The position numbers were made by a program, and so were the translations under genes. A model generated the notes under the pieces. The model saw only the letters and a program-made list of their open reading frames with translations. It was not told the DNA's origin and ran no database searches. Of a DNA stretch of 64,000 bases, positions 1-64,000 are shown piece after piece. How positions within the stretch are numbered: the stretch's first letter is position 1; every line of letters starts with the position of its first letter. This stretch comes from Ideonella sp. (GTDB lineage: Bacteria > Pseudomonadota > Gammaproteobacteria > Burkholderiales > Burkholderiaceae_C): assembly GCA_015075545.1 (NCBI GenBank), contig JABTUC010000003.1:248001-312000 (forward strand), written 5' to 3'.

Positions 1-1049
1 GAGCCGACGTCGCCCACCAGCGGCGCGTCGATGCGCACGTTGCTGTCGGCCTCCTGCGGCGAGATGTCGATCTGGATGAACTTCTGCGCGCCCCAGGCCT
101 TGGACGCGCCGGCGCCCCAGGTCTTGCCCTTGCCGTGCGACAGCAGCCAGTTCAGGCGTGCGCCGACCAGCATCACCACGTCGGCCGCCGGCAGCACGAA
201 CGAGCGTGCCGCCGCTGCGCACAGCTCGTGCGTGTCGGGCAGCAGGCCCTTGGCCATCGACATCGGCAGGTAGGGAATGCCGCTGGTCTCGACCAGCGCG
301 CGGATCTCGGAGTCGACCTGCGCGTAGGCCGCGCCCTTGCCGAGGATGATGAGCGGCTTCTTCGCACTCTTCAGCAGATCGAGCGCGCGCTGCACCGCCT
401 CGGGCGCCGGCATCTGCCTGGGCGCCGGGTCGACCACCTGGATCAGCGACGCGCGGCCGGCCGCGGCGTCGATGGTCTGCGCGAACAGCTTGGCCGGCAG
501 GTCGAGGTAGACGCCACCGGGCCGCCCCGACACCGCCGCGCGGATCGCACGCGCGATGCCGACGCCGATGTCTTCGGCGTGCAGCACGCGGTACGCCGCC
601 TTGGCCACCGGCCGCGCAATGGCGAGCTGATCCATCTCTTCGTAGTCGCCTTGCTGCAGGTCGACCACCTCGCGCTCGCTCGAGCCGCTGATCAGGATCA
701 TCGGGAAGCAGTTGACGGTAGCGTGCGCCAGCGCGTTCAGCCCGTTCAGGAAGCCCGGTGCCGACACCGTGATGCAGACGCCGGGCCTGCCCGTCAGGAA
801 GCCGGCGATCGACGCCGCGTAGCCCGCGTTCTGCTCGTGGCGGAACGCCAGCACGCGCAGGCCGCTGGCCTGCGCGCGGCGCGTGAGGTCGGTGATCGGG
901 ATGCCGGGCAGGCTGTACAGCGTGTCGAGGCCGTTGAGCGCGAGCGCATCGATCACCAACTGGAAGCCGTCGATCGACTCGGGTGCCGCCGCGGCGGCCT
1001 GGGCGCTAACAGCGGCGCCGGCGGGACGGTGTTCGGTGGTGACGGCCAT
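1..1049 (-). CDS. oxc: oxalyl-CoA decarboxylase, C-terminal part beyond window
   Basis: Thiamine-diphosphate enzyme that converts oxalyl-CoA to formyl-CoA and CO2 in oxalate catabolism, in the cytoplasm. The visible 349 codons cover the N-terminal pyrimidine-binding domain and the middle domain. The expected cofactor glutamate is E72 in FRHEQNAG. The stretches [20 protein letters not shown] and [11 protein letters not shown] are typical of Oxc rather than of acetolactate synthase. The ATG at 1049 has a GGAGG sequence 8 nt upstream. The family is about 570 residues, so roughly 220 residues including the diphosphate-binding domain lie left of the window. A formyl-CoA transferase gene (frc) might be expected beyond the edge. 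A TATGAT -10 element (1104-1109, minus strand) sits about 30 bp from the centre of the palindrome at 1133-1146, the spacing of an FNR-type activated promoter. Confidence 0.93.
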
Positions 1050-1132
1050 GCGTTGAGCCTCCGCTTGTCCGGAAAATTCGCCCGCGGCGAATAGGTGAAA
1101 ATCATCATAGGTTCAGCCGCTTCGCGCCTCGA

Positions 1133-1146
1133 TTGACCGTGGTCAA
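1133..1146. promoter_or_regulatory. Crp/Fnr-type operator TTGACCGTGGTCAA
   Basis: Perfect TTGAC-N4-GTCAA inverted repeat between the divergent oxc and Crp/Fnr regulator genes. Its centre is 30.5 bp upstream of the first base of a TATGAT -10 element reading toward oxc, so it would sit near -42 of that promoter, the class II activator position. It overlaps the first codons of the regulator gene. A second copy of the same type lies at 5103-5116 before tctC. Confidence 0.65.
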
Positions 1147-1780
1147 TTATCCGAAAACGCACTCGTCGCAGTGGCCGTCGATCGCCGAGCACGCCGAGCG
1201 CAACGTGATCCGGCTGCAGCTCGCGCAGAACATCGTGCTCAAGCTGCTGGCCAAGCCGGCGCTGGCCGAACTCGAGGCGCAGCTAGTGGTGCAGGACCTC
1301 GCCAAGGGCGACACCCTGGTGCGGCAGGGCGACCACGACATGGCGCAGTGCTTCATCCTCGACGGCATCTTGAAGCGCGTGGTCGCCAGCCCGAGCGCCA
1401 AGGAGATGATCCTGCGCTTCGCCTTCGAGCGCGACCTCGAGACCAGCTACGCCGCGTGGCGGCTGCACACGCCCACGCCGTACAGCATCGTCACCGTCAC
1501 CAAGGCGCGCGTGGCGACGCTGCCGCTGCCCGACTGGGTGGCGTTCATGCAGTCGCGCCCCGAGCTGAAGGCGGCGTTCGAGTACGAGGTGATGAGCCTG
1601 ATGAGCGACGTGATGGCGCACACCATCACGCTGCACCTGCTCGATGCGCCGGGGCGCGTGCACCGCTTCATGCGCAAGCATGCCGAGCTGGCCGAGCGGC
1701 TGCCGAAGAAGGAACTCGCCGCCTATCTGAACATCTCGCCCGAGACGCTGTCGCGGCTGAAGCAGAAGGGCAAGATCTAG
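1133..1780 (+). CDS. Crp/Fnr family transcriptional regulator
   Basis: About 215 residues: an N-terminal cyclic-nucleotide-binding-like beta-barrel (about residues 25-130), a dimer helix and a C-terminal winged helix ending the protein. The recognition helix reads S-P-E-T-L-S-R, with E204, S207 and R208 matching the residues FNR uses to read TTGAT/TTGAC half-sites. Only one cysteine is visible (in MAQCFILDG), so an FNR-type 4Fe-4S sensor is unlikely. The ligand is unknown; DNR-like heme or small-molecule sensing is possible. The gene is divergent from oxc and followed by the convergent tctA. The start is uncertain: TTG 1133 and GTG 1139 both lie in the palindrome and GTG 1205 is a fallback. 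No clear ribosome binding site is seen. Probable regulator of oxc and tctCBA (inference). Confidence 0.85.
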   Translation: MTVVNYPKTHSSQWPSIAEHAERNVIRLQLAQNIVLKLLAKPALAELEAQLVVQDLAKGDTLVRQGDHDMAQCFILDGILKRVVASPSAKEMILRFAFERDLETSYAAWRLHTPTPYSIVTVTKARVATLPLPDWVAFMQSRPELKAAFEYEVMSLMSDVMAHTITLHLLDAPGRVHRFMRKHAELAERLPKKELAAYLNISPETLSRLKQKGKI

Positions 1781-1807
1781 CGCCGCCGAACGGCGCCGCC
1801 ACGCGCC

Positions 1808-3334
1808 TCAGCCGCCGCGCGCGGCGGCGCTCGAACCGCCGGCCAGGCTCTTCAGCCGGCGCACGCCGCCGGCCAGCAGCGGCCACACCAGCAGCAGCAG
1901 CGCCAGCGTGGTGATCGAGCCGACCAGCCAGTTCGACCACAGGATGCCGAGGCTGCCCTGCGACAGCAGCATCGACTGGCGAAACGAATCCTCGGCGCGG
2001 TCGCCGAGCACCACTGCCAGCACCAGCGGTGCCAGCGGGTAGTCGAGCTTCTTGAACAGGTAGCCGATGACGCCGAAGCCGACCATGAACCAGACGTCGA
2101 GGATCGCGTTGTGCACGGTGTAGGCGCCGATCGCGCAGACCGCGATGATCACCGGCGCGATGATCGCGAACGGCACGCGCAGGATGGCGGCGAACAGCGG
2201 CACCGAAGTCAGCACCACGATCAGGCCCGCGACGTTACCCAGGTACATGCTGGCGATCAGGCCCCACACGAAATCGGGCTTCTCGACGAACAGCAGCGGC
2301 CCGGGCTGCAGGCCCCAGATCAGCAGGCCGCCGAGCAACACCGCGGCGGTCGGCGAGCCGGGGATGCCAAGCGCCAGCATCGGCAGCAGCGCACTGGTGC
2401 CGGCGGCGTGCGCGGCGGTCTCGGGCGCGATCACGCCCTCGATCTCGCCCTTGCCGAACGCGGCGCCGCGCGGCGACATGCGCTTGGCCATGCCGTAGCT
2501 CATGAACGATGCCGGCGTCGCGCCGCCGGGCGTGATGCCCATCCAGATGCCGATCAGCGTGCTGCGCAGCGAGGTGACCCAGTACGCCGGCAGCTTCTTC
2601 CACGTCTGCCACACCACCGTGGGGTCGATGCGCGCGGCCTTGCCGGAGAAGCTCAGCCCCTCTTCCATCGACAGCAGGATCTCACCGATGCCGAACAGGC
2701 CGATCACGACGATCAGGAAGTCGAAGCCGCGCATCAGATCGGTGAAGCCGAAGGTCAACCGCAACTGGCCGGTGACGGTGTCCATGCCGACCGCGGCCAG
2801 CATGAAGCCGAGCATCATCGACGCCAGGATCTTCATCGGCGAGCCCTTGCCCATGCCGACGAAGCTGCAGAAGGTGAGCAGATAGACGGCGAAGAACTCC
2901 GGCGGCCCGAACTCGAGCGCGAACTTGGCCACCAGCGGCGCCAGGAAGGTGATCATCAGCACCGCGAAGAACGCGCCGACGAACGAACTCGTGAACGCCG
3001 CGGTCAGCGCCTCGCCGGCGCGGCCCTGCTGCGCCATCGGGTAGCCGTCGAAGGTGGTGGCCACCGACCACGGCTCGCCCGGAATGTTGAACAGCACCGA
3101 GGTGATCGCGCCGCCGAACAGCGCCCCCCAGTAGATGCACGACAGCAGGATGATCGCCGAGGTCGGCGGCATCGAGAACGTCAGCGGCAGCAGGATCGCC
3201 ACGCCGTTGGCACCGCCCAGACCCGGCAGCACGCCGATCAGCACGCCGAGCACGATGCCCAGCAGCATCAGCATCGTGTTGAACGGCGTCAGGACGACCG
3301 CGAAGCCGTGAAACAGCAAACCCAGCTCGGCCAT
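1808..3334 (-). CDS. tctA: tripartite tricarboxylate transporter large permease TctA
   Basis: 508-residue integral membrane protein with about 12 hydrophobic segments, the large permease of a TTT-type secondary transporter driven by ion gradients. Family hallmarks are GVLPGLGGANGVAILLPL near the N-terminus and the second, inverted copy of the Pro/Gly-rich motif LGIPGSPTAAVLLGGLLIWG. It is last in a tctC-tctB-tctA operon on the minus strand, starting 3 nt after the tctB stop codon. It should work with the small permease TctB and the periplasmic receptor TctC. The substrate cannot be read from sequence; the neighbouring oxc and shared operator suggest a di- or monocarboxylate such as oxalate or a related acid (inference). 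Confidence 0.93.
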   Translation of the reverse strand: MAELGLLFHGFAVVLTPFNTMLMLLGIVLGVLIGVLPGLGGANGVAILLPLTFSMPPTSAIILLSCIYWGALFGGAITSVLFNIPGEPWSVATTFDGYPMAQQGRAGEALTAAFTSSFVGAFFAVLMITFLAPLVAKFALEFGPPEFFAVYLLTFCSFVGMGKGSPMKILASMMLGFMLAAVGMDTVTGQLRLTFGFTDLMRGFDFLIVVIGLFGIGEILLSMEEGLSFSGKAARIDPTVVWQTWKKLPAYWVTSLRSTLIGIWMGITPGGATPASFMSYGMAKRMSPRGAAFGKGEIEGVIAPETAAHAAGTSALLPMLALGIPGSPTAAVLLGGLLIWGLQPGPLLFVEKPDFVWGLIASMYLGNVAGLIVVLTSVPLFAAILRVPFAIIAPVIIAVCAIGAYTVHNAILDVWFMVGFGVIGYLFKKLDYPLAPLVLAVVLGDRAEDSFRQSMLLSQGSLGILWSNWLVGSITTLALLLLVWPLLAGGVRRLKSLAGGSSAAARGG

Positions 3335-3337
3335 CGC

Positions 3338-3853
3338 TCAGTACCCGAGAAAGCGCAGCGGGTCGAGGCTGCCCTTGAACAGCGGCACCTTGAACCAGAC
3401 CTCGAACATCAGGAACGCGATCGCCGCCACCGCGAAGCCGACCGCGACGCTGCGGCCCCAGCCGTAGTGCCCCACCCAGACCATGAAGCCGGCGATGAAC
3501 AGCAACGAGCCGATGTACAGGCCGAGGATCTGCGTCACCACCACGAACCCCAGCGACGGCAGCAGCACCGTGAGCACCAGGCGCAGTTGCCGGTAGCTGA
3601 CGAACAGGCTGCGGTCGCGCTCGCCGGCGAGCGCGCGCACGGCGACCGTCGTGCAGGCCAGGCACACCAGCAGCGCGATGTAGAAGGGGAAGTAGCCGGC
3701 GCCGGGGCCGTCTTCGCGCCAGACGGCGCCGAGCTGCCAGCTCTTCCAGGCGATCAGCGCGCCGAACAGCAGCAGCGCCAGCGCGACCAGAAACTCGACC
3801 AGCCAGGTCGCGATGCCGGCCTCGGGTGCGCCGGCGTCGACGTTCGATTCCAT
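3338..3853 (-). CDS. tctB: tripartite tricarboxylate transporter small permease TctB
   Basis: About 171 residues with four predicted transmembrane helices, the poorly conserved small membrane subunit of a TTT transporter. I chose ATG 3853 (MESNVDAG) because a GAAGAA purine stretch precedes it; an in-frame TTG ten codons upstream is possible. The gene sits between tctC and tctA on the same strand, and its identity rests partly on this context. The helix pattern (one near the start, then a group after a charged loop WREDGPGAGYFPFY) is typical of TctB, where the GxGxFP motif follows the first helix. Confidence 0.9.
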   Translation of the reverse strand: MESNVDAGAPEAGIATWLVEFLVALALLLFGALIAWKSWQLGAVWREDGPGAGYFPFYIALLVCLACTTVAVRALAGERDRSLFVSYRQLRLVLTVLLPSLGFVVVTQILGLYIGSLLFIAGFMVWVGHYGWGRSVAVGFAVAAIAFLMFEVWFKVPLFKGSLDPLRFLGY

Positions 3854-3941
3854 CGCGGTGGGATTCTTCAGGCCTGCATCCAACCGCAGCCGGCGCGCGA
3901 TCGCGCGCCGGCTGCACGGTGACAGGCGGACACGAGGGCGA

Positions 3942-4967
3942 CTACTTCGCCAGGAAGCCGGCGTCTTTCATCAGCATGTAGTGGGTGGCCTCGTTCTTCT
4001 CGACCCACTTGACGTACTCGGCGCCCGACATCGTGGTCTGGTTGAACGCGCCGAGCTTCATGAAGTCCTTCCACTCTTGCGTCTCGCGCACCTTCTTCAG
4101 CAGGTCGACGTAGAACGCCACCTGGTCGGCGGTGACGCCACCGGCCATGAAGATGCCGCGCAGCATCACGTACTCGGTGGGTACACCGGCTTCCTTGCAG
4201 GTGGGGATGTCGTTCCACGACTTGCCGTCGGCCAGCACGTCCTTGTAGGGCATGCGGTGCTCGTCGAACACGCACAGCGGCCGCAGCTTGCCCGCGCGCC
4301 ACTGCGCGACGGCCTCGACCGGGTTGTTGACCGACGAGTCGATGTGCTTGCCGGTGAGCTGCACCGCGACGGTGCCGCCGCCCTTGAACGGCACGTAGAT
4401 GAACTTGGTGCCGGTGGCCTTCTCGAGGCCGACCGTGATGATCTGGTCTTCCTGCTTGGAGCCGGTGCCGCCCATCTTCATCTTCAACGGGCCGGCGGCC
4501 TTCACCGCGTCGATGTACTGCTTGGCCGTCTTGTACGGCTCGTCGGCGTTGACCCACAGCACGAACTGGTCGAGCGCCATCATCGACACCGGCGTCAGGT
4601 CGCGCCAGTTGAACGGCACCCCGGTGGCCAGCGGCGTGGTGAACAGGTTCGACAGCGTGATGATGATCTTGTACGGGTCGCCCTTGGCGCTCTTGACGTC
4701 GAGAAAGCCTTCGGCGCCCGCGCCGCCGGCCTTGTTGACCACGATCAGCGGCTGGCTCATCAGCTTGTGCTTGGCGACGATGCCCTGGATCAGGCGCGCC
4801 ATCTGGTCGGCGCCGCCGCCGGTGCCTGCCGGCACCACGAACTCCACCGGCTTCTCGGGAGTCCACGCGGCCAGGGCCGGCGTGGCCGCCAGTACGGTGC
4901 CGGCGGCCACGGCCACCACGCGCGCCACGGCGCCGCGCAGCGCGGCATGGATGAGATTGCTGTACAT
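3942..4967 (-). CDS. tctC: Bug/TctC family periplasmic solute-binding receptor
   Basis: 341-residue extracytoplasmic receptor of the Bug family, feeding TctAB. A signal peptide (about residues 1-33, cleavage after ALA) is followed by the canonical beta-strand and loop VEFVVPAGTGGGADQMAR, which in Bug proteins holds the carboxylate of the ligand. ATG 4967 is preceded by AGGAGA at a good distance; the in-frame codons upstream are not needed. First gene of tctCBA. The upstream region holds TTGACCGCCGTCAA (5103-5116) with a CATATT -10-like hexamer (5071-5076) downstream of it on this strand. Bug proteins bind many different carboxylates, so the ligand is open; proximity to oxc makes an oxalate-pathway substrate worth testing. 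Confidence 0.92.
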   Translation of the reverse strand: MYSNLIHAALRGAVARVVAVAAGTVLAATPALAAWTPEKPVEFVVPAGTGGGADQMARLIQGIVAKHKLMSQPLIVVNKAGGAGAEGFLDVKSAKGDPYKIIITLSNLFTTPLATGVPFNWRDLTPVSMMALDQFVLWVNADEPYKTAKQYIDAVKAAGPLKMKMGGTGSKQEDQIITVGLEKATGTKFIYVPFKGGGTVAVQLTGKHIDSSVNNPVEAVAQWRAGKLRPLCVFDEHRMPYKDVLADGKSWNDIPTCKEAGVPTEYVMLRGIFMAGGVTADQVAFYVDLLKKVRETQEWKDFMKLGAFNQTTMSGAEYVKWVEKNEATHYMLMKDAGFLAK

Positions 4968-5102
4968 CGGCTCTCGTCTCCTGTGGTTGTGAGGCACGGC
5001 CACAACGATCGCCTGAGTCCGGTGCGATCGCCGCGCGCAACCACCGCTGCGGCCGGCGCTCCATGCCTCGAATATGCTCGCCGAGATTCTCGCAAATTGC
5101 TC

Positions 5103-5116
5103 TTGACCGCCGTCAA
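5103..5116. promoter_or_regulatory. second Crp/Fnr-type operator TTGACCGCCGTCAA
   Basis: TTGAC-N4-GTCAA inverted repeat identical in both half-sites to the one at 1133-1146. It lies 142 bp upstream of the tctC start. On the minus strand a CATATT hexamer at 5071-5076 follows at a spacing 3-4 bp longer than ideal for a class II site. No comparable -10 is seen toward the plus-strand gene at 5348, so tctCBA is the likely target. Confidence 0.6.
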
Positions 5117-5347
5117 CTTTTCGCAGCGCTTCGGTGCGCGCGACACGTCGAGCGGTTCGCGTTGCGGGTAATTACCGAGTCGTCGGCGGGCCGCGGGCTC
5201 GACGCCCGCGCGAGATCGGCGAGGCGCTCTCACGGTCGCGCGGCCACACATCGCGAGCGCCGCGGGCGGCGGCCGCACGCGCAGCGCCCGCGGCCTCGTT
5301 CACAATCGCGCGGGACCAGCTGCCACCGCACAGACGATCGACTCCGC

Positions 5348-6742
5348 ATGAGCCTGCACGCCCAACTGATGCAACGCGCGGCCGCCGCGCGCCCCGTGCG
5401 CGTGGGCCTGATCGGCGCCGGCAAGTTCGGCGCGATGTACCTGGCGCAAGTGCCACGCACCCCGGGCGTGCACGTGGCAGGCATCGCCGACCTCGCGCCC
5501 GACGCCGCGCGGCGCAACCTGGCGCGCGTGGGCTGGCCGGCCGAGGTCGCGCAGGCGCCGTCGCTCGACGCGGCGCTGCGCGAGCGGCGCACCCACCTCG
5601 GCGACGACTGGCGCGCGCTGGTGCGCCACCCCGCGATCGACGTCATCGTCGAGTGCACCGGCGCGCCGCTGGCCGCGGTGGAGCACTGCCTCGAGGCGTT
5701 CGCGCACGGCAAGCACGTGGTCAACGTGACGGTCGAGGCCGACGCGCTGTGCGGGCCGATGCTGGCGGCGCGCGCGCAGCAGGCCGGCGTCGTCTACTCG
5801 CTCGCCTTCGGCGACCAGCCGGCGCTGATCTGCGACCTGGTCGACTGGGCGCGCGCCTGCGGCTTCCCGGTGGTGGCCGCGGGACGCGGCCACAAGTGGC
5901 TGCCGCACTACTGCGAATCGACGCCCGACACGGTGTGGGAGTACTACGGCCTGACGCCCGAGCAGGCCGCGCGCGGCGGCCTCAACCCGAAGATGTTCAA
6001 CAGCTTCCTCGACGGCAGCAAGCCGTCGATCGAGTGCACCGCGGTGGCCAACGCCACCGGCCTGGCGGTGCCCGGCGGCGGCCTGCTGTACCCGCCGGCA
6101 AGCATCGCCGACATCCCCAGCGTGACGCGGCCGCGCAGCGACGGCGGCGTGCTCGAGCGCAAGGGCATGGTCGAGGTGATCTCGTCGCTCGAGGCCGACG
6201 GCCGCCCGATTCCCTACGACATCCGCATGGGCGTGTGGGTCACGGTCGAGGCCGAGACCGACTACATCCGGCACTGCTTCGAGGAGTACAACGCGCACAC
6301 CGACGACAGCGGCCGCTACTTCACGCTCTACAAGCGCTGGCACCTGATCGGCCTCGAGGTCGGCGTGTCGGTGGCCAGCGTCGCGCTGCGCGGCGAGGCC
6401 ACCGGCGTCGCGCAGGCGTGGCACGCCGACGTGGCGGCCACCGCCAAGCGCGACCTGCGCGCCGGCGAGGTGCTCGACGGCGAAGGCGGCTACACCGTGT
6501 GGGGCAAGCTGCTGCCGGCGGCCGCCTCGCGCGCGCTGCGCGCGCTGCCGCTGGCGCTGGCGCACGGCGCGGTGCTGCAGCGCGCCGTGGCCAAGGGCGA
6601 CACCGTGCGCGTCGACGACGTCGCGCTCGACACCGCCAGCAGCGCCTTCGCGCTGCGCCGCGAGATGGAGCAGCGCTTCGACGCCACGGCGCCTGCGGCC
6701 GCGGCCGGGCGCGCCACGCCAACGGACATCGCCGCGCCTTGA
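5348..6742 (+). CDS. homoserine dehydrogenase-like oxidoreductase with SAF domain (COG4091 type)
   Basis: 464 residues. An N-terminal Rossmann fold starts at VRVGLIGAGKFGAMYLAQ (glycine motif G-x-G-x-x-G, residues about 20-25) and is followed by a catalytic-like middle domain. A C-terminal SAF-like domain carries RDLRAGEVLDGEGGYTVWG and later KGDTVRVDDVAL. This architecture is that of predicted homoserine dehydrogenase-like proteins, often mis-annotated as FlgA because of the SAF domain. Substrate and product are unknown; a role in sugar-acid or branched organic-acid metabolism has been suggested for the wider family. ATG 5348 begins the conserved part; the open frame upstream to 5063 looks non-coding. 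Its stop overlaps the TTG start of the next gene (TTGA), so the two are likely translated together. Confidence 0.8.
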   Translation: MSLHAQLMQRAAAARPVRVGLIGAGKFGAMYLAQVPRTPGVHVAGIADLAPDAARRNLARVGWPAEVAQAPSLDAALRERRTHLGDDWRALVRHPAIDVIVECTGAPLAAVEHCLEAFAHGKHVVNVTVEADALCGPMLAARAQQAGVVYSLAFGDQPALICDLVDWARACGFPVVAAGRGHKWLPHYCESTPDTVWEYYGLTPEQAARGGLNPKMFNSFLDGSKPSIECTAVANATGLAVPGGGLLYPPASIADIPSVTRPRSDGGVLERKGMVEVISSLEADGRPIPYDIRMGVWVTVEAETDYIRHCFEEYNAHTDDSGRYFTLYKRWHLIGLEVGVSVASVALRGEATGVAQAWHADVAATAKRDLRAGEVLDGEGGYTVWGKLLPAAASRALRALPLALAHGAVLQRAVAKGDTVRVDDVALDTASSAFALRREMEQRFDATAPAAAAGRATPTDIAAP

Positions 6743-7401
6743 AGCAGGTGCTGCTGGGGTTCGTGATCTGGCTGGTGTACCGGCCGTTGTCGCTCACCTG
6801 GCGCGTGCGCTGCGACGAGCCGCAGGCGCTGCGCGACGCGCTGCGCGAGCGCCGGCCGTTCATCCTGGCGCATTGGCACGGCGACCTGTTCGCGCTGGCG
6901 GTGCTGGTGCGGCGCTACCGGCTGGTGATGCTCGCGTCGCGCAGCAAGGACGGCCGCATCATGGCCACGCTGCTGCGCCTGCTGGGCGCGCGCATCACCG
7001 ATGGCTCGTCGAGCCGCGGCGCGGTGGGCGCTCTGAAGGGCCTGCTGCGGCTGATGCGCGACGAAGGGCACAACTGCAGTTTCGCGGTCGATGGGCCACG
7101 CGGCCCGATCTATCAGCTCAAGCCCGGCGTGCTCGAGACCTCGCGGGTCATCGACTGCCCGATCTACTACGCCAGCGTCAGTTGCGACCGTGCCTGGCAC
7201 TTGCATCGCTCGTGGGATCGCACCTACGTGCCCAAGCCGTTCGCTCGCGTCGAGGTGCAGTGGCGCGGCCCGCTGCCGCCGGTGGCGCGGGGGGCCGACC
7301 CGCGCGAGCCCGCGGTGATGCAGGGGCTCGAGCGCCTGATGCTGCAGGCCAAGCGCGACGGGCACGTGCCCGGGCAGGCGCCGCCGCCTCGCGCCGACTG
7401 A
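6739..7401 (+). CDS. DUF374 lysophospholipid acyltransferase family protein
   Basis: About 220 residues. The motif HWHGDLFA (an H-x-x-x-D-like acyltransferase block) and the later FAVDGPRGPIYQLKPG are hallmarks of the DUF374 branch of the LPLAT superfamily, which is related to LpxL-type acyltransferases. A hydrophobic N-terminal segment (VLLGFVIWLVY) probably tethers it to the inner membrane. The start is inferred as TTG 6739, overlapping the preceding stop; GTG 6748 is an alternative. It probably transfers an acyl chain to a lipid, but the acceptor is unknown. The functional link to the dehydrogenase-like gene upstream is unclear despite the coupling. Confidence 0.78.
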   Translation: MKQVLLGFVIWLVYRPLSLTWRVRCDEPQALRDALRERRPFILAHWHGDLFALAVLVRRYRLVMLASRSKDGRIMATLLRLLGARITDGSSSRGAVGALKGLLRLMRDEGHNCSFAVDGPRGPIYQLKPGVLETSRVIDCPIYYASVSCDRAWHLHRSWDRTYVPKPFARVEVQWRGPLPPVARGADPREPAVMQGLERLMLQAKRDGHVPGQAPPPRAD

Positions 7402-7409
7402 CGCCGCCC

Positions 7410-8630
7410 TCAGGCAGCCTGCAGCGCGCGCTGCCGCCGCGTGCGGTACAGCAGCGCCAGCACGATCGCCAGGTTCAGCAGGTTCCACCCGATGCCGTTG
7501 ACGAACGCCGCGTGGTAGCTGCCGGTGAGGTCGAACACCTTGCCCGACATCCAGCCGCCCAGCGCCATGCCGAACAGCGTGCACATCAGCACCGTGCCGA
7601 CGCGCGCGCCGGCCTCGGCCGGCGGAAAGTACTCGCGCACGATGATCGCGTAGCTCGGCACGATGCCGCCTTGGAAGAGCCCGAACAGCGCCGAGATCAC
7701 GTACAGCGACGTGAGGCCGTCGAACGGCAGGAACAGCAGCAGCGCCAGCCCCTGCAGCGTCGAGCCGAGCAGCAGCGTGCGCAGGCCGCCGATGCGGTCG
7801 CAGATCACGCCGGAGACCAGGCGGCTGACGATGCCGAAGGCGAGCATCGCCGACAGCATCTGCGCACCGCGCGCGGCGCCGAAGCCGAGGTCGGTGCAGT
7901 AGGCGACGATGTGCACCTGCGGCATCGACATCGCCACGCAGCAGGCCACGCCGGCGACGCACAGCAGCGTCTGCGCGCCGCCGAGCGACAGGCCGAACGG
8001 GCGCTGCGAGGGCGTGCCGAAGGTCGCGCGCGCCGGTGCCACGGTGGCCGGCGGCGGCTTGGGCCGCATCGCCCGCGCCAGCAGCGGCAGGCTGACCGCG
8101 CTCAGCACTCCCAGGCCGATGTAGGTGGGGCGCCAGCCGACGGTCTCGATGAAGTGCTGCACGATCGGCGGCCAGATCGCGCCGGCGAGGTAGTTGCCGC
8201 TGGCGCAGATCGCCACCGCGATGCCGCGCCGGCGCACGAACCACAGCGAGGTGTCGGCCACCAGCGGCGCGAAGGTAGCCGACGAGCCGAGAAAACCGAT
8301 GCCCACGCCGTGCGCGAGCGCGAACAGCCAGATGTTGCTCGACAGCGCCGCAGCGATGAACCCCAGCGCCAGGCCGGCCGAGCCGATCAGGATCGGGCGC
8401 ACGACGCCGTGGCGGTCGGCGAGCCGGCCCATCCAGATGCCGCCCAGGCCGAAGCCGACCATCAGCAGCGTGTACGGCAGCGACGCGTCGGCACGCCCGA
8501 CGCCGAAATCGGCCTGCACCGCGGGCAGCACCACCGACACCACGTACATGCACGCCGAGCCGATCGTCATCAGTGCCAGCGTGGCGACCAGGCGCGCCCA
8601 GGCGTAGCGGGAGTCGGCGGCGTGCTGCAT
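7410..8630 (-). CDS. MFS transporter
   Basis: 406 residues with twelve predicted transmembrane helices. The loop 2-3 motif of the major facilitator superfamily is visible as GGIWMGRLADRHGVVRP, and its second-half counterpart as SRLVSGVICDRIGGLRT. It most resembles the oxalate/formate antiporter and monocarboxylate-like MFS groups, with unknown substrate. ATG 8630 (MQHAADSRYAW) was chosen because the first helix begins 12 residues later; a longer frame upstream lacks conserved sequence. Divergent from the DapA-like gene, 87 bp away, so the two may share a control region and handle related compounds (inference). Confidence 0.88.
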   Translation of the reverse strand: MQHAADSRYAWARLVATLALMTIGSACMYVVSVVLPAVQADFGVGRADASLPYTLLMVGFGLGGIWMGRLADRHGVVRPILIGSAGLALGFIAAALSSNIWLFALAHGVGIGFLGSSATFAPLVADTSLWFVRRRGIAVAICASGNYLAGAIWPPIVQHFIETVGWRPTYIGLGVLSAVSLPLLARAMRPKPPPATVAPARATFGTPSQRPFGLSLGGAQTLLCVAGVACCVAMSMPQVHIVAYCTDLGFGAARGAQMLSAMLAFGIVSRLVSGVICDRIGGLRTLLLGSTLQGLALLLFLPFDGLTSLYVISALFGLFQGGIVPSYAIIVREYFPPAEAGARVGTVLMCTLFGMALGGWMSGKVFDLTGSYHAAFVNGIGWNLLNLAIVLALLYRTRRQRALQAA

Positions 8631-8717
8631 GGGCCGCCGATGATGACACGCGGGCGCAACGGCCCGCTTTCTCGGGCACATTACGGTTGCAACCCCTGCA
8701 GCGATCCACCCGTCTCG

Positions 8718-9656
8718 ATGAGCACGCTGACCCAAGCCCACGGCGTCTACCCGATCGCTCCGACGCCGTTCCTCGACGACGGCGCGATCGACTTCGCGTC
8801 GATCGACCGCCTGAGCGAGTTCTACCTGCGCAGCGGTGCCGCCGGCGTCACCGTGCTCGGCCAGCTCGGCGAGGCACCCAAGCTCGACGCGGCCGAGAGC
8901 CTGGCGGTGGCGCGGCGGTTCATCGCCGCCTTCGGCCGCACGCCGGTCGTCGTCGGCGTCACCGCGCCGGGGTTCGCCGCGATGCGCACGCTGGCGCGCG
9001 AGTGCATGAGCGCGGGCGCCGCCGGCGTGATGATCGCGCCGCCCAACACGCTGCGCACCGACGACCAGATTGCCGCCTACTACGCGCAGGCGGCGCAGGC
9101 CGTCGGCGCCGAGGTGCCGTTCGTGATCCAGGACTACCCGCTGACCTTCGCCGTGCAGATGACGCCGGCGGTGATCCGCCGCATCGTGCAGGAGAACGCC
9201 TCGTGCGCGATGCTCAAGCACGAGGACTGGCCGGGGCTCGAGAAGATCAGCGCGCTGCGCGGCTTCGAGCGCGACGGCTCGATGCGGCACGTGTCGATCC
9301 TGTGCGGCAACGGCGGGCTGTTCCTCGACTTCGAGTGCGAGCGCGGCGCCGACGGCGCGATGACGGGCTACGCCTTCCCCGACATGCTGTGCGACGTGGT
9401 GAGGCTGCAGCGCGAAGGCCGGCGCGACGCCGCGCACGACCTGTTCGACGCCCACCTGCCGCTGCTGCGCTACGAGCAGCAGCCCGGCGTCGGGCTGGCG
9501 GTGCGCAAGCACGTGCTGCAGCGTCGTGGCCTGATCGGCTCGAGTGCGCAACGCGCGCCGAAGGCCGCGTTGACTGCCGCCGCGCGCGCCGAGGTCGAGT
9601 ATCTGCTGTCCCGGCTGGGGCGCCACGACTCCCGCGCCGCGCTGCCGCAGTTGTAG
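8718..9656 (+). CDS. dihydrodipicolinate synthase/N-acetylneuraminate lyase family aldolase
   Basis: 312-residue TIM-barrel class I aldolase. The Schiff-base lysine is K167 in AMLKHED and the catalytic tyrosine is Y140 in VIQDYPL. The DapA substrate motif G-T-T-G-E is replaced by G48-Q49-L50-G51-E52, so both threonines used for pyruvate and proton relay in DapA are absent. True lysine biosynthesis is therefore unlikely. Relatives act as 2-keto-3-deoxy-sugar-acid aldolases or 4-hydroxy-2-oxo acid lyases. Starts at ATG 8718, divergent from an MFS transporter, which could import the substrate (inference). It converges on gshA, 10 bp away. Confidence 0.85.
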   Translation: MSTLTQAHGVYPIAPTPFLDDGAIDFASIDRLSEFYLRSGAAGVTVLGQLGEAPKLDAAESLAVARRFIAAFGRTPVVVGVTAPGFAAMRTLARECMSAGAAGVMIAPPNTLRTDDQIAAYYAQAAQAVGAEVPFVIQDYPLTFAVQMTPAVIRRIVQENASCAMLKHEDWPGLEKISALRGFERDGSMRHVSILCGNGGLFLDFECERGADGAMTGYAFPDMLCDVVRLQREGRRDAAHDLFDAHLPLLRYEQQPGVGLAVRKHVLQRRGLIGSSAQRAPKAALTAAARAEVEYLLSRLGRHDSRAALPQL

Positions 9657-9666
9657 CGCGCGGGGC

Positions 9667-11196
9667 TTACTCGGGCATCAGCCTCTCGGCCGACACGTAG
9701 TCGCGGCGGAAGGCCTCGAACGGCACCGCGTCGGCGGCCTCGATCGCGCGCTGATCGTCGAGCGAGGCCTGCGCCTCGCGCTCGAACGCCGCCTGCTGCT
9801 CGCCCGACCAGGGCAGTGCCAGCAGCGCGGCGCGCGCCTGCAGCGAGCGCTGGCGCACGAAAGCGGTGTAGGCGCATTCCTCGGCGTGGTCGACCGCCGC
9901 CAGCACGCGCGCCGACGGCAGCGTCTGCGGCTGCTGCCACGCGGTGCGCGCGGCGGCGAGCGCCTCGCGGTAGTCGCGCCCGCCGTACTCGGCGTCGAGC
10001 CGGGCGGCGATCGGCGCGCAGGCCTCGAGCAGTTCGGCGCCCCAGTCGGCCAGCTTCACGCGGCCGGCACCGCGCTGCAGCTCGAGCCCCGGCTCGCGGC
10101 CGCGCGCGGCGGCGCTGTGCTGGTTGCGCGCCAGCGCGCCGATCTCCTCGCGCGTGTCGGGCGGGCTGTCGGCGAGCAGGCAGTGCAGCAGGAAGATGTC
10201 GATGAAGCGCATCGTCGGCGCCGCGATGCCGGCGTCGACGAACGGATCGAGATCCATGCAGCGCACCTCGACGTACTCGACACCGCGCTCGCGCAGCGCG
10301 TGCAGCGGGCGTTCGCCGCTGCGAATCACGCGCTTGGGCCGGATCGTGCCGTAGAACTCGTTCTCGATCTGCAGCAGGCTGGTGGCGAGCTGGTTGTAGT
10401 CGCCGCCCGGGTTGCGGATGCCGATCTTCTGGTACGGCGGGAACGGCCGCGTCAGCGCCTCGTGCAGCGACGCGGCGTAGCTCTCGAGGTTGTTGTAGCT
10501 CACCGCGAGCTGCGCCTGCGCGTCGCTCTGGTAGCCCAGCCGCCCCATGCGCAGCGAGGTGGCGTGCGGCAGGTGCAGGGTGTGCGGCGACAGCGGCTGC
10601 AAGCCGTGCTCGCGGCCGTCGACGAAGCTCGCGCACACCGCGGGCGATGCGCCGTACAGCACCAGCAGCACGAACGAATGGCGCCTGAAGTTGCGGATCA
10701 GCGCGAAGTATTCGTCGTTGCCCAGACCGGGCAGCGACCAGTTGTAGTGGATGCCCGAGATGGTCTGCATGCGCCGGCCGTAGCGGTGCGCCAGGCCCAT
10801 GCGGTAGACGCTCTTGGCGCGGCCGATGTTGGAGGTGCCGTAGCGCCCGATCGGAATCGTCTCGTCGGTCGGCAGGCCGCACGGCATGCTGGCCACCCAC
10901 AGCATCTCGTCGCCGGCGTCGCGCAGCACGCGGGCCACGTACTGGTGGATCTGCGTCAGCTCCTGCTCGCAGCCGCGCACGTCGAGGTGCGCGCCGGTGA
11001 TCAGCTCGAGCTGCGACTCGCTGTAATCGGTGGTGATGCGCGCGTGCGTCAGCGCCGAGCCGAGCGCCGGCGGGTGCGGCGTCAGCGCCAGCGCGCCGCC
11101 CGGCGCGACGCGCAGGCTCTCTTTCTCGACGCCGCGGCGCATGCCGTGCAGCCTCTGCGACGTGATGCCGGCGAGCCGATCGACGATTGATTTCAA
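9667..11196 (-). CDS. gshA: glutamate-cysteine ligase (E. coli type)
   Basis: 509 residues against 518 for E. coli GshA. Catalyses ATP-dependent joining of glutamate and cysteine, the first step of glutathione synthesis, in the cytoplasm. The N-terminal block RGVEKESLRVAPGG and the block LGSALTHARITTDYSESQLE align with the E. coli enzyme, and the C-terminal IGIRNPGGDYNQL and EVRCMDLDPF stretches are also typical. The start is a TTG at 11196 with GCGAGGACA upstream; upstream in-frame codons show no conserved sequence. The next gene upstream, on the opposite strand, begins 347 bp away. A GATACAGT -10-like sequence lies in that gap on this strand. Confidence 0.93.
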   Translation of the reverse strand: MKSIVDRLAGITSQRLHGMRRGVEKESLRVAPGGALALTPHPPALGSALTHARITTDYSESQLELITGAHLDVRGCEQELTQIHQYVARVLRDAGDEMLWVASMPCGLPTDETIPIGRYGTSNIGRAKSVYRMGLAHRYGRRMQTISGIHYNWSLPGLGNDEYFALIRNFRRHSFVLLVLYGASPAVCASFVDGREHGLQPLSPHTLHLPHATSLRMGRLGYQSDAQAQLAVSYNNLESYAASLHEALTRPFPPYQKIGIRNPGGDYNQLATSLLQIENEFYGTIRPKRVIRSGERPLHALRERGVEYVEVRCMDLDPFVDAGIAAPTMRFIDIFLLHCLLADSPPDTREEIGALARNQHSAAARGREPGLELQRGAGRVKLADWGAELLEACAPIAARLDAEYGGRDYREALAAARTAWQQPQTLPSARVLAAVDHAEECAYTAFVRQRSLQARAALLALPWSGEQQAAFEREAQASLDDQRAIEAADAVPFEAFRRDYVSAERLMPE

Positions 11197-11543
11197 GCTG
11201 GTGTCCTCGCCTGGCCGGTGCGAGCCCAGCCGACTGTATCGACGGCAGTCGCGGGCGCCCGCGACCGCCTCCCATCGGTGGCTGCATCGTAGCGGGGAGC
11301 GCGCCTGCGCGCGAACACGGCGCGCAAACGCCGCCGGATCGAGGGGCCATCGCGCGCCCGCTGCCGCCCTCGGGTTGCGGTGGCGCGCCTCGGCCGGGGC
11401 CGAGCCCGTGCCGCGGCGACGCCGCCGGCCACCGCGTGTCGCGCCGGGGTATCGGGCCGCCGCTGCGCACGCCGAAGGCTGTCGATATAGTGGCAGCAGC
11501 CCGATCGACACCGCCCCGCCAGGGGCCACCGCGGAGACCGCCG
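11197..11543. other. 347-bp divergent intergenic region
   Basis: No gene seen. It separates the gshA start (minus strand) from the MBL protein gene (plus strand), so it should hold both promoters. On the plus strand GATATAGT near 11484-11491 is a plausible -10, about 55 bp before the next start codon. The middle is very GC-rich with no clear operator palindrome. Confidence 0.5.
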
Positions 11544-12497
11544 ATGTCCAAAGCCTTCGCCTCGCAGGCCGACCTGGTCGACAAGCAGGTCACTTTCGCC
11601 AAGCTCTCGCCCAACGCCTACGCCTACACCGCCGAGGGTGACCCCAACACCGGGGTGATCGTCGGCGACGACGCGGTGATGGTGATCGACACCCAGGCCA
11701 CGCCGGCGATGGCGCGCGACGTCATCAAGCACATCCGCAGCGTGACCGACAAGCCGGTCAAGGTTGTGGTGCTCAGCCACTACCACGCGGTGCGCGTGCT
11801 CGGCGCGTCGGCCTACGAGCCCGAGCACATCATCGCCAGCCGCGACACCTACGACCTCATCGTCGAGCGCGGCGAGGCCGACAAGGCCAGCGAGATCGGC
11901 CGCTTCCCGCGGCTGTTCCGCGACGTGCAGAGCGTGCCGCCGGGAATGACCTGGCCCACCATCACCTTCAGCGGCGCGATGAGCATCTGGCTCGGCAAGC
12001 TCGAGGTGCAACTGCTGCAGGTGGGCCGCGGCCACACCAAGGGAGACACCATCGCCTGGCTGCCCGAGCAGAAGATCCTGTTCTCCGGCGACCTGGTCGA
12101 GTTCGACGCCACGCCGTACGCCGGCGACGCCTACTTCCAGGACTGGCCCAAGACGCTCGACAAGCTGGCCGCGATGAAGCCCAAGGCGCTGGTGCCCGGC
12201 CGCGGCGCGGCGCTGACCACGCCCGAAGCCGTGGCCGCGGGGCTGAAGGGCACGCGCGACTTCATCGCCGACGTGTGGGCCAGCGTCGAGGCCGGCGTCG
12301 CCGCGGGCAAGGACCTCAACGCCGTCTACAAGGAGACGGTGGCCAAGCTGCGGCCGAAGTACGGCCACTGGGTGATCTTCGACCATTGCATGCCGTTCGA
12401 TGTGACGCGCTGCTACGACGAGGCCACGCAGTACCCCGACCCGCGCATCTGGACCGCCGAGCGCGACCGGCAGATGTGGCAGGCGCTCGAGTCGTAG
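11544..12497 (+). CDS. metallo-beta-lactamase-fold hydrolase with altered HxHxDH motif
   Basis: 317 residues, no signal peptide. The fold signature is partly degenerate. The usual H-x-H-x-D-H is H79-Y80-H81-A82-V83-R84, so the second metal site lacks its Asp and His. H164 (GRGHTKGD), D183 (FSGDLVEF) and H281 (DHCMPFD) are kept. It may bind a single metal ion. It heads a compact operon with an FAD hydroxylase, a DUF2783 protein and hmgA, and similar proteins are common next to such hydroxylases in Burkholderiales (recalled, not checked). A role in aromatic catabolism, for example hydrolysing an ester, lactone or thioester intermediate, is inferred only from the neighbourhood. Confidence 0.82.
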   Translation: MSKAFASQADLVDKQVTFAKLSPNAYAYTAEGDPNTGVIVGDDAVMVIDTQATPAMARDVIKHIRSVTDKPVKVVVLSHYHAVRVLGASAYEPEHIIASRDTYDLIVERGEADKASEIGRFPRLFRDVQSVPPGMTWPTITFSGAMSIWLGKLEVQLLQVGRGHTKGDTIAWLPEQKILFSGDLVEFDATPYAGDAYFQDWPKTLDKLAAMKPKALVPGRGAALTTPEAVAAGLKGTRDFIADVWASVEAGVAAGKDLNAVYKETVAKLRPKYGHWVIFDHCMPFDVTRCYDEATQYPDPRIWTAERDRQMWQALES

Positions 12498-12509
12498 CCG
12501 GCGCCGGCC

Positions 12510-14186
12510 ATGGACTACCAGCAGGTCGTCTTTCCGTACCGCCACAGCAGCGACCAGGACGCGCGCGCGCCGGTGCGCCACCCGGTGGTGGTGGTCGGAG
12601 CCGGGCCGGTGGGCCTCGTGCTGGCGATCGACCTCGCGCGGCAGCAGGTGCCGGTGGTGCTGCTCGACAACGACGACCGGCTGTCGACCGGCTCGCGCGC
12701 GATCTGCTTCGCCAAGCGCACGCTCGAGATCTTCGATCGGCTCGGCGTCGGCAACGGCCTGGTCGACAAGGGCGTGTCGTGGCACACCGGCCGCGTGTTC
12801 CTGCGCGAGCAGCCGATCTACGCCTTCGACCTGCAGCCCGAAACTACCCACGAGCGGCCGGCGTTCATCAACATCCAGCAGTACTACGTCGAGGGCCACC
12901 TCGCCGAGCGCGCGCTCGCGCTGCCGCTCGTCGACCTGCGCTGGAAGAACGAGGTCAGCGCGGTGCAGTCGCGCGCCGACGGCGTGACGCTGCGCTTGCG
13001 CACGCCCGAGGGCGACTACGCGATCGAGGCCGATCACGTGGTGGCCTGCGACGGCGCGCGCTCGGCGGTGCGCGCGCTGATCGGCCAGGAGGCCCACGGC
13101 CGCACCTTCAGGGACCGCTTCCTGATCGCCGACGTGCGTTTTGGCGACGCGGTCGACTTCCCGGCCGAGCGCTGGTTCTGGTTCGATCCGCCGTTCCATC
13201 CCGGGCAGAGCGTGCTGCTGCACAAGCAGCCCGACGGTGTGTGGCGCATCGACTTCCAGCTCGGCTGGGACGCCGACCCCGAGGTCGAGAAGCGGCCCGA
13301 GAACATCCTGCCGCGGGTGCGCGCGCTGCTGGCGCACACCGCGATGAAAGACGCGCCGTTCGAGCTCGAGTGGGCCAGCGTCTACACCTTCTCGTGCGAG
13401 CGCATGGCGCACTTCCGGCACGGCCGCGTGCTGTTCGCCGGCGACGCCGCGCACCGCGTGTCGCCGTTCGGCGCGCGCGGCGCGAACTCGGGCATCCAGG
13501 ACGCCGAGAACCTGGCGTGGAAGCTCGCCGCGGTGCTGCAAGGCCGCGCCGGCGACGCGCTGCTCGACAGCTACGGCGTCGAGCGCGAGGCCGCCGCCGA
13601 CGAGAACATCGGCCACTCGACCCGCGCCACCGACTTCATCACCCCCAAGAGCGAGGTCAGCCGACTGTTCCGCGACGCCACGCTGCAGCTCGCGCGCGAC
13701 CACGCCTTCGCGCGCGCGCTGGTCAACAGCGGCCGGCTGTCGACCGCCTCGAAGTTGAACGATTCGCCGCTCAGCACGCCCGATGCCGACGCCTTCGACG
13801 GCGCCGCCGGCCCCGGCGCGCCGCCGCTCGACGCGCCGCTGCGCGTCGACGGCCGCGACGGCTGGCTGCTGCGCCAGCTCGACGAGGCCACGTTCGCCGC
13901 GCTGGTGTTCGATGGCGAGGCGGCCGCCGAGGCGGTGGGCGCGCTGCAAGAGGCCGCCGAGGGCGTGGCGCCGCTGCGAGTGCTGCTGGTCGCCGAGAAC
14001 GCGCGCGCGGCCGTGCCCGGTGCACGCACGGTGGTCGACGCCAGCGGCCTCGTGCGCCGCCGCTACGACGGCGCGCCCGGCACCGTGGTGCTGCTGCGCC
14101 CCGACCAGCACGTGTGCGCGCGCTGGCGCCGCGTGTCGGCCGACGCCGCCCGCGCTGCGCTGCGCCGCGCGCTGGCGCTGCACTGA
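12510..14186 (+). CDS. FAD-dependent aromatic hydroxylase (MhpA/PheA-TfdB type)
   Basis: 558 residues. The three flavin motifs of class A flavoprotein monooxygenases are present: VVVGAGPVGLVLAIDLA (GxGxxG) near residue 29, ACDGARSAVR (DG motif), and the second FAD motif LFAGDAAHRVSPFGARGANSGIQDAENLAWKL. It should hydroxylate a phenolic ring using NAD(P)H and O2. Being 12 bp after the MBL gene and just upstream of hmgA, the likely reaction is formation of homogentisate, for example from 3-hydroxyphenylacetate; that substrate is inferred. The C-terminal thioredoxin-like region (about residues 430-558) is Ala/Gly rich and weakly conserved. Confidence 0.88.
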   Translation: MDYQQVVFPYRHSSDQDARAPVRHPVVVVGAGPVGLVLAIDLARQQVPVVLLDNDDRLSTGSRAICFAKRTLEIFDRLGVGNGLVDKGVSWHTGRVFLREQPIYAFDLQPETTHERPAFINIQQYYVEGHLAERALALPLVDLRWKNEVSAVQSRADGVTLRLRTPEGDYAIEADHVVACDGARSAVRALIGQEAHGRTFRDRFLIADVRFGDAVDFPAERWFWFDPPFHPGQSVLLHKQPDGVWRIDFQLGWDADPEVEKRPENILPRVRALLAHTAMKDAPFELEWASVYTFSCERMAHFRHGRVLFAGDAAHRVSPFGARGANSGIQDAENLAWKLAAVLQGRAGDALLDSYGVEREAAADENIGHSTRATDFITPKSEVSRLFRDATLQLARDHAFARALVNSGRLSTASKLNDSPLSTPDADAFDGAAGPGAPPLDAPLRVDGRDGWLLRQLDEATFAALVFDGEAAAEAVGALQEAAEGVAPLRVLLVAENARAAVPGARTVVDASGLVRRRYDGAPGTVVLLRPDQHVCARWRRVSADAARAALRRALALH

Positions 14187-14202
14187 AGCGGGAGACGCCG
14201 CC

Positions 14203-14418
14203 GTGGCGCTGAACACCGCCCCGAACTTGGAAGCCGCCGACGCCTTCTACGAGGCCCTGATCGACGCGCACCGCGACCTCACCAGCGCGCAGAGCCACGA
14301 ACTGAACGCCAAGCTCGTGCTGCTGCTGGCCAACCACGTCGGCGAGGCCGACACCCTCAACCAGGCGCTGGCCGCGGCGCGTGCGAGCGTGCTCGCCGCG
14401 ACCCAGGAGGCATCATGA
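14203..14418 (+). CDS. DUF2783 domain-containing small protein
   Basis: 71 residues, starting at GTG 14203 behind GGGAGA and ending in a 4-nt overlap (ATGA) with hmgA. The core [18 protein letters not shown] followed by [14 protein letters not shown] matches the small helical DUF2783 family, which I recall as a companion of MhpA-like hydroxylases. The function is unknown. Its fixed position between the hydroxylase and HmgA suggests an accessory or stabilising role for one of these enzymes (inference). Confidence 0.82.
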
Positions 14419-15707
14419 GCGCATCCGAACTCCGCTACCAGAACGGCTTCGGCAACGAGTTCGCCAGCGAGGCCGTCGCCGGCGCGCTGCCGCAGGGCCG
14501 CAACAGCCCGCAGCGCGCGCCGCACGGGCTGTACGCCGAGCTGCTGTCGGGCACCGCGTTCACTGCACCGCGCGCAGCCAACCGCCGCACCTGGATGTAC
14601 CGCCGCCAGCCGTCGGCGCTGAGCGGCGCGTACGAGCCCTACCCGCAGCCGCTGTGGACCAGCGGCGCCGCCGGCGGCGTCGACTCGCCGCCCGACCCGC
14701 TGCGCTGGAACCCGTTCGCGATCCCCGATGCGCCGCTCGACCTGATCGACGGCATACGCACCGTCGCCGCCAACGGCGACGTGCAGGCGCAGACCGGCCT
14801 GGGCGCGCTGGTCTACACCGCCAACCGCTCGATGAGCAAGCGTGCGTTCGTCAACGCCGACGGCGAGATGCTGTTCGTGCCGCAGCAAGGCCGCCTGCGC
14901 ATCACCACCGAGCTGGGCCGGCTCGAGGTGGCGCCCGGCGAGATCGCGCTGCTGCCGCGCGGCCTGGCGTTTCGCGTCGAGCTGCCCGACGGCGCGTCGC
15001 GCGGCTACGTGTGCGAGAACTACGGCGCGCAGCTGCGCCTGCCCGAGCTGGGACCCATCGGCTCCAACGGCCTGGCCAACGCGCGCGACTTCCAGGCGCC
15101 GGTGGCCGCGCACGAAGACGCCTCGGCGCCGACCGAGGTGATCCGCAAGGTCGGCGGCAGGCTCTGGCGCAACAGTCAAGCGGCCACGCCGTTCAACGTG
15201 GTGGCGTGGCACGGCAACCTGGTGCCGCTGAAGTACGACACCGCGCGCTTCATGACGATCGGCACCATCAGCTACGACCACCCGGACCCGAGCATCTTCA
15301 CGGTGCTCACGTCACCGTCGGATACGCCGGGCACCGCCAACTGCGACTTCGTGATCTTTCCGCCGCGCTGGATGGTGGCCGAGGACACCTTCCGCCCGCC
15401 CTGGTACCACCGCAACGTGATGAGCGAGTTCATGGGGCTCGTGCACGGGCAGTACGACGCCAAGCCCGAAGGCTTCAAGCCCGGCGGCGCCAGCCTGCAC
15501 AACTGCATGGTCCCGCACGGTCCCGACGCCGAGGCGTTCGAGAAGGCCAGCAGCGCCCCGCTGGCGCCGCACAAGCTCGACAACACCCTGGCGTTCATGT
15601 TCGAGAGCCGCTGGCGCTTCGTGCCGACGGCCTTCGCGATGCAAGGCGGCGCGCTCGATGCCGGCTACGCGAGCTGCTGGAACGGGCTGCAGGATCGGTT
15701 TCGGTAG
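14415..15707 (+). CDS. hmgA: homogentisate 1,2-dioxygenase
   Basis: 430 residues, full length. Non-heme Fe(II) ring-cleaving dioxygenase that opens homogentisate to maleylacetoacetate, the central step of tyrosine/phenylacetate-type catabolism. The iron ligands are visible as H332 and E338 in [12 protein letters not shown] and H368 in MVPHGPD, matching human H335, E341 and H371 at a constant offset of 3. The N-terminus [13 protein letters not shown] is the family signature. A strong AGGAGG precedes ATG 14415. Last gene of a four-gene operon. Maleylacetoacetate isomerase and fumarylacetoacetase genes are not next to it and must lie elsewhere. Confidence 0.97.
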
Positions 15708-15804
15708 GGCCGAGCACGCTGACTGAAGTTACTGCAGCTTGCCCGAGCGGCGGGGTCATGGCGTCGGACAATCGGCGGGGTTCACCCACCACCGGGAGCC
15801 CGCG

Positions 15805-16713
15805 ATGAGACCACTGGTCTACCCCGCCGACTGGCTGTTCCGCACGCAGCCGCCGCCGCTGTCGGACTTCGGCCGCCGGCTGCTGGCCGAGGGCGACTCG
15901 TGGTTCACGATCGGCACGCTCAATCTGGCGCAGGCGTCCAACGTGCTGTTCAAGCTCGAGTTCGCGCAGACCACGGCGATCGTCAACTGCGCGTACCCGG
16001 GCGACACGCTGCGCCGCGTGGTCGACAGCGTGCACGACCCGTACTTCGACGAGCTGCTGCGCAAGCCCAACTTCGCGAGCTTCTGGGAGGCGATCCTGAT
16101 CTCCGCCGGCGGCAACGACCTGATCGACGCCGCGCAGGTACCGCCGGTCGATTTGCACGGCCAGCCGATCGCGCCGGCCCGGCGCCTGCTGCTGACGCCG
16201 GCCGAGGCACAGGCCGACCCCACCGACCCCGACCGCTTCATCAGCACCCCGGGCTGGATCACGCTGGCGAGCTACCTGAAGGCCAACTTCGCGATCCTGG
16301 TACAGCGCCGTGACCAGGGGCCGAGCGCGAATCGACCGATCTTCCTCCACACCTACGCCGTGCCGACGGTGCGGCCCGCCGGCACGATCGGTGCACCCAA
16401 CGGCTGGCTCTTTCCGGCGTTCGAGGCGGCCGGCATCGCCGCCGCCGATCGCCAGCCGACTTCCGATCGGCTGTTCGAGCGCCTGCGCCACCTGCTGAAG
16501 AGCCTCGACGCGGGCAGCGGCTCACCCGACGCGCTGCCGCACGTGCACGTGTTCGACTCCGCAGCGCTGCCCGACATCGTCGCCGCGCTGCCCGGCACCA
16601 GCGGCGCCTCGAACGACTGGGTCAACGAGATCCACCTCACGCCCGACGGCTACGGCAAGCTCGGCCGTGCGTTCGGGACGTTCATCGAGCAGGTCATGGC
16701 CGGCTACCCGTAG
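15805..16713 (+). CDS. SGNH/GDSL-type hydrolase
   Basis: 302 residues with the block I nucleophile motif LLAEGDSWFTIG (GDS), block III SAGGNDLID (GGND) and a late NEIHLTPDGY block holding the catalytic His. These are the marks of SGNH esterases. No signal peptide is visible, so it is probably cytoplasmic, unlike secreted lipases. ATG 15805 (MRPLVYPADWLF) follows GGGAGC; an in-frame codon 22 residues upstream is less likely. It lies 97 bp after hmgA on the same strand and could be read through, but no functional link is evident. Substrate unknown. Confidence 0.8.
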   Translation: MRPLVYPADWLFRTQPPPLSDFGRRLLAEGDSWFTIGTLNLAQASNVLFKLEFAQTTAIVNCAYPGDTLRRVVDSVHDPYFDELLRKPNFASFWEAILISAGGNDLIDAAQVPPVDLHGQPIAPARRLLLTPAEAQADPTDPDRFISTPGWITLASYLKANFAILVQRRDQGPSANRPIFLHTYAVPTVRPAGTIGAPNGWLFPAFEAAGIAAADRQPTSDRLFERLRHLLKSLDAGSGSPDALPHVHVFDSAALPDIVAALPGTSGASNDWVNEIHLTPDGYGKLGRAFGTFIEQVMAGYP

Positions 16714-16738
16714 CGCCGGTGCTGGCTGCCCGCCGTTG

Positions 16739-17221
16739 TCAGTTCTTGCTCGTGCAGGCAGCGGACGTGTGATCGCTGACCCAACGGATGTGCTCGCTCA
16801 CCGGGCCCAGCGGCGTCTGTGCGTTCAGCACACCCGTGACCGTGACGTGCGTCGTGGTGTAGGTTCCGTTGATGCTGAGATGGCCTGAACTGCCGCGATC
16901 GTCGTGGCACGTGGCCGAGCCGGTGATCACGCCGTTCGACGCCGAGCCGCGGTGCTCGCTGCACGTCATGTCGCCGCCGGCGGAAATCGCTTCGCGCACC
17001 ACGCCGTTGATGTCGCCGTCGGTGGTGCAGCCGTCGAACGCGTGCGGCCTCGCCGTCATCGCGCGGATCATCGGTGGCGGCAGGCCCGTCACCGACGTGT
17101 AGGTCACCACCGTACGCCATTGGCCGGGCTCGACGCGGTCGGGCCCCGTCGCGTTGGCTGCGGCCGAGCAGACGGCGAGCACGACGGCCGATCCGATGGA
17201 CAAGGCGCAAGGCAACGGCAT
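16739..17221 (-). CDS. DUF3617 family secreted protein
   Basis: 160 residues with an N-terminal signal peptide (cleavage near ANAT-G, residue about 24) and four cysteines in the mature part that could form two disulfides (GCTTD, MTCSEH, ATCHDD, AACTS). The start EPGQWRTVVTYTSV is the usual opening of DUF3617 proteins, which are periplasmic and of unknown function. ATG 17221 is preceded by AGGAG. It converges with the SGNH hydrolase gene, 25 bp apart. Nothing in the neighbourhood points to a role. Confidence 0.78.
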   Translation of the reverse strand: MPLPCALSIGSAVVLAVCSAAANATGPDRVEPGQWRTVVTYTSVTGLPPPMIRAMTARPHAFDGCTTDGDINGVVREAISAGGDMTCSEHRGSASNGVITGSATCHDDRGSSGHLSINGTYTTTHVTVTGVLNAQTPLGPVSEHIRWVSDHTSAACTSKN

Positions 17222-17363
17222 GGCAAGCTCCTGGGGCAACCACTCGCGCGCAACGGCGAAGGGATGGCGCTCGGATCGCGCCGCGCCTGCAAGGTTCCGT
17301 CTGCGCCGCGGGGCATGGAGCCCGGCCGACGGCACGCTTACCGCGCTCGACGGGCGCCGCGCC

Positions 17364-18128
17364 TCAGTTCCGCCAGCCCGGCTCCAGCCGATCGAGCCGG
17401 CGCAGCAGCGCCGGCCAGGCGAGCGCGCCGCCCGACCCGCGCGTGACCGCCTGCATCTGCGCCGGCGCGCGCTCGACGATCGCCTGCGGAATCGGCCGCA
17501 GCGGCGTGCCGCCGGCCATTGCGCGCACCTGGATCGTGCAGCTCGCCTCGAAGAAGTACATCGCGACGAAGGCGTCGGCAACCGTCGGACCGACTGTGAG
17601 CAGGCCGTGGTTGCGCAGCATCAGGAAGCGGCGGTCGCCGAGGTCGCGCACCAGCCGCGGTTTCTCGTCGTCCTCGAGCGCGACCCCTTCGTAGTCGTGG
17701 TAGGCGAGCGATGCCAGCACGAACATCGAGTGCTGCGACAGCGGCAGCAGCCCTCCCTCCTGCGCCGACACCGCCACGCCGTTGATGCTGTGCACGTGGA
17801 TCACGCAGGCCGCGTCCTCGCGCGCCGCGTGGATCGCGCTGTGAATCGTGAAACCGGCCGGATTGATGTCGTACGGGCTCGGCGCCACCTTGCGCCCTTC
17901 GAGGTCGATCTTCACCAGGCTCGCCGGCGTGATCTCGTCGAAGGTCATGCCGTACGGGTTGATCAGGAAGTGGTGCTCCGGCCCCGGCAGGCGCGCCGAG
18001 ATGTGGGTGAAGACGAGGTCGTCCCAGCCGTAGCGCGCCACCAGGCGATAGCACGCGGCGAGGTCGACGCGCTGCTGCCATTCGGCCTGCGACATGCCGG
18101 CGGGGGCGGGCGAGGGTTGACGATCCAT
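17364..18128 (-). CDS. class II aldolase/adducin family protein
   Basis: 254 residues. Zinc-binding class II aldolase fold like fuculose-phosphate aldolase. The metal ligands are visible as the H-x-H in CVIHVHSING and the late histidine in MLRNHGLLTVG, and HISARLPGPEHHFLINPYG is the usual N-terminal block. Relatives lacking a clear phosphate site are common in Burkholderiales, and their substrates are mostly unknown. ATG 18128 begins the conserved protein. It is divergent from a TetR gene with a TAGAC-TG-GTCTA operator (18174-18185) about 46 bp upstream of this start, so repression by that TetR protein is likely. Confidence 0.85.
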   Translation of the reverse strand: MDRQPSPAPAGMSQAEWQQRVDLAACYRLVARYGWDDLVFTHISARLPGPEHHFLINPYGMTFDEITPASLVKIDLEGRKVAPSPYDINPAGFTIHSAIHAAREDAACVIHVHSINGVAVSAQEGGLLPLSQHSMFVLASLAYHDYEGVALEDDEKPRLVRDLGDRRFLMLRNHGLLTVGPTVADAFVAMYFFEASCTIQVRAMAGGTPLRPIPQAIVERAPAQMQAVTRGSGGALAWPALLRRLDRLEPGWRN

Positions 18129-18173
18129 GATGGTTCCCGAACTGGCGCGACCGTGCGGATGGCGCATAATATA

Positions 18174-18185
18174 TAGACTGGTCTA
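18174..18185. promoter_or_regulatory. TetR-type operator TAGACTGGTCTA
   Basis: Inverted repeat TAGAC-TG-GTCTA in the 73-bp gap between the class II aldolase gene and the TetR gene. It lies next to AT-rich -10-like sequences (CATAAT at 18165-18170 on the plus strand, TATATT on the minus strand), which are rare in this GC-rich DNA. Binding here would block both divergent promoters. Confidence 0.6.
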
Positions 18186-18201
18186 GTTGGAGGTCAAGCC
18201 C

Positions 18202-18774
18202 GTGTCCAATCCTCCTGCCCCGCGCGGCGCCAGCCGCGAGCGCATGCTCGAGACCGCGATCGACCTGATGCGCGGCTTCGGCCTCAGCGGCGCCGGCATC
18301 AACGACCTGGTGCGCGAGAGCGGTGCGCCCAAGGGGTCCGTCTACCACTTCTTCCCCGGCGGCAAGCTGCAGATCGCCGAGGAGGCGCTCGCCGCCTACG
18401 GGCCGCGCGTGCGCGAGCTGATCGTCGAGGCCCTGGCCGGCGCAGAGGCGCCGCCGGAGAAGGTGCGCACGCTGTTTCGCGCCTTCGCGCGGCGGCTGCG
18501 CAGCGCGGACTTCTCGCGCAGCTGCATGGTCGGCACCGTCGGCCTCGACCTCGACGACTCGCTCGAGCCGCTGCGCCAGCGCCTGGCCTCCACGCTCGAC
18601 GGCTGGGCCGACGCGATCGCGGCGGCGTTCGACCTCGGCAGCACGCGGCGCACGCGCGCCTTCGCCGGTTTCGTGCTCACCGCGATCGAAGGTGCCTACG
18701 TGCGCGCGCGCGTCGAACGGTCGAGCACCCCGTTCACCGAGGCCGGCGAATGGCTCGCAACGCTGCTGGAGTGA
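18202..18774 (+). CDS. TetR/AcrR family transcriptional regulator
   Basis: 190 residues. The N-terminal helix-turn-helix is clear: RERMLETAIDLMRGFG, then GINDLVRESGAPKGSVYHFFPGG, where GSVYHFF is the typical recognition helix. The rest is an all-helical ligand domain. I chose GTG 18202 because GGAGG lies 8 nt upstream; a TTG five codons earlier is inside that ribosome binding site. It probably represses itself and the divergent aldolase gene through the TAGAC-TG-GTCTA site between them. The inducer is unknown. Confidence 0.9.
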   Translation: MSNPPAPRGASRERMLETAIDLMRGFGLSGAGINDLVRESGAPKGSVYHFFPGGKLQIAEEALAAYGPRVRELIVEALAGAEAPPEKVRTLFRAFARRLRSADFSRSCMVGTVGLDLDDSLEPLRQRLASTLDGWADAIAAAFDLGSTRRTRAFAGFVLTAIEGAYVRARVERSSTPFTEAGEWLATLLE

Positions 18775-18805
18775 CGCCGGCGTCCCGCGCGCCGCGCGTC
18801 GCGCT

Positions 18806-19018
18806 TCAGCTCTTCTTGCGCTGGCGCTCGCGCAGCACCGTGACGCTCTCGCCGGCAATGCCCCAGTGATCGGTGTCGACCTCGTCGATCACCACCATCG
18901 TGGTGGCCGGGTTCTTGTCGAGCACGCGCACCAGCAGATCGGTGACGCCGCGGATCAGCTCGGCCTTCTGTTCGCGCGTGGCGCCCTCGCGCGTGATCTT
19001 GATGTTGACGTAGGGCAT
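18806..19018 (-). CDS. 4-oxalocrotonate tautomerase family protein
   Basis: 70 residues. Small tautomerase-superfamily monomer that would assemble as a hexamer. The catalytic amino-terminal proline follows the initiator Met (M-P-Y-V-N-I-K-I). The later VVIDEVDTDHWGIAGE is the usual 4-OT family block. ATG 19018 has AAAGGT upstream. It lies 56 bp downstream of iorB on the same strand, so it may be the last gene of the iorA-iorB transcript and could act on the keto/enol forms of aryl-pyruvates (inference). Confidence 0.9.
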   Translation of the reverse strand: MPYVNIKITREGATREQKAELIRGVTDLLVRVLDKNPATTMVVIDEVDTDHWGIAGESVTVLRERQRKKS

Positions 19019-19074
19019 ATGACCTTTCGGGTTCGGGTTGGCGTGGCGATCGCCGGCAGCCGGCGCGCGCGAGG

Positions 19075-20676
19075 TCACCCCAGCGGGGTGCCCGTCTTCT
19101 TGCGCACGAAGCGGATCGGCGCCTCGCGCATCGGCCGCGCCGCTGCGCCGTGGCGCTGCAGCGTGGCGTCGAGCGTGGTGCCGCCCTCGTCGGTGAGCGC
19201 CGCGCCGCGCGCCTGCGCGATCGCCTGCGCGCGTGCGGCGGCATCGGCGAACGGCGTGCGCTCGGCGAGTTGCTCGACGATGTGCACCAGGTTGTCGCGG
19301 CCGCGCTGGTGCGTGCCGCCATAGCCCTTGATCAGCCGGCCGCACAGCGCCAGCTCGTGGCCGAGCCGCCAGTCGGCACTGCTCGCGCGCACCACGGTGT
19401 CGAGCCAGCGCTCGATCAGCGCCTGCTCGTCGGCATAGCGCAGGCCGCGCCGGCGCAACCAGCGCTGCGCGGCCAGCAGCCGCAGCATCGCCATGCCGAA
19501 CACCGTGTGGGTCGGCAGCTTGAGCGGCAGTGCCAGCGGCTCGTGGCCGCGCGCGCCGCGCCGCACATCCCAGGCCTGCAGCGCGCGCGCCCAGCGCGGC
19601 GGCAGCATGCCGGCGAACTCGGGCACGCCCGGCTTGAAGTGGTCGTACACCTTGACCACCTCGTGCTCGCCGGCGCCGACCTCGCGGCGCACGCGCGCCC
19701 AGCGCTGCCGATCGAGCTTCAGCTCGGCGACGCGCACGATGTCGTCGAACGCCATCCACAGCGCCAGCCAGCGCGCCGTTTCGCGCGTGGTGGCCCATCC
19801 GTGCGCGGCACCGGGGTCGCCGGCACGCTCGGCGTCGCGCACGCGCGCCAGGCGCTGCAGGTACAGCGCCGCGTAGGCCGCATCCTGGTACTGCAGCACG
19901 CGCGCATGGCCGAGCGCGAGCATCGCGTGCACCTCGCCCGGGAACGCCGCCGCCACCGCGGGCGGCAGCGCAGGCGGCGCGGCGGCGGCCTGCACCGCCT
20001 TGCCGTTGCCGACCACCTGCGCAACGTACGCCGTCTGCGCGCGCAGCGCCGCGACGCGTTCGTAGGCGAGCGCGAAGCCGCGCTGGCTCGCCGCCGCCGC
20101 GCGTCCGCCGCTGCCGATCACCGCCTCGTAGTGCTCGCGCGCGAACGGCAGCACGCCGCCGGCGGCGATGGCGCCGAGCATCACCGCGCTCACGATGGTG
20201 CCCGCCTCGCGCGCCAGCGCGCCGAAGTCGAGCACGTGCAGTTCGCGGCTGTGCGCGCGCAGCAGCGCCAGCAGCGCCGCCGAATCGACGCGGCCGTCGC
20301 CCATCGGCATGCGCTCGGCATTGGTCAGCGCGCGCGCGCTGGAGGCGAGCACCGTCGTGCGCGCGGCGTCGGGCAGGCCGAGGGTGGTCTGGCGTGCCGC
20401 CTCGAGCAGCTCGGAGCACACCAGCGCGTCGAGGCCGCCGGGCACCGGCACCAGCCCGAACACCGGCCGCCGGCCGCCGAGGCTGGCGATCGGTTGCGGG
20501 AACACCTCGAGGTAGTAGGTGGTGGCGCCGGTACGCTGCGCGACGCCCGGGATCGACGTGCTCTGCGCGGCGTAGCCCGCGCGCGTGGCGGTGTCGACCA
20601 GCCACTGCGCGAGCACGCCGCCGCCCTCGCCGCCGAGCGCGCACACCAACAGCGTGATCGGTCGCTGAACGCTCAC
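19075..20676 (-). CDS. iorB: indolepyruvate oxidoreductase beta subunit (extended)
   Basis: 533 residues. The N-terminal 200 or so (LLVCALGGEGGGVLAQWL, then SIPGVAQRTGATTYYLE) form the gamma-type domain of 2-oxoacid oxidoreductases. This is followed by a long helical extension of about 300 residues not present in the short archaeal IorB and found in proteobacterial versions. With IorA it should decarboxylate aryl-pyruvates (indole-, phenyl- or hydroxyphenylpyruvate) to aryl-acetyl-CoA, reducing an electron carrier. The start GTG 20676 overlaps the iorA stop by 4 nt (GTGA), indicating coupled translation. Confidence 0.88.
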   Translation of the reverse strand: MSVQRPITLLVCALGGEGGGVLAQWLVDTATRAGYAAQSTSIPGVAQRTGATTYYLEVFPQPIASLGGRRPVFGLVPVPGGLDALVCSELLEAARQTTLGLPDAARTTVLASSARALTNAERMPMGDGRVDSAALLALLRAHSRELHVLDFGALAREAGTIVSAVMLGAIAAGGVLPFAREHYEAVIGSGGRAAAASQRGFALAYERVAALRAQTAYVAQVVGNGKAVQAAAAPPALPPAVAAAFPGEVHAMLALGHARVLQYQDAAYAALYLQRLARVRDAERAGDPGAAHGWATTRETARWLALWMAFDDIVRVAELKLDRQRWARVRREVGAGEHEVVKVYDHFKPGVPEFAGMLPPRWARALQAWDVRRGARGHEPLALPLKLPTHTVFGMAMLRLLAAQRWLRRRGLRYADEQALIERWLDTVVRASSADWRLGHELALCGRLIKGYGGTHQRGRDNLVHIVEQLAERTPFADAAARAQAIAQARGAALTDEGGTTLDATLQRHGAAARPMREAPIRFVRKKTGTPLG

Positions 20677-22835
20677 GATGCCGACGCCGGTGTCAGCAGG
20701 CGGCGCATCGCGCCCCGCCACCCGGCCGCGGCACGCTCGTGCCAGCGCGGGTTGGTCACCACCTCGGCGCGGTAGAAGCTCGGGCACAGCGTGGCCGCGT
20801 GCGCGTTGGCGCCGCACAGCCCGCAGCCGACGCAGCCGTCGATCACGGTGGCCACCGGGTCGACGCGCAGCGGGTCGGGGTTGTCCTTCAGCGTCAGCGT
20901 CGGGCAGCCCGACAGGCGGATGCACGCATGGTCGCCGTTGCAGACGTCCTCGTCGACGCCGTACTTGACGCGCACCACGCGCTTGCCCCGCTGCAGCAGC
21001 GAGGCGATCCACGGCCGCAGCCGGCGCTGCCGCTCGAGCTGGCACTCGCCCTCGGCGACGATCACCTTCAGGCCGTTGAAGTCGCTGGTCAGCGCCTCGG
21101 TCAGCGTGCGCCGCATCGTCTCGACCTCGTAGGTGTAGACGGTGCGCAGCCACTTCACGCCCAGCCCGCCGAGCGTGCGCTCGATCGTGGTGTTCTTGTC
21201 GACCAGGCTCGCGCGCGGGTCGGGCGCGGCGGCCTTGGTCTCTTCGCTCGGGGTCGAGATGATCTCCTGCGTGCCGGTGGCCGAGGTATAGCCGTTCTTG
21301 AAGATCAGCAGCACCGCGTCGTCGCCATTGAACAGCGCGCTCTGCACGCCGGTGAGCAGGCCGTTGTGCCAGAAGCCGCCGTCGCCGACGATCGCCAGCG
21401 TGCGCCGCGCCATCACCGGCGACACGCCGGCGCGGCTGGCCAGGCTCATGCCGTAGCCGAGGATCGAGTGGCCGAAGCCGAACGGCTCGAAGGTGCCGAA
21501 CGAGTGGCAGCCGATGTCGGCCGCGATGTGCACGCGCCCCACCTCGGCCTGCGCCAGCTTGAGCGCCGCGAACACCGGCCGCTCGGGGCAGCCGATGCAG
21601 AAGCTCGGCGGCCGCGGCGGCAGCGGCGCGGCCAGCGCCTTGGCCGCGGCCTCGCGCCGCGCGCCGATGCCGTCGAGCCACGCCTGCGCGTCGGCCACCG
21701 AGTGCCCGGGGAGATAGCGTTGCACGAACTGCACCAGCGCGCGGGCCATCACCTCGACCGAGTACTCGCCGCCCGAGGGCAGCAGATCCTTGCCGTGCAG
21801 CGGCGTCTGCAGATCGCGCCGGCGCAGCAGCGTGGCCAGCTCCTGCTCGATGAACTCGGGCTGGCCCTCCTCGAACAGCAGCACCGCGCGCTTGCCGGCG
21901 CAGAACTGCGCCAGCTCGTCGGGCACCAGCGGGTAGGTGACGTTGAGCACCAGCACCGGGATGTCGACGTCGCCGAAGGCATCGGCCAGCCCGAGGCGCT
22001 GCAGCGCGCCGACCAGGCCGTGCGCGAGCCCGCCCTGCACGATGAGCCCGAGGTCGCCGTGCGCGCCGGGCCAGTGCTCGTTGAGCTGGTGCTCGGCGAT
22101 GTAGCGCCGCGCCGCCGGGATGCGCTGCTCGCTCTTGAGCTTCTCGTGGCTGAAGGTGACCGGCGGGTGCGACAGCCGCATGTAGTCGAACGCGGCCGGC
22201 TCCTCCTGCAGCGCGCGCGTCGAGAGCTTGGGCGCGACGTTGTCCTTGCACTCGAAGTTGCCGCGCACGTGGCAGGCGCGGATGCGCAGCTCGAGGATCG
22301 CCGGCATGTTCGACGCCTCGGACATCGCGAACGCATGCTCGACCATCTCGACCATGCGAGCGAGGTCGGGCCGCGGGTCGACCAGCAGCATCGTGCTCTT
22401 CAGCGCGAAGGCGTGCGTGCGCTCCTGGATCACCGAAGCGCCTTCGCCGTAGTCTTCGCCGACGACGATCAGCGCGCCGCCGGTGACGCCCGGCGAAGCG
22501 AGGTTGGACAGCGCGTCGCTGGCGACGTTGGTGCCGACGATCGACTTCCAGGTCACCGCGCCGCGCAGTGGGTAGTGGATCGACGCGCCGAGCATCGCGG
22601 CGGCCGACGCCTCGTTGGAGCACGCCTCGACATGCACGCCGAGTTCGTCGAGGTACGGGCGCGCCTGCACCATCACGTCGAGTAGGTGCGACACCGGCGC
22701 GCCCTGGTAGCCGCCGACGTACGACACGCCCGACTGAAGCAGCGCCTTGGTCACCGCGAGGATGCCCTCGCCGTGGAACGTGGCGCCCGACCCCAACCGC
22801 AGGCGCTCGACTTCTTGCGTGAACTGGACTTCCAT
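20673..22835 (-). CDS. iorA: indolepyruvate oxidoreductase alpha subunit
   Basis: 720 residues. Order of domains: pyrimidine-binding domain with the conserved ACSNEASAAAMLGAS region, a central domain, then the diphosphate-binding domain with GDGGFWHNG (residues about 490-500) after FCIGCPERP. A ferredoxin-like C-terminus follows, with cysteines in VCNGDHACIRLSGCP and CVGCGLCGANAHAATLCP. The second group (C-x2-C-x2-C-x8-C) is spaced more loosely than a standard 4Fe-4S motif. Partner of IorB; probable role in catabolism of aromatic amino acids through transaminated aryl-pyruvates, alongside the nearby homogentisate genes. ATG 22835 begins the conserved protein but no strong ribosome binding site is seen. 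Divergent from the FadJ-like gene. Confidence 0.92.
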   Translation of the reverse strand: MEVQFTQEVERLRLGSGATFHGEGILAVTKALLQSGVSYVGGYQGAPVSHLLDVMVQARPYLDELGVHVEACSNEASAAAMLGASIHYPLRGAVTWKSIVGTNVASDALSNLASPGVTGGALIVVGEDYGEGASVIQERTHAFALKSTMLLVDPRPDLARMVEMVEHAFAMSEASNMPAILELRIRACHVRGNFECKDNVAPKLSTRALQEEPAAFDYMRLSHPPVTFSHEKLKSEQRIPAARRYIAEHQLNEHWPGAHGDLGLIVQGGLAHGLVGALQRLGLADAFGDVDIPVLVLNVTYPLVPDELAQFCAGKRAVLLFEEGQPEFIEQELATLLRRRDLQTPLHGKDLLPSGGEYSVEVMARALVQFVQRYLPGHSVADAQAWLDGIGARREAAAKALAAPLPPRPPSFCIGCPERPVFAALKLAQAEVGRVHIAADIGCHSFGTFEPFGFGHSILGYGMSLASRAGVSPVMARRTLAIVGDGGFWHNGLLTGVQSALFNGDDAVLLIFKNGYTSATGTQEIISTPSEETKAAAPDPRASLVDKNTTIERTLGGLGVKWLRTVYTYEVETMRRTLTEALTSDFNGLKVIVAEGECQLERQRRLRPWIASLLQRGKRVVRVKYGVDEDVCNGDHACIRLSGCPTLTLKDNPDPLRVDPVATVIDGCVGCGLCGANAHAATLCPSFYRAEVVTNPRWHERAAAGWRGAMRRLLTPASAS

Positions 22836-23079
22836 CTGAGGATTGATCCGCGGCCGTCCCACGGCGGCCTTCGTCCGGCCACCCGGCCGAGGGCGCGCAT
22901 TCTCGCGCGGCGGCCGATTGTGCCCCGCGGCCGGCGACACGGCCGGCGATGCCTCGCAAGACAGTGATCGCCGTACGGTATCGGCGCCGGCGCGGCGCCG
23001 ATCACCAGCGCGGATCACCGCGTGCGATGCACCGCGTGCGATGCGCCGCGCACCGAGGTGCCATCGCATAATCGCCCGC

Positions 23080-25164
23080 ATGAGCACGCACTACGAAACC
23101 CGCGGCGCGCAGGCGCTGATCCGGCTCGATCATCCCCCGGTCAACGGCCTGGGCGCCGCGCTGCGCGCCGATCTGCTGCGCTCGCTCGACCGCGCGCTGG
23201 CCGATGCGCAGGTGACGGCGATCGTCGTCACCGGCAGCGAGCGCGCGTTCTCCGGCGGCGCCGACGTCAAGGAGTTCAACACGCCCAACGCGCTGCGCGA
23301 GCCGCGGCTGCCGGCATTGATCGCGGCGTTCGAGGCTTCGCCCAAGCCGGTGATCGCGGCGATCGCCGGCGTCTGCATGGGCGGCGGGCTCGAACTCGCG
23401 CTCGGCGCGCACTACCGCGTGGCCAAGGCCGACGCGCAGATCGCGCTGCCCGAGGTCAAGCTCGGCCTGCTGCCCGGCGCCGGCGGCACGCAGCGGCTGC
23501 CGCGCGCGGTGGGCCTCGAGACGGCGCTGAACATGATCGCCTCGGGCGCCACGATGCCGGCTGCCAAGTTGAAGGGCACGGCGCTGTTCGACGAGGTGGT
23601 CGACGGCGACCCGGTGGCCGCCGCGCTCGCGCTGGCGGCCAAGGTGGTGGCCGACAAGCTGCCGCGCAAGCGCCTGCGCGACGCCAAGGTGAGCGACGCG
23701 CAGGCCGAGGCCTTCTTGCAGTTCGCGCGCAACACGGTGGGCGCGGCGTCGAAGCACTTCCCGGCGCCGCTGCGCTGTGTCGAGGCCGTGGGCTGGTCGG
23801 TCAGCAAGCCGTTCGACGAGGCGCTGCGGCTCGAACGCGAGGCGTTCCTGACGCTGATGGCCACGCCGCAGTCGCGCGCGCTGCGCCACATCTTCGCCGC
23901 CGAGCGCGCGGCCGCCAAGATCGACGGCGTGCCCGAGGGCACGCCGCTGCGGCCGATCGCCAAGGTGGGCATCGTCGGCGCCGGCACGATGGGCGGCGGC
24001 ATCGCGATGAACTTCGCCAACGCCGGCATCGCGGTGGCGCTGCTCGAGACCAAGCAGGAGGCGCTCGACAAGGGCGTGGCCACGATCCGCCGCAACTACG
24101 ACAACAGCGCCAAGAAGGGCCGCCTCAGCGAGGCGCAGGTGGCCGAGCGCATGGCGCTGATCGCGCCCACCCTCGGCTACGACGCGATGCGCGACGCCGA
24201 CCTCGTGATCGAGGCGGTGTTCGAGGACATCGCGGTCAAGCAGCAGGTGTTCAAGACGCTCGACGAGGTGTGCAAGCCCGGCGCCATCCTGGCCTCGAAC
24301 ACGTCGGCGTTGAACCTGAACACGATCGCCGGCTTCACCAAGCGGCCGCGCGACGTGATCGGCCTGCACTTCTTCAGCCCGGCCAACGTGATGCGGCTGC
24401 TCGAGATCGTGCGCGGCGAGCAGACCGCGCCCGACGTGCTCGCCACCTGCATGGCGATTGCGAAGAAGATCAAGAAGATCGGCGTCGTCTCCGGCGTCTG
24501 CGACGGCTTCATCGGCAACCGCATGCTCGCGCGCTACGGCGCGGCGGCCAACGGCCTGCTGCTGCAAGGCGCGCTGCCGCAGCAGGTCGACAAGGCGCTC
24601 GAGGCGTTCGGCTTCGCGATGGGGCCGTTTCGCGTCGGCGACCTCGCGGGGCTCGACATCGGGTGGGCCGGCCGCAAGCGGCGCGCCGCCGAGAACCCGG
24701 CGGCGGCGCAGCGCGTGGTGGCCGACGCCCTCTGCGAACAGGGCCGCTTCGGGCAGAAGACCGGCGCCGGCTGGTACCGCTACGAGCCGGGCGCTCGCGA
24801 CCCCATCCCCGACCCGCTGGTGACCGCGATCATCGAGTCGTTCCGCAACGAGCGCGGCATCGCCGCGCGCCATGTGGGCGACGACGAGGTGGTCGAGCGC
24901 TGCGTGTTCGCGCTCGTCAACGAAGGCGCCCGCATCCTCGACGAGAAGATCGCCGCGCGCGCCAGCGACATCGACCTCGTCTACCTCAACGGCTACGGCT
25001 TCCCGCAGCACCGCGGCGGGCCGATGCTGCACGCCGACATCGTGGGCCTGCCCAACGTCGTGCGCGCACTGCAGCGCTTCGCCGCCGAACCCGGCGCCGA
25101 GGCGTGGTGGCAGCCGGCGCCGCTGCTGCAGCAGCTCGCCGACGACGGCAAGACGTTCAACTGA
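23080..25164 (+). CDS. bifunctional enoyl-CoA hydratase/3-hydroxyacyl-CoA dehydrogenase (FadJ-like)
   Basis: 694 residues. The N-terminal crotonase domain shows SGGADVKEF (oxyanion hole) and PEVKLGLLPGAGGTQRLPR. The NAD-binding dehydrogenase domain starts at KVGIVGAGTMGGGIAMNF (about residue 300), with the catalytic His in GLHFFSPANVM, and is followed by two C-terminal 3HCDH domains. It carries out hydration and oxidation of trans-2-enoyl-CoA in beta-oxidation. No thiolase gene is adjacent, so it may act on aryl-acyl-CoA or other special substrates linked to the divergent iorA-iorB operon (inference). ATG 23080 was chosen because the alignable sequence begins within ten residues. Confidence 0.92.
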   Translation: MSTHYETRGAQALIRLDHPPVNGLGAALRADLLRSLDRALADAQVTAIVVTGSERAFSGGADVKEFNTPNALREPRLPALIAAFEASPKPVIAAIAGVCMGGGLELALGAHYRVAKADAQIALPEVKLGLLPGAGGTQRLPRAVGLETALNMIASGATMPAAKLKGTALFDEVVDGDPVAAALALAAKVVADKLPRKRLRDAKVSDAQAEAFLQFARNTVGAASKHFPAPLRCVEAVGWSVSKPFDEALRLEREAFLTLMATPQSRALRHIFAAERAAAKIDGVPEGTPLRPIAKVGIVGAGTMGGGIAMNFANAGIAVALLETKQEALDKGVATIRRNYDNSAKKGRLSEAQVAERMALIAPTLGYDAMRDADLVIEAVFEDIAVKQQVFKTLDEVCKPGAILASNTSALNLNTIAGFTKRPRDVIGLHFFSPANVMRLLEIVRGEQTAPDVLATCMAIAKKIKKIGVVSGVCDGFIGNRMLARYGAAANGLLLQGALPQQVDKALEAFGFAMGPFRVGDLAGLDIGWAGRKRRAAENPAAAQRVVADALCEQGRFGQKTGAGWYRYEPGARDPIPDPLVTAIIESFRNERGIAARHVGDDEVVERCVFALVNEGARILDEKIAARASDIDLVYLNGYGFPQHRGGPMLHADIVGLPNVVRALQRFAAEPGAEAWWQPAPLLQQLADDGKTFN

Positions 25165-25246
25165 CGGATCACAGAGAACGGCGCTTCGGGTTCGGCCGCC
25201 CTCGAGTCATGTGGCTCTGCCGCTTGACTCAACCCCCTCGGGGGGC

Positions 25247-25266
25247 AGGCCGGGCTGGCCCGGCCT
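25247..25266. terminator. hairpin between convergent genes
   Basis: AGGCCGGGC-TG-GCCCGGCCT, a perfect 9-bp stem with a 2-base loop. It is preceded by CCCCCTCGGGGGG (about 25233-25245), another short stem. It lies between the FadJ-like gene and the convergent PIN toxin gene, so it may end transcription from both sides. There is no T tract. The flanking stretch has the look of a dispersed intergenic repeat of Burkholderiales (recalled, not verified). Confidence 0.45.
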
Positions 25267-25275
25267 TGGAGGTGC

Positions 25276-25701
25276 TCAGGCGGGCCGCGCGAATTCCGCC
25301 AGTCGCAGCACACGACCCTCGCTGCGCGCTCGGTGGAAGTAGCGGTCGTCGGCGGTCACCAGGGTTGCGGCGGCCTCCAGTGCGATCGCGTGATACAGGG
25401 TGTCGAACACGTGCTGGCGATGCCGGATCGCGAGCGCCAGCGCACGCGCGTACACCGCGGCATCTTCGACGACCTGCATCTCGATGTCGAGCAGGTCATT
25501 CAGGTTGGCGCGCGCGGCCTGCGGCAGTTCGCGCGCCAGCACGGCCGCGACTTCGGCCACGAAATGCGGCGGCTGCAGCAGTTCGACATCGCCGGACCGT
25601 ACGCCATCGAGCAGATCGAGCGCCGCCTCGGTGTCGCCTTCGCTGCCGCGATCGCGGAAGAACCATTTCAGCGCGACGCTGGCGTCGGCGACCACCCTCA
25701 A
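25276..25701 (-). CDS. PIN domain toxin (VapC-like)
   Basis: 141 residues. PIN-fold ribonuclease with the acidic residues expected for metal binding: D6 in VVADASVALKWF, a glutamate in HFVAEVAAVL, D100 in HVFDTLYHAIA and the D pair in LVTADDRYF. VapC toxins cleave tRNA or rRNA when freed from the antitoxin. The start is TTG 25701, overlapping the antitoxin stop by 4 nt (TTGA). It forms a two-gene toxin-antitoxin module with the upstream ribbon-helix-helix gene. Confidence 0.88.
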   Translation of the reverse strand: MRVVADASVALKWFFRDRGSEGDTEAALDLLDGVRSGDVELLQPPHFVAEVAAVLARELPQAARANLNDLLDIEMQVVEDAAVYARALALAIRHRQHVFDTLYHAIALEAAATLVTADDRYFHRARSEGRVLRLAEFARPA

Positions 25702-25931
25702 GGCCGGCCCTTCTCGCGCGCCGCCTGAAGCCGCTGGGTCGAGCGCAGCGGCGCGGCGGCGCGCCTGCGCACGATGCGGTCGATCGCCGATCGGCTGCGT
25801 TGCCGCTGCGCCACCCGCTCGACCGCCTCGCGCATCAGTTCGGCGATGACGGCGCTCTTGTTCTGGCCCGCGAAGGCCTCGTTGAAGGCCTGCTTGATCT
25901 CATCGGGGATGCTGAAGTTGACGGTGCCCAT
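25698..25931 (-). CDS. ribbon-helix-helix antitoxin
   Basis: 77 residues. The N-terminal strand TVNFSIPDEIKQAFNEAF followed by SAVIAELMREAVER matches the ribbon-helix-helix DNA-binding fold. The Arg-rich C-terminal half would wrap the PIN toxin. First gene of the module, overlapping the toxin gene, so it probably represses its own promoter with the toxin as co-repressor, as is usual for VapB-type antitoxins. ATG 25931 is the only sensible start before the fold. Confidence 0.82.
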   Translation of the reverse strand: MGTVNFSIPDEIKQAFNEAFAGQNKSAVIAELMREAVERVAQRQRSRSAIDRIVRRRAAAPLRSTQRLQAAREKGRP

Positions 25932-26024
25932 GGAAACGCCCGATTGTGGAAAACTTCGACAACGCCATCGTAGCAGGGCTCGCGTGCCGCCGAGCCACAG
26001 GCCCGAGAGCCCGAAAGGAACCCG

Positions 26025-27074
26025 ATGAACGCGACGCACAACCCCCGCTGGACGCAACGCCCCGAGGGCTCGACCTGGGGCGACTTCGGCCCCGACGATC
26101 AACTGGGGCGGCTGAACCTGCTGACGCCGCAGAAGGTGCTGCAGGGCCTGGCCGAGGTGAAGGACGGGCGATCGTTCTGCCTCAGCCTGCCGCTGGACTA
26201 CCCCGGCGAATCGAGCCTCAACGCGCGCCGCAAGCCGCCGCAGCTCAAGCCCACCAGCCTGCACGGCAAGCCGTACCTCAACTTCGCACTCGGTGAACTC
26301 GACGCGCGCAACACCGACGTCATCTGCGACGACCAGGTGCTGTTGAGCCTGCAGTACAGCACGCAGTGGGACAGCTTCGCGCACGTCGGCTCGTGGTTCG
26401 ACGCCGACGGCGACGGCCAGCCCGAGATGTGCTACTACAACGGCTACCGCGCGCACCAGCACGTCAAGGGGCCGAGCGACTACCGCTTCGTCGGCGACCC
26501 GTGCGACGGCCCGTCGTGCGCCGAGGCGCTGGGCATCGAGCACTTCGCGGTCAAGGCGATCCAGGGCCGCGCGGTGCTGGTCGACCTGCACGCGCACTTC
26601 GGCGACGAGCGCCGCATCGTCGACGCCGCCACGCTGCGGCGCGTGATGGAGGCCGACCGCGTGGTGGTCGAGCGCGGCGACATCGTGCTGCTGCACACCG
26701 GCTTCTCGACGCTGCTCATGGGCATGAACCGCAGGCCCGACATGAACGTGCTGAACAACGCCTGCCCCGCGCTCGACGGCCGCGACGACGCACTGCTGAA
26801 CTGGGTCACCGACTCCGGCGTCGCCGCGCTGTGCGCCGACAACTACGCGGTCGAGCACTACCCGGCGCGCGAGCAAGCGGGGCCACGCCCGGCGCTGCCG
26901 CTGCACCAGCACTGCCTGTTCAAGCTCGGCGTACCGCTGGGCGAGCTGTGGTGGCTGCACGACCTCGCGGCGCACCTGCGCGCGGCCGGCCGCAGCCGCT
27001 GCCTGCTCACCGCGCCACCGCTGCGCCTGCCCGGTGCCGTGGGCTCGCCGGTGACGCCGGTGGCCACGGTGTAG
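26025..27074 (+). CDS. cyclase family protein (kynurenine formamidase-like)
   Basis: 349 residues. The putative-cyclase fold (PF04199 type) is indicated by FGPDDQLGRLNLLTP at the start, by QWDSFAHVGSWFD (the counterpart of the metal-binding H-x-G-T-H-x-D region, here S-F-A-H) and by CADNYAVEHYP near the C-terminus. Relatives are Mn/Zn amidohydrolases, such as isatin hydrolase and kynurenine formamidase; larger relatives of about 340 residues like this one are common in Burkholderiales with unknown substrate. ATG 26025 follows GAAAGGAAC. Stands alone between the toxin-antitoxin pair and a convergent gene. Confidence 0.82.
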   Translation: MNATHNPRWTQRPEGSTWGDFGPDDQLGRLNLLTPQKVLQGLAEVKDGRSFCLSLPLDYPGESSLNARRKPPQLKPTSLHGKPYLNFALGELDARNTDVICDDQVLLSLQYSTQWDSFAHVGSWFDADGDGQPEMCYYNGYRAHQHVKGPSDYRFVGDPCDGPSCAEALGIEHFAVKAIQGRAVLVDLHAHFGDERRIVDAATLRRVMEADRVVVERGDIVLLHTGFSTLLMGMNRRPDMNVLNNACPALDGRDDALLNWVTDSGVAALCADNYAVEHYPAREQAGPRPALPLHQHCLFKLGVPLGELWWLHDLAAHLRAAGRSRCLLTAPPLRLPGAVGSPVTPVATV

Positions 27075-27089
27075 GCCAGACGCAGACCT

Positions 27090-27782
27090 TCAGAGGTCGA
27101 AGGCCGGCGCGTCGCGCGACAGGATTGCGCTGCGCGTCGCCACGCCCCAGATCGCCTGCAGCTCGCGCTCGAGCGTGGCCACCAGCGCGCGCACGTCGTC
27201 GGTGGCGCGGTCGTGCAGCGCCTCGGCCACGATCAGCACGCTTGCGGTCTGCGGCGCGATCGCCGACAGCGCGCTTTGCCGGTTGGTCCAGCGCCGGGCG
27301 TGCGCGCTGCCCGCGTCGTCGACGAAGGCCACTTCGCCAGACTCGGGGGCTTCGTGCCCGCCGCCGAACGAGAGGTAGTCCTCGCTGCCGTCGGCGTGGC
27401 GCACCTGCAGGCTGCCTGTCACCTGCGCCAGGTCGAGCGCGGCCACCGGGATCGCATACGCCACCGAGACCGCGTTGCACAGATCGACCAGCGGATGGAC
27501 GCGCGGCAGAGCGCCTTCCTTGCGCAGGCGGCGCAGCAGCGCCTCGGAGGCACAGCGGTACTGGGTGGGCTTCAGGCCCATGCGCTGAAACGCGCGGCGC
27601 CATGCCTGGATGGCCTGCAGATCGGACTCGGTGCGGCCTTCGAGCCGTGCGAGCGCAAGCGCGGTGTGGCGCGCCACCGCGTCGGCCACCTCGGCGCGGT
27701 CGTGAATGCCGTCGGCGCGCACCACACCGGCCACGAGTTCGGGGAACGCGCGCCACAAGTCGCTCGAGTGGCTGAACTGCAT
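27090..27782 (-). CDS. B3/B4 tRNA-binding domain protein
   Basis: 230 residues resembling the B3/B4 editing domain of phenylalanyl-tRNA synthetase beta chain as a free-standing protein (COG3382 type). Recognisable blocks are WRRAFQRMGLKPTQYRCASEALLRR, then DLCNAVSVAYAIPVAALDL and VFVDD-like strand ends. Such proteins may proof-read mischarged tRNA or bind nucleic acid; the actual substrate is unknown. ATG 27782 is close to the divergent response regulator start (41 bp), so promoters overlap. Confidence 0.78.
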   Translation of the reverse strand: MQFSHSSDLWRAFPELVAGVVRADGIHDRAEVADAVARHTALALARLEGRTESDLQAIQAWRRAFQRMGLKPTQYRCASEALLRRLRKEGALPRVHPLVDLCNAVSVAYAIPVAALDLAQVTGSLQVRHADGSEDYLSFGGGHEAPESGEVAFVDDAGSAHARRWTNRQSALSAIAPQTASVLIVAEALHDRATDDVRALVATLERELQAIWGVATRSAILSRDAPAFDL

Positions 27783-27823
27783 CGGCTCGTCGTCGTTCGT
27801 CGATCGGGCTACATTCTGACCCC

Positions 27824-28492
27824 GTGCGCTGCCTGTTGATCGAAGACGACGAGATGATCGGCGAGAGCCTGCGCGCCGCGCTGCGGCGCCAGGGTTTCGC
27901 CGCCGACTGGGTGCGCGACGGCCGCGCCGCCGACGCGGTGCTCGCCACCGAACGATTCGACGCCGTGCTGCTCGACCTCGGGCTGCCGCACAAGGGCGGC
28001 GTCGAGGTGCTGAAGACGCTGCGCGCGCGCGGCGACGCGACGCCGGTGCTGGTGCTCACCGCGCGCGACGCCACCGCCGACAAGGTGGCCGCGCTCGACG
28101 CGGGCGCCGACGACTACCTGGTCAAGCCGTTCGAGCTCGACGAGCTGCTGGCGCGGCTGCGCGCGGTGGCGCGGCGCGCGGTCGGCCGCGCGCAGCCGCT
28201 GCTGCGGGTGGCCGATCTGCGGCTCGATCCGGCCACGCGCGAGGTCAGCCGCGGCGAGCAGCCGCTGCTGTTGTCGGCGCGCGAGTTCGCGCTGCTGCAG
28301 GTGCTGATGGAGCGCCCCGGCGCGATCCTGTCGCGCGCGCAGCTCGAAGACCGGCTCTACGGCTGGGGCGAGGAGCTGGAGAGCAACGCCATCAGCGTCT
28401 ACGTGCATCAGCTGCGCAAGAAGCTCGGCGACGACCGCATCCACACCGTGCGCGGGGTCGGCTACTACGTGGGCGAGGCCAAGAGCGGTTGA
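27824..28492 (+). CDS. OmpR-family response regulator (QseB/PmrA-like)
   Basis: 222 residues. Receiver domain with acidic pocket E7-D8-D9, phospho-acceptor D51 in VLLDLGLP, the switch Thr in VLTARD and K101-P in YLVKPFELDEL. The winged-helix effector (about 125-222) ends in VHQLRKKLGDDRIHTVRGVGYYV. It should bind direct repeats spaced by about 11 bp. Start is GTG 27824. Its stop overlaps the start of the kinase gene (TGATG). The triple GCCT repeat before degP (33033-33062) is one candidate target in this window. Confidence 0.92.
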   Translation: MRCLLIEDDEMIGESLRAALRRQGFAADWVRDGRAADAVLATERFDAVLLDLGLPHKGGVEVLKTLRARGDATPVLVLTARDATADKVAALDAGADDYLVKPFELDELLARLRAVARRAVGRAQPLLRVADLRLDPATREVSRGEQPLLLSAREFALLQVLMERPGAILSRAQLEDRLYGWGEELESNAISVYVHQLRKKLGDDRIHTVRGVGYYVGEAKSG

Positions 28493-29790
28493 TGCGCTCG
28501 CTGCGGCTGCGTCTGTTCGTGCTGCTGCTGGCGTTGGCCGCGGTGGCGTCGCTCACGGTGGGCTGGGCCACCTACGCCAGCGTGCGCAGCGATGCCGACC
28601 AGTTGTTCGACGACCACCTGCGGCAGATGGCGCTGTCGCTGCGCGACCAAGGCCGCATCGCCGACGACGAGCGCGCGGCGATCGAGAGCGGCCAGTTCGA
28701 CTACGTGGTGCAGGTGTGGTCGCTCGACGGCGGCGTGCTCTACAGCACCGTGCCGGCGCCGGTGCTGCCGCCGCGCGCCGTGCTCGGCTTCTCCACCGTG
28801 ATGGTCAACGGCGCGCCGTGGCGCGTGTTCGCCGCGGCCACGCCGCTGCGCATCGTGCAGGTGGGGCAGCCCCTGGCGGTGCGCAGGGCACTGGCCACGG
28901 CGGCCGCGGGGCGCAGCGTGCTGCCGATCGCGGTGGCCGCGCCGATCGTCGGCCTCTTCATCTGGTGGCTGATCAGCGCCTCGCTGGCGCCGCTGGCGCG
29001 CGTGGTGCGCGCGCTGCGCGAGCGCGGCGTCGAGGCGCTCGAGCCGCTGCCCGCGCAGGGGTTGCCGTCGGAGGTGTCGCCGCTGATCGACGCCTTCAAC
29101 GCGCTGCTGGCGCGGCTGGCCGCAGCCTTCGACGCGCAGCGCGCGTTCACCGCCGACGCCGCGCACGAGCTGCGCTCGCCGCTCACCGCGCTGAAGCTGC
29201 AGCTCGACCTGCTGCACGGCGCGCGCGACGAAGCCGAGCGCAACGACGCGGTGCAGCGCCTGCGCGCCGGCATCGATCGCGCGCACCGGCTGGTCGAGCA
29301 ACTGCTCGCGCTGGCGCGCGCCGAGCCGGGCACCACGGCCGCGCACGCGGCGGTCGATCTGGCGCAGGTCACGCGCCAGGCGGTGGCCGACACGGCGGCG
29401 CTGGCGGCCTCGCTGGGCGGCAGCGTCGACGTGCAGGCGCCGCGCGAGCTGATGCTGCGCGGCGACGCCGACGCGCTGCGCAGCCTGGTACGCAACCTGA
29501 TCGACAACGCGCTGAAGTACGGCGGCACGCCGCCGCAGGTGCGCGTGCACCTCGGGCGCGGCGCGGGTGTCGCCACGCTGGTGGTCGACGACGCCGGCGC
29601 GGGCATCCCCGAGGCCGAGCGCGAACGCGTGTTCGACCGCTTCCACCGCCGCGAGCCCGGCCGCGGCAGCGGCAGCGGGCTGGGCCTGGCGATCGTGCGC
29701 ACGGTAGCGCGCGCGCACGGCGGCGGCGTGCAGCTCGCCAACTCGCCGCTCGGTGGCCTGCGCGTCGAGGTGCGCCTGGCAGCGGCCTGA
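28492..29790 (+). CDS. sensor histidine kinase (QseC/TctE-like)
   Basis: 432 residues. Transmembrane helix 1 at residues about 8-28, a periplasmic sensor of about 115 residues, transmembrane helix 2 near 145-165, HAMP-like linker, then the H box DAAHELRSPLTALKL with H225, and an ATPase domain with N box LIDNALKYG, G1 box DDAGAGIPEAE and G2 box GSGLGLAIVR. It phosphorylates the response regulator encoded just upstream. ATG 28492 shares one base with that gene's stop. The signal is unknown; related QseC/PmrB/TctE kinases sense cations, peptides or carboxylates. Confidence 0.92.
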   Translation: MRSLRLRLFVLLLALAAVASLTVGWATYASVRSDADQLFDDHLRQMALSLRDQGRIADDERAAIESGQFDYVVQVWSLDGGVLYSTVPAPVLPPRAVLGFSTVMVNGAPWRVFAAATPLRIVQVGQPLAVRRALATAAAGRSVLPIAVAAPIVGLFIWWLISASLAPLARVVRALRERGVEALEPLPAQGLPSEVSPLIDAFNALLARLAAAFDAQRAFTADAAHELRSPLTALKLQLDLLHGARDEAERNDAVQRLRAGIDRAHRLVEQLLALARAEPGTTAAHAAVDLAQVTRQAVADTAALAASLGGSVDVQAPRELMLRGDADALRSLVRNLIDNALKYGGTPPQVRVHLGRGAGVATLVVDDAGAGIPEAERERVFDRFHRREPGRGSGSGLGLAIVRTVARAHGGGVQLANSPLGGLRVEVRLAAA

Positions 29791-29812
29791 GCCCCGAGGC
29801 GCACTCCGCCGA

Positions 29813-31165
29813 TCAGCCGTGGCCGCCGTCGGCGTCTTCGTCGTCGTGCGGGACGAACACCGTTCGCGTGTTCGGGTTGCAGTCCATCAGCCCGGCGTAG
29901 CGGCCCCAGGCGATCATGGTGTCGAAGGTCTTCTCCGGGTTGTCGTACGGCAGGGCCATCGAGATGTCGTGCACCACGCGGTCGGCCTCGACCTCCTTGA
30001 ACTCGTGCAGCAGAGCAAGGATGATGTGGAAGATGCGCAGCTTGAACACCTGCTCGGCGAAGATCACCCTGCGGCTCTTGCCATCGGCGGCCACGAAGCG
30101 CCGCCCCAGCTCGGTGAAGCGCACCTGGTCCTTGGGCGTCTCGACCAGCTCGAGGATCTCGGCGGCCTTGACGATGGCGATCGTCTCGCCGAACTCGTGG
30201 CCGATCTCGTCGGAGATGTCGTAGATGTTCGACAGCTCCGGCGTGTCGTTGAGGATGCTCAGCAGCCCGAGGATCTGGCCCACCGGCACCAGCGGAATCG
30301 CCTCCATGCGCGAACGCGCGCGCGAGATCGGCTGGCCCGCCACCGGCACCTCGGGCGGCAGGTCGGGCAGCGTCAGCGTGGTGATGGTCTCGTGGATGAT
30401 CGTCACCAGCCGCTGGAACTCCGGGTGCTTGTCGTCGCGCGGATACGGCAGCTTGTTCTCCAGCACCAGCCCGATGCGCCCGGGCCGCGGGAAGACGACC
30501 ACGATGCGCGTGGCCATCTCCACCGCCTCGTCGATGTTGTGGGTCACCATGAACACCGCGGAGAGCCCCTTGTCCGGCGTGCGCCACAACGCGATCAGCT
30601 CCTGGCGCAGGTTCTCGGCGGTCAGCACGTCGAGCGCGCTGAAGGCTTCGTCCAGGCACAGCAGCCGCGGGTTCGACACCAGCGCGCGCGCGATGCCGAC
30701 GCGCTGGCGCATGCCGCCGGAGAGTTCGCGCGGGTAGGCCGCGTGGTAGTTGCTCAGGCCGATGAGGTCGATCGCGCGCTCGACCGCGGCGTCGCGCTGC
30801 GCACGCACCAGCGGGCGCGACATCAACCCTACCGCGACGTTCTGCTGCACGGTCAGCCACGGATACAGCGCGAAGCCCTGGAACACCACCGACGCGTCGC
30901 GGTTGATCCCGGCCAGCGGCTTGCCGTTGGCCAGCACGCGCCCGGAGCTTGGCTCGATCAGGCCGGTGAGGCAGCGCAGGATCGTCGACTTGCCCGAGCC
31001 CGACTGGCCCAGCAGCGCCACGAACTCGCCCGGGTTCACCGCCAGGTCGATGTTGTCGAGCACCTTCAGCTCGTGCCCGCCGGCGATCGGGTAGCTCTTG
31101 GTGACGGCGCACAGTTGCGCCACCGGCAGCACGGCGGCCTCGGCCGCGGTCTCGATCGTGTCCAT
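29813..31165 (-). CDS. ABC transporter ATPase with C-terminal AAA-associated domain
   Basis: 450 residues. A standard NitT/TauT-type ATPase (Walker A GQSGSGKST, signature LSGGMRQR, Walker B LLCLDEAFSALD) covers residues 15-265. A C-terminal extension of about 170 residues (IPLVPVGQILGLLSIL through KLRIFHIILALLHE) follows, the so-called AAA-associated domain thought to have a regulatory role. Encoded 3 bp after the duplicated permease gene. No periplasmic binding protein gene is adjacent, which is unusual for an importer. The substrate is unknown; an anion has been proposed for the family. Confidence 0.88.
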   Translation of the reverse strand: MDTIETAAEAAVLPVAQLCAVTKSYPIAGGHELKVLDNIDLAVNPGEFVALLGQSGSGKSTILRCLTGLIEPSSGRVLANGKPLAGINRDASVVFQGFALYPWLTVQQNVAVGLMSRPLVRAQRDAAVERAIDLIGLSNYHAAYPRELSGGMRQRVGIARALVSNPRLLCLDEAFSALDVLTAENLRQELIALWRTPDKGLSAVFMVTHNIDEAVEMATRIVVVFPRPGRIGLVLENKLPYPRDDKHPEFQRLVTIIHETITTLTLPDLPPEVPVAGQPISRARSRMEAIPLVPVGQILGLLSILNDTPELSNIYDISDEIGHEFGETIAIVKAAEILELVETPKDQVRFTELGRRFVAADGKSRRVIFAEQVFKLRIFHIILALLHEFKEVEADRVVHDISMALPYDNPEKTFDTMIAWGRYAGLMDCNPNTRTVFVPHDDEDADGGHG

Positions 31166-31168
31166 GCG

Positions 31169-32911
31169 TCATTCCAATCGGAAGCGCCGCTCGGCGAAGC
31201 CATAGAGCCGCCGCCAGACCAGCTTGTTCATCGTCACGACGAAGATCGACATGACCGCGATGGCCAGGATGATCTGCGGCCGGTCGCCCGCCTTCGTCGC
31301 CTGCGCAATGTAGGCGCCCAGGCCGTCGGCCTGCAGCGTCGTGCCGCCCCACACCGCCACCTCGGCGACGATGCTCGCGTTCCACGCGCCGCCGGCGGCG
31401 GTGCACGCGCCGGTCACCCAGAACGGGAACACCGCCGGCAGGAACAGCGTCTTCCACAGATCCCAGCGCCGCAGGCCGTAGACGCGCGCGGCTTCCTTCA
31501 GGTCGTTGGGGATCGACATCGCGCCGGCCACCACGTTGAACAGGATGTACCACTGGGTGCCCATCGCGATCAGCGCGATGCTGCCCCAGTTCAGGCTCAC
31601 GCCCCAGGCCACGAACAGGCCCACCACGATCGGAAAAGTCATGTTCACCGGGAACGACGCGCCGATCTGCGCCAGCGGCTGCGCGACGCGCGCCGCCTTC
31701 GGGTTGAGGCCGATCCAGATGCCGATCGGCGTCCACACGAGCGTGGCGATGACCGTCATCGCGATCACGCGCAGCGCGGTGAGCGCTCCGAGCCACACGA
31801 TGTGCCCGAGCAGGGCCCAGCTCAGCGAGCCCTGCAGCACCTGCAGCGCGGCGACGAGGCCGCGCAGGCTCTCGTAGCCCAGCCACATCAGCAGCAGCGC
31901 CGTCGCGGCTTTGGAGGCGGCCGCGCGCATGCGGCCGCGCGCGGCGCGGCGCGCCGGGTTCGCCGCCAGCCGGGCGCGCTGCAGCCGGTCCGACAGCGGT
32001 CGCCACAGGCGCGCATCGATCCAGGCCGGCAGGTAGCTGCCGCGCAGCAGGTCGTAGACCCACGAGGTCGGCGCAGCCGACGATTCGGTCAGCTCGTTCT
32101 TGAAGCGGTCGGCCCACGCCAGCAGCGGGCGCCACACCAGTTGATCGCTGGCGACGATCAGCAGCAGCATCGCGGCCACCGCCCACGCCGCGGCCGTGTT
32201 GTCGCCGCGGGCGATCGCCTGCGCCATGTACGAGCCCAGGCCCGGCAGCTCGATGTTCCGGTTCATCACGCTGATGGCCTCGCTCTGCGCGACGAAGAAC
32301 CAGCCGCCGCCGAACGACATCATCGAGTTCCAGATCAGGCTGTGCGCCGAGGCCGGCAGCTCGACGGTGCGAAAGCGCTGCCAGCGCGTGAGGCCGCAAC
32401 TGGAGGCAGCATCGTGCATCTCGGCCGGGATGGTGACCATCGAGTGGTAGAAGCCGAAGGCGATGTTCCACACCTGGCTGGTGAAGATGGCGAAGATCGA
32501 CGCGCACTCCACGCCCAGCAGGCTGCCGGGGAACAGCGCCATGAAGCCGGTCACCGTGGCCGACAGGAAGCCGAGCACCGGCACCGACTGCAGCACGTCG
32601 AGCGCCGGCAGGATGATGCGGCGCGCGCGCAGACTCTTGGCGGCCACGTAGCCGGTGACGATCGCGAAGGCGATCGAGCAGGCGAACGCGATCCACATGC
32701 GCAGCAGCGTTCGTCCGACGTAGTAGGGGATCGCCGCCGGCGACGAGTCGATCGCCGGCATGTCGGCCGGGTTGAAGCGCACGATCATCCCCGCGCCGAA
32801 GTGCAGCGCGCTCCACAGCAGGCCGAGCAGCACCGCGAGCACGACCGCGTCGACCCAGCCGAAGCGGTGCGGCTGCGGCTTGACGGCGAGTTGGGCGGCG
32901 GTGCTCTTCAT
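31169..32911 (-). CDS. duplicated ABC transporter permease (COG4986 type)
   Basis: 580 residues with about 12 transmembrane helices in two homologous halves, each with a permease EAA-type loop: EMHDAASSCGLTRWQRFRTVELP in the first half and DLKEAARVYGLRRWDLWKTLFLP in the second. One polypeptide therefore provides both permease subunits for the ATPase encoded next. The linker (about 290-345) is Arg-rich and cytoplasmic. ATG 32911 was chosen over upstream codons because they encode Arg/Pro-rich sequence not seen in permeases. A separate binding protein is not encoded nearby. Divergent from degP. Confidence 0.87.
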   Translation of the reverse strand: MKSTAAQLAVKPQPHRFGWVDAVVLAVLLGLLWSALHFGAGMIVRFNPADMPAIDSSPAAIPYYVGRTLLRMWIAFACSIAFAIVTGYVAAKSLRARRIILPALDVLQSVPVLGFLSATVTGFMALFPGSLLGVECASIFAIFTSQVWNIAFGFYHSMVTIPAEMHDAASSCGLTRWQRFRTVELPASAHSLIWNSMMSFGGGWFFVAQSEAISVMNRNIELPGLGSYMAQAIARGDNTAAAWAVAAMLLLIVASDQLVWRPLLAWADRFKNELTESSAAPTSWVYDLLRGSYLPAWIDARLWRPLSDRLQRARLAANPARRAARGRMRAAASKAATALLLMWLGYESLRGLVAALQVLQGSLSWALLGHIVWLGALTALRVIAMTVIATLVWTPIGIWIGLNPKAARVAQPLAQIGASFPVNMTFPIVVGLFVAWGVSLNWGSIALIAMGTQWYILFNVVAGAMSIPNDLKEAARVYGLRRWDLWKTLFLPAVFPFWVTGACTAAGGAWNASIVAEVAVWGGTTLQADGLGAYIAQATKAGDRPQIILAIAVMSIFVVTMNKLVWRRLYGFAERRFRLE

Positions 32912-33032
32912 CGGTCGGCCGATCGACGCCGCTGCGCAGGCTGCGGGCATGCGGGCCGTGCGCGAACCGCGTGAGCGCGGATTCTGGCCGTGGCGCGGGC
33001 GCTGCGGCGGCTTCGGCACTGCGCAGCCGCCG

Positions 33033-33062
33033 GCCTTAACGCTGGCCTCACCTTCGCCTCAC
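33033..33062 (+). promoter_or_regulatory. triple direct repeat, probable OmpR-family binding site before degP
   Basis: GCCTTAAC-GCTG-GCCTCAC-CTTC-GCCTCAC: three similar half-sites, the last two exactly 11 bp apart. A TAGATT -10-like hexamer follows at 33084-33089, and the position where a -35 should be (33061-33066, ACGCCG) is poor. The repeats therefore occupy the -35 side, as in PhoB- or PmrA-type activated promoters. The degP start codon is at 33138. Confidence 0.4.
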
Positions 33063-33137
33063 GCCGCGCTCATCGGCGGCGCCTAGATTGCGCCGCATGG
33101 CCGGGGGCACCGGTCGCTGCACAACGAGAGGACCACC

Positions 33138-34622
33138 ATGAAACTGAACCGCACCACCATCGCGATCGCCAGCCTGCTGGCGGTCACCGGCCTGGCCACC
33201 AGCGCCGACGCCTTCACGCTGCCCAAGTGGCTGCACCGCGGCGAGGCCACCGCGACCGCCCCGGTCGACGTCGCGCCGGTCAAGCAGGCGGCGCCGATCC
33301 CGCCGCTGCCCGCCGACGACCTGCCCAACTTCCGCGCCATCGTCAAGGACTACGGCCCCGCGGTGGTCGGCGTCAACGTATCGGGCATGCACAAGGTCAA
33401 CGGCGACGACAACGACAACAGCCCGTTCTTCGACAACGACCCGTTCTTCCGCTTCTTCCGCGGCATCCCCGGGCTGCGCATGCCGCCGCAGGGCCGCGTG
33501 CCGTTCCGCGGCCTGGGCTCGGGCTTCATCATCAGCCCCGACGGCCTGATCCTCACCAACGCGCACGTGGTGCGCGACGCCAAGCAGGTGATCGTCAAGC
33601 TCAAGGACCGGCGCGAGTTCACCGCCAAGGTGCTGGGCAGCGACGCCGCCACCGACATCGCGGTGCTGAAGATCGACGCCAAGGATCTGCCCACCGTCGC
33701 GCTGGGCAACCCCAAGGAAGCGCAGGTCGGCGACTGGGTGCTGGCCATCGGCGCGCCGTACGGCTTCTCGCAGACGGCCACGCAGGGCATCGTCAGCGCC
33801 AAGGGCCGCTCGCTGCCGGGCGACAGCGTGGTGCCGTTCATCCAGACCGACGCCGCGGTGAACCCGGGCAACTCCGGCGGCCCGCTGTTCGACGCCGAAG
33901 GCCGCGTGATCGGCATCAACGCGCAGATCTACTCGCAAAGCGGTGGCTTCCAGGGGCTGGCGTTCTCGATCCCGATCGACGTCGCGCTGCGCGTGAAGGA
34001 CCAGATCGTCGCGCACGGTCACGTCGACCACGCGCGCATGGGCGTGACGCTGCAGGACCTGTCGGCGCCGCTGGCCGAATCGTTCGGCCTGAAGTCGCCC
34101 GACGGTGCGCTGATCGCCAGCGTGGTGCCGGGCAGCGCCGCCGCCAAGGCCGAGCTGAAGCCCGGCGACGTGATCACCATGGCCGACGGCAAGGCCGTGC
34201 ACACCTCGGGCGACGTCTCGCACCTCGTCGGCGCCGCCGCGCCCGGCGACAAGCTGACGCTCAGCGTGTGGCGCAACAAGGGCGAGCACGACGTGACGGT
34301 CACGCTCGGCAAGGCCGAGCCCGAGAACGCCCAGCAGACCGCGCAGGCGCAGGAAGGCGGCGCGCTCGGCCTGGCGGTGCGGCCGCTGCAGCGCGACGAG
34401 ATGCGCAGCGCCGGCGTCGACCACGGGCTGCTCGTCGAGCGCGCCGGTGGTGCCGCCGCGCAGGCGGGCATCCAGCCCGGCGACGTGGTGCTGGCGCTCA
34501 ACGGCAAGCCGGTCTCCAACGTCGACCAGGTGCGCGAAGCGCTGAGCAAGCATCCGAAACACGTGGCGCTGCTGATCGACCGCGACGGCCAGCGCATCTT
34601 CGTGCCGGTGGACCTCGGTTGA
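33138..34622 (+). CDS. degP: Do/DegP-family periplasmic serine protease (MucD-like)
   Basis: 494 residues. Signal peptide (residues 1-25, cleavage after ADA), then a trypsin-like domain with the catalytic triad H143 (LTNAHVV), D173 (ATDIAVLK) and S246 (GNSGGPL). Two PDZ domains follow (about 285-375 and 395-494, each with an SVVPGSAA- or GIQPGDVV-type ligand loop). Protease and chaperone for misfolded envelope proteins. The insertion KVNGDDNDNSPFFDNDPF before the first strand is the LA loop. ATG 33138 follows GAGAGGACC. The promoter region contains a triple GCCT repeat suggesting control by a two-component system. Confidence 0.94.
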   Translation: MKLNRTTIAIASLLAVTGLATSADAFTLPKWLHRGEATATAPVDVAPVKQAAPIPPLPADDLPNFRAIVKDYGPAVVGVNVSGMHKVNGDDNDNSPFFDNDPFFRFFRGIPGLRMPPQGRVPFRGLGSGFIISPDGLILTNAHVVRDAKQVIVKLKDRREFTAKVLGSDAATDIAVLKIDAKDLPTVALGNPKEAQVGDWVLAIGAPYGFSQTATQGIVSAKGRSLPGDSVVPFIQTDAAVNPGNSGGPLFDAEGRVIGINAQIYSQSGGFQGLAFSIPIDVALRVKDQIVAHGHVDHARMGVTLQDLSAPLAESFGLKSPDGALIASVVPGSAAAKAELKPGDVITMADGKAVHTSGDVSHLVGAAAPGDKLTLSVWRNKGEHDVTVTLGKAEPENAQQTAQAQEGGALGLAVRPLQRDEMRSAGVDHGLLVERAGGAAAQAGIQPGDVVLALNGKPVSNVDQVREALSKHPKHVALLIDRDGQRIFVPVDLG

Positions 34623-34641
34623 TCCGCTGGCAAGCCCCGCT

Positions 34642-34665
34642 GCGGCGCGGCCCCGCCCGCGCCGC
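34642..34665. terminator. GC hairpin after degP
   Basis: GCGGCGCGG-N6-CCGCGCCGC, a 9-bp perfect stem 20 bp after the degP stop and 25 bp before the next start codon. No T tract follows. It may weaken read-through or protect the degP transcript end. Confidence 0.35.
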
Positions 34666-34689
34666 CGCTCAACAGCCAAAGGAAACATC

Positions 34690-35247
34690 ATGAACAAGCA
34701 AACCCTGATCGCCCTGGCCGCGTTCGCGACCGCGCTCGGCTGCACGGCGGCGCGCGCCGACACGATGCAGCGCGAGCTGAACCACCATGCCGCGCAGGAG
34801 GCCCGCATCACGGCCGACGAAGCGCGCGGCACCCTCAACCCGGCCAGCGACGCCGCGGTGCACAAGCAGGCCGCGCTGGTCGACCGCGTCGAGGCCGACG
34901 CGCTGGCGGCCAACAACGCGGCATCGCTGAGGCAACTGGGGTACGCCGAGCGCGACCTCGACCGCACGATCTCGAACGCCTTGCAGGCCAAGCGCCTCGA
35001 GCGCATGCACGCCAGCGTGGCCGACGCGCGCGAAGCGCAGCAGCAGCGCTGGATCGCCGCCGAATTCCGGCGCGGCAAGCTCGGCGCCGACCAGGCCGCC
35101 GCCCTCGAGCGCGACCAGGCGGCCATCGAGTCGGCGCAGGCTGCGCTCGATCGGCGCGGCCACGAGACGGTGAATCAGGCGCTGCGCCAGCAGCACCGGC
35201 AGGACGTGCAGGACTGGGCGATCCTGCGCCACCACGGCGAAGCGTAA
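34690..35247 (+). CDS. secreted helical protein of unknown function
   Basis: 185 residues. A signal peptide (MNKQTLIALAAFATALGCTAARA) is followed by an almost entirely helical, charged mature part with regularly spaced Ala, Gln, Glu and Arg, suggesting coiled coils in the periplasm. No family recognised. ATG 34690 has AAAGGAAA upstream. It lies 67 bp after degP and may be co-transcribed, so a periplasmic stress or chaperone role is possible but not shown. A C in the signal peptide (LGCTA) does not make a convincing lipobox. Confidence 0.72.
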   Translation: MNKQTLIALAAFATALGCTAARADTMQRELNHHAAQEARITADEARGTLNPASDAAVHKQAALVDRVEADALAANNAASLRQLGYAERDLDRTISNALQAKRLERMHASVADAREAQQQRWIAAEFRRGKLGADQAAALERDQAAIESAQAALDRRGHETVNQALRQQHRQDVQDWAILRHHGEA

Positions 35248-35566
35248 GACATCCCGGGGACCATCGCGAAGCTCCCCCGCCGTGGTCCGCGAGCGCTACG
35301 CCGCGTAAGCGCGACGCGGTGGTCAGCGCGCTGCTGCGGCGCCTGGCGAGGGGGGAACCAGCGACGCATGGCGGCTCGGCAGCGCGCCGACGGCCGGGCT
35401 GACCCGGTGCGTCGGGCGCAGCACATTCCCCCGAGTTTCTCGGCGACCATACAGGTCGCCGCTCGCGCCGCTCGAACCCGAGTGGCGCGCCGACGGCTAA
35501 CTCAGCGCGTCGTGCGATGCGGCCGCTTTGGCCTATCCTCGGCCCATCTCGGTCGCGGCGCTGCCG
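35248..35566. other. intergenic region, about 320 bp
   Basis: No gene, RNA or clear operator recognised. The right end, TTTGGCCTATCCTC near 35528-35541, has a CCTATC -10-like sequence upstream of the SafE-type gene, similar to the CCTATT before the subunit II gene at 39228. Confidence 0.4.
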
Positions 35567-35578
35567 ATGGTTGGGAAG

Positions 35579-36307
35579 ATGCCGGAGAACGTCACGGTCG
35601 CTTCTGCGTTGCTGGTCGGTCTGCTCGGATCGCCGCACTGCCTGGGCATGTGCGGGGGCATCGTCGGCACGCTGTCGCTGGCCGCCAGCGGCAGCCGGGC
35701 GCGGCAGTGGGGCTTCTTGCTGGCCTACAACCTCGGCCGCATCGCGAGCTATGCCGCCGCCGGCGCGCTGCTCGGCGCGCTCGGCAGCCGTCTGTTCGAC
35801 GCGCTGCCCGGCCCGCTGGGCCGCTGGGGCGCGCATCTGGTGTCGGCGGCGTTCATGATCGCGCTCGGTCTGTATCTGACCGGATGGTGGCGCGGCCTGG
35901 CTGCGCTCGAGCGTGCCGGCGCCCATCTGTGGCGCCGCGTCGAGCCGCTGGCCCGCCGCCTGCTGCCGGTGCGCCACCCGGCGCAGGCCCTGCTCATCGG
36001 TTCGATATGGGGCTTCCTGCCATGCGGTCTGGTCTACACGGCCCTGGCCTGGTCGCTGGCGGCCGGCGATGCGGTCGGCGGCGCGATGCTGATGGCCGCT
36101 TTCGGTGCCGGCACGCTGCCGATGCTGCTGGTCTCCGGCACAGCGTCGCGCGCGCTGGGGGCGGCGACGCGGCAGACCGCGGTGCGGCGGATGTCCGGCG
36201 TGGTCGTGCTCGCGTTCGGCGTGTACTCGCTCGCCGCCGCTGGCCTGCACGCCGGTCACCCCCAAACGAGTGCGGCGGCGAGCCCGGCCATTTCCGCGGA
36301 CGCGTGA
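35579..36307 (+). CDS. sulfite exporter TauE/SafE (DsbD_2-like) membrane protein
   Basis: About 242 residues with six to seven transmembrane helices. The first helix carries LLGSPHCLGMCGGIVG, the metal-ligand-like H-C-x-x-M-C motif common in this family, and WGFLPCGLVYTAL repeats it in the second half. Members encoded beside heme-copper oxidases are suspected of moving copper or reductant; that role is inferred here from the position upstream of a FixL-like kinase and an oxidase-type gene set. Start is ATG 35579, or ATG 35567 four codons earlier. The stop overlaps the kinase start (TGATG). Confidence 0.8.
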   Translation: MPENVTVASALLVGLLGSPHCLGMCGGIVGTLSLAASGSRARQWGFLLAYNLGRIASYAAAGALLGALGSRLFDALPGPLGRWGAHLVSAAFMIALGLYLTGWWRGLAALERAGAHLWRRVEPLARRLLPVRHPAQALLIGSIWGFLPCGLVYTALAWSLAAGDAVGGAMLMAAFGAGTLPMLLVSGTASRALGAATRQTAVRRMSGVVVLAFGVYSLAAAGLHAGHPQTSAAASPAISADA

Positions 36308-37602
36308 TGTTCGGCAACAGCGAAGCCCTGACCCTTGCCGTGGTGATCGGCAGCGGCGCGCTGGCGGCAGCAGTGATCGGCCTCGTGGTTGCGTATGCCC
36401 GGCTTCACGAGGCGGTGCAACGCGTGCGCGACCATGAGTCGCAGCAAGAGGGCATCTCGGCGCGCCTGCGCGAGAACGAGTACCGCCTGCGCGCGATCAT
36501 CGAGTCCGAACCCGAATGCATGAAGCTGCAGGCCGCCAACGGCACGGTGCTGGAGATCAACCCGGCGGGCCTGGCGCTGGTCGAGGCCGACGCCCCGGGC
36601 GACATCATCGGCAAGCCGATCTACCTGCTGGTGGCCCCGGAACACCGCGGCGTCTACCGCGACCACGTGCGCCGCGTGTTCGAAGGCGAGTCGGTCGTCT
36701 ACGAGTTCCGCCTGGTCACCATCAAGGGTCGCAGCCGCTGGATGGAGACGCACGCCGCGCCGCTGCGCGACGCGCAAGGCGGCATCCACGCGCTGTTGGC
36801 GATCACCCGCGACATCACCGAGCGCAAGCTCGCCGAAGAACGCGTGCGCCGTCACCAGATCGAGATCGCGCGGGTGGCGCGGCTGTCGACGATGGGCGAG
36901 ATGGCCGCCGCGCTCGCGCACGAGCTGAACCAGCCGCTGTCGGCGATCGCCGCCTTCGCCCGCGGCTGCACGCGCCGCCTGCGCGCCGGCACCGCGACAC
37001 TGCAAGACCTCGGCGAACCGCTCGATGCGATCGGCGAGCAGGCCGAACGTGCCGGCGAGGTGATCCGCCACGTGCGCGAGTTCGTGCGCCGGCGCGAGCT
37101 GGTCCTCGGCCCGGCCGACGTCAACCAGATCGCGCGCAGCGTCGCGCACTTCGCCGACATCGACGCGCGCCAGCACGAGGCGGTGCTGCGGCTGGAGCTG
37201 GCGCCGCGCCTGCCGCCGGCGGTGGCCGACCCGATCATGGTCGAGCAGGTGATCGGCAACCTGGTGCGCAACGCGATCGACGCGATGACCGAGGCCCGTT
37301 CGCCGCGGCGCGAGATCACGCTGCGCACGGCGCAGCGCGACGGCGCCGTCGAGGTCGAGGTCGCCGACACCGGCCCGGGCATCGACGCGGCGGTAGTGCA
37401 GCAGGTCTTCGAGCCGTTCTTCACGACCAAGCACGACGGTGTCGGCATGGGTCTGTCGATCAGCCGTTCGATCGTCGAGGCGCACGGCGGCCGCATCGGC
37501 GTCGACTCGGTGATCGGGCGCGGGGCAAGCTTCCGCTTCTCGCTTCCGCTGGCCGCGCAGGAGGTCCATCGCGGTGGACAACGCCACGGTCTTCATCGTT
37601 GA
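36307..37602 (+). CDS. PAS-domain sensor histidine kinase (FixL-like)
   Basis: 431 residues. One transmembrane helix (residues about 9-31), a PAS/PAC domain (about 57-174, ending in ITRDITERK), the H box AALAHELNQPLSAI with H205, and an ATPase domain with LVRNAIDAM, DTGPGIDAAV and GVGMGLSISRSIVEAHGG. This is the FixL/DctB-like group. Histidines H113 and H120 in the PAS region could be considered for heme binding as in FixL, but this cannot be decided from sequence alone. It shares its start with the upstream stop and overlaps the regulator gene by 29 bp. Likely senses oxygen, redox state or NO (inference from context). Confidence 0.9.
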   Translation: MFGNSEALTLAVVIGSGALAAAVIGLVVAYARLHEAVQRVRDHESQQEGISARLRENEYRLRAIIESEPECMKLQAANGTVLEINPAGLALVEADAPGDIIGKPIYLLVAPEHRGVYRDHVRRVFEGESVVYEFRLVTIKGRSRWMETHAAPLRDAQGGIHALLAITRDITERKLAEERVRRHQIEIARVARLSTMGEMAAALAHELNQPLSAIAAFARGCTRRLRAGTATLQDLGEPLDAIGEQAERAGEVIRHVREFVRRRELVLGPADVNQIARSVAHFADIDARQHEAVLRLELAPRLPPAVADPIMVEQVIGNLVRNAIDAMTEARSPRREITLRTAQRDGAVEVEVADTGPGIDAAVVQQVFEPFFTTKHDGVGMGLSISRSIVEAHGGRIGVDSVIGRGASFRFSLPLAAQEVHRGGQRHGLHR

Positions 37603-38188
37603 CGACGACCAGGCCGTCGTGCGCAGCCTGCGCTGGCTGATCGAGACGGTGCGCCTGCCGGTGCGGGCCTTTGCCTCGGCACAGGAGTTCCTCGATGGCT
37701 ACGATCCCGCGCGGCCGGGCTGTCTGCTGCTGGACGTGCGCATGCCGGGCATGAGCGGGCTCGAGCTGCAGCAGCGCCTGGCCACGCGCCAGCGCTACCA
37801 CCTGCCGCTGATCTTCGTCACCGGCCACGGCGACGTGCAGATGGCGGTGCGTGCCGTGCAGGCGGGCGCGTTCGATTTCATCGAGAAGCCGTTCAACGAC
37901 CAGGACCTGCTCGACCGCGTGCAGCGCGCGATCGCGCACGACGCGATGCAGCGCGGGCGCGAACAGCAGCGCCAGCAGTTGCGCGATCGCTTCGACGCGC
38001 TGACGGCGCGCGAGCGCGAGGTGCTCGACCTTGTCGTGCAGGGTCAGTCGAACAAGGCGGTGGCCAACGCGCTGGGGCTCAGCGCCAAGACCGTGGAGTT
38101 CCACCGCGCCAAGGTGATGGAGAAGCTGCAGGCGCGCTCGCTGGCCGACCTGGTGAAACTGGCGATGCTCAACACCGGCGAGGGCTGA
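37574..38188 (+). CDS. FixJ-family response regulator
   Basis: 204 residues. Receiver domain with D10-D11-D12, phospho-acceptor D54 (LLLDVRMPGMSGLEL) and K104-P in FIEKPFND. A LuxR-type helix-turn-helix (about 137-200) follows: LTAREREVLDLVVQGQSNKAVANALGLSAKTVEFHRAKVM. Start GTG 37574 lies inside the kinase gene. Output partner of the FixL-like kinase. The palindrome CTAGGA-N4-TCCTAG before the subunit II gene (39190-39205) is a candidate target. Confidence 0.92.
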   Translation: MDNATVFIVDDDQAVVRSLRWLIETVRLPVRAFASAQEFLDGYDPARPGCLLLDVRMPGMSGLELQQRLATRQRYHLPLIFVTGHGDVQMAVRAVQAGAFDFIEKPFNDQDLLDRVQRAIAHDAMQRGREQQRQQLRDRFDALTAREREVLDLVVQGQSNKAVANALGLSAKTVEFHRAKVMEKLQARSLADLVKLAMLNTGEG

Positions 38189-38204
38189 TGCGCCGCGCCG
38201 CGCG

Positions 38205-39101
38205 TCATCCGCCGAGGTGACGATCCAGCAGCAGCGCGGCGAACAGCGTCGACAGGTAAGTGATCGAGAAGCGGAACGTGCGCTGCGCGTCGGCGTCGCT
38301 GTCGCTGCGCAGCACGCGCCACGCCAGCGCGACGAAGCGCAGGTCGAGCGCCGCGGCGGCTACCAGGTAGACCCAGCCGCTCATGCCCACCGCCAGCGGC
38401 AGCATCGAGGCCACGGCCAACGCGAGCGTGTAGGCGACGATGCAGCGCTGGGTGTGGCGACGCCCACGCACCACCAGCAGCATCGGGAAGCCGGCGGCGG
38501 CGTATTCCCGGGTGCGGTACAGCGCCAGCGACCAGAAGTGCGGCGGCGTCCACAGCAGGATGATCAGGAACAGCACCCAGGCTTGCAGCGGAGCCTCGCC
38601 CGTCACCGCCGCCCAGCCGAGCACGGGCGGCATCGCCCCGGCGGCGCCGCCGATGACGATGTTCTGCGGCGTGCGCGGCTTCAGCAGCACCGTGTAGACG
38701 ACGCTGTAGCCGACGAAGGTGGCCAGCGTCAGCCACATCGTCAACGGGTTCGTCCCACGGTGCAGCAGCAGCAGGCCGACGCCGCCGGCAACGCCCGCCA
38801 CCAGCACGGCCTCGGCCGTCTGCAACTCGCCGCGCGGCAGCGGACGTGCGCAGGTGCGCGCCATCAGCGCGTCGCGCCGGCGCTCGATCAGGCAGTTGAA
38901 CGCCGCCGCGCTGCCGGCCACCAGCGCGATGCCCAGCGTACCGGCTGCCAGCGGCGGCAACGGCACCATCCCGGGCGCGGCCAGGAACATGCCGATCACG
39001 GCGCAGAAGACGATCAACGCCAGCACGCGCGGCTTGGCCAGCCGCAAGTAGGCCCGCAGCCGGGCGCCGACCGACGACATCGCACGGATCGACAATTCCA
39101 C
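38205..39101 (-). CDS. ctaB: heme O synthase (protoheme IX farnesyltransferase)
   Basis: 298 residues, UbiA-superfamily prenyltransferase with about eight to nine transmembrane helices. It attaches a farnesyl chain to heme b to give heme O. The prenyl-diphosphate/Mg motif is AFNCLIERRRDALMARTCARPLP and the second conserved loop is LWTPPHFWSLALYRTREYAAAGFPML. GTG 39101 has GGAGGG 7 nt upstream; ATG 39080 is an alternative. It is divergent from the subunit II gene and converges with the FixJ-like gene. No heme A synthase (ctaA) is nearby, so the adjacent enzyme may use heme o, or ctaA lies elsewhere. Confidence 0.95.
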   Translation of the reverse strand: MELSIRAMSSVGARLRAYLRLAKPRVLALIVFCAVIGMFLAAPGMVPLPPLAAGTLGIALVAGSAAAFNCLIERRRDALMARTCARPLPRGELQTAEAVLVAGVAGGVGLLLLHRGTNPLTMWLTLATFVGYSVVYTVLLKPRTPQNIVIGGAAGAMPPVLGWAAVTGEAPLQAWVLFLIILLWTPPHFWSLALYRTREYAAAGFPMLLVVRGRRHTQRCIVAYTLALAVASMLPLAVGMSGWVYLVAAAALDLRFVALAWRVLRSDSDADAQRTFRFSITYLSTLFAALLLDRHLGG

Positions 39102-39189
39102 GGGCCAGCCCTCCAGCAGCCGAACCGGCCGCCAGACGAATCTAGCGCCTGCGCCACCTGCCGGTCTTCAGGGAGATGGAGCATCGTGG

Positions 39190-39205
39190 CTAGGAACCAT
39201 CCTAG
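39190..39205. promoter_or_regulatory. palindromic operator CTAGGAACCATCCTAG before oxidase-type genes
   Basis: CTAGGA-ACCA-TCCTAG, a 6+6 bp perfect inverted repeat that abuts a TTGCCG -35-like sequence (39206-39211). An 18-bp spacer and TATTCT (39230-39235) follow, with ATG at 39294. The repeat would be centred near -44, an activator position. Candidate site for the FixJ-like regulator or another activator. Confidence 0.5.
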
Positions 39206-39293
39206 TTGCCGTGCCGGCCGGCCGCTGCCTATTCTTCGCTGCGGTGCGCCGGCGACGCTGCGTGCGAGCGCCGGTGAGCGAGGAGGCAAGACG

Positions 39294-39857
39294 ATGCTCG
39301 ACTTCCTGTTCAGCGGCTGGGGCGCGTTCTGGATGACGCTGTTCATGCTGGTGCCGTTCGCCGCGGTCTTCTACTACGTCATCTGGCGCAAGAGCGTGGT
39401 CGACCCGAGCCCCGAGGCCACCGCCCGCTCGAAGATCTCGCGGGTCGAGGTTGGCTGGCTCGCGCTGGTGCTGGTGGTCTTCGTGGGCGTCAACCTCGCG
39501 AGCCTGAAGTACATGCCGACGTTGAAGTCCGCGCACGCTGCGACCACGCGCACCGACATCCAGAATGTCGACTTGACTGCCACGTCATGGTCATACGACA
39601 TGTCGAGTCGGCGCATCGAGGTCGGTCGGCCGGTGCGCTTCTCGGGCCGCAGCGGCGACACGATGCACGGCTTCGCGGTCTACCACCCCGATGGCCGCGT
39701 GCTCTTCACGATGATGCTGATGCCCGGATTGAGCAAGCCGACCTCGCTGATCCACACCTTCAGCGAGCCTGGGAAATACAAGGTGCGCTGCCTGGAGTAC
39801 TGCGGCGTCGCCCACCACGCGATGCGCGACGAGATCGTCGTCGTTGCCGCCAGCTGA
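39294..39857 (+). CDS. heme-copper oxidoreductase subunit II with CuA site (NorS/CoxB-like)
   Basis: 187 residues. Two transmembrane helices (about 10-31 and 54-72) precede a cupredoxin domain. All CuA ligands are present: H125 (DTMHGF), then C166, E168 (carbonyl), C170, H174 and M177 in CLEYCGVAHHAM. It should accept electrons from cytochrome c or another periplasmic donor and pass them to subunit I encoded 32 bp downstream. The short length and small cupredoxin domain fit alternative oxidases and the sNOR type (NorS) better than an aa3 subunit II, which is about 250-350 residues. ATG 39294 is preceded by GAGGAGG. Confidence 0.88.
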   Translation: MLDFLFSGWGAFWMTLFMLVPFAAVFYYVIWRKSVVDPSPEATARSKISRVEVGWLALVLVVFVGVNLASLKYMPTLKSAHAATTRTDIQNVDLTATSWSYDMSSRRIEVGRPVRFSGRSGDTMHGFAVYHPDGRVLFTMMLMPGLSKPTSLIHTFSEPGKYKVRCLEYCGVAHHAMRDEIVVVAAS

Positions 39858-39889
39858 GTCCGTCGTCGCGAGCCCCACAGGAGGCCCTC

Positions 39890-41422
39890 ATGACCATCGC
39901 CAGCACGCTCGTCGAGCGCACGCCGCTGTTCGGCAGGATGTTCGCCGTCGACAAGTCCACCGGCCTGGAGGAGATCAACGCCTGGCCGGCGCTGATGATC
40001 ATGGCCTCGTTCGTCTGGCTCGCGGTGGCCGGGCTGCTCGGCCTGGTGATGCCGGCGACGCAGCTGTTCGATCTCAGCAGCGATCTCTTCTATACGACGC
40101 TGACGCTGCACGGCGCAGCGCTGGCGTTCCCGTTCACCTTCCAGCTGATGATCGGCGTCGGCCTGCACCGCGCCGCCGGCTGCGTGGGCAAGCCGGTCAC
40201 CGGCTGGTTGCCGGCGCTGGCCTTCACCGCGCTGAACCTCGGCTCGGCCTTGCTGACCGTCGCCGTGCTGCTCGGTTTCAAGGTCAGCCTGGTGGTGATG
40301 TACCCGCTGCCGCTGGTCGGCGCGAAGATGGGCATCTGGAGCATGGGCACCGTCGTGCTCGGCTTCACCGGCATCTACCTGGTGCTGGCGACGATGATCC
40401 TCTTCTATCCCATCCTCGTGCTGCGCATGCTGTTCTTCGGGCGCAAGCGCCCCGAACTGGTGCTCTCGCCGCGCTCGCTGAACGACCCCGGCATGCTCGG
40501 CATGACGCTGGCGGCGCTGACGCTGCTGATCGCCGGCATGCCGCTGGTGGTGGTGGGCACGACGCTGCTGGCCGCGCTTTACGGCGTGATCCCGATGCCG
40601 ATGGCCGCCTGGGCCGCCGAGCCGGTGGTGTTCCAGTACTCGTTCTTCATCTTCGCGCACAACCTGATGGAGGCGATGGCGCTGATGGTGATAAGCGCGA
40701 TGTACGCCACGTTGCCGCTGTACCTGGCCGACGGCACGCGCAAGCTGTACAGCGACCGCATCGCCAACGCGGCGTTGTGGATCCTGCTGCTGACCTCGAT
40801 CACCTCGTTCCTGCACCACTTCATCACGCTGTATCCCAACCAGCCGGCGGCGCTCTCGTACTGGGGCAACATCATGAGCTGGGGCACCGGCATCGGCTCG
40901 GCCTTGAGCATCTTCACGGTGCTGGCCACCGTGTGGCAGCACGGCCTGCGCCCCGAGCCGGGGATCAACGCCGTGCTCGCCGGCTTCGTGCTCTACATCC
41001 TCGACGGCGCCAGCGCGGTCGTGACCTCCAACGTCGCCTGGTCGTTCCAGCTCCACGGCACGATGTGGCAGAGCGGACACACGATGACGGTGCTCGTGGC
41101 GATGGCGATGATGTGGCTCGGCGTGCTGTACCACCACTACCCCGTGATCACCGGGCGCAGGCCTGATCAGAATCTCGCCAGATGGGCGGTGCGGCTGTTC
41201 ACCGTCGGCGCCGTCGGCGCCGCACTGTCCATGCTCGCCGGCGGCGCGGCCGGCATGCCGCGCCGCTTTGCCGACTGGAACCAGGAGGGCTGGATCCTGT
41301 ACGGTCAGCTGATCCTTGTCTTCGGGCTCGTTCTCGGCGCGTCGTTGGCCGTCTATGCGTATACCCTGCTGCGCGCCCGCGCGATCGGCGAGGCGATCCG
41401 GCCGCAAGCGGTGCCCGCCTGA
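39890..41422 (+). CDS. heme-copper oxidoreductase subunit I, NO-reductase-like active site (NorY-like)
   Basis: 510 residues, about 12-13 transmembrane helices. H74 (TLHGAALAF) is the helix II low-spin heme ligand. The metal B ligands are H257 and the pair H309-H310. H397 matches the high-spin heme ligand, with H389 eight residues before it as in aa3 oxidases. Two deviations stand out. The helix VI H-x3-Y of oxidases is H257-N-L-M-E261, as in NO reductases. The second low-spin ligand (usual H-x-H) is H397-T-M399. No tyrosine is at the cbb3-type position either (S303). It is therefore probably an NO reductase of the sNOR type or an unnamed relative, although automated names would be cytochrome c or cbb3 oxidase subunit I. 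GAGG precedes ATG 39890. Confidence 0.85.
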   Translation: MTIASTLVERTPLFGRMFAVDKSTGLEEINAWPALMIMASFVWLAVAGLLGLVMPATQLFDLSSDLFYTTLTLHGAALAFPFTFQLMIGVGLHRAAGCVGKPVTGWLPALAFTALNLGSALLTVAVLLGFKVSLVVMYPLPLVGAKMGIWSMGTVVLGFTGIYLVLATMILFYPILVLRMLFFGRKRPELVLSPRSLNDPGMLGMTLAALTLLIAGMPLVVVGTTLLAALYGVIPMPMAAWAAEPVVFQYSFFIFAHNLMEAMALMVISAMYATLPLYLADGTRKLYSDRIANAALWILLLTSITSFLHHFITLYPNQPAALSYWGNIMSWGTGIGSALSIFTVLATVWQHGLRPEPGINAVLAGFVLYILDGASAVVTSNVAWSFQLHGTMWQSGHTMTVLVAMAMMWLGVLYHHYPVITGRRPDQNLARWAVRLFTVGAVGAALSMLAGGAAGMPRRFADWNQEGWILYGQLILVFGLVLGASLAVYAYTLLRARAIGEAIRPQAVPA

Positions 41423-41491
41423 GGAGCAACCCGGCATCGCGCTGACGCCGCCCGCGGCGCAGCGCTGCCGCGGCCAACCGGAGCCGCGACG

Positions 41492-43855
41492 ATGAGTTGT
41501 GCGCTGTGCGGCCTGCCCACGCCGCAGCCGCCGGTGCAGGCCAACGGGCGCGACTACTGCTGCACCGGCTGCAGCGAGGTGGCGCGCCTGCTGGGCACGA
41601 TGTCGGAGCCCGAGGTCGCTGCCGCAGCGACCGTCGAGGCGCGCGACGACCCGGCGGTGCAAGGGCAGGAGGCGTACTTCCACGTCGACGGCATGCACTG
41701 CGCGTCGTGCGAGCGCCTGATCTCGCTCGTCGCGTCGCGGGTCGACGGCGTGCTCGCGGTGCACGCGAGCTACGCCACCGCCACGGCGAAAGTCGTCTTC
41801 GACCCCGAGCGCATCGACGCGGCGGGCCTGGGCAGGCGCCTGAGCGCAGCCGGCTATCGCTTTCGCCCGCGCGGCGAGGCCGCCCCGGAGTACGACGAGC
41901 GCGCCGATCTGCTGCGCATGTTGGCCGGCGGCTGCTTGGCGTCGGCGGTGATGATGCTGTCGTTCGTTTTCGTCTACCCGCTGCACGCCGGCTGGGTCGA
42001 GGCGCAGGACTACGCGGCGATCGGCTGGCTCGCTTTCGAGCTGGCGCCCAATGCGCTGTTCGTGCTGACGACGGTGCAGGTCGGCTACGTCGGCTGGCCG
42101 ATCCTGCGCGGCGCGGCCACGGCCTTGCGGGTTCGCGGCCTCAACATGGACGTGCTGCTGGCTCTGGCGATCGCCTCGGCCTATGCGTACAGCGTGTTCC
42201 AGCTCCGGCACGACCCGCTCGATCTGTACTTCGACGTCGCCGCCGGCGTCGTCGCCGTCGTCACGATCGGCCGCTTCCTCGAACGCGGCGCGCGCGAGGC
42301 GGCGCTGCGGGAGATCGGCCGCTTCCTGAACGCGGTGCCGGCACGCGCCTGCGTCGTGCGCGGCGGCGATTGCTTCTTCTGCGACGCCGACGAACTGATG
42401 CCCGGCGATCGCGTCGTCGTTCGCGAGGGCCAGGCGATTCCGGCCGACGGCACCATCACCGACGGTGCCGGCGCGGTCGACGAGTCGCTGCTGACCGGCG
42501 AGCCGTTTCCCGCCGAGCGCCAGCGCGGCGATCGGGTGCTGGGCGGCGCCGTCTTGCGCGAGGGTCACATCGAGGTCGACGTCGGCGACCAAGTCCGCAG
42601 CCGGATGGCCGACCTGGCGAAGCTGCTGTGGAACGCGCAGGCGCGCACCGGCGCAGCCCCAGGGCGCGCCGACCGCATGGCGCGCGTGTTCGTTCCGCTC
42701 GTGCTCGTGCTCGCGGCGCTCGTCGGCGCCGCCTTCGTCGTCGCCGGCTCGAGCCCGCAGCGCGCGCTGCTGGCCGCGCTGGCCACGCTGATCGTGTCGT
42801 GCCCGTGCACGTTCGGGCTGGCGATACCGTTGACGATTGCCAGCGCGACGAGCGCCGCGCTGCGGCGCGGCATCCTCGTCACGCGACCCGAGTTGTTCGA
42901 GCAGGGCACGCGCGTCGACATTGTCGCCCTCGACAAGACCGGCACCCTGTCCAGCGGCGAGATGTCGGTGTGCAGCATCGTCGGGCCGCCCGAGGTGGCG
43001 AGCCTGGCAGCGGCGGTCGAGCGCGATTCGCCGCACCCGGTGGCGCGAGCCATTGCACGGCTCGACCGCCGCAGCCACGCGCGCGACGTGCAGATCCGCG
43101 CCGGCCGCGGCGCCTGCGGCACCGTGGGCAACCGGCGCGTGGCTGTCGGCAGCCAGGCGCTGTTCGACGCGCTGGCCTGGCCCGTGCCGGGCGCGCTCGC
43201 AGCGCAGCTTGCCGCAACGGCCGCCGATGCAGGGGTCGTCTCCTATGTCGGCTGGGACGGCGTGGTACGCGGCGGCATCGTCACCCGCGACCAGCCGCGG
43301 CCGCGATGGGAGTCGGTCGTCGAGCGGCTGCGAAGGCGCCGCAGCGCCGTCCTGTTGACCGGCGCGGCGAGCGCCGAGGCCTACGCGGCGCGCTTCGACG
43401 AAGCGTTCGCCGGCGTGCCGCCGGAGGCCAAGGCCGCCGTGGTCAGACAACTGCGCAGGCGCGGCCGCGTGGCGATGGTCGGCGATGGCAGCAACGATGC
43501 CCCCGCCTTGGCCGAGGCCGACCTGCCCATCGCCTTCGGCACGCCCACCGCGCTGGCCGCGCAGGCCGCAGCGATCGTCGTCGCCGGCGACCGGCTCGAC
43601 CGCGTCGCCGACGCGCTCGACATCGTCGACGCGGCGCGGCACCGCGTGCGCCAGAACCTCGTGTGGGCGCTGTCGTACAACGCGATCGCGGTACCGCTGG
43701 CGATGAGCGGCCTGCTCAACCCGCTGGCTGCCGCGCTGGCGATGGTCGTCAGCAGCCTGATCGTGGTCTGGAACGCAACGCGTCCGCTGCCGCTCGATCC
43801 GGGCAACTCCGTCGACGAGGCCGTTTCCGCGCAGCGCGACGCCTGGGCGGCGTGA
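41492..43855 (+). CDS. heavy-metal P-type ATPase (CcoI/FixI-like copper transporter)
   Basis: 787 residues. An N-terminal cysteine-rich metal domain (C3, C6, C23-C24, C27) is followed by an HMA domain with GMHCASC (C70, C73), then eight predicted transmembrane helices with the ion-binding SCPCTFG (C437-P-C439). The phosphorylation site is D481 in ALDKTGTLSSGE, and the hinge is MVGDGSNDAPALAEADLPIAFG. This is a P1B-type copper exporter of the CcoI/FixI/CtpA group, which supplies copper to periplasm-facing sites of heme-copper enzymes. It follows subunit I by 69 bp, consistent with copper delivery to the CuA or metal B site. Confidence 0.92.
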   Translation: MSCALCGLPTPQPPVQANGRDYCCTGCSEVARLLGTMSEPEVAAAATVEARDDPAVQGQEAYFHVDGMHCASCERLISLVASRVDGVLAVHASYATATAKVVFDPERIDAAGLGRRLSAAGYRFRPRGEAAPEYDERADLLRMLAGGCLASAVMMLSFVFVYPLHAGWVEAQDYAAIGWLAFELAPNALFVLTTVQVGYVGWPILRGAATALRVRGLNMDVLLALAIASAYAYSVFQLRHDPLDLYFDVAAGVVAVVTIGRFLERGAREAALREIGRFLNAVPARACVVRGGDCFFCDADELMPGDRVVVREGQAIPADGTITDGAGAVDESLLTGEPFPAERQRGDRVLGGAVLREGHIEVDVGDQVRSRMADLAKLLWNAQARTGAAPGRADRMARVFVPLVLVLAALVGAAFVVAGSSPQRALLAALATLIVSCPCTFGLAIPLTIASATSAALRRGILVTRPELFEQGTRVDIVALDKTGTLSSGEMSVCSIVGPPEVASLAAAVERDSPHPVARAIARLDRRSHARDVQIRAGRGACGTVGNRRVAVGSQALFDALAWPVPGALAAQLAATAADAGVVSYVGWDGVVRGGIVTRDQPRPRWESVVERLRRRRSAVLLTGAASAEAYAARFDEAFAGVPPEAKAAVVRQLRRRGRVAMVGDGSNDAPALAEADLPIAFGTPTALAAQAAAIVVAGDRLDRVADALDIVDAARHRVRQNLVWALSYNAIAVPLAMSGLLNPLAAALAMVVSSLIVVWNATRPLPLDPGNSVDEAVSAQRDAWAA

Positions 43856-43937
43856 ACCGTGCCGAGCCGACGGCGCGGCGCGCGCGCGACGGCGGCCGTC
43901 GAGCCTCGGGCCTGCGCCCGCGGGGGCGACGCAGGCG

Positions 43938-44846
43938 TCAGCCCGGGCCGCGCGCCCTCAGTCGCAAGCCCGCGGTATCGGGCGCCGGCACGCGCGCCAG
44001 CGCGGTGCCTGGCACCTCGCCGAAACGGCGGCCGGCGTTCCAGTCGGCCGCCGCGGCTTCGATCTCGGCGCCCGTGCGCGCGACGAAGTTCCACCAGATC
44101 AGCAGCGGCTCCTCGAACGGCGTGCCGCCGATCAGCAGCAACTGCGCCGCGGCGTCGCAGGCGATCTCGCAGCGCTCGCGCCCGATCGCCGCGACGTGCA
44201 AGGTGCCGGGCTCGATGGCTCGGCCGTCGAGCCGGGCGCGGCCGCGCAGGCAAAGCACCGCGTGCTCGAAGTCGGGCCGCAGCTCGATGCGCGTGCGAGC
44301 CGCGGAATCGGCGACCAGGTCGATGCCCACCAGCGGCGAGAACAGCGCCACCGGCGATTGCAGACCGAACCCCGAGCCCGCCAGCAGCGTGGCGCGAAAG
44401 CCGTCGAGGTCGGCCACCGGCAATTGCGGGTGATGCACGAACGCCGGTTCGCACTGGCGCTGCGCATCGGGCAGCGCGATCCACAACTGCGCGGCGTGCA
44501 CGCTGCCGTGCGCGCCGATCGACTCCTCGCTGTGCGCGATGCCGCGGCCGGCGGTCATCAGGTTCACCTCGCCGGGGCGGATGACCTGCGCATTGCCGAG
44601 GGTGTCGCGGTGCATCACCTCGCCCTCGATCATCCAGGTGAAGGTCTGCAGGCCGATGTGCGGGTGCGGCCCCACTTGCATGCCTGGTCCCGGCGGGTAG
44701 CGAACCGGCCCCGCATGGTCGAGAAAACACCACGCACCCACCGTTCGCCGCGCCGCGCTGGGCAACGCGCGGGCGATCGCGAAGCCGCCGCCGAGATCGG
44801 CGCGGCGCGCCGCGATCGCCTGCCAACTCAGGTCGTTCGCAGTCAT
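43938..44846 (-). CDS. pirin family protein
   Basis: 302 residues, bicupin fold. The N-terminal cupin keeps the metal-binding set H61, H63 (GPHPHIGLQTFTWM), H105 and E107 (GRGIAHSEES), matching H56, H58, H101 and E103 of human pirin. Bacterial pirins act as quercetinases or as redox/metal-dependent regulators; the role here is unknown. ATG 44846 begins the protein. It converges with the copper ATPase gene and lies 3' of a short gap from the DUF748 gene start region on the same strand, with no clear operon link. Confidence 0.92.
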   Translation of the reverse strand: MTANDLSWQAIAARRADLGGGFAIARALPSAARRTVGAWCFLDHAGPVRYPPGPGMQVGPHPHIGLQTFTWMIEGEVMHRDTLGNAQVIRPGEVNLMTAGRGIAHSEESIGAHGSVHAAQLWIALPDAQRQCEPAFVHHPQLPVADLDGFRATLLAGSGFGLQSPVALFSPLVGIDLVADSAARTRIELRPDFEHAVLCLRGRARLDGRAIEPGTLHVAAIGRERCEIACDAAAQLLLIGGTPFEEPLLIWWNFVARTGAEIEAAAADWNAGRRFGEVPGTALARVPAPDTAGLRLRARGPG

Positions 44847-44880
44847 GTCGATGCCTCTGCCCGTCCGAACCGCAGCGATG

Positions 44881-47800
44881 TCATTTCACCGCCAGCGCCA
44901 GTTGCACGCGCGGCTTCCATGCCTCAGCGCCGCTGGCCGCATGCAGTTTGGGCGCCGCAACGAACAGCCGCGCGCTCGGCAGCCCCTGGGCCACCAGCGC
45001 ATCGCGCACCGCCAGCGCGCGCTGCAGCGCGAGCTGGCGTGCGCTGTCTTCGTCGACGCGCAGATGCTTCTTCAGCAGCGCCTCCATCTCGGGCACCGGA
45101 ATATCCTTGGCGAAGCCGAGGAAGTTGCGCGGCTTGTCGGGCAGATCGGCCTCGCGGTACACCTCGCGCACCAGCCGCGCCCGTTCGTCGGGCGGCACGT
45201 CGCCGGGCGCGCTCGCCGCGGCGCCGCTGCGCAAGGCGTCGTTGCGTCGCTGCGTCAGCAGGCGCTGCTCGAGCATCGCCGCGCGCATCGCGTCGCCTTC
45301 GCTGCGCGCATCGGCCTCGCTGGTCACCGTCATCTGCAGGCTCGGCCGCTCCTGCAGCGCCTTGGCCACCTTGGCCAGCGTGGCTTCGGCGCCGGCGGCC
45401 ATCACCGCGGTGCCGGGGCGGAACAACACGTCGCCCGAATCGGCGCCGCCGCCGCCGGCGAGCCAGGAGAACGGCGCGGTGATCACCTTGACGATCAGGT
45501 TGACGATCACCTTCACGATGATGCCGCCGACGCTGAACTGCGGGTCGTTGATCGAGCCGCTGATCGGCAGGTTGACGTCGATCACGCCGTTGCGGTCCGA
45601 CAGCAGCGCCACCGCCAGCCGCACGGGCAGCTTGGTGGCGCTGGGGCTGTCGATGTGCTCGCCGAACGTGAGCTGGTTCAGGATCACGTGGTTCCTGGCC
45701 TCGAGCCGGCCGTCGGGCTGCACGGTGTAGTGCACGTCCATCGACAGCTTGCCGCGCTCGATCGCGTAGCCGGCGTACTTGCCCGCGTACGGCGACAGCG
45801 GTGCCAGCTCGAGATCAGTGGCCTTGGCGCCGATGTCGAGCGCCAGCGGGTCGGCCAGCGGGTTCAGGCTGCCGCGCACCTCGAGCTTGCCGGTGCCGGC
45901 GATGCGGCCATCGAGCTCGAGTGTCGCCATCTCGCGCGTGCGCGAGTCGAACGCGCCGAGCCGGCCGTTCAGATCGCTGAGCGCGGCGCTGTAGTTGGGT
46001 TTGATCAGGTGGTCGGTGTAGTCGACGCGGCCGTTGACGAGCTGCAGGCCGCCGACCGCGATGTCCAGCGGCAGCGGGGCCGCTGCCGCGCTGGCGGCGG
46101 CCGCCGGCGCGCTGGCCGCAGCGGCCGGCGCGGCAACGGCCTCGCCGGCGGCGGGCCTGGCGGCCTCGGGCTTCGCCACCTCGGCCCTCGCCGCCTCGCC
46201 GGCCGGCGCGATCTGCGGCCCGACCGCGAAGCCGCCGCTCGGCGCAGCGGGCGCGTCGCCGCGCGCCACCTCGCGCAGGTTGAAGCGCCCGTCGGCACTG
46301 AGCACGAGCTGCGAGTAGAAGTCGCTCAGCACCGCCTCGCCGATGTCGACGCGCGGTCGCGCCGGCGGCGCCAGCGCGACCTTCAGACCCTTGACGTCGA
46401 GCGCCTGCCAGCCGATCAGCTCGTCGGGCGCCACCGCGTGCGTGACCGGGTCGAGGCCGAACACGTGCAGGTCGGCCAGCAGCAGGTTGCCGGCGACATG
46501 CGCCTCGATGCCGGCGCGCCGCTCGCGCAGCGCGACCTCGCCGCGCCAGCGCAGTTGCCCGCGCTGCAGGCTGGCGTTGAGACGGCCGGTGGCATAACGC
46601 CCCAGCGCGTGGACGGGAAAGCGCTCGATGCGCAGCGCGCCACGCACGTCGAGCGGCTGCGCGACGACGCGGCCCTTCCAGTCGATGCTGCCGCCGCGCG
46701 CGCGGCGCTGTTCGCGCTGCGCCGCCGGGTCGGCCACCTGGGCCGACAGCTCCACCTGCGCCGGCGCCGCCGCCACCGGCCAGTGCAGGCCGCTGAGATG
46801 GGCGCGGATCGCGTGCACGTCGAGCTGCACCGGGGGGTCGTCGGCGCCGCCGGGTGCCGCCTCGTCGCGCCACGACACCTGGCTGCCGGTGACGGCCACG
46901 TCGTCGAGTGCCACCTGCCACGTCGGCGCGGCCGCGGCGTTGCCGCGCGCGGCCTGCGGCGCCGCAGCGCCCTCGCCGGGCGCCGGCGCGCGCAGCGAGC
47001 GCAGCGGCGCGAGCGTGCCGTCGCGCTCGCGCTCGAGCACGAACCGCGCATCGTGCAGCGCGACCGTGCCGACGTCGACCCGCCGCGCCACCGCGTCGAG
47101 CCGCACGTTGCCGAGCGCGAACTGCTTCCAGGCCACCGCCTCGCGCGCCTTGTCCTTGCGCTCGCGGGGCCGCACGGCCTGCCGCGGATCGACGACCCGC
47201 AGCGCGTCGACGCTCGCGCTGGCCAGCTCGATGGCGAGCGCCGCCGGCGCCGCGGCCCACTGGGCCTTGCCGTCGAACGACAGCCGCCCCGCGACTTGCG
47301 GCACGAGGTGCTGCGCCACGTAGGGCGCGAACGCGCCGAGGTCGATGTCGGCGGCGCGCAGCGCGGCACTGGCCTGCTGCGGTGTCGCGCTGCCGTGCAG
47401 TTCGAGCGTGCCCGCCGCGGCTTCGTGTGCGTGCAACTGCGCCGTCAGCGCCAGCGTCGCCGGCTGCGTCGCGGGCCAGGTGATCGACTCGACCTTGGCG
47501 TCGATGCCCTCGAAGCTGAGCGCGGCGGCCGGCGCGGCATCGCTCCAGCGCAGGCGCGCCTGCGCCAGCTCGAGCGATCGCAGGCTCAGTTGCCACGCGG
47601 CATCGGACGGCGCCGCGCGGGCAGCGGGCGCCTCGCTCGACGCGGCACCCGCGGCAGCGTTCGCGGCCGCGCTCGCCGTCGCGCTGGCTGCGGCGCTGGC
47701 GGCTGTGGCAGCGGCCGCGCCGCCCGCCGCGGCAAGCACCGCGCGATCCGGCGCGTCGGCCTGCGCGGCGCGCGGCGACGCCAGTTGCAGCACGTTGATG

Positions 47801-48885
47801 CGCCCGCTCGCATCGCGCGTCAGCGCCACGTCGAGGCCGTCGAAGCGCACGCTGCCGAGCGCGGCCCGGTGCACCAGCGGCTGCACGTCGTCGAGGCCCA
47901 CCTGCAAGCCGCGCCACGCCGCCAGCGGCGCCCCGGCGCGGTCGGTGAGCGCAAGGTCCGACACCGACACCTTGCCGCGCAGCGAGACGCTGGGCGTCGA
48001 ACCCTCGCGCAGCTCGAAATGCAGCGACAGGTCGGCCTGCGCGCGACCGCGCTGCAGTTGCACCGGCAGCTCGCGCGGCAGGTACGGCCGGGCGATCGCG
48101 AGGTCGAAGTCGCCCATCTTCAGCGTCATCGAGGTCTCGCGGTCCTTGGCGAACGGCGTCGCCTGCGCACCGGTGTCGAAGGCGGTGCCGTCGAACCTGA
48201 AGGCCAGGCGCGGCTGCACCGTGATCTCGGCCTGCGACGGCAGCGTCGAGACGAACGGCAGGCTCAGCAGCAGCGCGTCGACTTCGTGGCGGCGGCCGAC
48301 CGGGCGATCGTCGAAAGCGAGCGCACCGTCGCGCACGAGCAGGTTGTAGAGCGCGAAGCGAGCCGGCGGCGCCGGTTCGGCTTGCGCCTGCGGCGACGGC
48401 TCGAGGCGCGCGACGATGTCATCGATGTCGTAGCGGCCCGGTGCGGTGCGCGCCAGGCTCACGCGTGGCGCGTCGATCTCGAGCGCCGCGATCACCGGCG
48501 CCAGCCTGAACAGCGAGCGCCAGTCGGCGTTGGCGTAGAGGCGCTGCACCTGCAGCAGCGGCGTGGCGCCCGCGGCGGCACCGGCGATCGTCACGTCGCG
48601 CAGCGTGAGTTCGAGGCTCCACGGCGCGAACTGCACCACCCCGATCGTCACCGTGCGCCCGAGCAGGGTGCCGAGCCGCTGCTGCGCCTGCGACTTCAGC
48701 AGCGGCGGCACCGCGAGCCACAGCACGAGCCAGATGGCGAGCAGCGCCGCCAGTGCGATGCCCGCGCGGCGCAGCCCGCTTCGTGCCGCCAGGCGGCGCC
48801 GCTCGGGCGCCCACGTCCACGGTGCGGCCGCGGCCAGGCGCTGCAGCAGGCCGTGCCAGTTCAGGTTGGGGAATCTCGGAGCCAT
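44881..48885 (-). CDS. AsmA-superfamily DUF748 protein
   Basis: 1334 residues. A single transmembrane anchor near residues 40-62 (ALAALLAIWLVLWLAVPPLL) is followed by a very long periplasmic part of repeating beta-strands with Ala-rich insertions. The C-terminal third carries the DUF748 hallmark IDVNLPISGSINDPQFSVGG, then a short hydrophobic segment and an OmpA-like-sized tail. AsmA/TamB/YhdP relatives form bridge-like grooves that carry phospholipids to the outer membrane, so a role in envelope lipid transport is likely. ATG 48885 was chosen because the upstream codons are Arg-rich and unconserved. Several Ala-Ala-Ala linkers make local alignment unreliable. Confidence 0.85.
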   Translation of the reverse strand: MAPRFPNLNWHGLLQRLAAAAPWTWAPERRRLAARSGLRRAGIALAALLAIWLVLWLAVPPLLKSQAQQRLGTLLGRTVTIGVVQFAPWSLELTLRDVTIAGAAAGATPLLQVQRLYANADWRSLFRLAPVIAALEIDAPRVSLARTAPGRYDIDDIVARLEPSPQAQAEPAPPARFALYNLLVRDGALAFDDRPVGRRHEVDALLLSLPFVSTLPSQAEITVQPRLAFRFDGTAFDTGAQATPFAKDRETSMTLKMGDFDLAIARPYLPRELPVQLQRGRAQADLSLHFELREGSTPSVSLRGKVSVSDLALTDRAGAPLAAWRGLQVGLDDVQPLVHRAALGSVRFDGLDVALTRDASGRINVLQLASPRAAQADAPDRAVLAAAGGAAAATAASAAASATASAAANAAAGAASSEAPAARAAPSDAAWQLSLRSLELAQARLRWSDAAPAAALSFEGIDAKVESITWPATQPATLALTAQLHAHEAAAGTLELHGSATPQQASAALRAADIDLGAFAPYVAQHLVPQVAGRLSFDGKAQWAAAPAALAIELASASVDALRVVDPRQAVRPRERKDKAREAVAWKQFALGNVRLDAVARRVDVGTVALHDARFVLERERDGTLAPLRSLRAPAPGEGAAAPQAARGNAAAAPTWQVALDDVAVTGSQVSWRDEAAPGGADDPPVQLDVHAIRAHLSGLHWPVAAAPAQVELSAQVADPAAQREQRRARGGSIDWKGRVVAQPLDVRGALRIERFPVHALGRYATGRLNASLQRGQLRWRGEVALRERRAGIEAHVAGNLLLADLHVFGLDPVTHAVAPDELIGWQALDVKGLKVALAPPARPRVDIGEAVLSDFYSQLVLSADGRFNLREVARGDAPAAPSGGFAVGPQIAPAGEAARAEVAKPEAARPAAGEAVAAPAAAASAPAAAASAAAAPLPLDIAVGGLQLVNGRVDYTDHLIKPNYSAALSDLNGRLGAFDSRTREMATLELDGRIAGTGKLEVRGSLNPLADPLALDIGAKATDLELAPLSPYAGKYAGYAIERGKLSMDVHYTVQPDGRLEARNHVILNQLTFGEHIDSPSATKLPVRLAVALLSDRNGVIDVNLPISGSINDPQFSVGGIIVKVIVNLIVKVITAPFSWLAGGGGADSGDVLFRPGTAVMAAGAEATLAKVAKALQERPSLQMTVTSEADARSEGDAMRAAMLEQRLLTQRRNDALRSGAAASAPGDVPPDERARLVREVYREADLPDKPRNFLGFAKDIPVPEMEALLKKHLRVDEDSARQLALQRALAVRDALVAQGLPSARLFVAAPKLHAASGAEAWKPRVQLALAVK

Positions 48886-48976
48886 GCGTTGCGCGGTCGA
48901 CCCGCGGGCAACGCGGATGTCGGTCTTGTACCGCCGCCGCGCAAGGCGATGCAATCCCGGCGATACCCGGACTTGT

Positions 48977-49070
48977 CGAGCAAATGTGGCTCTGGCACTT
49001 TGCTCGCAGCCCTGCAGGGTCGAGCCTGGCGAGGGGTCGACCGCTTGCGGTCAACGCGCCCTGCAAGGGC
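48977..49070. terminator. cluster of three hairpins downstream of the SYLF gene
   Basis: CGAGCAAA-N14-TTTGCTCG (48977-49006), GACCGC-TT-GCGGTC (49039-49052) and GCCCT-GCA-AGGGC (49058-49070) lie between the end of the SYLF gene and the DUF748 gene start, both read on the minus strand. They probably end the SYLF transcript. No T tract is present. Confidence 0.4.
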
Positions 49071-49096
49071 GGGGCGGGCCACCGGCCCGGGGATGC

Positions 49097-49657
49097 TCAG
49101 AGCGCAAGCCTGTTGAACTTGGTGCCGTCGAGGCTGAGGTTGGCCATCAACCCCGCAGTGCTGCGCACGAAGCCGATGATCGGCGTGCGCGCGGTCTCGG
49201 TGCTCACGCTCGCCGCAGCGCCCGTGTCGAACACCACCACCGAGGCGTCGACACCGGCGGTCCAGCCGTAGCTCGACTCGAACTTCCGCAGCGACTCGGG
49301 CGTCATGAACAGCAGGATCATCGACTTGGTCTGCGCGCCCGCGAGCAGACCCACCGAGCCGGCGCCGACACTGTAGTAGCCGACGGTGACGCCTGCCTTG
49401 CGCAGTTCACCCTGCCCGTACGAGCCGCCGACCACGAAGCCCGCCGACACGATCTCCGGGAACACCAGGATGCCGTCGGCCTTGGCGGCCAACTCGCGCG
49501 CGCCCTTGGTGTTGGCGTACAGGTTGGCGAGCGCCCCGTCGACTGCCGCGTCGATCTCGCGCCGCCTCGCCGCGGGGTCGGCCGGGCCCTTGCCGGGCGT
49601 GCTGCACGCTGCGAGTGCGCCGGCACCAGCGACCAGCAGCAGGCTTCTACGTCTCAT
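49097..49657 (-). CDS. SYLF-domain (YSC84-like) lipoprotein
   Basis: 186 residues. A lipoprotein signal peptide ends in the lipobox ALAAC (C at about residue 18). The mature protein is a SYLF/YSC84 lipid-binding domain: KADGILVFPEIVSAGFVVGGSYGQGEL, then YYSVGAGSVGLLAGAQTKSMILLFM. Related proteins bind phosphoinositides in eukaryotes; in bacteria the function is unknown, but they are often induced by osmotic or envelope stress. ATG 49657 has AGGAGGT upstream. Divergent from the DUF883 operon. Confidence 0.88.
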   Translation of the reverse strand: MRRRSLLLVAGAGALAACSTPGKGPADPAARRREIDAAVDGALANLYANTKGARELAAKADGILVFPEIVSAGFVVGGSYGQGELRKAGVTVGYYSVGAGSVGLLAGAQTKSMILLFMTPESLRKFESSYGWTAGVDASVVVFDTGAAASVSTETARTPIIGFVRSTAGLMANLSLDGTKFNRLAL

Positions 49658-50011
49658 GATCACGACCTCCTGGTTCGACGGAACGCCCCGCGCGGGCGAT
49701 CGCCGCCAGGGGGTCGATCGCATCATCGCCATCGGGCCGGCGGCTTCCTGGTCGGTGTAGACGCGGGCCCGGCTGCAAAGTTCAGGCGCGTCGCGGGTCG
49801 CTCACCGATCCGCGCGATCGCGCCCCGACCGCATCCGGATCGCCTGGCGAATTCGCGCTCGCGGCGGCTCCGCAGTCGCTCGGGCGGAACCTTTGGTCGT
49901 TGCCCCGACTCATGCCTATGTTGAGCAGGATCATCGCATCGGGGTCGTCGACGATCCACATTGCAGAGCCGCCGTTGCCTGGCGACCCGCACCTGACGAA
50001 GGAGTACCCGG
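49658..50011. other. 354-bp divergent intergenic region
   Basis: No gene seen. It must hold promoters for the SYLF lipoprotein gene and for the DUF883 operon. CATGCCTATG at 49911-49920 is a plausible -10 region on the plus strand, about 94 bp from the start codon. The same CATGCCTA string occurs on the minus strand at 59255-59262, at about the same distance (90 bp) from the phasin-like gene. Confidence 0.4.
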
Positions 50012-50320
50012 ATGAGCGATATCGGTTCCCGGCGCGACCAGTTGGCCAGCGACTTCCAGCGCGTGATGGAAGACATCGACGCGCTGCTCAGTGCCGGCGG
50101 CACGAAGGTCGAGGGCGAAGTCAAGGCGATCCGCGAGCGCCTGCGCGAGCGGCTCGACGACACCCGCCGCAAGCTCGGCGATCTGCAGTACGAGAGCATC
50201 GAGCGGGCGCGCCGCGCGGCGCGCCACACCGACGAGTACGTGCACGAGCACCCGTGGCACGCGGTGGGCGTCGGCACCGCGCTCGGCCTGCTGATCGGCG
50301 TGCTGATCGCCCGCCGCTAG
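50012..50320 (+). CDS. DUF883 family protein (ElaB/YqjD-like)
   Basis: 102 residues. A long amphipathic helix (residues about 5-70) is followed by a C-terminal transmembrane helix AVGVGTALGLLIGVLIARR, which places it in the inner membrane with its helix in the cytoplasm. E. coli ElaB, YqjD and YgaM of this family bind ribosomes at the membrane in stationary phase. First gene of a three-gene set matching yqjD-yqjE-yqjK. ATG 50012 follows GAAGGAG. Confidence 0.9.
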   Translation: MSDIGSRRDQLASDFQRVMEDIDALLSAGGTKVEGEVKAIRERLRERLDDTRRKLGDLQYESIERARRAARHTDEYVHEHPWHAVGVGTALGLLIGVLIARR

Positions 50321-50329
50321 CGGCCAGCG

Positions 50330-50719
50330 GTGGCCACCGAAGGCGCCGGCAGCTTCGACACGTTGCGCCGCCTCGGCGCGGCGACGGTCGCGCTCGGTCG
50401 CATCAAGCTCGAGCTGCTCGCGCTCGAATGGCAGGAGGAGAAGTCGCGCATCACGCAGCTGGTGGTGCTGGCGACGCTCGGTTCGCTGCTGCTGGGCTTT
50501 GCGCTGCTCGCGCTGGCGATCACGATCACGGTGGCACTGTGGGATTCGCCGCATCGCCTGAGCGCGCTCATCGTCGTCACCGTCGTGCTCGTCCTGGGCG
50601 CACTGGCCTCGGTGTGGCGCATCGTCGCGCTGCTGCGCGGGCCGTCGCCGCTGGCCGACAGCGTCGGCGAACTGAAGCGCGACGAGGCCGCGCTGCGAGG
50701 CGAGCGCGGTGGTCAGTAG
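50330..50719 (+). CDS. YqjE-like phage-holin-superfamily membrane protein
   Basis: 129 residues with two transmembrane helices (about 42-65 and 75-98) after an amphipathic N-terminus (ALGRIKLELLALEWQEEKSR). This is the usual layout of YqjE/holin-X proteins. Despite the family name there is no sign of phage here. Starts at GTG 50330, 9 bp after the DUF883 gene, and overlaps the next gene by 11 bp. Likely co-expressed membrane stress protein of unknown activity. Confidence 0.82.
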   Translation: MATEGAGSFDTLRRLGAATVALGRIKLELLALEWQEEKSRITQLVVLATLGSLLLGFALLALAITITVALWDSPHRLSALIVVTVVLVLGALASVWRIVALLRGPSPLADSVGELKRDEAALRGERGGQ

Positions 50720-51047
50720 GCTGCCCGCGCGCGCGCTGAGCCCGGCGCAGCGCGCGCAGCGCCGCCAGGACCTGGCGCTCGCCGCCGACCTGCTGCGCCG
50801 TCAGGTCGGCCGCGACCTGACGCGGCTGCAGCCAGCGGCCGACCGGCTGCTGGTGTGGGCCGACATCGCCCTGTGGCTGCGCCGGCGCTGGCTGCTGGCG
50901 CCGCAGCGGCGTCGATTGACCACGGTGCTGGCGGCCGTCGGCGGCCTCGCCGGCGTCGGCAGCGTCGGCGCCTTCGCGCTGCGCCACTGGCGCTGGCTGC
51001 GCAACTCGCTGGTCGCGTGGCGGCTGTGGCGGCGGCTGCGCCGCTAG
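50709..51047 (+). CDS. YqjK-like protein
   Basis: 112 residues, very Arg- and Leu-rich, with one weak transmembrane helix near 72-92 (TVLAAVGGLAGVGSVGAFAL). Identified mostly by its place as third gene after the YqjD- and YqjE-like genes and by its size and charge. GTG 50709 lies within the end of the preceding gene. Function unknown. It converges with the cardiolipin synthase-like gene, 9 bp away. Confidence 0.65.
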   Translation: MVSRLPARALSPAQRAQRRQDLALAADLLRRQVGRDLTRLQPAADRLLVWADIALWLRRRWLLAPQRRRLTTVLAAVGGLAGVGSVGAFALRHWRWLRNSLVAWRLWRRLRR

Positions 51048-51056
51048 CGGCGGCCG

Positions 51057-52427
51057 TCAGATCTGGAAGGCGAGCCAGCGCACCAGACCTTCGAAGATGT
51101 CGCGCGGCAGCGATACCGCTGCGGCCGCGCAGTCGCGAGCGTCGGCGAAGGTGGCGCTCAGCCATCGATTCAGCGCGGCGATGTCCGCCGGCGCGTAGAA
51201 CGCGACCATCAGCTCGTAATTCAGGAACAGGCTGCGTGCATCGAGATTCAGCGAACCGCACAGCGCCAGCGTGTCGTCGATCACGACGGCCTTCGCATGG
51301 GTCATTCCCTCGGTCAAGCGCACCCGTGCGCCGGCCGCGGCGAGCTCGCGCAGCGCGCGCTCGCGCGCGATGTCGGCCAGCCGGTGATTCGATCGCTCGG
51401 GCAGGATCAGCTCGACCTGCACGCCGCGGCGCGCAGCCAGGCACAGCGCGGTCAGCAGACTGTCGTCGGGGACGAAGTACGGCGATACCGCCAGCACCTG
51501 CCGGCGCGCGCGGAAGATCTCGGTCAGCAGCAGGTCGTGCATCGTGTCTTCGGCCTGGTCGGGCCCGCTGGGCACGAGCTGCGCCAGATGGCGCGCGCCA
51601 TCGTGCGGCGGCGGCACCGGCGGCGGCCCGGCCGCCTCGTCCGGCGCGCTGCCGGTGTGCAGCCAGTGCGAATCGAACAGCGCGCGCGCCTGCGCTGCGA
51701 GCGGGCCGTCGACGGTGAAGCTCGCGTCGACCCACGCCGGCTCGCGGCCACGGCCGGTGAAGTACTCGGCCGCCAGGTTGCGCCCGCCGCTCCACAGCCG
51801 GCGGCCGTCGGCGATCGTGAGCTTGCGGTGGTTGCGCAGATTGACGCGGCCGCGCATCGGGTTGTGCAGCAGCGGCATGAACCAGCGCACCTGCACCCCG
51901 GTGGCGCGCAGCCGCGCGATCGTCCGGCGCGACGTGCCCAGGCTGCCGATCGAATCGAGCAGCAGCCGCACCCGCACGCCGGCGACGGCGCGCTGTTCGA
52001 GCAGCATCGCCACTTGCTGGCCGAGCGGGTCGTTGCCGAGCTGGTAGGTGCACAGGTCGAGCTGATGGCGCGCGGCGGTGGCCAGCGCGACGAGTTCGTC
52101 CCACGCCTCGGCGCCGTCGCGGTGAAAGCGCACCTCGTGCTGCGGCTGCGGCGCACCCAGCCCCATGCTCTGCAGCGTGGCGATGGTGGCCGAGCGGGCA
52201 GCGGCGTCGTGCGGCCCAGGAGCCGCACGGTGGTGCGGCTGCGGGCGCACGAACTTGCGCGATCCGAAGATCAGGTACAGCGGCAGCCCCGCGTAGGGCA
52301 TCAGCGCGATCAGCAGCACCCAGGCCACCGCGGCCGACGGATGACGCCGCTGCGCGCCGACGTGGGTGTTGACCGCATAGACCAGCAGGCACAGCAGGCC
52401 GAACAGCAAGTGGCCGAGGATGAGCAA
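51057..52427 (-). CDS. cls: phospholipase D-family cardiolipin synthase
   Basis: About 456 residues. Two hydrophobic N-terminal helices (PLDc_N-type) precede two HKD active-site motifs: HRKLTIADG in the first half and HAKAVVIDD in the second, followed by GSLNLDARS. The enzyme joins phosphatidyl groups to make cardiolipin at the inner membrane. The start is uncertain: the frame contains no ATG or GTG between the upstream stop and 52427, so TTG 52427 (LLILGHLLFG) is proposed, but a rare start a few codons upstream is possible. Last of the minus-strand group after the efflux genes and only 82 bp from them. Confidence 0.8.
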   Translation of the reverse strand: MLILGHLLFGLLCLLVYAVNTHVGAQRRHPSAAVAWVLLIALMPYAGLPLYLIFGSRKFVRPQPHHRAAPGPHDAAARSATIATLQSMGLGAPQPQHEVRFHRDGAEAWDELVALATAARHQLDLCTYQLGNDPLGQQVAMLLEQRAVAGVRVRLLLDSIGSLGTSRRTIARLRATGVQVRWFMPLLHNPMRGRVNLRNHRKLTIADGRRLWSGGRNLAAEYFTGRGREPAWVDASFTVDGPLAAQARALFDSHWLHTGSAPDEAAGPPPVPPPHDGARHLAQLVPSGPDQAEDTMHDLLLTEIFRARRQVLAVSPYFVPDDSLLTALCLAARRGVQVELILPERSNHRLADIARERALRELAAAGARVRLTEGMTHAKAVVIDDTLALCGSLNLDARSLFLNYELMVAFYAPADIAALNRWLSATFADARDCAAAAVSLPRDIFEGLVRWLAFQI

Positions 52428-52509
52428 GGCGTGATGCGGTGCGCTGAAGGTGGCCGTATCGTAGTAGAGCGAGGCCAGGACCTGCGCGTGTCCGCCGAGA
52501 CGGCGACGC

Positions 52510-53967
52510 TCAGCGCGCGGCGTCGTGCGGCGCGTCCTTCCACCAGCCGCCGCCGAGCGCCTGCAGCAGCGCAGCGCTGTCGGCCAGGCGATCGGCCGCC
52601 GCCTGCGCATGCTCGAGCCGCGCGGTCTGCAGCGTGCGCTGCGCATCGAGCAGCGCGAGCCGGCTGAGGCCGCCGGCCTGGTAGCGCCCGGCGGCGATGC
52701 CGTGCAGCCGCTGCGCCTGCGCAAGCGCCTCGCTGCGCTCGCGCAGGCGCCGACCATCGGCCTCGAGCGCGCGCAGTACATCGGCCACGTCGCGCAGCCC
52801 CTGCAGCACCACCTCGCGGTAGGCCGCGCCCGCCTGCTCGTAGGCCGCGATCGCGCTGCGGCGCCGCGCCTGCAGCTCGCCGCCGTGAAAGATCGGCTGC
52901 GCCAGCGTCGCCCCGAGCAGCGCCAGGCCGCTGCCGGCGGCGAACAGATCAGCACCGTGCGACGAGCCGATCGAGCCGACGGTGGCCGACAGCGTGAGCT
53001 GCGGGTAGAGGTTGGCGGTGGCGACGCCGACGCGCGCGCCGGCCTGCTGCAGCAGCGCCTCGGCGGCGCGGATGTCGGGCCGCTGGCGCGCCAGCTCCGA
53101 GGGCAGACTCAGCGGCAGCTCGACGGGCAGCTCGAGGTCGGCGAGCTGCATCGCCGGCAACTGCGCCGCGCCCGGCGCCTGCCCGGTGTACACCGCGAGC
53201 CGGTGCCGCACCTGCTCGAGCTGGCGCCGCAGGTCAGGCAGCGTGGCCCGCGCGCGCGCCAGGTCGAGCTGCCTGGCGGCCACCTCCGACGCCGCCGCGG
53301 TACCCAACTGCTGCAACCGCTCGGCGATCGCGAGCTGCTCGGCCTGCAGCGCGACGATCGCTTCGCTGTGCGCGATCTGCTCGCGCAACTGCGCTTCGCG
53401 GATCGCCGCGGTGACGACGTTGCCGGCCAGCATCAGGCGCGCGGCCTCGAGGTCGAAACGCTGGCGGCCGACCTCGCTGGCCAGTGCCGCCAGCTCGTTG
53501 CGCGTGACCCCGAACAGATCGACGCTGTACGACACGCCGACCGTCGCCAGATAGAGGGCGAACGGCGTCTGCAGCGGCAGGCCGCGCGCGCCGACCGCCG
53601 CCGGGTCGAGGTCGACGTGGTTGGCGCGCAGGCTCGCGTCGACGCTGGGGGTGCCGGTGGCGCCGCTGCGCGCGTCGAGATCCTGCTGCGCCTGGCGCAG
53701 TCGCGCGCCGGCACGCTCGATCGTCGGACTGGCCTGCAGCGCCTGGCGCACCAGCGCATCGAGCGCGCTCGAGCGGAACAGCGTCCACCACAGCGCCGGC
53801 ATCTCGCTGCCGGCGACGAAGCGCTGCGCCGCCGCAGCGCCACCAGCGGCGAGGTCGACCGGCGTGGTGGTGTACGACTCGGCGCGCGGCACTTGCGGCG
53901 CCGGCGGCGGCGCGCCGGCGCACGCCCCCAGCGCCGCCGCCGCGATGCCGATCGCTGTGCGCTTCAT
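52510..53967 (-). CDS. outer-membrane efflux lipoprotein (NodT/OprM type)
   Basis: 485 residues. A lipoprotein signal peptide (lipobox ALGAC) is followed by two tandem outer membrane efflux protein repeats rich in heptads. Conserved blocks are WWTLFRSSALDALVRQAL, VSYSVDLFGVTRNELAA, ARQRPDIRAAEALLQQAGARVGVATANLYPQLTLS and YQAGGLSRLALLDAQRTL. It forms the trimeric TolC-like exit duct. ATG 53967 lies 2 bp after the permease stop, so it is the last efflux gene of the HlyD-ATPase-permease-NodT operon. Confidence 0.92.
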   Translation of the reverse strand: MKRTAIGIAAAALGACAGAPPPAPQVPRAESYTTTPVDLAAGGAAAAQRFVAGSEMPALWWTLFRSSALDALVRQALQASPTIERAGARLRQAQQDLDARSGATGTPSVDASLRANHVDLDPAAVGARGLPLQTPFALYLATVGVSYSVDLFGVTRNELAALASEVGRQRFDLEAARLMLAGNVVTAAIREAQLREQIAHSEAIVALQAEQLAIAERLQQLGTAAASEVAARQLDLARARATLPDLRRQLEQVRHRLAVYTGQAPGAAQLPAMQLADLELPVELPLSLPSELARQRPDIRAAEALLQQAGARVGVATANLYPQLTLSATVGSIGSSHGADLFAAGSGLALLGATLAQPIFHGGELQARRRSAIAAYEQAGAAYREVVLQGLRDVADVLRALEADGRRLRERSEALAQAQRLHGIAAGRYQAGGLSRLALLDAQRTLQTARLEHAQAAADRLADSAALLQALGGGWWKDAPHDAAR

Positions 53968-53969
53968 CG

Positions 53970-55103
53970 TCAGTCCAGCGTCTTGCGGTAGAACACCAGC
54001 GCGAAGGCCATCACCACCACCGTGAAGACCAGCATCGGCCAGATGTCGGGCCACAGGTCGCTCCAGCCGTTGCCCTTGAGCAGGATGCCGCGCACCAGGC
54101 GCATGAAGTAGGTGGCCGGCAGCACCTCGCCGATCCACTGCGCCCAGCGCGGCATGCCCTGGAACGGGAACATGAAGCCCGACAGCAGCACCGTCGGCAG
54201 GAAGTAGAAGAACGTGAGCTGCATCGCCTGCAGCTGGTTCAGCGCGATCGACGACACCGTGATGCCCACCGTCAGGTTGGCGGCGATGAAGATCAGCGTC
54301 ACCGCGTACAGCACGGCCACGCTGCCGACGAACGGCACGCGAAACAGGTAGACCGCGGCCAGCAGGATGATCGTCGACTGGATCAGGCCGATGAAGATGT
54401 AGGGCACGATCTTGCCGGTCATCACCTCCAGCGGCCGCGCCGGCGTGGCCAGCAGGTTCTCCATCGTGCCGCGTTCGCGCTCGCGCGTCATCGCCAGCCC
54501 GGTCATCATCACCATCGTCATCGTCAGGATCACGCCCATCAGGCCGGGCACGATGTTGTACTGGGTCGATCCCTCGGGGTTGTAGAGCCGGTGCACGCGC
54601 ACCTCGAACGGCCCCGGCGTGCCCGCCAGCGGCGCCAGCGCGCCACCGAGGTCCTTGCGCGCCACCGAGGCGGCCAGTTCGCGCAGCGACGCCAGCGCCG
54701 CGCCGGCGGCCGCCGGGTCGGTGGCGTCGGCCTCGACCAGCAGCGCCGGGCGCTCGCCGCGCAGCAGCGCGCGCGTGAAACCGAGCGGAAACTCGACCAC
54801 GAAGCGCACGTCGCCGCGCGCCAGCGCGGCGCGCGCCGCCTCCTCGCTCGCCAGCTCGTCGACGAACGCGAAGAAGCCGCTCGTCTTCATCGCCGCCAGC
54901 ACGCTGCGGGTGAACTCGCTGCTCTCGTGCACCACCACCGCCGTCGGCAGGTGCCGGGGGTCGGTGTTGATCGCGTAGCCGAACAGCAGCAGCTGCGCGA
55001 TCGGCATGCCCACCACCATCGCGAAGGTGATGCGGTCGCGCTTGAGCTGCAGGAACTCCTTGCGCACGATTGCCCACCAGCGACCGAACGAGAAGCCGGT
55101 CAT
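53970..55103 (-). CDS. ABC-2 type permease (YbhR/YbhS-like)
   Basis: 377 residues. A first transmembrane helix near 25-45 is followed by a large periplasmic domain (about 50-175) and five C-terminal helices with the ABC-2 signature MTRERERGTMENLLATP. Export permease that partners the ATPase encoded upstream (overlap ATGA, 4 nt). One permease gene means it probably works as a homodimer. Likely function is efflux of drugs, dyes or lipids across the inner membrane to the periplasmic adaptor. Confidence 0.9.
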   Translation of the reverse strand: MTGFSFGRWWAIVRKEFLQLKRDRITFAMVVGMPIAQLLLFGYAINTDPRHLPTAVVVHESSEFTRSVLAAMKTSGFFAFVDELASEEAARAALARGDVRFVVEFPLGFTRALLRGERPALLVEADATDPAAAGAALASLRELAASVARKDLGGALAPLAGTPGPFEVRVHRLYNPEGSTQYNIVPGLMGVILTMTMVMMTGLAMTRERERGTMENLLATPARPLEVMTGKIVPYIFIGLIQSTIILLAAVYLFRVPFVGSVAVLYAVTLIFIAANLTVGITVSSIALNQLQAMQLTFFYFLPTVLLSGFMFPFQGMPRWAQWIGEVLPATYFMRLVRGILLKGNGWSDLWPDIWPMLVFTVVVMAFALVFYRKTLD

Positions 55104-56098
55104 CGCCGTGCGTCGAAGTCGTCGCTCGAGCGGCCCATCAGGTGGATGAACACGTCCTCGAGGCCGGTGTCGGCGGGCTCGATGCGGCTGCCGGTGCCGG
55201 CGGTGACGCGGCGCAGGGCGGCCTCGAGCACGGCGCCGTCGCGGCTGGTGACGTGCAGCGCGGCACCGAACGCGGCGAGCTGCTCGACGCCGGGCTCGCG
55301 CTGCAGCCGCTGGGCGATCGCCGCCAGGTCGCCGCCCACGATGGCCCAGGTCGCGAGGCCCTGCGCGGCGATGATCTCCTGCGCGCTGCCCTGCGCCATC
55401 AGCGTGCCGTAGGCGATGTAGGCGAGCTGGTGACAGCGCTCGGCCTCGTCCATGTAGTGCGTGCTGACGAGGATCGAGATGCCGCGCGCGGCCAGCGCGT
55501 GCAGCTCCTCCCAGAACTCGCGCCGCGCCTTGGGGTCGACGCCCGCGGTGGGTTCGTCGAGCAGCAGCAGCTCGGGCTGGTGCAGCATGCACGCGGCCAG
55601 CGCGAGGCGCTGCTTCCAGCCGCCCGACAGCGCGCCGGCAAGCTGCTCGGCGCGCGGGCCGAGCCCCAGGGTGTCGAGCGTGCGCTGCACCGCGGCCTTG
55701 CGTTCTCGCATCTCGTACAGCCGGGCCACGAAGTCGAGGTTCTCGCGGATCGACAGGTCCTCCCAGAACGAGAAGCGCTGCGTCATGTAGCCGACGCGGC
55801 GCTTGATCTGGTCGCTGTCGCGGCGGATGTCGAAGCCCAGGCAGGTGCCCTCGCCGGAGTCGGGCGTCAGCAGGCCGCACATCATGCGGATCGAGGTCGT
55901 CTTGCCGCTGCCGTTGGGGCCGAGGAAGCCGAGGATCTCGCCGCGCCGCGCACGCAGCGACAGGTCCTTCACCACGTGCTTGTCGCCGAAGCGCTTGTCG
56001 AGCCCGCGCACGTCGATCGCCCACGGCGCAGCGGGCGGCGCGTCGGTCGGGCCTGCGCCGGGGGCAGCGGCAGGCCCGGGCAGCGCGGCCTCGCTCAC
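55100..56098 (-). CDS. ABC transporter ATPase (YbhF-like, single domain)
   Basis: 332 residues. Walker A GPNGSGKTT, signature LSGGWKQR and Walker B LLLLDEPTAGVD are all intact, followed by a 100-residue C-terminal regulatory region. E. coli YbhF has two fused ATPase domains; here there is one. Starts at GTG 56098, overlapping the HlyD stop by 4 nt (GTGA). The Pro/Ala-rich first 24 residues are unusual for an ATPase. Confidence 0.9.
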   Translation of the reverse strand: MSEAALPGPAAAPGAGPTDAPPAAPWAIDVRGLDKRFGDKHVVKDLSLRARRGEILGFLGPNGSGKTTSIRMMCGLLTPDSGEGTCLGFDIRRDSDQIKRRVGYMTQRFSFWEDLSIRENLDFVARLYEMRERKAAVQRTLDTLGLGPRAEQLAGALSGGWKQRLALAACMLHQPELLLLDEPTAGVDPKARREFWEELHALAARGISILVSTHYMDEAERCHQLAYIAYGTLMAQGSAQEIIAAQGLATWAIVGGDLAAIAQRLQREPGVEQLAAFGAALHVTSRDGAVLEAALRRVTAGTGSRIEPADTGLEDVFIHLMGRSSDDFDARR

Positions 56099-57045
56099 GG
56101 CAAGGTCACCGTCACCGGCTGCCCCGGGCGCAGCAGCCGCGCCTTGTCGGCCGCCGGCCTCGCCTCGACCATGAAGACGAGCTTGGCGCGCGTCTCGTTG
56201 CTGTAGATCACCGGCGGCGTGTACTCGGGCCCGTCGGCGATGAAGCTCACCGTCGCGTCCACGTCGGCGCCGCAACCGTCGCAGCGCACCAGCGCGCGGC
56301 GCCCGGGCTGCAGTGCGCCGGCCACCGCCTGCGGCACGAAGAAGCGCACCTTCACGTGGCCGGGCGGCAGCAGCCGCACCACCGGCGCACCGGCGGCGAC
56401 CCACTCGCCTTCGCGGTACAGCGTGTCGTCCACCAGACCACCGCGCGCACTGGCCACGCGCTTCTGGTCGAGCCGCCAGGCGGCCTGCGCCAGCACCGCG
56501 CGTGCGGCAGCCACCTGCGCCTGCTGCGCGCGGATCTGCTGGTCGCGCGCCGGCAGCCGCGACACCTCGAGCTGGCCGCTCAGCTCGCGCACGCGCGCCG
56601 CCTTGATCGCCAGGTTGGCGCGCGAGTCGTCGAGCTGTGCGCGCGCGATGCCGCCGATGGCGAGCTGGGCCTCGTCGCGCTGCGCCTGCTGCTGCGCCTG
56701 CTGCTGCGCCGCCACCGCCTGCGCCAGCTGCGCGCGCACGACATCCTGCTCGCTCTTGCGACGCCCGCGCTCGAGGTCGGCCAGCTGCGCCTGCGCGGCG
56801 ATCAGTTGCTCGTCGGCCTGCTGCCGCGCCGCGCGCTCGACCCCCGCGTCGAGCTGGAACAGCGGCTCACCGGCGTCGATGGTCTGGCCGCGCTGCACCA
56901 GCAGCTTGTCGAGCCGACCGCCGACCGCCGGCGCCACGTGCACGTACTCGCCCTCGACGTAGCCTTGATAGCCGGCCGGGGCGCCGGCCGTGCAGGCGGC
57001 GAGCGTGGCGGCGAGGGCGATCAGCGCGGCCGCGGGGTGACGCAT
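56095..57045 (-). CDS. HlyD-family membrane fusion protein
   Basis: 316 residues. A lipobox-type signal (LAACTAG, C at about residue 18) is followed by the lipoyl half-motif VHVAPAVGGRLDKLLVQRGQTI. A long coiled-coil hairpin (about 65-195, with repeats AQQQAQQQAQRDEAQ) precedes the second lipoyl half VASARGGLVDDTLYREGEWV and a beta-barrel. Periplasmic adaptor linking the ABC permease with the NodT-type duct. First gene of the efflux operon. It may be anchored by a lipid rather than a helix. Confidence 0.9.
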   Translation of the reverse strand: MRHPAAALIALAATLAACTAGAPAGYQGYVEGEYVHVAPAVGGRLDKLLVQRGQTIDAGEPLFQLDAGVERAARQQADEQLIAAQAQLADLERGRRKSEQDVVRAQLAQAVAAQQQAQQQAQRDEAQLAIGGIARAQLDDSRANLAIKAARVRELSGQLEVSRLPARDQQIRAQQAQVAAARAVLAQAAWRLDQKRVASARGGLVDDTLYREGEWVAAGAPVVRLLPPGHVKVRFFVPQAVAGALQPGRRALVRCDGCGADVDATVSFIADGPEYTPPVIYSNETRAKLVFMVEARPAADKARLLRPGQPVTVTLP

Positions 57046-57086
57046 CGGGAGGCGATCGGTGGTGACGCGCGCCTGCTGCGCCCGCG

Positions 57087-57395
57087 CTACGGCCCGAGAC
57101 CCCGCCGCTGCAGCCGTGCGCGCAGTGCGCGCACCTCCTCCTCGAGGTCGGCCACCAGCGCGGCCAGCTCGGGCGCGGCGTCGAAGTCGCGCTCCAGTCG
57201 CACCAGGCGGCGCACGCGGCGCAGCGCGATGGCGTCGAACCGCCATTGCCCGCCGGTGCCGGCGCTGGCGTTCACGAAGCCCTCGGCGATGTGCTGCTGC
57301 AGCCACTGCGCATCGACGCCGGCGCTGCGGCAGCACTGCTCGAGGTCGAGCTGCAGGTCGTCGAGCAGCGCCTGCAGGGACGCTGGGTTGGTCAT
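57087..57395 (-). CDS. cbpM: CbpM-like chaperone modulator
   Basis: 102 residues, MerR-like helical protein with [24 protein letters not shown] and a C-terminal coiled coil [11 protein letters not shown]. It is encoded directly after cbpA with a 4-nt overlap (ATGA). CbpM binds the J domain of CbpA and tunes its co-chaperone and DNA-binding activity; here the context makes the assignment strong. Confidence 0.88.
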
Positions 57396-58378
57396 GACTG
57401 CGCCTCCTGCGTGCCGCGCTCGGCCTCGGCGGCCGCGACGCGTCGCGCGTCGAACTCGCTGCCCAGCTCGGTGGCCATCTGTTCGTAGCAGCGCCTGGCG
57501 CGCGGGTCGTGCGCGCTCGGCAGCACCACGCGCAGCCGCAGCTCGAGATCGCCGGGCGGGCGCGACGGCAAGCCCTTGCCGCGCACGGTCAGCATGCGTC
57601 CGCTCTGTGCGCCCGCGGGCACGCGCACCTTCAGGCTCTGGCCATCGGGCAACATCACCGGCACCACCGCGCCGAGCGCGGCTTCCCACGGCGCCAGCGG
57701 CAGCTCGGCCACCAGGTTGGCGCCTTCGAGCGCGAAGCGCGAGTGCGGCGCGATCGTCACCTCGAGCAGCAGATCGCCCGCGGGCGCGCCTCCGAGCCCC
57801 GCGCCGCCCTGGCCCGCCAGGCGGATCAACTGCCCCGGCCTGACGCCGGCCGGGATCCTGACCTCGAGCGTGCGCGTCGCGAGCTGCAGGCGCCCGTGCG
57901 CATCGAGCTGCGGCGCCTTCAGCGACACCTGCGTCTGCACGCCACGCCAGGCGTCCTCGAGCGCAAGCACGATCTTGGCGTGGTGGTCCTCGCCGCGCAT
58001 CGAGCGCGCCTGGCCGCCCGAGCCGCCGCGCGCGCGCATGCGGCCGAACAGCTCGCTGAAGAAGTCGCTGAAGTCGCCGGCGTCGGCACCGTCGAAGCCG
58101 GGCCCCGAGAACTCGAAGCCCGCGTCCCAGCCCGGCGGCGGCGTGAAGGTCTCGCCAGCGCGGTGGCCGCGGCCGAGGTTGTCGTAGGCCGCGCGCTTCT
58201 CGGGATCCGACAGCACGTTGTAGGCCTCGTTGACCTCGCTCATGCGCTTCTCAGCGTCGGGCTCCTTGCTGACGTCGGGGTGGTACTTGCGCGCCAGCTT
58301 GCGATAGGCCTTCTTGATGTCGTCGGCAGCGGCCTCGCGCGCGACGCCGAGCACGGCGTAGTAGTCCTTGAACTCCAT
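57392..58378 (-). CDS. cbpA: DnaJ-family co-chaperone / curved DNA-binding protein CbpA
   Basis: 328 residues. J domain (about 4-69) with the HPD motif in RKYHPDVSK, a Gly/Phe-rich linker ([20 protein letters not shown]) and two C-terminal beta-barrel substrate domains; no zinc-finger cysteines, as in CbpA rather than DnaJ. Stimulates DnaK and can bind curved DNA. ATG 58378 is taken as start; GTG 58384 two codons upstream is nearly equivalent. Its promoter must lie in the repeat-containing region 58379-58640. Confidence 0.93.
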
Positions 58379-58475
58379 CGTCACCGCCGGTAGTTGCCCC
58401 GACTATATCGGCGGTGCGGGCAGGCGCCCACGCGAAGCTGCGCCGACGCCGGGCGGCGACGATTTCGTTCGGGCC

Positions 58476-58646
58476 TGCAGCCCGCGCCGGCGCCTGCAGG
58501 CGCCGACCCCTTCGCAGGCGCAAGCCGGCACGCAGGTGCCGTCTTGCGTCCGAATCAGGCTTGCAGCCCGCGTCGGCGCCTGCAGGCGCCGACCCCTTCG
58601 TAGGCGCAAGCCGGCACGCAGGTGCCGTCTTGCGTCCGACTCAGGC
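58476..58646. repeat. 86-bp tandem direct repeat with internal 16-bp palindrome
   Basis: Two copies, 58476-58561 and 58562-58646, with a period of exactly 86 bp and only three mismatches. Each copy contains the perfect palindrome GGCGCCTGCAGGCGCC (58489-58504 and 58575-58590) followed by GCAAGCCGGCACGCAGGTGC. The second copy ends at the stop codon of the phasin-like gene. A partial third copy may precede at about 58424-58475. Confidence 0.85.
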
Positions 58647-59165
58647 CTTGCGGGAGGCGCGGTGTGCGCGCTTGGGTGCGGTCTTCGCGGCGCGCGTGGT
58701 CTTGGTCGCGGCCCTGCCGGCGACACGCTGCGACAGGCGCTTGGAGGCCTCGTCGGCGCGCCCGGCGAGCTCGAGCGACCACCGCGCCACCGGCAGGTGG
58801 ATGCGTCGCATCGCGCCGACCACCATCATGTCGTGCGCCCACGCGGTGCTCTGGTCGAACGCCTCGAGGCCTTGCACGGCGCGGCCCGAGACGCTGTCGA
58901 CGGCGCTGGTCGCGCGCTCGGCGATGCGCGCCACCGAATCGACCACCAGCCGCGCCACGCGCTGCTGCGAGCCGATCCAATTGGCCTTGATCTCGCTGTC
59001 GATCCACGGCAGCGGCTGCTTCTCGATCAGTTGCCCATAACCGGCGCTGAGGGCGTTGACCGCACGCTCGGTACCGGCGCGGTAGACGGCCAGCAGGTTC
59101 TTCGCGGTGCGGCCGTAGTGGCCGACGACATCGATGGCGATGGTGTTGAGGTTGGCGGCGGTCAT
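58641..59165 (-). CDS. phasin-like protein with basic C-terminal tail
   Basis: 174 residues. A helical core (residues about 1-140: TIAIDVVGHYGRTAKNLLAVY, DSVSGRAVQGLEAFDQSTAW) resembles phasin-family polyhydroxybutyrate granule proteins. The last 25 residues are a histone-H1-like Lys/Ala/Arg tail (TKTTRAAKTAPKRAHRA). Such tails in PhaM/PhaF-type proteins bind DNA and link granules to the nucleoid. ATG 59165 has AGGA upstream; 32 further in-frame codons upstream are not conserved. The promoter region has CTAGG-N8-CCTAG. Confidence 0.72.
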   Translation of the reverse strand: MTAANLNTIAIDVVGHYGRTAKNLLAVYRAGTERAVNALSAGYGQLIEKQPLPWIDSEIKANWIGSQQRVARLVVDSVARIAERATSAVDSVSGRAVQGLEAFDQSTAWAHDMMVVGAMRRIHLPVARWSLELAGRADEASKRLSQRVAGRAATKTTRAAKTAPKRAHRASRKA

Positions 59166-59253
59166 TCGAGTGTTCCTGATCGGGGTTGTCGAAGCGATGC
59201 CGCGATCTTGGCCGCGCCACGCTAGGGAGCGAAAACTAAGGCGAGCGAAATTT

Positions 59254-59271
59254 CTAGGCATGCGCTCCTAG
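59254..59271. promoter_or_regulatory. CTAGG-N8-CCTAG inverted repeat before phasin-like gene
   Basis: CTAGG and CCTAG arms separated by 8 bp, about 90 bp upstream of the phasin-like start. The arms match those of the palindrome before the subunit II gene (39190-39205), where the spacer is 6 bp when counted with 5-bp arms. A CCTAGA -10-like hexamer on the minus strand overlaps the left arm. Confidence 0.35.
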
Positions 59272-59440
59272 GATCCGCCCACTCTGCAGAGCTGACCGCT
59301 CGGGGGTGTCGCGGGGATGCAGCGCAAGGAGTTCGCACGCCCGCCTCGTCGTCGCATGTCGTTTCCGCATGTGACCCGTCGGCGCCGGCCGGCGAAGATC
59401 GGCGTGGCCCCCAGTTGCGCGCAGATTCTCTGGCCAGACC

Positions 59441-59839
59441 ATGAAGCGTGCCGTCACCGTCGGTCAGGCGACATTCGCCGACCTCGAAGCCCTCACGGAG
59501 CTGTTCGACCGCTACCGCCAGTTCCAGGGGCAGCGCGGCGATGCGCGGGCGGCGCGCGCCTTCCTGCGGGCGCGCTTCGATCACGGCGAGTCGGTCACCT
59601 TCATCGCCCGCGTCGAGGCGCAGGCGGTCGGTTTTGCGCAGCTCTACCCGTCGTATTCGTCGGTGGCGCTGAAGCGCGTGTACGTGCTCAACGACTTGTT
59701 CGTCGACGCGGCCGCCACCGGCTGTGGCGTGAAGTCGCTCAGCGCATCAGCGGCCAAGGGTGAAGCAGACATCGGCGCAGCCTTCTTCGCATCGAACGCG
59801 AAGCGATCTTCGTCGATGGCCGCCCGCCGGCTCGCATGA
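59441..59839 (+). pseudogene. truncated GNAT acetyltransferase gene
   Basis: The first 87 residues match the N-terminal half of a GNAT acetyltransferase (VGQATFADLEALTELFDRYRQF, then KRVYVLNDLFVDAAATGCGV). At the acetyl-CoA loop (expected R-x-x-G-x-G) the similarity stops and a Ser/Ala-rich tail of about 40 residues follows to the stop. Families of this kind are about 150 residues with two more strands. The gene is therefore probably broken by deletion or fusion. Whether the 132-residue product is made is unknown. Confidence 0.6.
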
Positions 59840-59847
59840 CATTTCGT

Positions 59848-59867
59848 GCCGGCCGCCGGCGGCCGGC
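59848..59867. terminator. 20-bp perfect palindrome between convergent genes
   Basis: GCCGGCCGCCGGCGGCCGGC, fully self-complementary over 20 bp, between the truncated GNAT gene and the convergent HIG1-like gene. It may act as a bidirectional terminator or a repeat core. No T tract is present. Confidence 0.45.
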
Positions 59868-59903
59868 GCGGCATGCCGGCGCCACCCTTGCGCCGGCCAC
59901 GCG

Positions 59904-60092
59904 CTACGACTGGAACACCGCCACCAGCAGCAGGATCACCGCCAGCGCCTGGAAGCCGACGCGTCGCATCATCCACTCGACGCTGTTGTGTTGGCGGATC
60001 TCGCCGCCGGACACCATCGAGGCAACGCCGCAGATCAGCGAGTAGAGCGTGGCGGCGAAGGCCAGCACGATCGCCAAGGTCAGGAGACTCAT
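59904..60092 (-). CDS. HIG1-like twin-transmembrane small protein
   Basis: 62 residues: two transmembrane helices (about 3-28 and 43-61) joined by a short basic loop with GGEIRQHNSVEWMMRRVGFQ, similar to the S-x-x-x-M-x-x-R-V-x-x-Q pattern of HIG1-type hypoxia proteins. In mitochondria and alphaproteobacteria such proteins help cytochrome oxidase assembly or stability. An FNR box (60164-60177) lies upstream, centred 29.5 bp before the first base of a TAGCAA -10-like hexamer, i.e. at -41.5. Induction under low oxygen is thus predicted. Short, so family assignment is moderate. Confidence 0.72.
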   Translation of the reverse strand: MSLLTLAIVLAFAATLYSLICGVASMVSGGEIRQHNSVEWMMRRVGFQALAVILLLVAVFQS

Positions 60093-60163
60093 GGCCGCTC
60101 CTTTCGACGCGGCGCGAACCCGCCGCAGGTCGCCCTTGCTACGCCGCCTGTGCGCGACCCGCC

Positions 60164-60177
60164 TTGATCGAGGTCAA
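60164..60177 (-). promoter_or_regulatory. FNR/ANR box TTGATCGAGGTCAA
   Basis: TTGAT-N4-GTCAA, one base from the FNR consensus TTGAT-N4-ATCAA. On the minus strand it is followed, at class II spacing, by TAGCAA (60136-60141) and the HIG1-like start codon at 60092. The plus-strand side leads only to the tRNA-Arg region, which is read away from it. Confidence 0.65.
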
Positions 60178-60305
60178 CTCCAGCGCCGCGGGCGCTTGTG
60201 CGGCGCTGCCGCCGAGTGCACCGGGAAGAGCCCGCGCGTCGATGCCGCAGGCCTCCATCGACACAATCGGGCTACGCGCTCTCGCACGTAACCCGTTGAT
60301 TCGCT

Positions 60306-60382
60306 TGGCGCGCCTGGCAGGATTCGAACCCACGACCCCTTGGTTCGTAGCCAAGTACTCTATCCAACTGAGCTACAGGCGC
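60306..60382 (-). tRNA. tRNA-Arg (anticodon ACG)
   Basis: 77 nt including an encoded CCA end (60306-60308). Acceptor stem GCGCCTG/CAGGCGC, D arm AGCTCAGTTGGATAGAGT, anticodon stem CTTGG/CCAAG with loop CTACGAA (anticodon ACG, read as ICG after deamination), and T arm GTGGGTTCGAATCC. Reads CGU, CGC and CGA codons. Lies between the HIG1-like gene and hemY. Confidence 0.97.
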
Positions 60383-60446
60383 GGGGACCGGGCAGTATAG
60401 CAGCGGGCTTTGCAGCCGCCTCGCTCGCGCTGGCGCCGAGCCGCCC

Positions 60447-61694
60447 TCAGTCGATCGCCGCGGCCGCCTGCTCGCATTGCAGCGCGCGCGGCTCGTCGCC
60501 TTCTTCGCGCGCCAGCCGCGCCAGCGTGCGCCAGGCGCGGCGCCGCGCGGCAGCCTGCAGGCCGCGGTCGGCGGCGGCCAGTTGCAACGGCCCGCGCGCC
60601 TTGCCCCACAGGCCGCGCGCGGCGAACACCTCGCCGGCCGCCGCCTGCACGGCGGCTTCGTTGCCGAACGCCTGTTGCGCCGCTTCGGTGGCCTGCAGCC
60701 ATTCGGTGCCGATGCCTTCGCACGACGGCGCCAGCGCCAGCGCGATCTGCACGCGCTGCTCGGCGCTGAGCTCGCGCAGACCGCTCCACGGCAGACGCAG
60801 CCAGGCGCGCGCGTCGGCAGGGTGGCCCATCTCGGTGGCCCGCCGCGCCGCGCGCGCCACCACGTAGGCGTCGCGGCGGCCGGCCTCGTCGAGGCTCGCC
60901 CAGGCGCGGCGCAGCTGGTCGCCGTCGTGCGCGGCGTCGAGCATCTGCAGCGCCAGCGAGCGCAACAGGCCTTGCGCGGCATCGGCGCTGAAACCCTGGT
61001 GCTTGGCCAGCAGGCGCGCGGTGGCCAGCGCCTCGGTGGGCTGGCGCGACAGCCGCGCCGCGCGCAGCTTGAGCCGCAGCGCCTGCGTGCGGCGCGCCAC
61101 GCCGGGGGCCAGCTCCGACAGCAGCGAGCGCGCCTTCGGCGCATCGCCATCGTCGAGCGCCCACTCGGCGCCGAGCAGCCGCGCGCCCTCGTCCACCGCC
61201 TGTTGCGGCGCGGCGCGACGCACCGCCTTCAGCGCCTGGCGCAGCAACTGGTCGCGCCGCGTGCGGTCCTGCAGGCGGTGCAGGCTGCGCGCGGCCACCA
61301 GCGTGGCAAGGATGCGCAACTCGCGGTCGCCGGCCAACTCGTCGGTGCTGGCCTGGATCGCCAGCGCGCGCTGCGCCGCCTTGTGCGCGCGGTTGAAGCG
61401 GCCGGCAAAGTGCTCGGCCATCGCCTCGCGCAGCGCCGCCTGCGCGGCGCGCTCGCGCTTCAGCGCGCGCCAGGCCTTGGCGCGCGTGGGCAGCGTGATC
61501 AGCGAATCGATCGCCTTGACGACGAAGGTCAACGCCAACGTCGCGATCAGTGCACCGATCAGGAACAGGTTGAGCGACAGATCGACGCGGTGGTTGCCGT
61601 AGAAGAACGACACCAGCGCGTCGTTCTCGCCGAGCGCCAGCGCCGCCACCGTCGCGGCGGCGAACAGCAGCACCAGCCAGATCGCGCCACGCAT
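60447..61694 (-). CDS. hemY: HemY-type protein with TPR-like repeats
   Basis: 415 residues. Two transmembrane helices at the N-terminus (about 3-22 and 42-62, with GNHRVDLSLNLFLIGALIATLAL between and in the second) precede a cytoplasmic or periplasmic helical-repeat domain (TPR-like) from residue 90 on. This is the proteobacterial HemY of the hemCDXY operon, thought to organise heme-synthesis enzymes at the membrane; it is not the Gram-positive coproporphyrinogen oxidase of the same name. ATG 61694 starts with MRGAIWLVLLFA. Last gene of the operon. Confidence 0.92.
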   Translation of the reverse strand: MRGAIWLVLLFAAATVAALALGENDALVSFFYGNHRVDLSLNLFLIGALIATLALTFVVKAIDSLITLPTRAKAWRALKRERAAQAALREAMAEHFAGRFNRAHKAAQRALAIQASTDELAGDRELRILATLVAARSLHRLQDRTRRDQLLRQALKAVRRAAPQQAVDEGARLLGAEWALDDGDAPKARSLLSELAPGVARRTQALRLKLRAARLSRQPTEALATARLLAKHQGFSADAAQGLLRSLALQMLDAAHDGDQLRRAWASLDEAGRRDAYVVARAARRATEMGHPADARAWLRLPWSGLRELSAEQRVQIALALAPSCEGIGTEWLQATEAAQQAFGNEAAVQAAAGEVFAARGLWGKARGPLQLAAADRGLQAAARRRAWRTLARLAREEGDEPRALQCEQAAAAID

Positions 61695-61804
61695 GCCGCT
61701 TGCCGCTAGCGCGGGGTCGTCGCCGCCCGCGACAGGGCGCCGGGCCCGCGCTGCGCGGCGAGGTGCCGGGCGCCCACCGCGGTGCAGAAGGCGGCTGCCA
61801 TCGC

Positions 61805-62932
61805 TCAGCGCCCCGCCATCGCGGCGGCCAGCGCGGCCAGCGTGTCGTCGGGACGCGGCACCGCCACACCGCGCGACTGCGAACTCACCTGTCGCAGCAG
61901 CTCGCTCATCGCGGCCACGCGGCGGCTGCTGCGGTCGAAGTGGCGATCGAGCGCCGCCTGCACCTCGCGCAGGTCGGACTGCGCGGTGGTGAACTGCCGC
62001 GACAGCAGCGCCAGCCGCGCATTGAGCAGGCGCAGCTTCATGTTCTCGCGCAGGAAGTACGCCTGCTCGGGGGCCACCAGCATCGCCTCGGGTTGGTCGA
62101 TGCGCGTCACGCGCACCAGCGAGCGCGCTTCGTCGAGCACGTGCTGCACCAGCAGATCCCAGCGCGCGCCCAGCTCGGCGCGCCAGCCGCCAGCTTCGCT
62201 TGCCGCGGCCGACGCCGCCGCCGAGGCGGCAGCCGGCACTGCAGGCGCGCGCAGCGGCTTGTGGTCGGCCGCGCCGCGCCGCCGCTCGGGCTGCGCCAGC
62301 AGCGGCAGGTCGTCGACCATGCGCGCGGCCTCGTCGAGCTTGATCACCAGCGTCGAGATGTCGCTCACCGACACCGCGCGCACGCGGTCGAGGTCGCGCG
62401 CCACCGCGCGGCGCACGCGCTCCAGGCGCGGCTGCGGGTTGCGCGCCAGCCGTTCGTCGGCCTGCCGCAGCGTGGCCAGCAGCGGCTCGGTGCTGCCGGT
62501 GATCGCCGACTGCTGCACCGCCACGCGCAGCGCGGTCTCGATGTCGGCGAGCATGTTCTCGTCGCGCGAACGCGTCATCGACTGCAGCAGCTCCTCGAGC
62601 TGCGTGCGCTGCACCGTGTTCTCGGCGACGCGCGACTCCAGCAGCGCCACCTTGGCCACCGCGTCGCGCGATGCGTCCTGCGCCTGCCGCGCCAACACGC
62701 GCGCCTCGGTGGCGGCGGTGGCGCTGTCTTGCTCGCGGCGCACCAGCTCCTGCTCGAGCGACTGCATGCGCTGGCTGGTGTGCCACGACAGCCACAACGC
62801 CGCGCCGCCGAGCGCCACCGCCAGCACCAGCACCCACCAGGGTGCGCCGCCGCGGGGCGAGGCCGGGTTTGCGGGCGGCGAGGGGCCGGTCGCCGCGGGT
62901 GGCGGCGAGGTTTCGACGACAGGCTGGTTCAC
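61805..62932 (-). CDS. hemX: HemX-type membrane protein
   Basis: 375 residues. A Pro-rich cytoplasmic N-terminus precedes one transmembrane helix (about 32-52, WWVLVLAVALGGAALWLSW), a coiled coil (about 58-120) and a helical periplasmic domain with VRVTRIDQPEAMLVAPEQAYFLRENMKLRLLNARLALL, the block that defines HemX. Often labelled uroporphyrinogen-III methyltransferase although no such domain is present. Start GTG 62932 lies 10 bp after the hemD stop. The poly-Ala/Ser stretch around 255 is a likely linker. Confidence 0.9.
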   Translation of the reverse strand: MNQPVVETSPPPAATGPSPPANPASPRGGAPWWVLVLAVALGGAALWLSWHTSQRMQSLEQELVRREQDSATAATEARVLARQAQDASRDAVAKVALLESRVAENTVQRTQLEELLQSMTRSRDENMLADIETALRVAVQQSAITGSTEPLLATLRQADERLARNPQPRLERVRRAVARDLDRVRAVSVSDISTLVIKLDEAARMVDDLPLLAQPERRRGAADHKPLRAPAVPAAASAAASAAASEAGGWRAELGARWDLLVQHVLDEARSLVRVTRIDQPEAMLVAPEQAYFLRENMKLRLLNARLALLSRQFTTAQSDLREVQAALDRHFDRSSRRVAAMSELLRQVSSQSRGVAVPRPDDTLAALAAAMAGR

Positions 62933-62942
62933 GTTGCAGCGA

Positions 62943-63755
62943 TCAACGTCGCTGGGTCTGGGCAGGCGCGGTCGATTGTATCGAGCGGGTCCACAGCGCC
63001 GCCACGGCATCGACCGTCGGCCGCACCTCCCACACGGCAAGCGCGCCGAGCGCACGCAGGCTCGCGGCGATGCGCGGGTGCGTGGCCAACGCGCGCGCCT
63101 CGGCCCATTCGATCTGCGGCGCCAGCGCGTTCAGGTGCTCGGCCGCCTGCGAGCTCGAGAACAGCCAGCCGTGCTGCGCCGGCGCCGCCAGCGCGGCGGC
63201 CAGCAGCGAGCGCTGCACAGCGTCGAGCGATGGCAGCGCGCGGCGGTAGGCCTGCGCAAACGTCACCTCGGCGCCGCGCTCGCGCAGCCGCTGCGCCAAC
63301 CAGTCGCGGCCGCCGTCGCCGCGCACCACCAGCACGCGCTGCCGTTGCCACGGCTGCACCTGCAGCCGCTGCCACAGCGCTTCGGAATCGAACTGCGACG
63401 CATCGGCCGGCGGTTCGACGATCGCCCCTGCAGGCACGCCGGCCGCGCGCAGCGCCTGCGCGGTGCCGGGCCCGGGGGCCGCGGCCAGCGTGTTCGCGGG
63501 CCACCTCGATGTCGATGGCCGCAACGCGAAGAAGCTCTCGACGCAGCCCGGGCTCACGAACATCAGCAGCCGATACGACGCCAGCGACGCCCACGCTGCG
63601 ACGGCCTCGGGGTCGGCCACCGGCTCGATGCGCAGCAGCGGCAGCGCCTGCGCGGCGACGCCGCGCGCGCGCAACGAGCGCACCCACTCGTCGGCCTGCG
63701 GCTGCGGCCGCGTGACGAGCAGCGTGCCAGCGACAGGCGCGTGCGACGGCGCCAT
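62943..63755 (-). CDS. hemD: uroporphyrinogen-III synthase
   Basis: 270 residues. Two-domain HemD fold: LLVTRPQPQADEWVRSLRARG at the start, MFVSPGCVESFFAL in the middle and the conserved WLFSSSQAAEHLNAL near the end. Cyclises hydroxymethylbilane, with inversion of ring D, to uroporphyrinogen III, the branch point to heme and siroheme. Starts at ATG 63755, overlapping the hemC stop (TGATG); GTG 63758 is an alternative. Sequence is poorly conserved across HemD proteins, so context supports the call. Confidence 0.93.
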   Translation of the reverse strand: MAPSHAPVAGTLLVTRPQPQADEWVRSLRARGVAAQALPLLRIEPVADPEAVAAWASLASYRLLMFVSPGCVESFFALRPSTSRWPANTLAAAPGPGTAQALRAAGVPAGAIVEPPADASQFDSEALWQRLQVQPWQRQRVLVVRGDGGRDWLAQRLRERGAEVTFAQAYRRALPSLDAVQRSLLAAALAAPAQHGWLFSSSQAAEHLNALAPQIEWAEARALATHPRIAASLRALGALAVWEVRPTVDAVAALWTRSIQSTAPAQTQRR

Positions 63756-64000
63756 CACGCGGCGAGGTAGGCGTCGCCGCCCTGCGCGCGCAGGCTGGCC
63801 GCCGCCTCGACGCCCAGCGCCTCGGCGGCCGGCACGTCGCGCACCGCCGCCTGAGCCTCGGCGCGCAGCAGCGGCCGCGCCGGCGCCGCGGCGTCGCCGA
63901 GCGCCGCGTGCAGCAGCAGCATGTCACCTGCCCAGCGCGCATACGCCGCCAGCGGCACGCTGCAACTGCCGCCGAGCGCGCGCGACACCGCGCGCTCGGC
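63755..64000 (-). CDS. hemC: hydroxymethylbilane synthase, C-terminal part only
   Basis: Only the last 81 codons are inside the window; the start lies to the right. The conserved cofactor-binding cysteine is visible in [15 protein letters not shown], to which the dipyrromethane primer is attached. The enzyme (porphobilinogen deaminase) joins four porphobilinogen units into hydroxymethylbilane. First of the hemC-hemD-hemX-hemY operon as far as visible. Confidence 0.96.

Follow-up and report, generated by a model that had tools for sequence, protein, structure and literature searches.

The window analyzed here, a 64,000-nucleotide stretch of contig JABTUC010000003.1 from Ideonella sp., contains an intact gene pair for subunits I and II of a member of the heme-copper superfamily (HCO). 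Subunit I, a protein of 510 residues, is encoded on the plus strand at 39890–41422. Subunit II (187 residues; 39294–39857, plus strand) was described as CuA-bearing in an earlier, sequence-only reading of this DNA, and its CuA ligand set, consisting of H125 (codon at 39666) and the motif C-LEY-C-GVA-H-HA-M at 39789–39824, is complete in the window and in 42/42 family loci (L009–L050).

The window's neighboring genes were sought in the 36 loci of a genome scan described below, several of which are truncated by contig ends. A gene for heme O synthase (CtaB/CyoE; 38205–39101, minus strand; TIGR01473, 306.7 bits versus a cut-off of 210) is divergent from the operon and recurs in 26/36 loci. A P1B heavy-metal ATPase of the copper type (41492–43855, plus strand), which presumably supplies copper, recurs in 28/36. 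It scores above the cut-off of TIGR01525 and, at 388 bits, slightly below the cut-off of 397 for the copper-specific TIGR01511. A FixL-like PAS sensor kinase (36307–37602, plus strand; 23/36 loci) is followed by a FixJ-like response regulator (37574–38188, plus strand; 24/36 loci) that scores 229.6 bits against PRK09390 FixJ, below the cut-off of 255. A DsbD_2-type membrane protein (35528–36307, plus strand; PF13386, 189 bits; 8/36 loci) is a possible assembly factor, and SCO1/SenC-type proteins are found beside some family loci. No nir, nor, or nos genes were identified among the flanking families examined. The divergent promoter region between the heme O synthase and subunit II genes contains an inverted repeat, CTAGGAACCATCCTAG (CTAGGA-N4-TCCTAG), at 39190–39205. 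This repeat or a related motif occurs upstream of subunit II in 11/30 loci, and an FNR/NNR-like box occurs in just 2/30 upstream regions. The repeat is a candidate operator that may be bound by the FixJ-like regulator, and the adjacent FixLJ-like pair would control the operon.

Relatives of subunit I are 62–93% identical to the window's protein and are rare. Whole-genome protein searches found the family in 3/6 genomes of the genus and 2/250 of the taxonomic family (E ≤ 1e-60 for the latter), and in 5/369 genomes of the class and 1/398 of the phylum (E ≤ 1e-35), with the window's own genome included in every count. When the family alignment was used to scan a collection of genomes from 84,980 species by two short peptide patterns, which distant relatives may escape, 37 loci were returned. 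One of these (L051) has the HPEVY motif of an ordinary oxidase and was excluded. Of the 36 true relatives, 35 come from MAG records and one from the complete genome of Candidatus Desulfobacillus denitrificans, and all carry Pseudomonadota names (Burkholderiales, Rhodocyclales [Sulfuritalea], some Hyphomicrobiales, Rhodospirillaceae, Magnetovibrio, and Gammaproteobacteria). A search of plasmids for the family gave four records with weak matches to oxidases. Because the same genomes were apparently reached twice (L014/L015, L009/L016, and L013/L041, at identical places) and two loci (L038/L049) share one MAG, the 43 aligned rows derive from 39 distinct genomes. The occurrence of the same gene in 39 distinct genomes led us to reject a frame or assembly artefact. 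The dN/dS values of subunit I against two close relatives are 0.10 and 0.13, and purifying selection acts on the protein.

A codon-by-codon check of 39890–41422 found every subunit I residue named in the sequence-only reading at its assigned number. These are H74 in helix II (codon at 40109); H257 (40658), N258 (40661), and E261 (40670), which form the H257-x3-E261 motif of helix VI; S303 (40796), H309 (40814), and H310 (40817) in helix VII; H389 (41054); and H397 (41078), T398 (41081), and M399 (41084), which form the H397-x-M399 motif of helix X. The spacing of eight residues between H389 and H397 is likewise as described. H74 is kept in 43/43 aligned family rows, and among the rows covering the respective sites, H257, N258, E261, S303, H309, and H310 are kept in 42/42 and H389, H397, and M399 in 41/41. 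Residue 398 is variable (T in 32, F in 5, A in 2, and V in 2 of the 41 rows). Five of the six heme and metal histidines of the superfamily are therefore present, and the sixth, the low-spin heme His of helix X, is replaced by Met in every family row that reaches it, as had been proposed from the single sequence.

A shifted register in helix X that would supply a second His was named in that reading as a refutation. The alignment with A-family, sNOR-like, and eNOR sequences is gapless in this region, with T391, G396, and H397 common to the eNOR and sNOR-like sequences, and a shift was rejected. H397 aligns to the high-spin heme His and M399 to the second His of the HxH motif. The same register was obtained with phmmer against the Thermus thermophilus caa3 oxidase (2yev), which is the best PDB sequence match to subunit I (E 3e-6). 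The proposal of an NO reductase-type active site also holds across the family, with Glu (E261) in place of the cross-linked Tyr. A C-type (cbb3) Tyr in helix VII was rejected, again in agreement with the earlier reading, because that position is S303 in 42/42 rows.

To place these substitutions in the superfamily, other PF00115 proteins from the genomes that carry the family (carriers) and from a Pseudomonadota sample were aligned and read at the six His positions; this set omits some partial and many A-type and cbb3-type matches, and a few of its rows duplicate one gene. Position 399 is His in 193/193 non-family HCO rows that cover the site, and the 194th row is a fragment ending short. The 193 rows comprise 74 A, 23 C, 9 cNOR, 9 qNOR-type, 29 eNOR, 12 Asn-type sNOR-like, and 2 unclassed sequences and a divergent HCO-like group of 35, with the sNOR, eNOR, cNOR, and qNOR sets assigned by motif alone. 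Glu at H+4 of helix VI is also found in the 9 cNOR and 9 qNOR-type rows, and the family shares with them the H-x3-E motif and the same predicted His3-Glu metal site. Unlike the family, cNOR and qNOR have HxH in helix X; they also have no CuA subunit. Like the family, eNOR has a CuA subunit II and is an NO reductase of denitrifiers; it differs in having Gln at the Tyr site (GHSSQQ) and HxH. Table A4 of PMC8756737 lists the Tyr-site residue as Tyr in oxygen reductases, Glu in cNOR and qNOR, Asn in sNOR and CuANor, Gln in eNOR, and Asp in gNOR. With Glu in every row, the family has neither the Asn of sNOR, the Gln of eNOR, nor the Asp of gNOR, and its combination of Glu with a CuA subunit II matches no row of that table.

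Profile comparison with hhalign scored the family highest against the sNOR (99.4%, E 7e-22) and A (99.4%, E 1.6e-21) sets, followed by eNOR (91.5%), C (66.5%), HCO-like (63.6%), cNOR (63.0%), and qNOR (0.4%). FastTree with 127 sequences groups the family with sNOR at 0.82. IQ-TREE with 82 sequences places it as sister to sNOR (aLRT 88) on the A/B side of the superfamily (aLRT 99.3), with sisterhood to A or to eNOR/B not rejected (AU 0.35 and 0.38). A second sampling of 76 sequences gave a fast unconstrained tree in which the family lies beside eNOR at just 38.8 and its A/B-side position has 97.9, and the sNOR-constrained tree beats this tree by 2.4 log units. Union with cNOR/qNOR was rejected in the 82-sequence test (AU 0.013, from 5000 resamplings, too few according to the program) and was not rejected in the second sampling (AU 0.138), nor was A, eNOR, or eNOR/B sisterhood. 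The family forms a separate clade on a long branch of 1.4–1.6 substitutions per site. These data suggest that the family is probably nearest sNOR, on the A/B side, and, as a separate branch there, that it probably gained its Glu apart from cNOR and qNOR.

Subunit I scores 141 bits against Pfam PF00115 (COX1), and its matches in NCBIfam all fall far below the cut-offs (CtaD, 77.7 bits versus 671). An AlphaFold model built from an alignment of 29 family members has 12 long helices, a pLDDT of 81.7, and a pTM of 0.84. The pLDDT is below 50 at residues 135–138, 384–389, and 504–510, of which 384–389 directly precedes helix X. Foldseek against the PDB returns A-family (aa3) oxidases at the top, with a TM score of about 0.77. 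PF00115, AlphaFold, and Foldseek thus agree on the 12-helix COX1 fold of the HCO superfamily. In addition to fold and profile level, the family shares the GMPRR motif with the A-family, but it has none of the A-family's Tyr, D- and K-channel residues, or HxH. Because it lacks the helix VIII Lys, the E286 equivalent, and the D132 region of A-family pumps, the enzyme is probably non-pumping.

The carriers are strongly linked to the heme-d1 (NirS) family. A match to this protein family, which takes in NirS, NirF, and NirN, is present in 35/39 carrier genomes (E ≤ 1e-60), and the remaining 4/39 are without a strong match. The corresponding count in the class sample is 67/339, or 62/334 with the five carriers known from the class search removed; Fisher's test of 35/39 against 62/334 gives p = 6e-19, a value that ignores kinship and compares two differently sampled sets. 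NosZ-like matches of at least 400 bits are present in 22/39 carriers and absent from 17/39, and NirK scores above its cut-off in 1/39. Frames of 584–613 residues in three genomes (G991:C62:15495–16490, G1011:C57:51153–52145, and G1018:C350:9369–10373) match the NosZ model in its C-terminal half at just 120–137 bits and are perhaps lactonase-type clade III NosZ.

Other NO reductases are common in the same genomes. Because some other NOR-type HCO is found in 32/39 carriers (in one of the 32, the H-N qNOR type described below alone), the link to denitrifiers may be owed to these other genes. Moreover, eNOR is present in 29/39, so the carriers may not depend on the family enzyme. The window's own genome has an eNOR gene (contig C6, 421885–423174) near heme-d1 genes (C6, 430641–438611), and the family gene is on contig C7. 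Five carriers (G456, G995, G996, G1015, and G1022) combine a strong heme-d1 match with the lack of any further classed NOR. We give them no weight because they are draft genomes with some matches unfetched and because G995 has an unclassed partial HCO.

A published case is Ca. D. denitrificans. PMC8402940 reports that this organism expresses nirS, and nosZ more strongly still, and that it lacks norBC and norVW, which is termed unexpected there. Its complete genome (L034; AP021857.1) has the family gene at 2644017–2645348 and an eNOR-type gene at 916993–918285, the latter 10–25 kb from heme-d1 genes. We therefore rejected the family enzyme as the sole filler of the missing NO reductase step. 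The missing reductase could be either the family enzyme or eNOR, and eNOR is the likelier of the two.

Three further kinds of HCO-like protein were seen in the comparison set. The divergent HCO-like group comprises L006 (G000:C6:427496–428707), encoded near eNOR and heme-d1 genes, and 34 further rows. These proteins keep the heme His of helices II and X and are missing the CuB His-His, with no HH of any kind in 34/35 rows. They occur in at least 27/39 carriers and may be heme-only partners of eNOR. His-Asn replaces His-His at the FeB position in 7/9 qNOR-type rows from six carrier genomes (L165, L166, L132/L201 [one gene], L202, L209, and L210); His-Asn at this position marks NO dismutases. 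Five sequences with Asn at the Tyr site (L162, L204, L206, L208, and L211) have helix VI motifs (GHT-[LI]-VN and MHNFTN) unlike those of the main sNOR-like group and may represent other NOR subfamilies.

On balance, and with moderate confidence, we favor the view that the family is a CuA-containing NO reductase that takes electrons from a c-type carrier, has a His3-Glu site like that of cNOR, and ligates its low-spin heme through His74 and Met399. This assignment draws together the invariance of E261, M399, and the CuA ligands, the heme-d1 association, the assembly-gene neighbors, and the A-like fold. In the proposed mechanism, a c-type electron carrier would pass electrons to CuA of subunit II. 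CuA would reduce a low-spin heme held, according to the alignment, by H74 and M399, and this heme would in turn deliver electrons to a binuclear site, where a high-spin heme ligated by H397 is paired with a non-heme metal. The predicted ligands of that metal are E261 and the three His residues H257, H309, and H310, an arrangement like that of cNOR, whose non-heme metal is iron. Two molecules of NO would be converted to N2O at this site. Four points in this scheme are inferred: the His/Met ligation, the presence of iron and not copper as the second metal, the type of heme, and NO as the substrate. A Met ligand is expected to raise the potential of a heme.

The Met ligation itself is a prediction from the alignment, and an NO reductase can be envisioned in which M399 does not bind iron and the second heme is five-coordinate, otherwise ligated, or lost. 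We consider this unlikely. M399 is invariant next to the variable residue 398, its partner H74 is invariant as well, no other invariant His or Cys is near 399 in helix X, and a CuA center upstream requires a relay heme. It is also rather improbable that the enzyme serves as a terminal oxidase, or reduces both O2 and NO, at low O2 under FixLJ-like control. The adjoining FixLJ-like regulators and heme O synthase and the A-like fold are consistent with such a role, and an oxidase role is argued for sNOR in PMC6967387. However, neither known position of the cross-linked Tyr has Tyr (E261 and S303, each in 42/42 rows), and the carriers are denitrifiers in which ordinary A-type or cbb3-type oxidases are already found, in the cases seen.

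The sequence-only reading had assigned the enzyme to sNOR (NorSY-like), and we now regard this identity as very doubtful. The CuA subunit II and the A/B-side subunit I are shared, sNOR is the closest profile, although level with the A-family, and placement beside sNOR has the top likelihood in both samplings. Nonetheless, 12/12 Asn-type sequences keep HxH, whereas Glu and HxM are constant in the family, which sits on a separate long branch for which A, eNOR, and eNOR/B sisterhood are not rejected. Least probable of all is a different kind of respiratory HCO, for example a sensing enzyme or one resembling an NO dismutase, which would suit the putative status of NO as substrate and the usual presence of another NOR in carriers, but CuA and the assembly genes indicate an electron-accepting reductase.

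The family, proposed here to be a CuA NO reductase, is possibly the same clade as nNOR. The nNOR clade was reportedly defined by Murali et al. (PNAS 2024). Mentions of it in PMC11388526, PMC12569097, PMC10359470, and PMC11707229 name no residues. In the literature searched, nothing relevant was found on a Met or otherwise non-bis-His low-spin heme in an HCO. The classifier of PMC3084760 admits sequences to the superfamily if they have all six His and discards those missing any, so a protein like that of the family would drop out of its survey. Unless it is nNOR, we tentatively suggest that this could be an unnamed HCO family of NirS-type denitrifying Pseudomonadota, with a His3-Glu site acquired separately from cNOR/qNOR and the first His/Met low-spin heme of the superfamily. 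Its product would then be an NO reductase with a tuned redox potential that surveys filtering for six His overlook.

The invariant loss of one of the six His would be a real surprise for the superfamily. The family lends itself to testing which factors determine the potential of the low-spin heme and how the scaffold of an oxidase can turn into that of an NO reductase. Inventories based on norBC only, moreover, overlook candidate N2O producers, an example being Ca. D. denitrificans, which PMC8402940 reports to lack NO reductase.
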